Assembly (NCBI GenBank): GCA_946478865.1
Contig: CAMLDO010000023.1
Span: 1 to 34,019 of the forward strand
Source: an uncultured Methylobacillus sp.
GTDB lineage: Bacteria; Pseudomonadota; Gammaproteobacteria; Burkholderiales; Methylophilaceae
Length of the DNA: 34,019 nt
Reading direction: 5' to 3'
Numbering within the stretch: position 1 is the stretch's first letter; the number at the start of each line of letters is the position of its first letter. A program made the position numbers and the translations under genes. Positions 1 through 34,019 of this stretch are shown piece after piece. The notes under the pieces were generated by a model. It was given only the letters and a program-made list of their open reading frames with translations, was not told where the DNA came from and did no database searches.

Positions 1-1888
1 TACGGTTGGCGAGCTTGTACGGGTTCCAGCCATCGGAACGGCTCGCCGGCCAGGAAAAGCTAGTGAAGTGCTCGGCCTCGACCAGCGAGAAGCCGATCGC
101 ATGCTTGATCTCGCCGCGCTGCAATTCTTCCGCCGTGATCTGGCCGCCCAGGAACGGCAGGCTGGTCGCCGTCGTGCCGTAGCGGTTCGGGAACACGCCG
201 ATGTTGGACTTGGCGTTCTGCATGCGGCCACCCCAGCAGGCTTGCCACTGGCCGTTCACCTTGCGCATCTGCCAGAACTCCCACACGGTATTGGTGGAGG
301 GCTGGTAGACCGTCATTTCCGCATCGGTGCCCTTGGAAGGCACGGCATAGGAAGGAATCGGCACGGCTTCCCACTGCGGAATGAGGTTCTTGTCGAGGAA
401 GCCCTTCTTCTGGCAATCCCACTCCGTCACCTTCACCGTCGCAGTATTCGCCGCCGCGACATACACCGGGCTGGAATACTCGCCGGTATTGATGTTGACG
501 GTCTTGTAGTACAGATTCTTCTGGCGAACGATGTCCTTGGCGTAATTGGCCGAATTCGGATGCAGCGCAGCATTCGCCGGAATGGGCGTATACCAGAAGC
601 TGTTGGCCGCGAACACCGCGTCGGTCAGCAAGCCGCCGCTGGAAGTCGAAGTAGTCGGCGCAGTCGTCGTCGGGCTCGTCGTGGCGCTCGGTGCGGTCGA
701 CCCCGACATGGAGCTGGTCGGCGCCGTACCTGTCGACGTGGTCGGCGACGTTGTGGTCGTCGGGGACGTCGAAGTCGAGGGCGCCGTCGTGGTTGACGGA
801 GCCGTGGACGTCGTCGGCGTGGACGTGCTCGATGTGGTAGTGGTAGTCGTCGAAGTCGAGGTACTGGGAACCGTGGTCAACGTACCGGCAGTCGAAATCG
901 CGGTCTTGCCATAATTCATCGGCATGAACTGCAGCTTGTCCCACGGAAAACCGTTCAGCACTGCATAGTTCGGCTTGCCTTCGAACAGCGACGGATAAGG
1001 ATCCGCCTGGCCCACCGCAGTATAGGTCACGGGATTCTGCGCACGGATCGCCAAGGCGCCGGACTTGTCCCACACCACGAAACCGTATTTCTGCGCGGCC
1101 TTGGCAATGATCTTGCCGGCACGCGTCATCGGCAGCTTGTCCACGTTCACGCTGGGATCCAGGCGGAAACGCATGCCCTCGGGAATGCGGTTGGCCACCT
1201 TCTGCGGGTTATAACCGTCGGAACGGTTGGCCGGCCAGGAGAAGATGTTGTAATGCTCGGCCTCGACCAGCGAAAAACCGATCGCGTGCTTGATCTCGCC
1301 GCGACGCAATTCCTCGGCCGTCACCTGGCCGCCCAGGAAGGGCAGGCTGGTCGCCGTCGTACCGTAATACTTGTAGTGCACGCCATTGCTTTGGGAGGCA
1401 TTCTGCATGCGACCGCCCCAGCAGGCTTGCCATTGACCGTTGACCTTGCGCGCCTGCCAGAACTCCCACACGGTATCGGTCGACGGTTGGTAAACCGTCA
1501 TTTCCGCATCGGTACCCTTGGAAGGCACGGCATAGGAAGGGATAGGCACCGATTTCCATTGCTCGGCCAGCCCCGGATCGGAGTAGCCCTTCTTCTGGCA
1601 ATCCCACTGCGTCACTTTCACCTTGGCTACGCTGGAACCCACCGTGTAGACCGGGCTGGTGTAGTCACGGGTATTCACGGTGACATTGTTGTAGTACTTC
1701 GCCTTCTGACGCAGGATTTCCTTGGCGAAATTAGCCGAATTGGGGTGCAGCGTGGCATTCGCCGGAATCGGCGTATACCAGAAGCTGGTGGGCGCAAAAA
1801 CGGCATCGGTGACGAGCGCTTCTGCGGACGCGCCCAAGGGAGTAGCCAGCGCCAACGAGGCGGCCAGCCATGTGTGAGACAACTTCAT
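1..1888 (-). CDS. large secreted protein with tandem ~300-residue modules (C-terminus outside window)
   Basis: The frame stays open from ATG 1888 down to base 1, giving 629 codons with no stop, so the gene continues beyond the window. The start has a good Shine-Dalgarno (AAGGAG, 5 nt before ATG). Residues 1-22 are a Sec signal peptide (MKLSHTW..., predicted cut ASA|EA). Module 1 covers about residues 23-330. A Thr/Ser/Pro linker covers about 331-416. Module 2 starts at about 417 and 213 residues of it are visible. Each module begins with a TDAVFA.-SFWYTPIPANA signature and contains WDCQKKG, VPSKGTDAEMTVYQPST, QWQACWGGRMQNA, GTTATSLPFLGG and RGEIKHAIGFSLVEAEH. The two conserved cysteines could form a disulfide. 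I recall similar modules in secreted proteins of other bacteria but know no function. The linker resembles glycosylated linkers of modular secreted enzymes. The leader carries a GEMM-I riboswitch (2181-2270). The product is probably exported or surface-bound; enzyme versus adhesin is undecided. Confidence 0.9.
   Translation of the reverse strand, partial: MKLSHTWLAASLALATPLGASAEALVTDAVFAPTSFWYTPIPANATLHPNSANFAKEILRQKAKYYNNVTVNTRDYTSPVYTVGSSVAKVKVTQWDCQKKGYSDPGLAEQWKSVPIPSYAVPSKGTDAEMTVYQPSTDTVWEFWQARKVNGQWQACWGGRMQNASQSNGVHYKYYGTTATSLPFLGGQVTAEELRRGEIKHAIGFSLVEAEHYNIFSWPANRSDGYNPQKVANRIPEGMRFRLDPSVNVDKLPMTRAGKIIAKAAQKYGFVVWDKSGALAIRAQNPVTYTAVGQADPYPSLFEGKPNYAVLNGFPWDKLQFMPMNYGKTAISTAGTLTTVPSTSTSTTTTTTSSTSTPTTSTAPSTTTAPSTSTSPTTTTSPTTSTGTAPTSSMSGSTAPSATTSPTTTAPTTSTSSGGLLTDAVFAANSFWYTPIPANAALHPNSANYAKDIVRQKNLYYKTVNINTGEYSSPVYVAAANTATVKVTEWDCQKKGFLDKNLIPQWEAVPIPSYAVPSKGTDAEMTVYQPSTNTVWEFWQMRKVNGQWQACWGGRMQNAKSNIGVFPNRYGTTATSLPFLGGQITAEELQRGEIKHAIGFSLVEAEHFTSFSWPASRSDGWNPYKLANR
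640..895 (-). repeat. low-complexity Thr/Ser/Pro linker-coding tract
   Basis: About 85 codons between module 1 and module 2 encode almost only Thr, Ser, Pro, Ala and Gly. On the plus strand this reads as runs of GTC, GTG and GTA-like triplets. Codons are mixed, so it is not a perfect microsatellite, but the triplet periodicity means unequal recombination or slippage would change linker length without breaking frame. Such linkers are often O-glycosylated in secreted multi-domain proteins; that is inference here. Confidence 0.8.
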
Positions 1889-1892
1889 GAAT

Positions 1893-1976
1893 GCTCCTTG
1901 CAATCGTTAACAAAGTTTCACTCACGCCATCGCAGCGAGTTCCAACTTCACCGCCAGGCAGGCGGATTGCAGGAGC
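1893..1976 (-). promoter_or_regulatory. predicted SD-sequestering helix in the leader of the two-module gene
   Basis: In the transcript GCUCCUGCAAU (1976-1966) can pair with AUUGCAAGGAGC (1904-1893), which holds the Shine-Dalgarno. This gives 11 base pairs with one bulged A at 1899. The enclosed loop of 61 nt contains a nested hairpin CCGCC-UGCCU-GGCGG (1965-1951). The same architecture occurs before the paralogous gene at 3638-3719 with compensatory changes. The likely role is the expression platform of the upstream riboswitch, acting on translation. The pairing is seen in sequence; the switching mechanism is inferred. Confidence 0.65.
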
Positions 1977-2180
1977 TGCTCCTTTTCTGTATTCGTTATT
2001 ACCGTGTACGTGAACGGGTATTGCGGTGGCAGCCATCAATAACGACTGGCTGGAAAGTGATGCGGCGGAGGAATTCGCAGCGCGGCTGCTTGGTTACCCC
2101 CAGCAGCGCAGCGATCGTAGAGCCCGACGCGGGCAAAACAGGTATGGGAGCAGAAAGAGGTCTGACGAAAAGGCGGAGAG

Positions 2181-2270
2181 CCATCCCGGCAGTCCCGCTG
2201 TCATAGGATCGCTCCGTTAGACCGGTGACTTTGCGTCCCCACCTTTCGATGGGTTTGCCTTTCACGCTTC
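2181..2270 (-). ncRNA. GEMM-I (cyclic-di-GMP-I) riboswitch aptamer, copy A
   Basis: On the minus strand the segment matches the GEMM-I consensus. GGCAAACC is followed by a hairpin CCCAUC-GAAA-GGUGGG with a GNRA tetraloop, then GACGCAAAG, CCGGUCUAA (tetraloop receptor side), a short variable GGA/UCC stem and AGCGGGACUGCCGG. Aligned to the Vibrio Vc2 aptamer from memory, the ligand-contacting G20 and C92 fall at 2259 and 2189 and are both conserved, which favours c-di-GMP over cGAMP. It lies about 290 nt upstream of the start codon of the two-module secreted protein, on the same strand. Confidence 0.92.
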
Positions 2271-2359
2271 GACGGCCACTTGCCTGTCAAAGCGGATGCG
2301 ATTATCCAACCATAAAAAAAAGAATTCCAGGCCTAATGGACAAACGGCGGAAGACAGCA

Positions 2360-2377
2360 GACAAATGGTAATTTGTC
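2360..2377. promoter_or_regulatory. palindrome GACAAAT-GGTA-ATTTGTC, candidate operator
   Basis: A perfect 7-bp inverted repeat with a 4-bp spacer lies about 90 bp upstream of the riboswitch aptamer. Its left 14 bases (GACAAATGGTAATT) recur exactly at 3987-4000, about 90 bp upstream of the second aptamer, although the right arm has decayed there. Conserved position relative to both aptamers suggests a transcription-factor site near or upstream of the promoter. The regulator is unknown. Confidence 0.4.
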
Positions 2378-2451
2378 CTTTTAAATCAATATATTGATGA
2401 GCTTGAGCTTGTTTCCGCACCAAGCTTGGCTCTGGCGGGAATGCAAGCAAT

Positions 2452-2482
2452 AAAAAAGGCGATATCGCCACGATATCGCCTT
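2452..2482 (-). terminator. rho-independent terminator after the single-module gene
   Basis: Read on the minus strand, a GGCGATATCG / CGATATCGCC stem (10 bp, extended by AA/TT) with a 3-nt loop TGG is followed directly by TTTTTT. It begins 18 bases after the stop codon at 2500. This is a textbook intrinsic terminator and separates the two paralogous transcription units. Confidence 0.9.
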
Positions 2483-2499
2483 GAGTTACAGCCTTCCGT

Positions 2500-3630
2500 T
2501 TAGCGGAACCGCTTCGACTTGCCCTTGGTCGTGGTCGTCGTGCTAGTCGTCGTAGTCGGACTGGTCGTGGTCGCCGTGCTCGTGCTCGTGCTCGTCGTCG
2601 TAGTGGTAGTGGACGTAGTCGTGGTGGTCGTGGTCGACGCCAGATCCTTGCCGTAATTCAACGGCAGGAACTGCAGCTTGTCCCACGGGAAACCATTCAG
2701 CACTGCATAGTTGGGTTTGCCCTCGAACAGCGCGGGATAGGGATTGGTCTGCCCCAGCGCGGTATAGGACGTGGCATTCTGCGCACGCAGCGCGAGTGCG
2801 CCAGACTTGTCCCAGACCACGAAGCCGTATTTCTGCGCAGCCTTGGCGATAATCTTGCCGGCACGACTCATCGGCAATGCATCGACGTTGACGGTCGGGT
2901 CGAGCCGGAAGCGCTGACCTTCCTGTACGCGGTTGGCAAGGGCATACGGGTTCCATCCATCAGAACGATGGGCCGGCCAGGAGAACTGTGTGTAGTGCTC
3001 CGCCTCGACGATAGAAAAACCGATCGCATGCTTGATTTCGCCGCGCGCCAGTTCTTCCGCGGTAATCTGCCCGCCAAGGAAAGGCAGGCTGGTCGCCGTG
3101 GTACCGTAATATTTGTAGAAAGTCCCGTCGCTGGCAGAGGCATTCTGCAAGCGACCGCCCCAGCAAGCCTGCCACTGGCCGTCAGCTGTCTTGCGGGTCT
3201 GCCAGAATTCCCACACGGTATTGGTGGAAGGCTGGTAGATCGTCATTTCCGCATCCGTACCCTTTGAAGGAAGGGCATAACTGGGAATCGGCACTGCTGC
3301 CCACTGCGTAGCCAGGCTGGCATCGGAAAAGCCCTTTTTCTGGCAATCCCACTCGGTCACCTTCACTGTCGGCACATCCGCACCAACGGTGTAAACCGGG
3401 CTGGTGTATTCGGTCGTATTGATGGTGACGGTTTGATAATAAATGGCTTTCTGCCGCAGGATGTCCTGCACCAGATTGGCCGAATTGGGATGCAGCGCGG
3501 CATTGGCCGGAATCGGCGTATACCAGAAACTGCTGGGGGCGAAGACGGCATCTGTGGTCAGGACTTCGGCAGCGGCCGAGAACGGGACAGCGGACACGAC
3601 GGCATAGAGCCAGACTCGGTTCGATTTCAT
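2500..3630 (-). CDS. secreted single-module protein with Thr-rich tail, paralogue of the 1-1888 gene
   Basis: 376 aa. ATG 3630 is chosen because AGGAG sits 8 nt upstream; an ATG at 3648 would overlap the Shine-Dalgarno. Residues 1-21 are a signal peptide (MKSNRVW..., predicted cut AAA|EV). One module covers about 22-330 and is very similar to both modules of the neighbouring gene (FWYTPIPANAALHPNSAN, WDCQKKG, QWQACWGGRLQNAS, GTTATSLPFLGG, RGEIKHAIGF, AGKIIAKAAQKYGFVVWDK). It is followed by about 37 residues that are almost all Thr/Ser and a basic end, KGKSKRFR. The tail corresponds to the inter-module linker of the neighbour, so this looks like a unit that has lost, or not yet gained, a second module. 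There is no sorting signal or TM anchor. The leader has a GEMM-I riboswitch (3808-3897). Function is unknown; extracellular location is inferred. Confidence 0.92.
   Translation of the reverse strand: MKSNRVWLYAVVSAVPFSAAAEVLTTDAVFAPSSFWYTPIPANAALHPNSANLVQDILRQKAIYYQTVTINTTEYTSPVYTVGADVPTVKVTEWDCQKKGFSDASLATQWAAVPIPSYALPSKGTDAEMTIYQPSTNTVWEFWQTRKTADGQWQACWGGRLQNASASDGTFYKYYGTTATSLPFLGGQITAEELARGEIKHAIGFSIVEAEHYTQFSWPAHRSDGWNPYALANRVQEGQRFRLDPTVNVDALPMSRAGKIIAKAAQKYGFVVWDKSGALALRAQNATSYTALGQTNPYPALFEGKPNYAVLNGFPWDKLQFLPLNYGKDLASTTTTTTTSTTTTTTSTSTSTATTTSPTTTTSTTTTTKGKSKRFR
2527..2637 (-). repeat. Thr/Ser-rich tail-coding tract
   Basis: About 37 codons are nearly all ACN and TCN, interrupted by single Ala and Pro codons. 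It parallels the linker tract at 640-895. Mixed synonymous codons argue for selection on amino-acid composition rather than a recent microsatellite expansion. Confidence 0.75.
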
Positions 3631-3637
3631 GAAAGAA

Positions 3638-3719
3638 ACTCCTAGCAAGAATGAAAGTTAATCTCACGCATGGCAACGGCGCGTTCCAACTTACCGCTAT
3701 GAAGCGGGCTTGCAGGAGC
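3638..3719 (-). promoter_or_regulatory. predicted SD-sequestering helix in the leader of the single-module gene
   Basis: In the transcript GCUCCUGCAAG (3719-3709) can pair with CUUGCUAGGAGU (3649-3638), covering the AGGAG Shine-Dalgarno. This gives 11 pairs, one of them G-U, with one bulged U at 3644. The 59-nt loop contains a nested CCGC-UUCAUA-GCGG hairpin (3707-3694). Compared with copy A, the inner terminal pair is G-C instead of U-A, and the nested hairpin keeps pairing with a changed loop, which supports a real RNA structure. Confidence 0.65.
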
Positions 3720-3807
3720 TGCTCTTGTCCTTGTTCTGAATTGCGGAACGTGAACGGCGGGCAATGACGATCTGGAGGAATAGGCGAGCTGACGAGAGGG
3801 CCTGAGG

Positions 3808-3897
3808 CCCCGCCGGCAGTCCCGCTATCGTAGGAAAAATTCCCTTAGACCGGTGACTTTGCGTCCCCACCTTTCGATGGGTTTGCCTTTATCATTC
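3808..3897 (-). ncRNA. GEMM-I (cyclic-di-GMP-I) riboswitch aptamer, copy B
   Basis: It has the same core as copy A: GGCAAACC, CCCAUC-GAAA-GGUGGG, GACGCAAAG, CCGGUCUAA, a variable stem (here GGAA/UUCC) and AGCGGGACUGCCGG. The G20 and C92 equivalents are at 3887 and 3816. The variable stem differs in sequence from copy A but stays paired, so both copies look functional. It lies about 180 nt upstream of the start of the single-module protein on the same strand. Confidence 0.92.
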
Positions 3898-3986
3898 GAA
3901 TACCCGTAGGGCAATCGAAAGCGGTGACATTTTCGTCCGAAACTCCGCTTTGGCAACCCTCTGGATGATGAACGGTATTTCTGGCC

Positions 3987-4000
3987 GACAAATGGTAATT
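3987..4000. promoter_or_regulatory. GACAAATGGTAATT, second copy of the pre-riboswitch motif
   Basis: Exact 14-base match to the left part of the palindrome at 2360-2377, at the same distance upstream of a GEMM-I aptamer. Here the right arm is degenerate. It also lies 24 bp before the divergent GNAT start codon, so it may belong to a shared control region. Confidence 0.35.
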
Positions 4001-4023
4001 ATCTATTCAGGACAATCACTTCC

Positions 4024-4452
4024 ATGACGATACGCACCGCTGACGCGAGCGACGACATCCGCGCCTGCTACCCTGTAATTCATGAACTGAGGCCGCATCT
4101 GGACGAGGAAACTTTTGTTGCCCAGGTGCTGCGCCAGATGGACCAGCACGGTTATCGGCTGGTATACATCACGGACGATGAGGGACAAATAGTCGCAGCC
4201 GCGGGATTTCGCGTCGCCGAATATCTCGCCTGGGGAAAAACCTTTTATCTGGACGACCTCGTCACCCGTGAATCTGCTCGCGGTCATGGATATGGCGGTG
4301 CGCTGCTCGACTGGCTGCTCGACCATGCACGCGCGCTCGGCTGCGCGCAGTTCCACCTGGATTCCGGTGTTCAACGTCACGACGCGCACCGTTTGTACCT
4401 GGGACGCAAACTCAAGATCACCTCTCACCATTTCGCCAAGGTATTGTCATGA
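4024..4452 (+). CDS. GNAT-family N-acetyltransferase
   Basis: 142 aa, the usual length for a single GNAT domain. The acetyl-CoA pyrophosphate loop appears as RGHGYG (86-91) after the beta-strand FYLDDLVT (74-81), and the C-terminal HRLYLGRKL (122-130) resembles the usual substrate-side end of the fold. The substrate is not predictable. No strong Shine-Dalgarno precedes ATG 4024. Its stop overlaps the ATG of the DinB gene by 4 bases (4449-4452), so it heads a tightly coupled operon with the DinB-like, SDR and YkgJ genes. Confidence 0.88.
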   Translation: MTIRTADASDDIRACYPVIHELRPHLDEETFVAQVLRQMDQHGYRLVYITDDEGQIVAAAGFRVAEYLAWGKTFYLDDLVTRESARGHGYGGALLDWLLDHARALGCAQFHLDSGVQRHDAHRLYLGRKLKITSHHFAKVLS

Positions 4453-4991
4453 TCGAGCGCGACCAGATTGCCCTGCTGGCGACTTACAACGCATGGATGA
4501 ACGGAAAGCTTTACGAAGTTGCGGCACGGCTTCCCGATGACCAGCTGCGTCGCGACCGGGGCGCCTTTTTCGGCTCGATTCTCGGCACGCTCAACCATAT
4601 CGCGGTGGCCGATACTATCTGGCTGCGCCGCTTTTCCACGCTCTCCCTGCAAAGCGTCGTGCTCGCCCAGGCAGCCGAGCTGCCGGTGCCGGCGGCGCTG
4701 GATGCGCCGCTGTTCCCAGAACTGTCCGGCCTCGCCGGTTATCGAAAGAAACTGGATGATCTGATCTGCGCCTGGGCGGATGCGCTGACGCGCGAGGATT
4801 TACTGCGTCAGTTGCAGTACTCCAGCATGAAAGGGATTCCCGCGAGCAAGCGGCTGGGCGATGTGATCCTGCACTTCTTCAATCACCAGACGCACCATCG
4901 CGGACAGGTCACCACTTTGTTATCGCAGGCGGGTCAGGATGTCGGTATCACCGACCTGATCGCGCTGATTCCCGACCAGGAGAACATGTAA
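4449..4991 (+). CDS. DinB-family (four-helix, metal-binding) protein
   Basis: 180 aa. Contains the DinB triad of histidines: H50 in LGTLNHIAVAD and H146/H150 in FNHQTHHRGQ. These bind a divalent metal in this superfamily, which includes thiol-dependent transferases. The early YNAWMN motif is also typical. Despite the family name there is no evidence of a role in DNA damage. ATG overlaps the GNAT stop and its own stop overlaps the next ATG by one base (4991), so it is translationally coupled on both sides. The small-molecule substrate is unknown. Confidence 0.88.
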   Translation: MIERDQIALLATYNAWMNGKLYEVAARLPDDQLRRDRGAFFGSILGTLNHIAVADTIWLRRFSTLSLQSVVLAQAAELPVPAALDAPLFPELSGLAGYRKKLDDLICAWADALTREDLLRQLQYSSMKGIPASKRLGDVILHFFNHQTHHRGQVTTLLSQAGQDVGITDLIALIPDQENM

Positions 4992-5686
4992 TGTCTACCG
5001 TACTGATTACCGGGGCCAATCGCGGCCTCGGCCTTGAATTCACCCGGCAATATGCTGCCGAAGGCTGGCAGGTACTGGCTTGTTGTCGTCATCCGGCAGA
5101 AGCCGATGCCTTGAATGCCATTGCGCATCGTTCGCGGGGCCAAGTCCGCGTCCATGCGCTGGACGTCGCCGAACTGAACACCATCGACGCACTCGCGAAA
5201 ACGCTGCAGGGCACGCCGATCGATCTCATCATCAACAATGCCGGGATTTACCCCGACCGTCACAGCGGCTTCGGTCAGATCGATTACGACGCCTGGATGA
5301 TGGCCTTTCTCGTCAACACCATGGCTCCGCTGAAAGTCGCGGAGGCCTTCGTATCCCATCTGGAACGCGGCCAGGGCAAGCTGATCGCCACCGTCAGCAG
5401 CAAGATGGGTAGCCTCGACGACAACACCAGCGGCGGCTGTTACCTGTACCGCTCCAGCAAGAGCGCGGTCAACATGGTGATGAAGAGCCTGTCGCTCGAC
5501 CTTGCCGCACGCGGAATCCGCGCCGTGATTCTGCATCCCGGCTGGGTCCAGACCGACATGGGCGGGCCGAATGCATTGATTACGCCCGAGCAAAGCGTCA
5601 GCGGCATGCGGCGCGTACTGGAAAACGTCACGAATAAGCAAACCGGTCGTTTCCTCAGCTACGACGGCAGCGAGATTCCCTGGTAA
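4991..5686 (+). CDS. short-chain dehydrogenase/reductase
   Basis: 231 aa, classical SDR length. Rossmann nucleotide-binding motif TGANRGLG (7-14), NNAG (82-85), Asn109, catalytic Ser (SS 136-137) and YRSSK (Y153, K157) are all present, followed by HPGWVQTDMGG, common in the C-factor/sniffer-like SDR subgroup. It likely uses NAD(P)H; the substrate is unknown. It is third in the GNAT-DinB-SDR-YkgJ operon, starting within the stop codon of the preceding gene (TAATG). Confidence 0.9.
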   Translation: MSTVLITGANRGLGLEFTRQYAAEGWQVLACCRHPAEADALNAIAHRSRGQVRVHALDVAELNTIDALAKTLQGTPIDLIINNAGIYPDRHSGFGQIDYDAWMMAFLVNTMAPLKVAEAFVSHLERGQGKLIATVSSKMGSLDDNTSGGCYLYRSSKSAVNMVMKSLSLDLAARGIRAVILHPGWVQTDMGGPNALITPEQSVSGMRRVLENVTNKQTGRFLSYDGSEIPW

Positions 5687-5688
5687 TC

Positions 5689-6003
5689 ATGACGCTGGAA
5701 ACGGATAACCCTTGCCGCACCTGCGGCGCCTGTTGCAACGCATTTCGCGTCTCCTTCCACTGGAGCGAAGCCTCATCTCTCTCGCCCTATCAGGTTCCCG
5801 AAGACATGATCGAGCAGGTGTCGCCGCATATCGCCTGCATGCGCGGGACCCATGCCCGCGAACCCAGGTGCGCAGCGCATATCGGCGCAGTCGGGATCTC
5901 CTCCGGCTGCAGCATTTACGAAAATCGTCCCTCCCCTTGCCGGGAGGTCGCCGTGGGCGACGAAAAATGCCTGCGCGCTCGGGAATTATTCCTATTGTGC
6001 TAG
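5689..6003 (+). CDS. YkgJ-family cysteine cluster protein
   Basis: 104 aa. The N-terminus has CRTCGACC (C9, C12, C15, C16), followed by C50, C61, C74 and the family signature SGCSIYENRPSPCREV (C74, C84) and C94. The family is thought to bind a metal or Fe-S cluster, function unknown. ATG is 3 bases after the SDR stop, without a clear Shine-Dalgarno. After KCLRARE, relatives often continue with a short HGLPPL-like end; here the reading ends ELFLLC, which may be a slightly altered C-terminus. It is the last gene of the operon. Confidence 0.85.
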   Translation: MTLETDNPCRTCGACCNAFRVSFHWSEASSLSPYQVPEDMIEQVSPHIACMRGTHAREPRCAAHIGAVGISSGCSIYENRPSPCREVAVGDEKCLRARELFLLC

Positions 6004-6073
6004 TCAGCGTTCTGCGCCAGACTGCGTCAGCCCCCGGGAACCTTTCGGCACAGGAAGATTCTGACAGCGTGTA

Positions 6074-6101
6074 CATGACGCGGGGTACAGGAAGCGTCAT
6101 G
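6074..6101. promoter_or_regulatory. 8-bp inverted repeat upstream of the beta-propeller gene
   Basis: CATGACGC (6074-6081) and GCGTCATG (6094-6101) form perfect 8-bp arms separated by 12 bp, 38 bp before ATG 6139. It could be an operator or, in RNA, a hairpin in the 5' UTR. The only coding frame crossing it (5712-6158) is a shadow. Confidence 0.45.
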
Positions 6102-6138
6102 GCTATGGCGCACCTTCATAAACTGGAGATCAATTGGC

Positions 6139-7206
6139 ATGAACAGTATCAACAATAAATACGGGCTCACCGCCGCGCTGCTGATGGCGCTGGGAATGAG
6201 TACCGGCGTGACGGCCGCCGATAAAGGCCTCGCGTACGTATCCAACCAGGATGGCGGCGTGACGGTCATCGACCTCGCCACCATGGAGTCCAAGGGCAGC
6301 ATCGATATCGGCGCCAAAGGCCCGCGCGGCATCGGCGTTACCACAGACGGCAAGTATCTGGTCACCGCCAACCGCGACGACGGCAACATTTCCGTGATCG
6401 ACCGCGCCAGCGGCAAGGTCGAGAAGCATATCCCCATCGGCAAGAACCCCGAATTCGTGCGCATCCTCGGCGACAAGGTCTACATTTCCTACGAACCCAG
6501 CTCCAAGGGCGGACCGCCCCCCAAACCCGGGGCCAAGCCGGTAGAGGACGATGATGACGACGAGGAAAAGATTCCCGCCAAGATTTCCGTGGTCGACCTC
6601 AAGCAAGGCAAGGTAGTGCAGGAAATCACCGGCGGCCCGGAAACCGAAGGCATCGAGTTTTCCCCCGATGGCAAGAAGCTCGTCATTACCAACGAGGCTG
6701 ACAACACCATCACCGTACACGACATGAAGTCGGGCAAGCTGCTCAAGACGATCCAGACGCACAAGTACGGCGACCGCCCGCGCGGCATCAAGGTATCGCC
6801 GGATGGCTCGACCTATGTTTCCACACTGGAATACGGCAACAAGATTCTGGTGCTGGACAAGAACTTCAATGTGAAAAAAACGGTGGACACTGCCAAGACG
6901 CCGTACGGCATTTCCTTCGATCCGCAAGGCAAGTACATCTTCGTCGCAGCCAACAAGGACAAGCTGCTGCAGGTGTTCGATGCCAAGACCTTCAAGAAGG
7001 TCAAGGATGTTCCGACCGGCGAACGCTGCTGGCACTTCAGCTTTACGCCTGACAACCAGAACGTGCTGCTCGCCTGCGGCAAGTCGGATGCGGTCTACGT
7101 GATCGACGCCAACAAGCTGGAAGTCACCAAGCAGATCGGCGACAAGCAAATGCCTTGGGGCATCGTGACCTACCCGAAGTCGGCCGGCTCGCTGGATAAA
7201 CCTTAA
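6139..7206 (+). CDS. periplasmic YVTN-family beta-propeller protein
   Basis: 355 aa. GGAG lies 10-13 nt before ATG. Residues 1-26 are a signal peptide (predicted cut VTA|AD). The rest is repeats of the type xxYVSNQDGGVTVIDLAT..., VTANRDDGNISVIDR, VITNEADNTITVHD, VSTLEYGNKILVLD, FVAANKDKLLQVFD and LLACGKSDAVYVID, typical of the seven-bladed YVTN/cytochrome-d1-like propeller. It resembles the propellers associated with PQQ-dependent alcohol oxidation, but no PQQ dehydrogenase is in view. Between two blades (about residues 121-145) lies an insertion of Pro/Gly/Lys followed by an acidic run VEDDDDDEE. The gene has its own upstream region and probably its own promoter. Binding partner and role are unknown. 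Confidence 0.85.
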   Translation: MNSINNKYGLTAALLMALGMSTGVTAADKGLAYVSNQDGGVTVIDLATMESKGSIDIGAKGPRGIGVTTDGKYLVTANRDDGNISVIDRASGKVEKHIPIGKNPEFVRILGDKVYISYEPSSKGGPPPKPGAKPVEDDDDDEEKIPAKISVVDLKQGKVVQEITGGPETEGIEFSPDGKKLVITNEADNTITVHDMKSGKLLKTIQTHKYGDRPRGIKVSPDGSTYVSTLEYGNKILVLDKNFNVKKTVDTAKTPYGISFDPQGKYIFVAANKDKLLQVFDAKTFKKVKDVPTGERCWHFSFTPDNQNVLLACGKSDAVYVIDANKLEVTKQIGDKQMPWGIVTYPKSAGSLDKP

Positions 7207-7232
7207 CCACAGCTCCAACTCGAGCCGAAATA

Positions 7233-7257
7233 TCCGCCCTTCTTCCCGAAGGGCGGA
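7233..7257. terminator. 10-bp hairpin between convergent genes
   Basis: TCCGCCCTTC (7233-7242), loop TTCCC, GAAGGGCGGA (7248-7257). It sits between the stop of the beta-propeller gene and the stop of the convergent DUF6494 gene, so it is well placed to act as a bidirectional terminator. Neither side has a strong T-run, so termination efficiency is uncertain. Confidence 0.5.
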
Positions 7258-7272
7258 ATTCCCGCTCAGCCA

Positions 7273-7479
7273 TTATTCCAGGCTGATTTCCCCATCGAAA
7301 TTGACGCTGAGGTCCAGTGCCTCGATACGCAGCGTCATTTTTGCCGGCAGCTTTTCGTAGCCCTTGAGCTGCCCGTTCGCCATGGCGTCAGCCACGGCTT
7401 TTTCGATTTCGTGCTGCGAATGCACGCCTACCGTCTTGAGGTACTTGCGGATACTCATATTGAAGGTGTCTTCATTCAT
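7273..7479 (-). CDS. DUF6494-family small protein
   Basis: 68 aa starting MNEDTFNMSIRKYLKTVGV. ATG 7479 is chosen because AGGAG lies 8-12 nt upstream; the longer frame to 7512 adds residues encoded by that Shine-Dalgarno. The conserved features are SQHEIEKAV near the middle and LPAKMTLRIEALDLSVNFDGEISLE at the end, matching a small uncharacterised proteobacterial family. It lies 46 bases downstream of the Yip1-like gene on the same strand and is probably co-transcribed with it. No function is known. Confidence 0.8.
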   Translation of the reverse strand: MNEDTFNMSIRKYLKTVGVHSQHEIEKAVADAMANGQLKGYEKLPAKMTLRIEALDLSVNFDGEISLE

Positions 7480-7525
7480 GACGATCTCCTTTCGTTCCCC
7501 CTTGGACGCCATGCTCCCGGATTCG

Positions 7526-8131
7526 TCACCCGAGGAAAGGCATGTGGTATTGCAGATTCTGGACGCTGCTCCAGACCACCAGCGTGCACACCATCAGAAA
7601 GCCCAGCGCCACAGTACCCGCGATCAGCACGGCGCCGAACACCAGGATCGCATGCCCTTGCTCCTTCATGCGGAACACCACCGGTATGCCGTAGTAGAGC
7701 AAGCCCGCCGTCGCCATCATCGCCAGCGAAACGATCACGACATTCACGAGCGCGCTAGGCAGCAGCAGGAAGATCGGCGCCATCCACAATGGCGTGGGCG
7801 CAACTGAGGCAATAATGAAGGAGTCCTTGTAGCTGGGGTGAATTTCGCCCAGTTCGCCCAGTTGCCGGATCAGCATGGCCATGATGGGAACCGCGGCCAG
7901 TTCGACCAGAAACAGGACTATCGCGATGACCAGCAGCTTGGTGGAACCCATGGTGGGGAAGAACTGCCCGCCGTATTTGCCCCCGGCCAGGAACAACATC
8001 AAGGGAGGAATCAGCGAGAACGGGACAACGTGCAGGAAGAAAATGCCGGGAATCGAGGGTTTGCTGTGAATCAGACGGCTCCAGCCTCGGGCCGGGGTAG
8101 CAAACAACGAGAACAACGTGAGCGGATGCAT
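7526..8131 (-). CDS. Yip1-family multi-pass inner membrane protein
   Basis: 201 aa starting MHPLTLFSLFATPARGWSRL. AGGAG lies 7-11 nt before ATG 8131, favouring it over the longer frame to 8167. About five hydrophobic segments are visible (approximately residues 28-50, 65-88, 105-125, 127-150 and 165-190), with a short cytoplasmic N-terminus containing the family-like start F.-P..GW..I. The Yip1 domain in bacteria has no assigned biochemical role. It forms a probable two-gene operon with the DUF6494 gene and is transcribed divergently from the DUF2244-cox operon. Confidence 0.78.
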   Translation of the reverse strand: MHPLTLFSLFATPARGWSRLIHSKPSIPGIFFLHVVPFSLIPPLMLFLAGGKYGGQFFPTMGSTKLLVIAIVLFLVELAAVPIMAMLIRQLGELGEIHPSYKDSFIIASVAPTPLWMAPIFLLLPSALVNVVIVSLAMMATAGLLYYGIPVVFRMKEQGHAILVFGAVLIAGTVALGFLMVCTLVVWSSVQNLQYHMPFLG

Positions 8132-8252
8132 GGTGATCTCCTCTTGTTTTCCAAGAAGCCTGGCCATCCCGCGAGGTAGTGCTGCAGCGCCTGGACCGCC
8201 CCCGCGATCATTCCGGTGCTTCTAACAGTTTGTTTTGCATGCCCAGTTTACT

Positions 8253-8279
8253 ATTTCGCATGGCTTTGTACAGCGAAAT
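8253..8279. promoter_or_regulatory. inverted repeat in the divergent promoter region
   Basis: ATTTCGC (8253-8259) and GCGAAAT (8273-8279) are perfect 7-bp arms with 13 bp between. The element lies in the AT-rich spacer between the Yip1-like gene and the cox-associated operon, just upstream of a candidate promoter (8288-8316). A regulator-binding site is plausible; the regulator is unknown. Confidence 0.4.
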
Positions 8280-8287
8280 GAAAACGG

Positions 8288-8316
8288 TTGTAATGCGTCC
8301 AATATCATACTACTAT
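8288..8316 (+). promoter_or_regulatory. candidate sigma-70 promoter for the DUF2244-cox operon
   Basis: TTGTAA (8288-8293), 17-bp spacer, TACTAT (8311-8316); four of six matches in each box. It lies about 68 bp upstream of ATG 8384 in the most AT-rich part of the spacer. Confidence 0.4.
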
Positions 8317-8383
8317 TGTCAACAATTCAGGTGGTTCACTCAGCCCTAGCTGCTCTCGCATCGCTAGAAAATTGAGGCACACC

Positions 8384-8866
8384 ATGGTCGATGTCAGCGG
8401 TACCACATCATCGGCGCACTACTCCATCACAGCCAGGCCAAATTGTTCTTTGTCCGCGGCAAGCACTCTTTGTGTCTTCTCCATCATCGCATTCATCACG
8501 CTGGCAATCGCCGTAGGCTTCGCGCTCCTCGGCGCATGGCTGGTGCTTCCCTTTGCCGGACTGGAGCTCGTAGTCCTCTGGCTCTGCTTTCATCATGTGT
8601 GGCGCCATGTCCACGACTATGAACGCCTGGTCATCGACCACGACAAGGTCATCGTCGACACGCACGATCCCCGTTCCGACAGTCATATCGAACTCAACAG
8701 CTATTGGGCGCAGGTGGTCATGGAAATGCTGCCGGACGGCGAATGCCGTCGGCTGGCGTTGAGGTCGCACGGCAAGGAGATCGAATTCGGACGGCTGCTC
8801 AACGGCCGTGAGCGGGTGGATCTTGGGTTGAATCTCAAGGCGCGCCTGGGACATGCGCCACCATGA
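8384..8866 (+). CDS. DUF2244 membrane protein, first gene of the cox operon
   Basis: 160 aa starting MVDVSGTT; ATG 8384 has GAGG 6-9 nt upstream and is preferred to the in-frame TTG at 8372. Residues RPNCSLS are followed by two adjacent hydrophobic segments (about 28-75, including GFALLGAWLVLPFAGLEL) and a soluble domain with a late SHGKEIEFGRLLN.-ER motif, the pattern of DUF2244. The family is often found next to cytochrome oxidase genes, as here, where coxB starts 11 bases after its stop. A role in oxidase assembly has been suspected from context only. Confidence 0.85.
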   Translation: MVDVSGTTSSAHYSITARPNCSLSAASTLCVFSIIAFITLAIAVGFALLGAWLVLPFAGLELVVLWLCFHHVWRHVHDYERLVIDHDKVIVDTHDPRSDSHIELNSYWAQVVMEMLPDGECRRLALRSHGKEIEFGRLLNGRERVDLGLNLKARLGHAPP

Positions 8867-8876
8867 AAGGATAAAA

Positions 8877-10064
8877 ATGACCAAAACAACGACCGCAACA
8901 ACAATACTGGTCGCCGGTCTTTACTCCGTACCGGCCTTCGCAAATTATCAATTCAATCTACAGCCCGCCGCGACCCCGATCGCCACGGAAATCTACGAGC
9001 TGCACAACCTGATCCTGCTGGTCTGCCTGCTCATTTTCATCATCGTTTTCGGCGTCATGTTCTATGCGCTGTACAAGCATCGCAAGTCCGCGGGCCACCA
9101 GGCCGCCAAGTTCAGTCACAACACCAAGCTGGAAATCGTCTGGACCATTATTCCGTTCTTCATCCTCGTGGGGATGGCGTATCCCACGACGCATACGATT
9201 TTGCGCATGAAGAATGCCGATAACCCGGATATCAGCATCAAGGTCACCGGGCACCAGTGGAACTGGGAATACGACTATCTGGAAGCCGGGGTGAAATATG
9301 CAAGCAACCTCGCTACACCGCGCGAGCAGATCGACAACAAGGTCCCCAAGACCGAGCATTACCTGCTGGAAGTCGACCAGCCGCTGGTTGTGCCGGCCGG
9401 AAAAAAGGTACGACTGCTGCTCACCGCAACCGACGTGATCCACGCCTGGTGGATTCCCGCCTTCGGCGTGAAGCAGGACGCGATCCCGGGCTTCATCAAC
9501 GAAGCCTGGTTCAACGTGGACAAGCCCGGCATCTATCGCGGGCAGTGCGCCGAACTGTGCGGCGTAGGCCATGCCTACATGCCCATCGTGGTCGAGGCGA
9601 AATCGCCCGAGGACTTCGATATCTGGCTGCGCGACAGAAGAGTTGCCCAGGCGGTCGAGGCGCAGGCCTCCTTGCGCAAATACACGATGGACGACCTCAT
9701 GAAGCACGGGGAAAGCATCTTCAATTCGCGTTGCTCCACGTGCCACCAGGCAACCGGCAAGGGCATCCCCGGCGTATTCCCGCCCCTCATCGAAGGCGAA
9801 ACCTTCAAGAACCCCGATACGCTCCGGCGCCTGGAAGAAAGAGGCTTTGCCAAGGACGGCAGAATCGTCATGGGACCAAAGGACAAGCATCTCGATATCG
9901 TGATGCACGGCATTCCCAACACGGCGATGCAAGCGCTCGGCCAGCAGATGTCCGACCTCGACGTGGCGGCCGTGATCACCTACGAACGCAACAGCTGGGG
10001 CAACAAGACCGGGGATATCGTGCAGCCGTCAGAAGTCGCCGCCGTGCGCAAACCCAAAGGATAA
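8877..10064 (+). CDS. coxB: cytochrome c oxidase subunit II with fused cytochrome c domain
   Basis: 395 aa. AAAGGA precedes ATG 8877. Signal peptide 1-22 (predicted cut AFA|NY), two TM helices (about 40-63 and 83-103), then the cupredoxin domain with CuA ligands H189, C224, E226, C228, H232 and M235 (CAELCGVGHAYM). A C-terminal cytochrome c domain carries CSTCH (286-290) and a candidate distal Met in NTAMQAL. It accepts electrons from a cytochrome c donor and passes them through CuA to subunit I; the fused heme c is typical of caa3-type oxidases and of many betaproteobacterial subunits II. Residues are consistent with a periplasmic-facing domain. Start of the coxB-coxA-coxC block. Confidence 0.96.
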   Translation: MTKTTTATTILVAGLYSVPAFANYQFNLQPAATPIATEIYELHNLILLVCLLIFIIVFGVMFYALYKHRKSAGHQAAKFSHNTKLEIVWTIIPFFILVGMAYPTTHTILRMKNADNPDISIKVTGHQWNWEYDYLEAGVKYASNLATPREQIDNKVPKTEHYLLEVDQPLVVPAGKKVRLLLTATDVIHAWWIPAFGVKQDAIPGFINEAWFNVDKPGIYRGQCAELCGVGHAYMPIVVEAKSPEDFDIWLRDRRVAQAVEAQASLRKYTMDDLMKHGESIFNSRCSTCHQATGKGIPGVFPPLIEGETFKNPDTLRRLEERGFAKDGRIVMGPKDKHLDIVMHGIPNTAMQALGQQMSDLDVAAVITYERNSWGNKTGDIVQPSEVAAVRKPKG

Positions 10065-10076
10065 AAGGAGAAGGTC

Positions 10077-11648
10077 ATGGTCACGACAACGACGCACGAC
10101 ACCCATCATGCCCATCCGACCGGCGCGCTGCGCTGGCTCACTTCGACCAACCACAAGGACATCGGCACGCTGTACCTGTGGTTCAGCTTCTTCATGTTTT
10201 TGTTCGCCGGCGCGCTGGCGATGCTGATCCGCGCCGAACTGTTCCAGCCAGGTCTGCAATTCTTCCAGCCCAATCTGTTCAACCAGTTCACCACCATGCA
10301 CGGCCTCATCATGATCTTCGGCGCGATCATGCCGGCCTTCGTCGGCTTCGCCAACTGGCAGATTCCGCTCATGATAGGGGCGCCGGACATGGCTTTCCCC
10401 CGCCTCAACAACTGGAGTTTCTGGCTGTTGCCCGCCGCAGGCGTGCTGCTGCTGAGCTCCTTCGTCATGCCGGGCGGCGCGGCGGCAGGGGGCTGGACGA
10501 TGTACCCGCCGCTGTTCATCCAGGGTGGCGTGGCGTATGACATGACGATCTTCGCGGTGCACATCATGGGGCTTTCGTCCATCATGGGCTCGATCAACAT
10601 CATCACTACCATCCTCAACATGCGGGCACCGGGGATGACGATGATGAAGATGCCGATCTTCGTCTGGACCTGGCTCATCACCGCCTTCCTGCTCATCTCG
10701 GCAATGCCGGTGCTCGCGTCGGCCGTGACCATGCTGCTGACCGACCGCCATTTCGGCACCTATTTCTTCAACGCAGCCGGCGGCGGCGACCCGGTGATGT
10801 TCCAGCACATTTTCTGGTTCTTCGGCCACCCCGAGGTCTACATCATGATCCTGCCGGCCTTCGGCATTTTATCCAGCATCATCCCGACCTTCTCGCGCAA
10901 ACCGCTGTTCGGCTATACCTCCATGGTCTACGCCACGGCGGCGATTGCGCTGCTGTCGTTCACGGTATGGGCACACCATATGTTCACGGTCGGCATGCCG
11001 ACGGCGTCGCAGCTGTTCTTCATGTATGCCACCATGCTGATCGCGGTACCGACGGGAGTGAAGGTGTTCAACTGGACCGCGACCATGTGGCGCGGATCGA
11101 TCACCTTCGAAACGCCGATGCTGTTCGCGATCGCCGTGGTGTGTCTATTCACCATCGGCGGCTTCAGCGGGCTGGTGCTCGCCATCGTGCCGGTGGATAT
11201 CCAGCTGCAGGATACCTACTACGTGGTGGCGCATTTCCACTACGTGCTGTTCTCGGGTGCCGCCATGAGCATCATGGCGGGCGTGTATTACTGGCTGCCG
11301 AAATGGACCGGTCACATGTATGACGAGCGGCTCGGGAAAATTCATTTCTGGCTGACCACGATCGCATTCAACGTCACCTTCTTCCCGATGCACTTCGTCG
11401 GCCTGGCCGGCATGCCGCGCCGCATTCCGGACTATGCCCTGCAATTCGCCGAATTCAACATGATCCAGTCCCTCGGTGCATTCGTGCTCGGCGCGAGCCA
11501 GTTGATCTTCCTCTACACCGTCGTCAAGTGCATACGCGGCGGCGCACCGGCCGGAGACCGGCCATGGGAAGGGGCGGACAGCCTGGAATGGACGCTGAGC
11601 TCCCCACCGCCCTATCACTCTTTCGAAACCGCACCTGCGCTGAAATAA
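10077..11648 (+). CDS. coxA: cytochrome c oxidase subunit I
   Basis: 523 aa, full length for an A-type heme-copper oxidase. AAGGAG lies 5-10 nt before ATG. Ligands are all present: H75 and H388 (low-spin heme a), H386 (heme a3, in AHFHYV), CuB ligands H251, H300 and H301, and the cross-linked Y255 with E253 in GHPEVY. The motif places it in family A with a D-channel glutamate. It catalyses O2 reduction coupled to proton pumping in the inner membrane. It lies 12 bases downstream of coxB. Confidence 0.98.
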
Positions 11649-11673
11649 CGGTCTAACAAGGGAAGGAGTCGAA

Positions 11674-12519
11674 ATGAAAACCATGACTCGGCAACACAAC
11701 CCGCGCTACTACGTTCCGGCGCCCTCCTGGTGGCCGCTCATCGGCTCCGTTGCACTTTTGCTGATGGCCTCGGGCTTCGTCGTGCTGCTGCAGGAACACA
11801 GGCTGGGCGCCTACATCATGGCCGCGGGTGCGCTCATCCTCGCGTACATGCTCACGGGCTGGTTCGGCAACGTGATTCGCGAAAGCGTCAGCGGGCTTTT
11901 CAACGACCAGGTCGATACGTCGTACCGCTGGGGCATGGGCTGGTTCATCTTTTCGGAGGTGATGTTCTTCGGCGCGCTGTTTTTCGCGCTGTTCTACATC
12001 CGGCTTTTCACCGTGCCCGAACTGGGCGACACCCATCTGCTATGGCCGGATTACCATGCGGCATGGCCCACCTCGGGACCCGGCGTACACAAGGCATTTT
12101 CACCCATGCCGGCCTGGGGCATCCCGGCCATCAATACCCTCATTCTGCTCAGTTCCGGTGCCACGGTCACCTGGGCGCATTGGGGACTCAAGAACAATAA
12201 TCGGACCCAGCTCAAGATCGGGCTGATATTCACAATATTGCTCGGCCTGCTCTTTCTGGGATTGCAATTGCACGAGTACCGCTCCGCGACATTCGACTTT
12301 CAGACGGGTATCTATGGCGCCACCTTCTTCATGCTGACTGGCTTTCACGGAGCGCATGTCACGCTAGGCGCCATCATGTTGACGGTGATTCTGGGCAGGG
12401 TCTACGCCGGCCATTTCACGCCGGAACGCCATTTCGCCTTCGAAGCAGTGTCCTGGTACTGGCATTTTGTCGATGTCGTATGGCTATTGCTGTTCGTATT
12501 CGTGTACTGGCTCGTTTAA
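11674..12519 (+). CDS. coxC: cytochrome c oxidase subunit III
   Basis: 281 aa with about seven TM segments. Starts MKTMTRQHNPRYYVPAPSWWP, the common start of subunit III, after a GGAAGGAG ribosome site. Conserved segments include WGMGWFIFSEVMFFGALFFALFY, GFHGAHVTLG and the end AVSWYWHFVDVVWLLLF. It stabilises the O2/proton path of subunit I. It follows coxA by 25 bases; the assembly gene ctaG (cox11), usually between coxA and coxC in relatives, is not here. Confidence 0.97.
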   Translation: MKTMTRQHNPRYYVPAPSWWPLIGSVALLLMASGFVVLLQEHRLGAYIMAAGALILAYMLTGWFGNVIRESVSGLFNDQVDTSYRWGMGWFIFSEVMFFGALFFALFYIRLFTVPELGDTHLLWPDYHAAWPTSGPGVHKAFSPMPAWGIPAINTLILLSSGATVTWAHWGLKNNNRTQLKIGLIFTILLGLLFLGLQLHEYRSATFDFQTGIYGATFFMLTGFHGAHVTLGAIMLTVILGRVYAGHFTPERHFAFEAVSWYWHFVDVVWLLLFVFVYWLV

Positions 12520-12555
12520 CGCGCCTGTCTCATCGCAGGCGCAGGAGGACTCAAA

Positions 12556-13077
12556 ATGAACCGCAGACTGTATTTCATGCTGCCTGACTCGCAAAGCGCG
12601 CATGCGATGATGGACGACTTGCTGCTTGCGCGCGTCAATTCCAACCGCATTCATTTCCTCGCAAAGCCGGAAGTGGATATCGGGGACCTGCCCAAGGCGA
12701 ACATCGTCGAACGCACGGACTTCCTCGAAGGCTGGGAAATCGGCACCTTGCTCGGAGGCGTGCTGGGACTGGTCGCGGGGTTGCTGGCGGTATGGATACC
12801 GCCCTGGCCGTTCGAGGACCCGGTCCCGCTGCTGGCGATTCCTATCTGCATCATTGTCGGGCTGGTCGCCGGCGGATTGTGGACAGGCATCGTCGCGAGC
12901 GCGATTCCGGATCACCGTTTGCAGCCGTTCGAGAACGAAATCGCGCAAGGCAAGGTGCTCATGATGGTGCTGATACCGTTTCACCGTGTGGAAGAAATTC
13001 GCGCGCTCGTAGTGAAGAAACACCCGGAAGCCGTCTATGACGGAACATGGCCTTCCGAGCATGTGATCTTTCCTTAA
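12556..13077 (+). CDS. two-TM membrane protein of unknown function, cox-linked
   Basis: 173 aa. AGGAGG lies 8-13 nt before ATG. The N-terminus MNRRLYFMLPDSQSAHAMMDDLL reads like a small cytoplasmic alpha/beta domain; two hydrophobic hairpin segments follow (about 63-85 and 89-115, Gly-rich), then a second soluble part (QGKVLMMVLIPFHRVEEI). The layout resembles DUF1269-like or general-stress membrane proteins, without firm assignment. It lies 36 bases after coxC and likely ends the operon, with a hairpin at 13111-13138. Confidence 0.7.
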   Translation: MNRRLYFMLPDSQSAHAMMDDLLLARVNSNRIHFLAKPEVDIGDLPKANIVERTDFLEGWEIGTLLGGVLGLVAGLLAVWIPPWPFEDPVPLLAIPICIIVGLVAGGLWTGIVASAIPDHRLQPFENEIAQGKVLMMVLIPFHRVEEIRALVVKKHPEAVYDGTWPSEHVIFP

Positions 13078-13110
13078 CAGCGCGCCGAATCGAGCTTCTT
13101 GTCAGCCAAT

Positions 13111-13138
13111 AACCGGAGTGTTCTTATGCACTCCGGTT
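13111..13138 (+). terminator. strong hairpin after the cox-linked gene
   Basis: AACCGGAGTG (13111-13120), loop TTCTTATG, CACTCCGGTT (13129-13138), a perfect 10-bp stem 34 bases after the stop codon. The following bases are ACCCCC, not a T-run, so it could be a weak terminator, a 3'-end stabiliser or part of the gcv leader. Confidence 0.5.
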
Positions 13139-13295
13139 ACCCCCTCGCGCCCATCATCCGAATGGCGCATCATGAAATCAATGCTCCTTGCAATTGTTAT
13201 CCGCTTGTTTGAGCATGTCACCAAGCACAGCCGTGCATGAACCCTTGCCGTTGAAACAGGTCTCGATCAAAGGAACAGCCACCCGGAACCGTGAC

Positions 13296-14372
13296 ATGAC
13301 AAAAACAACGCCCTTTCACCCCGCCCATCTCCGTCTGCATGCCCGCATGGTCGATTTTCATGGCTGGGAAATGCCGCTCCATTACGGTTCGCAGGTCGAG
13401 GAGCATCATGCAGTGCGCCGGGACTGCGGCATGTTCGACATCTCGCACATGTGCGCACTGGATGCGATCGGACCGGATGCCAAACCCTTCATGCAGCGCC
13501 TGCTCGCCAATGACGTGGAAAAGCTGCGTGCAGGAAAAGCGCTCTACAGCTGCATGCTCAATGAAACGGGTGGCGTGATCGACGACCTCATCGCCTACTA
13601 CCTCGGCGGCGGACGCTATCGCATCGTCGTCAATGCCGCGACATCCGAGAAAGACATCCGCTGGATGCGCGCCTGCATCGAATCGTGGCACATGCAGCTC
13701 ACCCTGACACCTCGCTGCGACCTCGCGATGCTTGCCGTACAGGGTCCCCATGCACGCGAAGCAGTATGGCAAGCGCTGCCGGCTATACGCGATGCCACGG
13801 CGGCGATGCCTCCCTTCCATGCGCAGCAGCTCGATGAGTATTTCGTCGCACGCACCGGCTACACCGGCGAGGACGGCTTCGAACTGACCTTCCCCGGCAC
13901 TCTCGCGGATGCATTGTGGAATCGCCTGCAGGAACTCGGCGTAAGACCATGCGGACTAGGCGCACGCGATACCTTGCGGCTTGAAGCGGGCATGAATCTT
14001 TACGGACAGGACATGGACGAAGCGGCGTCACCGCTCGATTCCGGCCTCGGCTGGACCGTCGTATTCGACACGGCGCGCGAATTCGTCGGGCGCCAGGCAC
14101 TGCTCACCCGTCCGCGCCAGTCTCAGTTTCTCGGACTGGTGCTGGAGGAAGGCGGCGTACTGCGCTCGCATCAGAAGGTTTTCACCACCACCGGCGAGGG
14201 CATCATTACCAGCGGCACCTTTTCCCCGACCATGGAGCAATCGATTGCGCTGGCGCGGCTCCCGCTCGATTCCACCGTCGGCGATACGGTAGAGGTGGAA
14301 ATTCGCGGCAAGCGCCATGCTGCCCGCATCGTGAAACCGCCGTTCGTACGCAACGGCAAAATTTTGGTCTAA
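13296..14372 (+). CDS. gcvT: glycine cleavage system T protein (aminomethyltransferase)
   Basis: 358 aa. ATG 13296 is chosen because relatives start just before the [22 protein letters not shown] block; the frame is open upstream to 13188 but that part is not family-like. Only GGA (7-9 nt before ATG) resembles a ribosome site. It transfers the methylene group of the lipoyl-bound aminomethyl to tetrahydrofolate, giving 5,10-methylene-THF and ammonia. Motifs include [31 protein letters not shown] and [20 protein letters not shown]. First gene of gcvT-gcvH-gcvPA-gcvPB. No glycine riboswitch was found in its 218-base upstream gap. Confidence 0.96.
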
Positions 14373-14438
14373 ACTTCAAGGAACTGGTTGCCGACACAGG
14401 GCGCCGCAAATAACAGCAACGAATTTCAGGAACGATCC

Positions 14439-14822
14439 ATGTCCAACATCCCCGCCGATCTCAAATATGCCAAAACCCATGAGTGGGCCCGCCTCGAAAG
14501 CGACGGCAGTCTCACCGTCGGCATCACCGACCATGCGCAGTACCTGCTGGGCGATCTGGTCTTCATCGAACTGCCCGAAGTCGGCAGCAGCGTAGCCGCG
14601 GGCAAGGAAGTTGCGGTAGTGGAATCGGTCAAGGCGGCCTCGGATATCTACGCTCCGGTCAGCGGCAAGATCAGCAGCGTCAATCAGGAGGCCGCTGACG
14701 CTCCCGAGAAGGTCAACAACGACGCCTACGACACTTGGCTGTTCAAGATGACGCCGGACAACCCGGCCGATCTCGCGCAACTGCTCGATGCCGCCGGATA
14801 TCAGCAGGAAATCGGCGAATAA
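14439..14822 (+). CDS. gcvH: glycine cleavage system H protein
   Basis: 127 aa, normal length. AGGAA lies 7-11 nt before ATG 14439; the longer frame from 14388 is not family-like. Starts [20 protein letters not shown]. Lipoyl attachment site is K65 in [17 protein letters not shown]. It shuttles the aminomethyl group between P, T and L proteins. It lies 66 bases after gcvT. Confidence 0.97.
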
Positions 14823-14840
14823 CGACAGATACTTCCGCAG

Positions 14841-16208
14841 ATGCCGTTCATCCCGCACACGCCTGACGACATCGCCCACATGCTCGACGCTATCGGCGTC
14901 GAGCACATCTCTGCACTATTCGACGAAATCCCGGCGCAACTGCTGAACAGCACGCTGTCGCGCGTGCCGGAAGGCCTCAACGAAATGCAGGTCACGCGCC
15001 TCATGCGCGAACGCGCCGCCCGCGATGGCGGTATGCTCAACTTCATTGGCGCAGGCGCCTACGAACACCACATCCCCGCCGCCGTCTGGCAGATCACCAC
15101 TCGCGGCGAGTTCTACTCCTCCTATACCCCTTATCAGGCCGAAGCCAGCCAGGGCACGCTGCAACTGCTGTATGAATGGCAGACCATGATGGCCTCGCTG
15201 ACCGGCATGGATGTGTCGAATGCGAGCATGTACGACGGCGCGAGCGCAGTGGCCGAAGCTGTGCTCATGGCGGTGCGCGTCAACAAGGCGGGCATACACC
15301 GCGTGCTGGTGCCGCAAAATCTGCACCCGTTCTACCGCGCCGCGTTGCGCACCCTGCTCGCGCCGCAAAAGATCGCCATCAGTGAAATTGCGTTCGATCC
15401 AACCACCGGCCGCATTCATCAGCCCGCGCTGGAACAAGCCGGCGAAGAGCCGTTCGCCGCGCTCATCATCAACCAGCCGAATTTTTTCGGCGTACTCGAG
15501 TTGCCGGACGCGTTGGTCGATTGGGCGCATAGCAAGGGCGCACTCGCCATCGGCGTATCCAATCCGCTCGCGCTCGCGCTCGTCAAACCGGCTGGCGAAT
15601 GGGGCGTGGATGGCGCGGATATCGCCTGTGGTGAAGCGCAACCCTTCGGCATCCCGCTCGCCAATGGCGGCCCCTATGTCGGCTACCTGTGCTGCAAGCG
15701 GGGCCTGGTGCGCCAGATGCCGGGACGCCTGGTGGGACGCACGCTCGACCTCGACGGCAAGGAAGGCTACACACTCACGCTGCAGGCGCGGGAGCAGCAC
15801 ATTCGGCGCGCCAAGGCGACTTCCAATATCTGCACCAACCAGGGCCTCATGGTGACCGCAGCAACCATCCATCTTTCCCTGCTCGGGCTGGACGGCATCG
15901 AGCAGGTTGCGGCGGCTAGCCACGACAACACGAGGCGCCTGCTCGCCTTGCTCACCTCCATTCCCGGCGTGGAGCAGGTGTTCGAAGCGCCACTATTCCA
16001 TGAAGCAACGGTGCGCTTACCCTGCCCGGTCGCCCCGGTGCTGGAAAAGCTCGCAGAAAAAGGCATTCAGGGTGGACTGGATCTGCAGCCTTACTATCCC
16101 GAGCTCGGCCACACGCTGCTGGTGTGTGCCACGGAAACCAAGACCGAAGATGATCTCGCCGCCTTTGCCGCCGCGCTGCGGGGCTGCCTGAAGGAGCTCG
16201 CATGCTGA
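14841..16208 (+). CDS. gcvPA: glycine dehydrogenase (decarboxylating) subunit 1
   Basis: 455 aa, the usual size of the N-terminal half in split P-proteins. Starts [19 protein letters not shown], 18 bases after gcvH; no strong Shine-Dalgarno. Conserved blocks include [28 protein letters not shown] and the late LALQ/[21 protein letters not shown] region. It forms the alpha2beta2 P-protein with GcvPB and decarboxylates glycine onto the lipoyl arm of GcvH. The stop overlaps gcvPB by 7 bases. Confidence 0.96.
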
Positions 16209-17644
16209 TTTTCCAGCACTCGCGCACCGACCGCGCCAACGGCGCGCAATCGCTCAGCCATACTCTGCAAAACGCTATCCCCGAAGCGCTGCGCCGCTCC
16301 TCGCGCCCACTGCTGCCGCAAGTCTCGGAGCTCGATGCGGTGCGGCACTACACCCAGCTCAGCCAGAAGAATTTTTCCATCGACACGCACTTTTACCCGC
16401 TGGGCTCGTGCACGATGAAGTACAACCCGCGCGCCGCCAATGCGCTCGCGATGCTGCCCGGTTTCCTCGAGCGTCATCCACTGGCGCCGGAAAGCACGGG
16501 GCAGGGCTTTCTCGCATGCCTGTGGGAGCTACAGGAAATGCTGGCCGATGTCACTGGCATGGCAGCGGTCAGCCTGACGCCGATGGCCGGCGCACAGGGC
16601 GAACTGGCCGGCATCGCGATGATCCATGCCTACCATGCGGCTCGTGGCGACACTGCTCGCAGCGAAATCATCGTGCCAGACGCCGCGCACGGGACCAATC
16701 CCGCCACCGCCACGATGTGCGGCTACACCATTCGTGAAATCCCCACCGATGCCAACGGCGACGTGGATGTGCAGGCACTCAAAGCCGCATGCGGCCCGCA
16801 GACCGCCGGCCTCATGCTCACCAATCCGTCCACACTCGGCGTGTTCGAGCGCAACATCGTCGAGATTGCCCGTACCGTGCATGAAGCCGGCGGCCTGCTG
16901 TATTACGACGGCGCCAATCTCAACGCGATCCTCGGCAAGGTAAAGCCGGGCGACATGGGCTTCGATGTGATCCACATGAATTTGCACAAGACCTTCTCCA
17001 CCCCCCATGGCGGCGGCGGTCCCGGCGCAGGCGCGGTGGGAGTCAGCAAACGCCTGGAACCTTTCCTGCCGGTACCCGTGATAGCACGCGAAGGTGACCG
17101 CTACCGCTGGCTCAGCGAAGCGGACCGCCCGCAAAGTATCGGCCGCCTTTCCGCCTTCATGGGCAACGCCGGAGTCTTGCTGCGCGCCTATGTCTATGCG
17201 CGCATGCTGGGCCGTACCGGCATGCAGCGTGTCGCCGAATTCGCCGCGCTCAATGCCAATTACCTCATGAATCGCTTGCGCGCCGCCGGGTTCGAACTGG
17301 CATTTCCCACGCGCCGGGCGAGCCACGAATTCATCGTTACCCTGCAAAAACTCAAGGAAGAAACCGGCGTCAGCGCAATGGATGTCGCCAAGCGCCTGCT
17401 GGACAAGGGCTTCCATGCGCCGACAACCTATTTCCCGCTGCTCGTGCCGGAATGCCTGCTCATCGAGCCGACCGAAACCGAAGCCCGGGAGACGCTGGAT
17501 GCGTTCGTCGCTGCCCTTAGTGAAATCGTGACTGAAGCACGCACTTCTCCCGAATTGCTGAAGACGGCCCCGCACTCCATGCCGGTGCGTCGCCTGGACG
17601 ACGTCAAAGCCGCGCGTGAACCGGATCTGACATGGAAGTCCTGA
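16202..17644 (+). CDS. gcvPB: glycine dehydrogenase (decarboxylating) subunit 2
   Basis: 480 aa, the PLP-bearing half of the split P-protein. Conserved start region includes [14 protein letters not shown]; the PLP lysine is K263 in [16 protein letters not shown], with the glycine-rich loop after it. ATG 16202 lies inside gcvPA (7-base overlap), so translation is coupled. With GcvPA it releases CO2 from glycine. A split P-protein is seen in several Nitrosomonadales and other lineages, unlike the single-chain GcvP of enterobacteria. Confidence 0.97.
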
Positions 17645-17913
17645 CCACCCGACTCCTGCGTATTCATGGCCGGGTGCAAGGCGTAGGTTATCGGGAATCG
17701 ATGCGGCAGGAAGCGAGCCGGCTGCATCTTGATGGATGGGTGCGCAATCGCGCGGATGGTACCGTAGAAGCACTGGTACACGGCAAACAGGAAAGCGTTG
17801 AGCTCCTGATCGAATGGGCCCGGCAAGGGCCGCGCTTTGCCAAGGTTGAATGGGTAGATGTTTCTGCTACCGAGGCGTCTGTAGAAACAGGATTCGCCAT
17901 TCGTTTCGATTGA
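17632..17913 (+). CDS. acyP: acylphosphatase
   Basis: 93 aa, standard length. The signature [15 protein letters not shown] (9-23) contains the phosphate-binding loop and catalytic Arg (R18-V-Q-G-V-G-Y-R numbering region), followed by [17 protein letters not shown] with the catalytic Asn (N of VRN). It hydrolyses acyl phosphates; physiological role is unclear. ATG lies 13 bases inside gcvPB, so it is translationally coupled to the glycine cleavage operon. This is an uncommon partner and possibly accidental. Confidence 0.93.
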
Positions 17914-17935
17914 GTAAAGAATTCGATTAAACAAA

Positions 17936-17967
17936 GAAAAAGGCCGCCCATCTGCATGAGCGGCCTT
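17936..17967 (-). terminator. rho-independent terminator of the His/Gly/Lys-tailed protein gene
   Basis: Read on the minus strand, AAGGCCGC (17967-17960), a 12-nt loop and GCGGCCTT (17947-17940) are followed by a T-rich run (TTTCTTTG). Also between convergent genes, so it may stop gcv transcription from the other side, though without a T-run on that strand. Confidence 0.8.
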
Positions 17968-18008
17968 CACGAGCTGCAGCTCAGCTGCCAGCCCGCCCCC
18001 GGGCGGAT

Positions 18009-18491
18009 TCAGTGTTTTCCGTTACCCTTGTCATGCCCTTTGCCAGGGCCTTTATCATGGCCTTTTCCCGGCCCCTTATCATGGTCATGATTCTTGCCAT
18101 GATCCATGTCATGTTTCCGGTCAGGTCCACCACCATGACGCGAACGGTATTCCGGCACATAAACATCGTTATACCAACGATCCTGCACAAAATAGACCGG
18201 ACGGCCGCAAGCATTGTACTGGCCGCAGTAGCTGTGCCACTTTTTGGCCTGGCCCGGCGGCACGTGCAAGTAAATAGGCTCGTACGCGACGCCAACCGGC
18301 CGCACGATGATGGGCTCCGGATACACGAGTACCGGTCTCGGGAAATCGCCGATATCGATACGTCCGTAAAAACCGGGCTGACCTACCGTCACGGATACAC
18401 CCACATCCGCACCGACTGCAGAAAAACTGAATACAGCTGAAGCCGCAACCATGGCTCCCATAAAACATTTTACGAGGCGTTGACCTTTCAT
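18009..18491 (-). CDS. secreted protein with His/Asp/Gly/Lys-rich repeat tail
   Basis: 160 aa. AAGGA lies 8 nt before ATG. Signal peptide 1-28 (predicted cut VGA|DV). The body has VGVSVTVGQPGFYGRIDIGDFPRP, then IYLHVPPGQAKKWHSYCGQYNACGRPVYFVQDRWYNDVYVPEY, with two Cys that may pair; this body is widespread in uncharacterised proteobacterial exported proteins. The tail from about residue 125 has repeats of GHDKGPGK with many His and Asp, which could bind metal ions; this is inference. It is on the same strand as fae, 105 bases downstream of it, and has its own terminator at 17936-17967. Confidence 0.85.
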   Translation of the reverse strand: MKGQRLVKCFMGAMVAASAVFSFSAVGADVGVSVTVGQPGFYGRIDIGDFPRPVLVYPEPIIVRPVGVAYEPIYLHVPPGQAKKWHSYCGQYNACGRPVYFVQDRWYNDVYVPEYRSRHGGGPDRKHDMDHGKNHDHDKGPGKGHDKGPGKGHDKGNGKH

Positions 18492-18596
18492 ATCAGGTTC
18501 CTTTTTCTATCTAGGTAATTCAGTAACGCACAGGTTCATGTCGAGGATGACATCCGGGAATGCATCCCGCCTGTTTCTACTACGTTAAACCCCGTT

Positions 18597-19160
18597 TCAA
18601 TGTAACGGCAAATTACTGCGCGCCTGTAATCCGACGCTTGAATAATCGTGTGCTGCAAACGGATGATGCACGACTGCTTCCTGAGCAATTACGTCGCTCG
18701 GCAAAGGCAGACCTTCGACTGCACGACGGACCGCAAGCTTGGTGGCTTCATAATTCCAATCCTGGATCTTGGCATCGTCCTCGGCATCCCAGTGGATAAA
18801 GACGCCGACACAGACAAACAGGTCGTTGGCTTCCTCTACCGGGATGACGCCTTCCTTGACACTATCCGCAATCGCCTCCGCAACGCCTGCCTGGGCAGGT
18901 CCGAACATCTGGACCGCCTGCTTGGCATTCTTGATGTCCACCTTGTTGAACATCACGGTGGGCGGTTTCGCCATCATGTTGGGAGCGAGCACGGCAAGCA
19001 ATGCATTGTCACCGCGCTTCTGATTGCTGAGAGCGATACAGAAGGCCGTTTCGGCTCCGCTTCCGCGGGGGCCGATAATCAAGTCTACATGCGCGACTTC
19101 ATTACCTTCGCCGATCAGTGCTTCGCCGATCAGCACTTTATTGATTTTTCTGGTTTCCAT
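18597..19160 (-). CDS. fae: formaldehyde-activating enzyme
   Basis: 187 aa. ATG 19160 is chosen for its very strong ribosome site (AAGGAGGTGA, spacing about 5 nt); the longer frame to 19280 is not family-like. Motifs of Fae are all present: [27 protein letters not shown] with the catalytic His24, [65 protein letters not shown]. It condenses formaldehyde with tetrahydromethanopterin to methylene-H4MPT, the entry step of H4MPT-linked C1 oxidation. No other H4MPT-pathway genes (mtdB, mch, fhc) are in the window. The C-terminus ([10 protein letters not shown]...) is slightly longer than typical. A role in detoxification of formaldehyde is an alternative to growth on C1 compounds. Confidence 0.93.
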
Positions 19161-19275
19161 GGTTTCACCTCCTTTCTTCAGATATGCCCGACACGCTAAA
19201 ACGTCGCGCACGAGCAAGCGAAAGCTGTAAAACCCGGTTATTTTTTTGACCGGCCATTTCAGGAGAAAGTTCTGA

Positions 19276-19304
19276 CGCACGTGTAGGAGAAAAGCCTACA
19301 TGCG
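19276..19304. promoter_or_regulatory. bulged 10-bp hairpin in the fae/nuoI divergent region
   Basis: CGCA-CG-TGTAGG (19276-19287), loop AGAAAAG, CCTACATGCG (19295-19304): ten pairs with a 2-nt bulge. It lies 64 bp before the nuoI-like start and 116 bp before the fae start. No T-run follows on either strand, so an operator or 5'-UTR element is more likely than a terminator. Confidence 0.35.
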
Positions 19305-19367
19305 AACAATTGCCAGACTCAAGGAATTCTGTCGTCCCAGTTCTTGTCGAACCAGCGGAGGTATACG

Positions 19368-19856
19368 ATGCGGCCGCTACGAGAAATTTTCCATACCTGG
19401 TTCCTGATCGAGCTATTGCGCGGGATGCGCCTGACCGGCAAGGCACTCTTCCGCCGCAAGGTGACGGTGCAGTATCCGGAAGAAAAAACGCCGCTATCCC
19501 CCCGTTTCCGCGGGTTGCATGCACTGCGCCGCTACCCCAATGGCGAAGAGCGCTGCATCGCATGCAAGCTGTGCGAGGCCGTGTGCCCGGCCATGTGCAT
19601 CACGATCGACTCCGAGGAACGCCCGGACTCCACACGGCGCACCACGCGCTACGACATCGACCTGTTCAAGTGCATCTACTGCGGCTTCTGCGAGGAAGCC
19701 TGCCCGACCGACGCCATCGTCATGACGCGGCATTTCGAATTTCACATGGAGGAACGGGGACAGGCCGTGATCGACAAGGAGCACCTGCTGATACAGGGCG
19801 ACCGGTTCGAACAGCAGATTGCCGCAGATCGCGCGATGGATGCGCCTTACCGCTGA
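19368..19856 (+). CDS. nuoI: NuoI-type 2x[4Fe-4S] ferredoxin subunit, orphan
   Basis: 162 aa, normal for complex I subunit I. GGAGG lies 7-11 nt before ATG 19368. Two cluster motifs: C63[10 protein letters not shown]73P and C102[10 protein letters not shown]112P, binding N6a and N6b in complex I. N-terminal amphipathic region [32 protein letters not shown] and the C-terminal VIDKEHLL are as in NuoI. No other nuo gene is nearby, so it is either a second copy or an auxiliary electron carrier; it is divergent to fae. Its last 10 bases overlap the tail of the convergent lipocalin gene. Confidence 0.9.
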
Positions 19857-20395
19857 GTATCGGCTTTTGAGTGGTTTATGAAGGTGACCGTTTCGGTCGC
19901 GAAGTTCAACGTCTTGGCTTTTTCGAGCAAACGCTCGATCTGGCTAGCTTCGAGCGACGGGGTGCGGGCGAGTATCCAGAGATAATCGCGGTTGGGCGAT
20001 CCCACCAGCGACCATTGATACCCCTGATCCAGTGCGATGATCCAGTAGTCGCCCCAGACAAAGGGGAAAAAACCGAGCCAGGACGGTGCGAAGCGTACTT
20101 CGAGGCGAGATGCGGAACCGTCGCTTGAGCGTGCCACTCCCTGAGCCGAAATCCTGGTTCCATCAGTTTTGACGCATTGGTTGAGCACATCGATACGATT
20201 GCCGGGGAGCACCTTGTAAGTGGCGGTAATGTCTCGGGCGCACTCCCGCTCGAAACGGTTCGGCAACCTGGCAATCTCGTACCAACGTCCGGCATACTTC
20301 TGAAGGTCTACTTGCGGCACGACAGGAAGCGGCTGGTCTGCCATGGCTGCCGTGCTCAACATGAGTGCGAGCCACCCTGCTCGCTTGAGCGCCAT
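19847..20395 (-). CDS. blc: Blc-type outer membrane/periplasmic lipocalin
   Basis: 182 aa starting [21 protein letters not shown], with a signal peptide cut at about residue 19 (AMA|DQ). Unlike E. coli Blc there is no lipobox Cys, so it is likely soluble periplasmic. Lipocalin GxW signature [14 protein letters not shown] (36-49), [17 protein letters not shown] and the LWILARTP motif are present. Binds lysophospholipids or fatty acids in characterised relatives. ATG 20395 follows GGAGG by 12 nt; a TTG at 20404 is possible. It is coupled to the upstream small membrane protein (stop at 20401). The exact start is uncertain. Confidence 0.9.
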
Positions 20396-20400
20396 TACTT

Positions 20401-20661
20401 TCAATCGCCTCCTCCTCCGCCATCGCCCCCACCGCCATCATTGCCGGAAGCACTCGAGTCGCTCCAACTCCCGCTCGCTCCTGCGCCGCTGAATTCGCCA
20501 CCGTGACCTGCATAAGCTTCGTTAGATGAAGAGCCGGAACTGCTCGCCGAGCCAGAGAAGTCGACCCCGGAATCCATGGTACGGTTTCGTCGCGGCATAT
20601 GCCGAAACAAAAGGTAGAGAATAACGGCCAGTCCGGCCACGATGAGAAGAAATGGAATCAT
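20401..20661 (-). CDS. small membrane protein with Gly/Ser-rich tail
   Basis: 86 aa. GGGGAG lies 4-9 nt before ATG. One N-terminal TM helix (MIPFLLIVAGLAVILYLLF, residues 1-19), a basic stretch HMPRRNR, then a Ser/Gly/Asp-rich tail ending in poly-Gly with Asp. The stop is 6 bases from the lipocalin ATG, so the two are co-transcribed and probably translationally coupled. No function is known. Low-complexity tails of this type are common in small bacterial membrane proteins. Confidence 0.7.
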   Translation of the reverse strand: MIPFLLIVAGLAVILYLLFRHMPRRNRTMDSGVDFSGSASSSGSSSNEAYAGHGGEFSGAGASGSWSDSSASGNDGGGGDGGGGGD

Positions 20662-20723
20662 GAACTCCCCCTATTCATGGAGGGAGTGTGCCTCACGCGA
20701 CTTTGTCAGGCAATGGCGGCGCG

Positions 20724-21215
20724 TTACTGGGATTTGGTGGCGCGGGAATCAGGCGCAGGATTTTCGGCGCGCGCGGTTTCGCGCTTTTCCATGAGCAGGC
20801 GATCGCGCGCGGCCTGCATTTCGTCACGCGTGATGACATTGTCGCCATTGAGGTCGATCTGGTCGAACTGGCGTGCAAGCCGCGGCATGCGTAATTGCGC
20901 CTCGCTGCGGGAAATGGAACCGACACCGCTCTTGTCGGCATTATTGAGGCGCTCCTGCATGCGGTCATGCATGAGTCGACGACGCTCCTCGACCTGGTCG
21001 CCATCAGGATAGGCTTGGCGAGAGTAGGCATTCAACACTTCGCGCAGGCGGCGGCGGGCTTCAGGAGGGAGCTTTTCTTCCAGCTTCTGACGGTCCTCTA
21101 CTTGTTCGTCTGTGACAGAAGTAGCGGAATTCGAAGGCAAATTAGTGGAATCCGTCAGCGCCGGACGGGTAAAGACAAGCAATGCCAAACATGCCAATAG
21201 TGATGTTTTTTTCAT
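20724..21215 (-). CDS. secreted EF-hand protein
   Basis: 163 aa. Signal peptide about 1-21 (MKKTSLLACLALLVFTRPAL). A charged helical region (about 36-90, rich in Glu/Arg) precedes two EF-hand loops: D94-KSGVGSISRSE (94-105) and D121-LNGDNVITRDE (121-132), the second canonical, the first with an unusual V in the middle. It presumably binds Ca2+ in the periplasm. ATG 21215 has only a weak Shine-Dalgarno (AAGG, 5 nt before). Divergent from ompR and sharing its upstream region. Confidence 0.85.
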   Translation of the reverse strand: MKKTSLLACLALLVFTRPALTDSTNLPSNSATSVTDEQVEDRQKLEEKLPPEARRRLREVLNAYSRQAYPDGDQVEERRRLMHDRMQERLNNADKSGVGSISRSEAQLRMPRLARQFDQIDLNGDNVITRDEMQAARDRLLMEKRETARAENPAPDSRATKSQ

Positions 21216-21421
21216 GCAGCCTTATATTGCTACGCGATCATTGTGAATATTTTCGGGCGGGGAGGGGCACAACCTCGCCGCCCGAACATGCGCAACTGCA
21301 GCATTTTTCGTCATCATTCCCGACGGAACGATCAACTCTTTTTACACGGAGACCTTGTGGAGATCAAGGCATGATCAGAATATCTACAGGATGTAACCGA
21401 GATATTTCCGTCTCCGGAAAA

Positions 21422-21441
21422 TTTGTAACAATCTGTAACAA
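21422..21441. promoter_or_regulatory. tandem 10-bp OmpR-like half-sites
   Basis: TTTGTAACAA (21422-21431) and TCTGTAACAA (21432-21441) are two direct repeats with exactly 10-bp period, like known OmpR sites built from GTAACA-type half-sites. They lie 62-81 bp before the ompR start, suggesting autoregulation. It matches the known pattern by eye only. Confidence 0.5.
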
Positions 21442-21445
21442 TTCA

Positions 21446-21460
21446 TGAGAATCGTTATCA
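21446..21460. promoter_or_regulatory. Fur-box-like 7-1-7 palindrome
   Basis: TGAGAAT-C-GTTATCA matches 12 of 14 positions of the 7-1-7 Fur consensus TGATAAT-N-ATTATCA. It is adjacent to the OmpR-like repeats and 42 bp upstream of ompR. Iron-dependent control of ompR-envZ or of the divergent EF-hand gene is possible. Confidence 0.4.
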
Positions 21461-21486
21461 AAAACACGTGATTAGATCAATTTTCA

Positions 21487-21501
21487 GCGCTAACATAGCG
21501 C
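21487..21501 (+). promoter_or_regulatory. hairpin/palindrome abutting the ompR start codon
   Basis: GCGCTA-ACA-TAGCGC is a 6-bp inverted repeat with a 3-nt loop ending one base before ATG 21503. No Shine-Dalgarno is present in front of ompR, and this element occupies its place. It could be a DNA operator or an RNA structure limiting translation. Confidence 0.45.
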
Positions 21502-21502
21502 C

Positions 21503-22216
21503 ATGCAAAAAAAGATCCTCATCGTTGACGACGATCAGCGCCTGCGCGAGCTGCTGGTCCGCTATCTGAACGAGCAGGGCTTCGAGGTTCAATCCGCGAG
21601 CGACGCGTCAACCATGGACGCAATGCTTGCGGAAAATCAGTACCAACTCATGGTACTCGATCTGATGCTGCCTGGCGAGGATGGGCTGGCGATATGCCGT
21701 CGCCTGCGCGGCAGCGGCAACAATCTTCCTGTCGTCATGCTGACTGCTCGCGGCGACGAGGTAGACCGCATTGTCGGACTGGAAATGGGTGCGGACGACT
21801 ATCTGCCCAAGCCTTTCAATCCCCGCGAACTGCTGGCCCGCATCAACGCAGTGCTGCGGCGCCACGCCACGACAGCCAATCCGACTGAGCAGCACCACAC
21901 CGTCAGTTTTGGCGAGTTCGTATTCGACCCGCTCGCCCGCAGCCTCCACCGCAACGGCACTCCGATTTCGATTACAAGCGGGGAATATGCCCTGCTGAAT
22001 GCACTTGCCAGTCATCCACGTCAGCCGCTCTCGCGCGACCGTCTCATGGAACTTGCCCGCGGCCGCGAGCTGGATGCTTTCGACCGCAGCGTGGACGTGC
22101 AAGTCTCCCGCCTGCGCAAGCTGATCGAGCCCGACCCCGCCCAGCCACGCTTTATCCAGACCGTATGGGGCTACGGTTACGTCTTCGTGCCCGACGGGGG
22201 TCCCGCCTCTACATGA
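21503..22216 (+). CDS. ompR: OmpR-family response regulator
   Basis: 237 aa. Receiver domain with acidic pocket VDDDQ (about 8-12), phospho-Asp D53 in VLDLMLPGEDG and K of LPKPFNP, then a winged-helix DNA-binding domain ending VSRLRKLIEPDPAQPRFIQTVWGYGYVF. Regulates porins and osmotic response in relatives when phosphorylated by EnvZ. ATG 21503 has no Shine-Dalgarno. The stop overlaps the envZ start (ATGA), so the pair is translationally coupled. It lies 287 bases from the divergent EF-hand gene. Confidence 0.95.
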   Translation: MQKKILIVDDDQRLRELLVRYLNEQGFEVQSASDASTMDAMLAENQYQLMVLDLMLPGEDGLAICRRLRGSGNNLPVVMLTARGDEVDRIVGLEMGADDYLPKPFNPRELLARINAVLRRHATTANPTEQHHTVSFGEFVFDPLARSLHRNGTPISITSGEYALLNALASHPRQPLSRDRLMELARGRELDAFDRSVDVQVSRLRKLIEPDPAQPRFIQTVWGYGYVFVPDGGPAST

Positions 22217-23514
22217 CCTGGCTGCCCCGCACGTTGTTGTCGCGGATCATGCTGCTGATCGCCTTCCTGCTAATGGCGGGCCAGTATGCCGCTTTTCGCC
22301 TGTTCGAGTACGTCGAGCGCGAGCCTCGCGCAACTGCGGCCGCGCTGCAGGCCGTCAGTATCGCCAACCTGACCCGTGCCGCGCTACTGGCAGCGCACGA
22401 AAACCGTCGCCTGCAATTGCTGACCGAGCTGTCCCAGACCGAAGGCGTGCGCGTCTACCCCATCGAGATTTTCGAAGTCGTCGAGCCCCTGCCGGACGAT
22501 CCGTTGATCCAGCTGATTGCGGAAAAGATCGTGGCCCAGATGGGTGCGGGCACCGTCGTCAGCGTCAATCATCTCGGCTTGCCTGGCCTGTGGGTAAGCT
22601 TTTCCATCGACGATGAGGATTTCTGGGTCGTCATCCCCAAAATTCGTACCGAGCGCCCCGCGCCTTGGCAATGGGTGGAATGGGGCGCGCTCATGCTGAC
22701 GTTGTCACTTGCAGGCGCTTACTTCATCGCGGCCCGCATCAATCGTCCCTTGCATCTGCTCGCGAAAGCCGCCGACCAGGTGGCGCGCGGCATCAAGGCG
22801 GATCGCCTGCCGGAATACGGGGTGGAGGAGTTGCAGCGCGTCAGCCATACCTTCAATGAAATGACGGATGCCCTGGCACGACTGGACTCGGAGCGGACAC
22901 TGCTGCTGGCAGGTGTTTCGCATGACTTGCGCACTCCGCTCGCCCGCCTGCGTTTGTCGGTGGAGATGTTGTCCGCCTCTGATGCGATGAAAGCCGGCAT
23001 GATCCAGGATATCGAAGACATGGACGGCATCATTCGCCAGTTCCTGGATTTCGTGCGCGGGCTGGAAGGCGAAACCGAACAGAAAGAAGACCTGAACGCC
23101 CTCATTCAATCGACGGCCGACCGCTATGCGCGCAGCGGAAAAACGCTACATCTCAATCTGGGTAGTCTACCGGAACTCATGCTGCGCCCTCTCGCGATGC
23201 AGCGCCTGCTGGGCAACCTCATCGACAATGCGTTCGCCTATGGCGGCAAGAAGGTCGAGATCATGACCCGCAACCAGAACGGAACCATCACATTAAGCGT
23301 CATGGATGATGGTCCTGGCATTCCCGAGAAGGAAATGGACCGGCTGCTGCGTCCCTTCGAGCGCCTGGATTCGGCACGCGGTCAGGACGGAGGCAGCGGC
23401 CTGGGGCTGGCAATTTCGGACCGGATTACGCGCCTCCACGGCGGCAACCTCTCGCTACACAATCGCGAGATCGGAGGGCTGGAAGTGCGCATCACCCTTA
23501 CCCGGAAAAGCTGA
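22213..23514 (+). CDS. envZ: EnvZ-type sensor histidine kinase
   Basis: 433 aa. ATG 22213 overlaps the ompR stop. TM1 is at about 10-28 (IMLLIAFLLMAGQYAAF), a periplasmic domain of about 125 residues follows, TM2 is at about 155-175, then HAMP, the dimerisation box GVSHDLRTPLARLRLS with phospho-acceptor H237, N-box GNLIDNAFAYGG, G1 DDGPGIPE and G2 GGSGLGLAISD. Phosphorylates and dephosphorylates OmpR. The N-terminus with the FEYVEREPRATAAALQAV signature is like betaproteobacterial EnvZ homologues. Confidence 0.95.
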   Translation: MTWLPRTLLSRIMLLIAFLLMAGQYAAFRLFEYVEREPRATAAALQAVSIANLTRAALLAAHENRRLQLLTELSQTEGVRVYPIEIFEVVEPLPDDPLIQLIAEKIVAQMGAGTVVSVNHLGLPGLWVSFSIDDEDFWVVIPKIRTERPAPWQWVEWGALMLTLSLAGAYFIAARINRPLHLLAKAADQVARGIKADRLPEYGVEELQRVSHTFNEMTDALARLDSERTLLLAGVSHDLRTPLARLRLSVEMLSASDAMKAGMIQDIEDMDGIIRQFLDFVRGLEGETEQKEDLNALIQSTADRYARSGKTLHLNLGSLPELMLRPLAMQRLLGNLIDNAFAYGGKKVEIMTRNQNGTITLSVMDDGPGIPEKEMDRLLRPFERLDSARGQDGGSGLGLAISDRITRLHGGNLSLHNREIGGLEVRITLTRKS

Positions 23515-23578
23515 CGAGCGGATTATCAGCAACGCACTCTAAAAGATGCAATTTGACTGGCTCTGGTCGGCAAGCACG

Positions 23579-24970
23579 TCACTCGCTGTCTGGCTCGAAC
23601 CAATTGAGCTTGCTGCGCAGGCTGACCACGCTGCCGATGATGGTCAGGCACGGCGCCCGTAACTGAGCCGCCTCGACCTCCCGCGCCAGATTCGCGATAT
23701 CCGACACTACGACGCGCTGCTGCGGCAAGGTGCCCTGCTGCACCACGGCCGCAGGCGTATCCGGGGGCAATCCGTGCGCCACCAGCTGCCGGCAGATTTC
23801 GGGCAACCCGACCAGGCCCATATAGATCACTACCGTCTGGCCGGGCCGCACCAGCGCCGGCCAATCCAGATCCACCGTGCCGTCGCGCAGATGGCCGGTC
23901 GCAAAAATGCACGACTGCGCATGATCGCGATGGGTAAGAGGAATGCCCGCGTAGCTCGCGACGCCGGAAGCCGCCGTGATACCGGGAACCACCTGGAACG
24001 GAATGCCGTTTTCCATAAGGGTTTCGATTTCCTCGCCGCCGCGCCCGAAAATGAACGGGTCGCCGCCTTTGAGGCGCAAGACGCGCTTGCCTTCCTGGGC
24101 AAGCCGCACCAGCAGCTGGTTGATATCGTCCTGCGGCAATGTGTGCGAAGCCCGCTGTTTGCCGACGTAAATACGCTCCGCATCGCGCCGCACCAGTTCC
24201 ATGACCGGTTCGCTGACCAGTTTGTCGTAGAGCACGACGTCGCACTGCTGCATGAGGCGCAAAGCCCGGAAAGTCAGCAGATCCGGATCGCCGGGACCGC
24301 CGCCGACCAGATATACCTCGCCGCGATGTGCGACATCGGAAGAACCTTGCAGCATGTCTTCCAGTTGCTGGCGGGCCGCCGTCTCCTGCCCGGAAAATAC
24401 ACGCTCGGCCACCGGCCCCTGGAAAACGTTTTCCCAAAAGATGCGTCTCTGCTGCGAACTGCCGAAACGGGCCTTCACCTTGTCGCGAAATTCGCCCGCG
24501 AGCTGGGCAAGACGCCCGTAAGACGCTGGGATCAGGGTTTCCAGCTGCGTCCGCACCATGCGCGCCAGTACAGGCGCATTACCACCGCTCGAAACAGCGA
24601 TCACGATAGGCGACCGGTCTACGACCGAGGGAACAACGAACGTGCACAGCTCTGGCGCATCCACGACATTGACCGGAATATTGCGGGCTTGCGCCGCTTC
24701 GGATATCGCACGGTTGACCGCTTCATCGTCTGTGGCGGCAATGACGAGCTGCGCGCCGTCCAGTTGTCCAGGAGAAAAACGTTCCGCCAAGTGTGTAATC
24801 CGCCCTTGCGAGCGTTGCTCAGCCAGTTCCGCACACAAGTCAGGAGCCGCCACTGTAACCTCGGCCCCCGCCTTGAGCAGCAAGCTGACCTTGCGCAGCG
24901 CGATTTCTCCGCCGCCGACCACGACGCTTCTCCGGCCGCGCAACCTGATAAAGATAGGAAGATAGTCCAT
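23579..24970 (-). CDS. cysG: siroheme synthase (uroporphyrinogen III methyltransferase / precorrin-2 dehydrogenase / ferrochelatase)
   Basis: 463 aa, full length for the fused enzyme. N-terminal NAD-binding domain with [12 protein letters not shown] (16-27), catalytic-region D104 in NVVDAPELC and the phosphoserine region SSGGN (127-131). C-terminal SUMT domain begins [18 protein letters not shown] and contains [13 protein letters not shown] and VPGITAASG. It makes siroheme for sulfite and nitrite reductases from uroporphyrinogen III. No reductase genes are adjacent. It is divergent from miaB; no Shine-Dalgarno is obvious before ATG 24970. Confidence 0.97.
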
Positions 24971-25004
24971 ACAGGCATTTTAGCGTCTTGTCCCGGACCG
25001 CGCG

Positions 25005-25033
25005 TTGCCTTTCGCCCCCCGAAACCCTATAAT
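25005..25033 (+). promoter_or_regulatory. sigma-70 promoter of the miaB operon
   Basis: TTGCCT (25005-25010), 17-bp spacer, TATAAT (25028-25033), a perfect -10 box. Transcription would start near 25040, giving a 5' UTR of about 65 nt before miaB. Confidence 0.75.
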
Positions 25034-25106
25034 GCGCACTTATTCCACTGTTTTATTAAGACATTTTGCAACCCGCCCACTCCCCGCGCGGATCGGCCCT
25101 CCAGCC

Positions 25107-26441
25107 ATGAGCGCTACCAAAAAAGTATTCATCAAGACTTTCGGCTGCCAGATGAACGAGTATGACTCGTCACGCATGGCGGACCTGATGCAGGCTACCG
25201 AAGGCATGCAGCAGACCGAGAACCCGGAAGAAGCCGACCTCATCCTCATCAACACCTGCTCGGTGCGCGAGAAGCCGCAGGAGAAGGTGTTCAGTCAGCT
25301 CGGCCACTACCGAGAGCTCAAGAAAACCAACCCCAACCTCGTCATTGGCGTCGGCGGCTGCGTCGCGAGCCAGGAAGGCCAGGCCATCGTCGAGCGCGCG
25401 CCATTCGTGGACGTCGTGTTCGGCCCGCAGACGCTGCACCGCCTGCCGGAACTGATCGCCGAGAAGCGCAATTCCGGCCGTTCACAGGTAGACATCCGCT
25501 TCCCGGAAATCGAGAAGTTCGACCGCCTGCCGCCGCCGCGTGTCGAAGGCGCCACCGCATTCCTGTCCATCATGGAAGGCTGCAGCAAGTACTGCACCTT
25601 CTGCGTCGTCCCCTACACCCGTGGCGAGGAAGTTTCGCGCCCGTTCGAGGACGTACTGACCGAAGCTGCCCAGCTCGCGCAGCAAGGCGTCAAGGAACTC
25701 ACGCTGCTGGGCCAGAACGTGAATGGCTACCGCGGGAAGATGGCCGACGGCGAAATCGCCGACCTCGCAATCCTGCTGGAATACCTGCACGACATCCCCG
25801 GTATTGAGCGCCTGCGTTACACCACCTCGCACCCGAACGAGATGAGCCCGGCGCTGATCGAGGCTTTCGCCAAGCTGCCCAAGCTGGTGTCGCACCTGCA
25901 CCTGCCGGTGCAGGCCGGCTCCGACCGCATCTTGATGGCGATGAAGCGCAATTACACCGCGCTGCAGTACAAATCCATCATCCGCAAGCTACGCGCCGCA
26001 CGCCCCGACCTGCACCTGTCGTCCGACTTCATCGTCGGCTTTCCGGGTGAAACCGAAGCCGACTTCGAGGCCACGATGAAGCTCATCGAGGACGTTGGTT
26101 TCGACTACAGTTTCAGCTTCCTTTACAGCCCGCGCCCCGGTACTGGCGCCTCCTACTTAAGCGATGACACGCCGGCGGATGTAAAGCAGGCGCGTCTGGA
26201 ACGCTTGCAGGCGCGCATCGAGCAGATGGGCTACGAGAACAGCAAGAAAATGGTGGGCACCGTGCAACGCGTGCTGATCGAGGGCACTTCGCGCAAGGAC
26301 GTGAATCAGCTCGCCGGTCGCACGGACAACAACCGTATCGTGAACTTCGACGGCCCCGCACACCTCATAAACTCCTTTGCCACCGTACGCATTACCGAAG
26401 CGCTGCCGCATAGTCTGCGCGGCGAACTCGTGAACGGCTAA
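25107..26441 (+). CDS. miaB: tRNA-2-methylthio-N6-isopentenyladenosine37 methylthiotransferase
   Basis: 444 aa. ATG 25107 is chosen because relatives begin just before [12 protein letters not shown] and the promoter at 25005-25033 lies inside the longer frame. UPF0004 domain with C14, C51 (INTCSVR) and C85 (GGCVAS) binding an auxiliary [4Fe-4S]; radical SAM motif C159-SKYC-TFC166; C-terminal TRAM domain (about 375-440). Adds the methylthio group at position 2 of i6A37 in tRNAs reading UNN codons. No Shine-Dalgarno is visible. First gene of miaB-phoH-ybeY-corC. Confidence 0.97.
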
Positions 26442-26445
26442 TCCC

Positions 26446-27393
26446 TTGGAAATCGACTTTACTCCCGAAGACAACACCCGCCTCGCCAACCTGTGCGGGG
26501 TGCTGGACGAAAACCTGAAACAGATCGAAGACGCACTGGACGTGGGTATTGCCCGGCGCGGCGCCAACTTCCGGCTGTCGGGCGAAACGCACAACATGCG
26601 CCTCGCCTCGCAATTGCTGCAGGATTTCTATGCCCGTGCCAAGAAACCGATCAGCCTCGAGGACGTACAACTCGGCCTGGTCGAGGTCGGCAAACTGAGT
26701 CCCGACGCCGTGACCACGGCTTCGATGCCTGTGCTCATGACGCGCCGATCCGACCTGCACGGCCGCACGCCGCGCCAGGTGGAATATCTGCAGCAAATCC
26801 AGGAATTCGACATCACTTTCGGCATCGGCCCGGCCGGTACCGGCAAGACCTACCTCGCCGTCGCGAGCGCGGTGGATGCGCTGACACGCGACCGCGTGAA
26901 GCGCATTATCCTCGTGCGTCCCGCAGTGGAAGCCGGCGAGCGCCTCGGCTTCCTGCCCGGCGACCTTTCGCAGAAGGTCGACCCGTACCTGCGCCCGCTG
27001 TACGACGCGCTATACGACCTCATGGGCTTCGACACCGTGCACAAGATGTTCGAGCGCAACGCGATCGAGGTCGCCCCGCTCGCCTACATGCGCGGCCGCA
27101 CACTCAACCAGAGCTTCATCATCCTCGACGAGGCGCAGAACACCACGCCCGAACAGATGAAGATGTTCCTCACGCGTATCGGCTTCGGCACCAAGGCGGT
27201 GATCACCGGCGACGTGACGCAGATCGACCTCGCGCGTGGGCAGAAGAGCGGCCTCGTGGAAGCGCAAAAGGTGCTCAAGGACGTACGCGGCATCGCGATG
27301 ACGCAGTTCCTCTCCGACGACGTGGTGCGCCACCCGCTCGTGCAGAAGATCATCAACGCCTACGAGCGTTACGAACAGAACCAGCAGCAATGA
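26446..27393 (+). CDS. ybeZ: PhoH-like (YbeZ) ATPase
   Basis: 315 aa. The start is TTG 26446, 4 bases after the miaB stop; the conserved N-terminal segment [17 protein letters not shown] begins right there and no ATG fits. Walker A GPAGTGKT (128-135) and Walker [10 protein letters not shown], plus the final [22 protein letters not shown], identify PhoH. It works with YbeY in rRNA processing/ribosome quality control. The stop overlaps the ybeY ATG (ATGA). Confidence 0.94.
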
Positions 27394-27866
27394 GCAGCGG
27401 CCGAAAACCGAAACTCGAACTCGCAGTGCAGTACGCGGTAAAACCTGAAAATGTTCCGACCCGCGCCCAGTTCAAGAAATGGGCGAGCGCTGCACTGGAA
27501 GAAGATGCCGAAGTGGCATTGCGCATCGTAGGCGAAGTCGAGGGCCGCGAACTCAACCGCGACTATCGCGGCAAGGACTACGCCACCAATGTGCTCACCT
27601 TCCCATTGACCGACGATCCCATCCTCATGGGCGACATCGTGCTTTGCCACACCGTGGTAGAGAAGGAAGCACTGGAACAGAACAAGCTGCTCGAAGCGCA
27701 TTACGCGCATCTGGTCGTGCACGGCATGCTGCACATGCAAGGCTACGACCATGAAACCGACGACGAGGCCGAAGTGATGGAAGCACGTGAAACACAAATC
27801 GTCACAGAATTAGGCTATGCTGACCCCTATCTTATTGAAAAGGAAGCCATAAAACATGGCGGATGA
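27390..27866 (+). CDS. ybeY: endoribonuclease YbeY
   Basis: 158 aa. Zn-binding motif [11 protein letters not shown] (H111, H115, H121) and the earlier [28 protein letters not shown] block are diagnostic. Acts in 16S rRNA 3' maturation and 70S quality control. Starts inside the phoH stop (ATGA) and overlaps the corC start by 11 bases, so translation of the three genes is coupled. Confidence 0.96.
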
Positions 27867-28707
27867 CAGTAGTAAACCCAGTTGGCTTGAACGAATATCG
27901 CACCTGCTCCTGCGCGAGCCGGAAGACCGCGAACAACTGGTAGAACTCCTCCACTCTTCTTACGAGCGCAACCTGCTCGACGCCGATGCCCTCTCGATGA
28001 TCGAGGGTGTGCTCCAGGTTTCGGAAATGCAGGTGCGCGACATCATGATCCCGCGCTCGCAGATGGACGTGATCGACATCACCGATCCGGCCGAGAAATT
28101 CATCCCCTTCGTCATCGAAACCGCGCACTCGCGCTTTCCCGTGATCGGCGAAAACAAGGACGACATCCTTGGTATCCTGCTCGCCAAGGACCTGCTGCGC
28201 TACTACGCAGGCGAGGATTTCGATGTGCGCGACATGCTACGCCCGGCAGTGTTCATCCCCGAATCCAAGCGTCTCAACGTGCTGCTCAAGGAATTCCGCG
28301 GCAACCGCAACCACATCGCCATCGTCGTCGATGAATACGGCGGCGTGGCTGGCATGGTGACCATCGAGGACGTGCTGGAGCAGATCGTCGGCGACATCGA
28401 GGACGAATACGACTACGACGAAACCGAGGACAATATTTTCCGTGACGCCAGCGGCCGCTTCCGCGTCAAGGCGCTGACCGAGATCGCCGACTTCAACGAG
28501 GCGCTCGGCGTGGAGTTCAGCGACGAGGAGTTCTCGACCATCGGCGGGCTGGTCGTCAGCAAGTTCGGGCATTTGCCGAAACGCGCGGAACAGGTGGAAT
28601 TTGAGGGACTGCGCTTCACGGTATTGCGCGCGGACAGCAGACGCGTACATTCTCTGCTGGTAGAACAGCTGGAAGCAACACCGCTCGCCGAAGCTACCGG
28701 AATCTAA
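27856..28707 (+). CDS. corC: CorC/YbeX: CBS-pair and CorC_HlyC domain protein
   Basis: 283 aa. After an N-terminal region ([18 protein letters not shown]) come two CBS domains (about 60-185, with [20 protein letters not shown] and [27 protein letters not shown]) and a C-terminal CorC_HlyC domain (about 200-275). No TM segments, like E. coli YbeX, which is linked to Mg/Co efflux and ribosome metabolism. Its start overlaps ybeY. In relatives lnt follows directly; here three genes intervene. Confidence 0.95.
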
Positions 28708-28785
28708 GCTGCTGATCCGAGGGAACTTTTGACGAGCCGGTCATCTCCTAGCTAGACAGGTTGGTATCTTGACCAGGAGCACACC

Positions 28786-29148
28786 ATGAGAGTTCTTACC
28801 GCAATGCTGCTTGCCGGCCTTTCCGTGCCGGCCATGGCGAACAGCGACGAAATCCCTTTGGGCGAACACGAGTTCGTGGAGCGCATCAAGACCGCCGACA
28901 AGGCAGAAATCGTCGCGCAGCTGGGAGAACCCGCTCGCGCTATCGACGTGAAAGACGACGAGACCGGCGAAATCATGGGCTCCATCTGGCATTACCACTA
29001 CCTGAACACAGCCGAGAACGGCGACTACTACAAGACAACCGAACTGGATTTCGTGGGAGACCAGGTGGTTACAGTGGTGTTCAGTACGATGGAGGATACG
29101 GGCTCCGATGTACCTACAGCAATGGAGCCCGAACTCATCCAGCAATAA
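28786..29148 (+). CDS. small secreted protein, possibly SmpA/BamE-like fold
   Basis: 120 aa. AGGAG lies 7-11 nt before ATG. Signal peptide 1-18 (predicted cut AMA|NS). The mature part (IVAQLGEPARAIDVKD..., IWHYHYLNT..., TTELDFVGDQVVTVVFS) has the pattern of the SmpA/OmlA/BamE fold: a helix followed by LGEP and beta strands with W and Y. There is no lipobox Cys, so it is not a BamE lipoprotein. Function unknown. It lies 78 bases after corC and stops 6 bases before the convergent mscL. Confidence 0.75.
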   Translation: MRVLTAMLLAGLSVPAMANSDEIPLGEHEFVERIKTADKAEIVAQLGEPARAIDVKDDETGEIMGSIWHYHYLNTAENGDYYKTTELDFVGDQVVTVVFSTMEDTGSDVPTAMEPELIQQ

Positions 29149-29154
29149 CCCTGG

Positions 29155-29598
29155 CTACAAGTCAGAGGTGCAGTGGGGGCACCGGGTCGCCTTGATCGGG
29201 ATCGCCGTGAAGCAACGCGGGCAATCCTTGGTTTCCGGGGCGGCTGGTGCCTCTTCTGTCGTCTGCAGCTTGTTCATGGCACGAACCAGCATGAACACGG
29301 CAAAGGCGACGATGGTGAAGCTCACCAGCGAGTTGATGAATATCCCGTAGTTCAGCGTCACCGCGCCGGCTTTCTTCGCCGCATCAAGCGAGGCGTAAGG
29401 CTCGGCAGTCGCGCCTTCTTTCAGCACGAGGAACAGGTTGGTGAAGTCCACGTTGCCCAGCAACAGGCCTATGGGCGGCATGATGACATCGTCCACCAGC
29501 GATTTGACGATGGCTCCGAACGCCGCACCGATGATGATACCGACCGCCATGTCCACCACGTTGCCGCGCATGGCAAATTTCTTGAATTCCTGCAGCAT
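29155..29598 (-). CDS. mscL: large-conductance mechanosensitive channel with C-terminal zinc-ribbon
   Basis: 147 aa. ATG 29598 follows GGGAGGG and begins [20 protein letters not shown], the usual MscL start. TM1 is at about 15-40 ([23 protein letters not shown]) and TM2 at about 85-107 ([19 protein letters not shown]). After a Pro/Ala/Glu linker the C-terminus is CPRCF...CPHC (C126, C129, C140, C143), a zinc-ribbon-like motif that replaces the usual cytoplasmic helix. Gated by membrane tension to release solutes during hypo-osmotic shock. Confidence 0.95.
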
Positions 29599-29736
29599 TG
29601 CACCCTCCCTTGTTGATGAAGATTGAAAAAAAGGGCGCAGATACAGCCATGCCGTCCCGCACACCTTTCGATTAATATGTCTCTTTGACCGGACTTAAGT
29701 TTCCCCAATTTAACCATCCCCACCACCGGATTTGCA

Positions 29737-30588
29737 ATGAGCACGGCCACGACACTACTGACCCCCCGGGATCACGACCGCGACAGCGCAGGCATGACCT
29801 ATGTCTATCCGGTCGTGTCGCGCCGGGCTCGCGGCGTTTCGATAGGCATCAACCTCAATCCCAACAACGCCTGTAACTGGCGCTGCATCTACTGCCAGGT
29901 CCCTGATTTGACGCGGGGAGCAGCGCCTGGAATCGATCTTGCGAAGCTCGAAGCCGAGCTGCGGACCATGCTCCAGGATGTGCTCGAGGGCAGCTTCATG
30001 CAGCAGCGCGTGCCCGAAGAAGCGCGCCATCTCGAAGACATCGCCTTCTCCGGCAACGGCGAACCGACCAGCTCCGCCGAATTCGGCGCGGCCATCGCCG
30101 TCGTCGAACGCGCACTACAGGACTTCGGCCTACTCGGCCGGCTGCGTGTACGCCTCATCACCAACGGCAGCCTCATGGAAAAACCGGGCGTACTCGACGC
30201 GATCTCCCACCTCGGGCGCATCAATGGAGAGGTGTGGTTCAAGGTGGATGCCGCGACCACGGAAGGCATAGCCCGGATCAATGACGTGCGGCTGAATCCG
30301 CAAGGCATACTCGAGCGTCTCCGGCTATGCGCGCAGCACTGCTCGACCTGGGTGCAAACCTGCGTGTTCGCGCTCGACGGCGAACCGCCGTCCGAAACTG
30401 AAATCGCAGCCTATCTCGATCTGCTGCAACAAGCTTCCACAGCGATTTCCGGCGTTCACCTCTACGGTCTGGCCCGTCCCTCGATGCAGGCGGAAGCTCC
30501 GCGTTTGTCGCGGCTCTCCGAAGATTGGATGCATGCGCTGGCCGACCGTATTCGCGAACACTGCATTACTGTCCACGTCAGTCCTTGA
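29737..30588 (+). CDS. radical SAM protein
   Basis: 283 aa. The [4Fe-4S]/SAM motif is C46-NWR-C50-IY-C53, after the strand GVSIGINLNPNNA, with the glycine-rich FSGNGEPTSS and LITNGSLM as in the wider family. The substrate is not known; the layout of the first half is similar to uncharacterised radical SAM proteins found next to housekeeping genes. It has no Shine-Dalgarno. Divergent from mscL, 43 bases before lnt on the same strand. Confidence 0.88.
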   Translation: MSTATTLLTPRDHDRDSAGMTYVYPVVSRRARGVSIGINLNPNNACNWRCIYCQVPDLTRGAAPGIDLAKLEAELRTMLQDVLEGSFMQQRVPEEARHLEDIAFSGNGEPTSSAEFGAAIAVVERALQDFGLLGRLRVRLITNGSLMEKPGVLDAISHLGRINGEVWFKVDAATTEGIARINDVRLNPQGILERLRLCAQHCSTWVQTCVFALDGEPPSETEIAAYLDLLQQASTAISGVHLYGLARPSMQAEAPRLSRLSEDWMHALADRIREHCITVHVSP

Positions 30589-30631
30589 GCGATAATGCCG
30601 CTTTTACACACTCACTGACCGCTCCGTGTAC

Positions 30632-32101
30632 ATGCTGCTCAATACCCCGTGGCTCCAGCGACTGGCCGCCCTTCTGCTCGGTGCGCTCGCCGTGTTCGGC
30701 TATGCGCCGTTCTACCTTTATCCCATCCCCATCCTGACGCTGGCCGGGCTGTTTTTCCTCTGGCGTAGTGCGCAAACGCCTCGCCAGAGTTTTCAGCTAG
30801 GCTATTTCTACGGTCTCGGCCTGTTCGGCGCGGGCGTTTCCTGGATTTATGTGAGCCTGCACGATTTCGGCGGAATGCCGCTGGCAGCAGCAGCTGTGGC
30901 CACCACCGGATTCTGCGCCTTCCTGGCACTGTTTCCGGCAGCAGCGGGCTGGCTGAGCAGCCGCTTCGGCGAGCGCAAAGCCTGGGCGATGCCCTTCGCC
31001 TGGGTGCTGACGGAATGGGTGCTCAACTGGATTTTCACCGGCTTCCCGTGGATGACCCTCGGCTATTCGCAAGTGCCGTACAGCCCGCTCGCAGGTCTCG
31101 CGCCCGTGTTCGGCGTATTCGGCGTTTCACTGGCTGCCACCGTTGCCGCCGCGCTGCTCCCGGCGCTATTCAACGCAAGAGTGCGCAAACCGGTGCTGAC
31201 CGCACTGCTCGCTCTCTGGATTACGGGCAGTGCGCTCAAGCATGTCGAATGGAGCGCGCCTATCGGGAAACCCGTCAGCGTGAGTCTGCTGCAAGGCAAT
31301 ATCCCGCAGGACATGAAATGGCAGCCGGAGGAAGTCCGCAACACGCTGCAAACCTACCTCGAACTCGCCCGTACGAATCCAGCCGAATTGGTAGTGCTGC
31401 CGGAAACCGCGCTCCCGCTGCTCTGGCACCAGGTGCCGGCAGATTACTTGGCGGCACTGGCCGAAGCGGCGGGGGCGCTAGGCGGCGATACGCTGGTCGG
31501 CGCGCCGGAACAGATCGGCGACGAGTATTTCAACAGTATGTTCAGCCTGGGCAATAGCCGGCCGCAGAGCTACAGCAAATTCCATCTCGTGCCATTCGGC
31601 GAGTTCATTCCGTTCAAGGTGGCGCTGGGGTGGATCTACCACGATTTGCTGCACATCCCTTTGTCCGACCTCAGCTCCGGGCCGAAATACCAGAAACCAC
31701 TCGCGGTCGCCGGGCAGAAGATTGCGGTCAATATCTGCTACGAGGACGTGTTCGGCGAAGAGATCATCCGCCAGCTGCCCGAAGCGACACTGCTGGTGAA
31801 TGCCAGCAACGATGCCTGGTACGGACATTCGCTCGCCGCGCACCAGCACCTGCAGATTTCGCAGACGCGCGCGATGGAAACCGCCCGTATGATGCTGCGC
31901 GCCACCAATACCGGCGCCACTGCCATCGTCGCGCCGGACGGCACCATCGTCACCGAGGCGCCACACTTCACTACGACGGCCCTGACCGGGCAGGCGCAGG
32001 GCTATATCGGAACGACACCTTATGTGCGCTGGGGCAATTGGCCCGCAATCACGCTGATCCTGCTGGCGCTCGGGCTTTTGTGGGGGCGCAAAAAGAAGTA
32101 A
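30632..32101 (+). CDS. lnt: apolipoprotein N-acyltransferase
   Basis: 489 aa from ATG 30632 (a GTG at 30626 is also possible; neither has a Shine-Dalgarno). The N-terminal half is a bundle of about seven TM helices; the periplasmic nitrilase domain holds the catalytic triad E258 (VVLPETALP), K316 ([14 protein letters not shown]) and C369 (NICYEDVFG), and a final TM helix ends the protein with RKKK. It adds the third acyl chain to lipoprotein N-termini in the inner membrane. It lies 37 bases upstream of glyQ. Confidence 0.97.
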
Positions 32102-32138
32102 AATCAAGCCCTTTTGCAAAACAAGAACAGCGACTCCG

Positions 32139-33056
32139 ATGCTGACTTTCCAACAGATCATCCTCACCCTGCAACAATACTGGGACAAGCAAGGCTGCGC
32201 GCTGCTGCAGCCCTACGACATGGAGGTCGGCGCCGGCACCAGCCACACCGCGACTTTCCTGCGCGCGCTCGGCCCCGAACCGTGGAAGGCCGCCTATGTG
32301 CAGCCGAGCCGCCGCCCCAAGGACGGCCGCTATGGCGAAAACCCGAACCGCCTGCAGCACTACTACCAGTTCCAGGTCGTGCTCAAACCCGCGCCGGCCG
32401 ACATCCTCGAACTCTATCTCGGATCGCTCGAAGCACTGGGCTTCGATCTGCACAAGAACGACATCCGCTTCGTCGAGGACGACTGGGAAAATCCGACGCT
32501 GGGTGCCTGGGGCCTGGGATGGGAAGTCTGGCTCAACGGCATGGAAGTCACGCAGTTCACCTACTTCCAGCAGGTCGGCGGCATCAACTGCCGTCCGATC
32601 ACGGGTGAAATCACTTACGGCCTGGAGCGTCTCGCGATGTATCTGCAAGGCGTGGACAACGTGTTCGATCTCACCTACGCACCCGGCCTCAAGTACGGCG
32701 ACGTGTTCCACCAGAACGAGGTCGAGCAGTCTGCATATAACTTCGAGCACAGCAACGTCGAATTCCTGCTGGGTGCATTCAATGCGCACGAAAAGACCGC
32801 GCAGGACCTCATGACCGCCCAGCTCGCGCTGCCCGCCTACGAGCAAGTGCTCAAGGCCGCGCACACGTTCAACCTGCTGGATGCACGCGGTGCAATTTCC
32901 GTCACCGAGCGCGCCGCCTACATCGGCCGCATCCGCAACCTCGCGCGCAGCGTCGCGCAAGCCTACCTGGACAGCCGCGCGCGGCTCGGCTTCCCCATGG
33001 CCCCCAAGGAATGGGCCGATGAAGTACTGGCGCAAATGGACAAGAAAGCCGCATGA
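32139..33056 (+). CDS. glyQ: glycyl-tRNA synthetase alpha subunit
   Basis: 305 aa, standard length. Starts [20 protein letters not shown]. Class II catalytic motifs are recognisable: [52 protein letters not shown] and [23 protein letters not shown]. Forms the alpha2beta2 synthetase with GlyS. The stop overlaps the glyS ATG (ATGA). Confidence 0.98.
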
Positions 33057-34019
33057 GCATGAGCAACCGCAATCTCCTGGTCGAACTGTTTGTCGAAGAG
33101 CTGCCGCCCAAGGCACTCAGGAAACTCGGCGACTCCTTCGCCGCCACACTGTTCGACACCCTGAAAGCACAAGGCCTGACGAGCGAGCAATCCGCCATCA
33201 CGCCATTCGCATCGCCGCGCCGTCTGGCCGCGCACATTACCGACGTCGCCGCGCAAGCTGCTGACAAGCCGGTTTCGCAAAAACTCATGCCTGTGGCCGT
33301 TGGCCTGGATGCCAATGGCCAGCCGACCCCGGCGCTGCTGAAAAAGCTCGGCGCACTGGGCGCCGACGCCTCGGTGGTGCCGCAGCTCAAGTGCGAGAAC
33401 GATGGCAAGGCCGATGTGCTGTTCCTGGATACCGTAATGTCCGGCGCCAAGCTCGCCGACGGGCTGCAAAAGGCGCTGGATGAGGCACTCGCCAAGCTGC
33501 CGATTCCCAAGGTGATGTCCTACCAGCTCGACGATGGCTGGAGCAATGTCAACTTCGTGCGCCCCGCGCATGGCTTGGTCGCACTGCACGGCGAGGACGT
33601 GATTCCCGTCGCGACGCTGGGGCTCGCTTCCAGCAACATGACGCACGGCCATCGCTTCGAAGCACTGCACCATCCTGTGCGTCTCAAGAACGCCGACAGC
33701 TACGAAAATCAATTGGCTACGGAAGGCGCGGTCATTGCCGGTTTCGATGCGCGTCGCGCCGAGATCGTGCGCCAACTCACCGAAGCCGCTGCCAAGCAAG
33801 GGCTGACTCCCATCGAGGACGAGGCACTGCTGGACGAAGTCACGGCGCTGGTCGAGCGACCCAACGTACTGCTCGGCCAGTTCGAGGAGGCCTTCCTTGA
33901 AGTGCCGCAGGAATGCCTCATCCTCACGATGAAGGCCAACCAGAAATATTTCCCGTTGCTGGATGGCAACGGCAAGCTCACCAACAAGTTCCTGATCGTT
34001 TCCAACATCCGCCCGGTCG
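33053..34019 (+). CDS. glyS: glycyl-tRNA synthetase beta subunit (3' end outside window)
   Basis: 322 codons are visible of a usual ~690-700, open to the window edge. ATG 33053 overlaps the glyQ stop; an in-frame ATG at 33059 is an equally good start, since relatives begin near [16 protein letters not shown]. Conserved segments include [36 protein letters not shown] and [15 protein letters not shown]. It binds tRNA-Gly and completes the synthetase with GlyQ. Confidence 0.96.

Follow-up and report, generated by a model that had tools for sequence, protein, structure and literature searches.

Two paralogous genes lie in tandem on the minus strand of a 34,019-nt stretch of an uncultured Methylobacillus contig (the window hereafter), each behind a short RNA element resembling the GEMM-I riboswitch aptamer. 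This raises the questions of whether both elements are genuine and maintained, how they might act on the genes downstream, and what kind of protein is placed under the control of a second messenger here.

A scan of the window with cmscan against Rfam 15 returned two matches, copies A and B, each spanning positions 1–87 of the RF01051 model (model length 87; cut-off 35 bits) (Table 1). The sequence-only reading had proposed a GEMM-I riboswitch with the same core as copy A before the single-module paralog, and the model check on copy B, which lies 5′ of gene B with a score far above the cut-off, bears this out. Of the extent proposed earlier, 3808–3897, the end is exact, but the start runs four bases past the model match. 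The description of the P3 stem, GGAA/UUCC in copy B and GGA/UCC with another loop in copy A, was also accurate. By sequence and model match, copy B is confirmed as a genuine c-di-GMP-I aptamer, ordinary in kind; the riboswitch class is already well known, and the only new part is its link to this protein family. Like known GEMM-I members of RF01051, the element combines a full-length match and a conserved core with a place 5′ of a gene for a secreted-type protein. It differs from them in that the gene family has no Pfam or NCBIfam match, and in a long leader with a Shine–Dalgarno (SD) helix and no terminator-like stem.

Both copies would be expected to bind c-di-GMP. In each of them, G rather than A precedes the C of GGCAAA, the ligand-selecting position, which we take to correspond to G20 of Vc2. 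In the available portion of PMC9481103, G at the selecting position of GEMM-I is associated with c-di-GMP, and the class is described as including cGAMP-type variants, which leaves some room for an aptamer that senses 3′,3′-cGAMP instead of c-di-GMP. The letter at this position is a selectivity factor and not a hard filter, according to an excerpt of PMC9262584. With G and not A present in both copies, cGAMP is a most improbable ligand.

Table 1. Features of the two riboswitch units, in positions of the window.
Feature	Position	Strand	Details
c-di-GMP-I (GEMM-I) aptamer, copy B	3812..3897	-	RF01051, 86.8 bits, E 4.8e-16, full length
Predicted hairpin competing for the 3′ strand of aptamer B	3784..3825	-	GCGGG-CUG-CGG with UCG-CAG-CUCGC; MFE fold
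Leader B domain pairing the SD with the anti-SD	3637..3720	-	SD 3643-3639, anti-SD 3714-3718; predicted fold
Gene B	2500..3630	-	376 aa, signal-like N-terminus (by eye), one module and Thr-rich tail
Intrinsic-terminator-like stem between the units	2456..2482	-	12 pairs, then TTTTATTGCT
c-di-GMP-I aptamer, copy A	2185..2269	-	RF01051, 83.0 bits, E 3.9e-15, full length
Same SD domain in leader A	1893..1976	-	SD 1898-1894; predicted fold
Gene A	2..1888	-	two modules with a Thr/Ser-rich linker between; extends past the window edge

The first module of gene A shares 77% residue identity with gene B. A terminator-like stem stands directly 3′ of the gene B stop codon, in agreement with the earlier proposal of separate units divided by an intrinsic terminator. 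The terminator scan of both strands gave three sites against 2.5 expected; because this count is near expectation, the stem is trusted for its length and position. The promoter scan gave no promoter evidence for either unit (one site against 1.0 expected). The two aptamers are separated by 1542 nt, one gene, and the terminator-like stem. Tandem c-di-GMP-I riboswitches, in the portion of PMC9481103 available, resemble this locus in that several aptamers of the class occur together, but by definition they have at least two within a single leader; here the leaders are separate, 1.5 kb apart, and a gene and a terminator-like stem intervene. Since the aptamers belong to two separate leaders, no pooled response on one mRNA is expected. 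The parallel dosing of the two proteins that had been suggested earlier is at most a possibility, and the leaders differ in length between aptamer and ATG (181 nt in B, 296 nt in A).

The cores of copies A and B (model columns 11–84) are identical at 65 of 71 positions, and the differences are concentrated in the P3 tip, where 7 of 11 positions are identical, compared with 58 of 60 in the core outside it. Fourfold-degenerate sites in the first modules of genes A and B are identical at 76 of 132. Near-neutral sites have drifted and the aptamer cores have been kept; selection has therefore maintained both aptamers, as had been claimed before. The earlier argument for selection from the P3 pairing stands less firmly: the difference between the copies is real, but by itself it is weak evidence, because it alters stem length in a free loop. 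The comparison also bears on the possibility that the aptamer was merely carried along by duplication of a leader and its gene, with no control left in one or both copies. A and B do look like such duplicates, their downstream leaders have drifted to a length difference of 115 nt, and folding predicts no switch. Against this, 58 of 60 core positions agree despite differences at 56 of 132 fourfold sites, and both aptamers retain full model scores, which makes a pair of relics very unlikely.

The reading that we consider probable is that both copies are working c-di-GMP-I riboswitches exerting translational control of a secreted, matrix-acting protein, translation being the most likely mode of control. 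Copy B would be the aptamer at the 5′ end of the gene B mRNA, and copy A would play the same role for gene A in its separate transcription unit. Bound c-di-GMP would lock the 3′ strand of the aptamer in P2/P3 and block its pairing with the sequence just downstream, and the long leader would relay this change to ribosome access at the SD, which lies some 170 nt (B) or 285 nt (A) further 3′. Such control would be translational, as in the Vibrio Vc2 riboswitch, and the regulated protein would be secreted and probably act on or bind cell-surface exopolysaccharide (EPS). Vc2 of Vibrio cholerae is reported as a translational OFF switch that masks the ribosome-binding site far from the aptamer (Inuzuka 2018, as cited in the accessible part of PMC9262584). 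The present leaders likewise carry a masked ribosome-binding site a long way 3′ of the aptamer, but the gene and the genus are others, and the link between aptamer and ribosome-binding site is here a proposed one.

The two leaders share a predicted structure around the SD. In both, the SD AGGAG is predicted to be paired in a one-bulge helix that closes a three-way junction. Of the 11 pairs common to A and B, as read from the structure comparison, nine are unchanged and none is broken; one pair shows a two-sided change (C-G versus A-U) and one a one-sided change (U-G versus C-G). The domain fold has a z-score of −3.24 in leader A, with 1 of 200 shuffles as stable, and −1.47 in leader B, with 19 of 200. 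Exposure of the SD in leader B was as low in none of 150 spacer shuffles, and in one of 150 with the aptamer forced; in leader A it is within chance (as low in 21/150). An SD helix in the leaders is supported by these predictions. Forcing the aptamer fold costs 8.7 kcal/mol in B, a cost reached by 6 of 150 shuffles, and 3.3 kcal/mol in A, which is at chance (76/150); the cost varies with the ends of the RNA (9.5 and 6.0 kcal/mol for slightly longer RNAs, unshuffled). Only in leader B do the modeled folds hint at a structure competing with the aptamer. A second candidate pairing, seen by eye, joins the post-aptamer sequence to a stretch before the anti-SD; each leader has it, but in a register of its own.

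A thermodynamic switch at the SD was rejected: in equilibrium folding, the SD is paired in both states of both leaders, its mean unpaired probability going from 0.009 to 0.010 (B) and from 0.102 to 0.101 (A) when the aptamer is forced. This unresponsiveness is one reason to weigh a genuine c-di-GMP-I riboswitch acting on transcription, through Rho-dependent or unrecognized termination within that long leader; the SD helix would then be a side feature. The leaders would offer space for it, with 181 nt (B) and 296 nt (A) between aptamer and ATG, all on the minus strand, and a c-di-GMP-I switch with a long platform carrying two terminators is described in the part of PMC11218506 that could be consulted. 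However, a scan of the coding (minus) strand found no terminator-like stem between either aptamer and the ATG, which speaks against a terminator of this kind between aptamer and gene, and the SD helix is common to both leaders and includes a compensatory change. Transcriptional control is accordingly considered unlikely, though a serious alternative to translational control.

The protein under control belongs to an uncharacterized family. Gene B matches neither Pfam (E values up to 0.1) nor NCBIfam (E values up to 1). A search for homologs retained 1166 among 7983 scored candidates, with 72 loci in genomes; the metagenome homologs P0002–P0009 are 77–94% identical at the protein level. A first structure model of the module, built from 20 sequences, had a pLDDT of 71, and a second (2641–3564, minus strand; 78 sequences) reached 97; neither matched the PDB at E values up to 0.001. 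The predicted module matches five viral proteins, one of them named a minor tail protein, and aligns with a minor tail protein of a Gordonia phage (query TM 0.69, E 4e-19). PHROG 17388, labeled minor tail protein, is matched by P0001 over residues 13–282 (E 1.2e-15). The window protein differs in its N-terminus, which by eye resembles a signal, and in its surroundings, where no tail genes were seen. A homolog in Methylovorus menthalis (L005:542-6382) lies directly after genes of phage tail-fiber type and before a short ORF that by eye seems membrane-bound; the locus is probably a prophage. A likeness by eye to the catalytic motif of MltA, a lytic transglycosylase, found no support in profile comparison (hhalign against 7 MltA-like proteins, probability 0.5%), and none of the 78 homologs has an MltA or 3D match in Pfam at E values up to 0.01.

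The genomic surroundings of relatives offer a clue to function. Around three homologs (L022, L001, and L006), the neighbors comprise Acyl_transf_3, a WecG-type glycosyltransferase, an NTP transferase, a beta-barrel porin, GT4, GT2, an epimerase, and Wzy_C. At least two of nine EPS-type markers were found by tblastn in the surrounding DNA of 30 of the 72 homolog loci, a raw count in which some loci are short; the marker-rich loci are taken, from their gene content, as putative exopolysaccharide clusters. Among the 14 closest loci (L001–L013 and L022), 12 hold at least three EPS markers and two (L005 and L009) none, and an Rfam scan found no aptamer in any of the 14. None of five aptamer-bearing homolog loci in relatives has any of the nine markers. 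A role in EPS is proposed because the gene B product is a stand-alone relative of a gene often found in EPS clusters, and since the aptamer-bearing copies in relatives sit outside such clusters, this role is carried over from other relatives. The aptamer-bearing locus of M. menthalis (L061) has a sugar transferase 0.8 kb away on the opposite strand. More distant relatives in other Methylophilaceae (L121–L131; 24–30% identity in longer ORFs, with open frames of 420–493 aa) have a GT2 match in 9 of 11 loci.

The association of aptamer and gene recurs beyond the window. The survey covered 187 genomes of the family of Methylovorus mays (G048), Methylophilaceae, and gave 25 strong homolog copies in 15 genomes, with 17 weaker matches (23–30% identity) excluded. 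There were 69 RF01051 matches in 39 of the 187 genomes, one of them below the cut-off, under stricter filters with which misses are possible. For 7 of the 25 strong copies, in six genomes, an RF01051 aptamer lies on the same strand at most 1 kb upstream, against 0.006 expected if placement were uniform in the genomes containing both aptamer and homolog. These copies belong to Methylovorus mays, M. menthalis, G217, G201, Methylotenera PB2.3.53, and Methylotenera MGR_bin363, which has two of them. Whole-genome searches of 50 homolog-bearing genomes gave at least one RF01051 match in 18. In PB2.3.53, a 109-aa ORF stands between aptamer and homolog (L078:1501-2954), and the aptamer may control a two-gene unit. 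Among the papers listed in searches on c-di-GMP riboswitches and on methylotroph exopolysaccharide, no title or abstract opening describes this association.

The double arrangement itself is shared by relatives only in part. The nearest genome, Methylobacillus sp. MM3, has one strong copy, in an EPS-type cluster and with no aptamer, so that the refuting condition proposed earlier, relatives keeping only one of the two, is a poor fit to the situation. Two sister paralogs, each behind an aptamer, do occur in a Methylotenera MAG (G018), but on different contigs. Among the 187 genomes, no further neighboring pair was found in which both copies have an aptamer of their own. Tandem duplication of the gene recurs in Methylotenera, where adjacent copies with no aptamer found are present in other members (L002:2956-4970 and L041:3234-5918; genomes G002 and G026).

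The window is close to MM3, with 93% identity in MiaB (90% to G100 and 86% to G083, among the 187 genomes), and the genes to the right of the riboswitch units (4053–8802) are in the same order there. MM3 has an unrelated 331-aa ORF, kinase-like by eye, before that block in place of the riboswitch genes, and G100 has other ORFs at this position, so the two units sit where a conserved block ends and gene content varies. Relationships within the family were taken from a quick maximum-likelihood tree (72 protein rows, SH-aLRT support only); the aptamer label was on 10 rows, a viral-contig row was taken as aptamer-free, and the EPS labels were set by hand, with L026 departing from the two-marker rule. 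The three window modules group with L001 and L022, EPS-cluster copies without aptamer (97, starred). Six aptamer copies of Methylovorus and Methylotenera group with three aptamer-free copies (90), and the PB2.3.53 aptamer copy stands beside the EPS-cluster copy from that same genome (99, starred). On the tree, the aptamer label needs five changes, at least four by starred branches, against a mean of 9.5 after shuffling, and no shuffle of 500 was as low. With at least four changes on the protein tree, aptamer and gene have joined or parted repeatedly; the tree does not separate gains from losses of the aptamer.

As to the source of the leaders, the aptamer nearest to leader B among the loci compared is one in MM3 (L073; 93.75% identity over 80 nt), which precedes an HD-domain protein with DUF3391 that, judging from its domains, is probably an HD-GYP enzyme. 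Capture of the leader from a gene of the HD-DUF3391 type is possible. In RNA alignment past the aptamer, only leader A versus L073 continues, and its roughly 28 nt are too short for covariation analysis. A more speculative reading, less likely than not, is that stand-alone copies of this EPS-cluster family in Methylophilaceae captured c-di-GMP-I leaders several times independently, which would have turned an operon member, possibly a new polysaccharide-acting enzyme also found on phage tails, into a c-di-GMP-gated matrix-remodeling protein. The finding ties an uncharacterized family, with members in EPS-type clusters and kinship to phage minor tail proteins, to c-di-GMP control and thereby gives it a testable function, and the same family with and without the aptamer provides a natural series for the gain or loss of a riboswitch by a gene.

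For the other aptamers of Methylophilaceae, 36 loci were listed by the longest ORF starting within 450 nt downstream, and ten of these ORFs were scanned, nine of which match Pfam families. They encode HD with DUF3391 (two), EAL (one), EAL with HDOD (two, one EAL below the cut-off), MotA, ShlB, a protoglobin-PAS-kinase protein, and a beta-helix protein, and one has no family; HD-DUF3391, EAL, MotA, ShlB, and beta-helix proteins make up a usual c-di-GMP set. c-di-GMP-I aptamers also precede beta-helix proteins at L148:2-1345 (Beta_helix and Pel9A-like matches) and L088:1750-3084 (sequence likeness only), which are perhaps polysaccharide-acting. One genome (G218, L138) carries 13 c-di-GMP-I matches, and the next highest of the 187 genomes has four.
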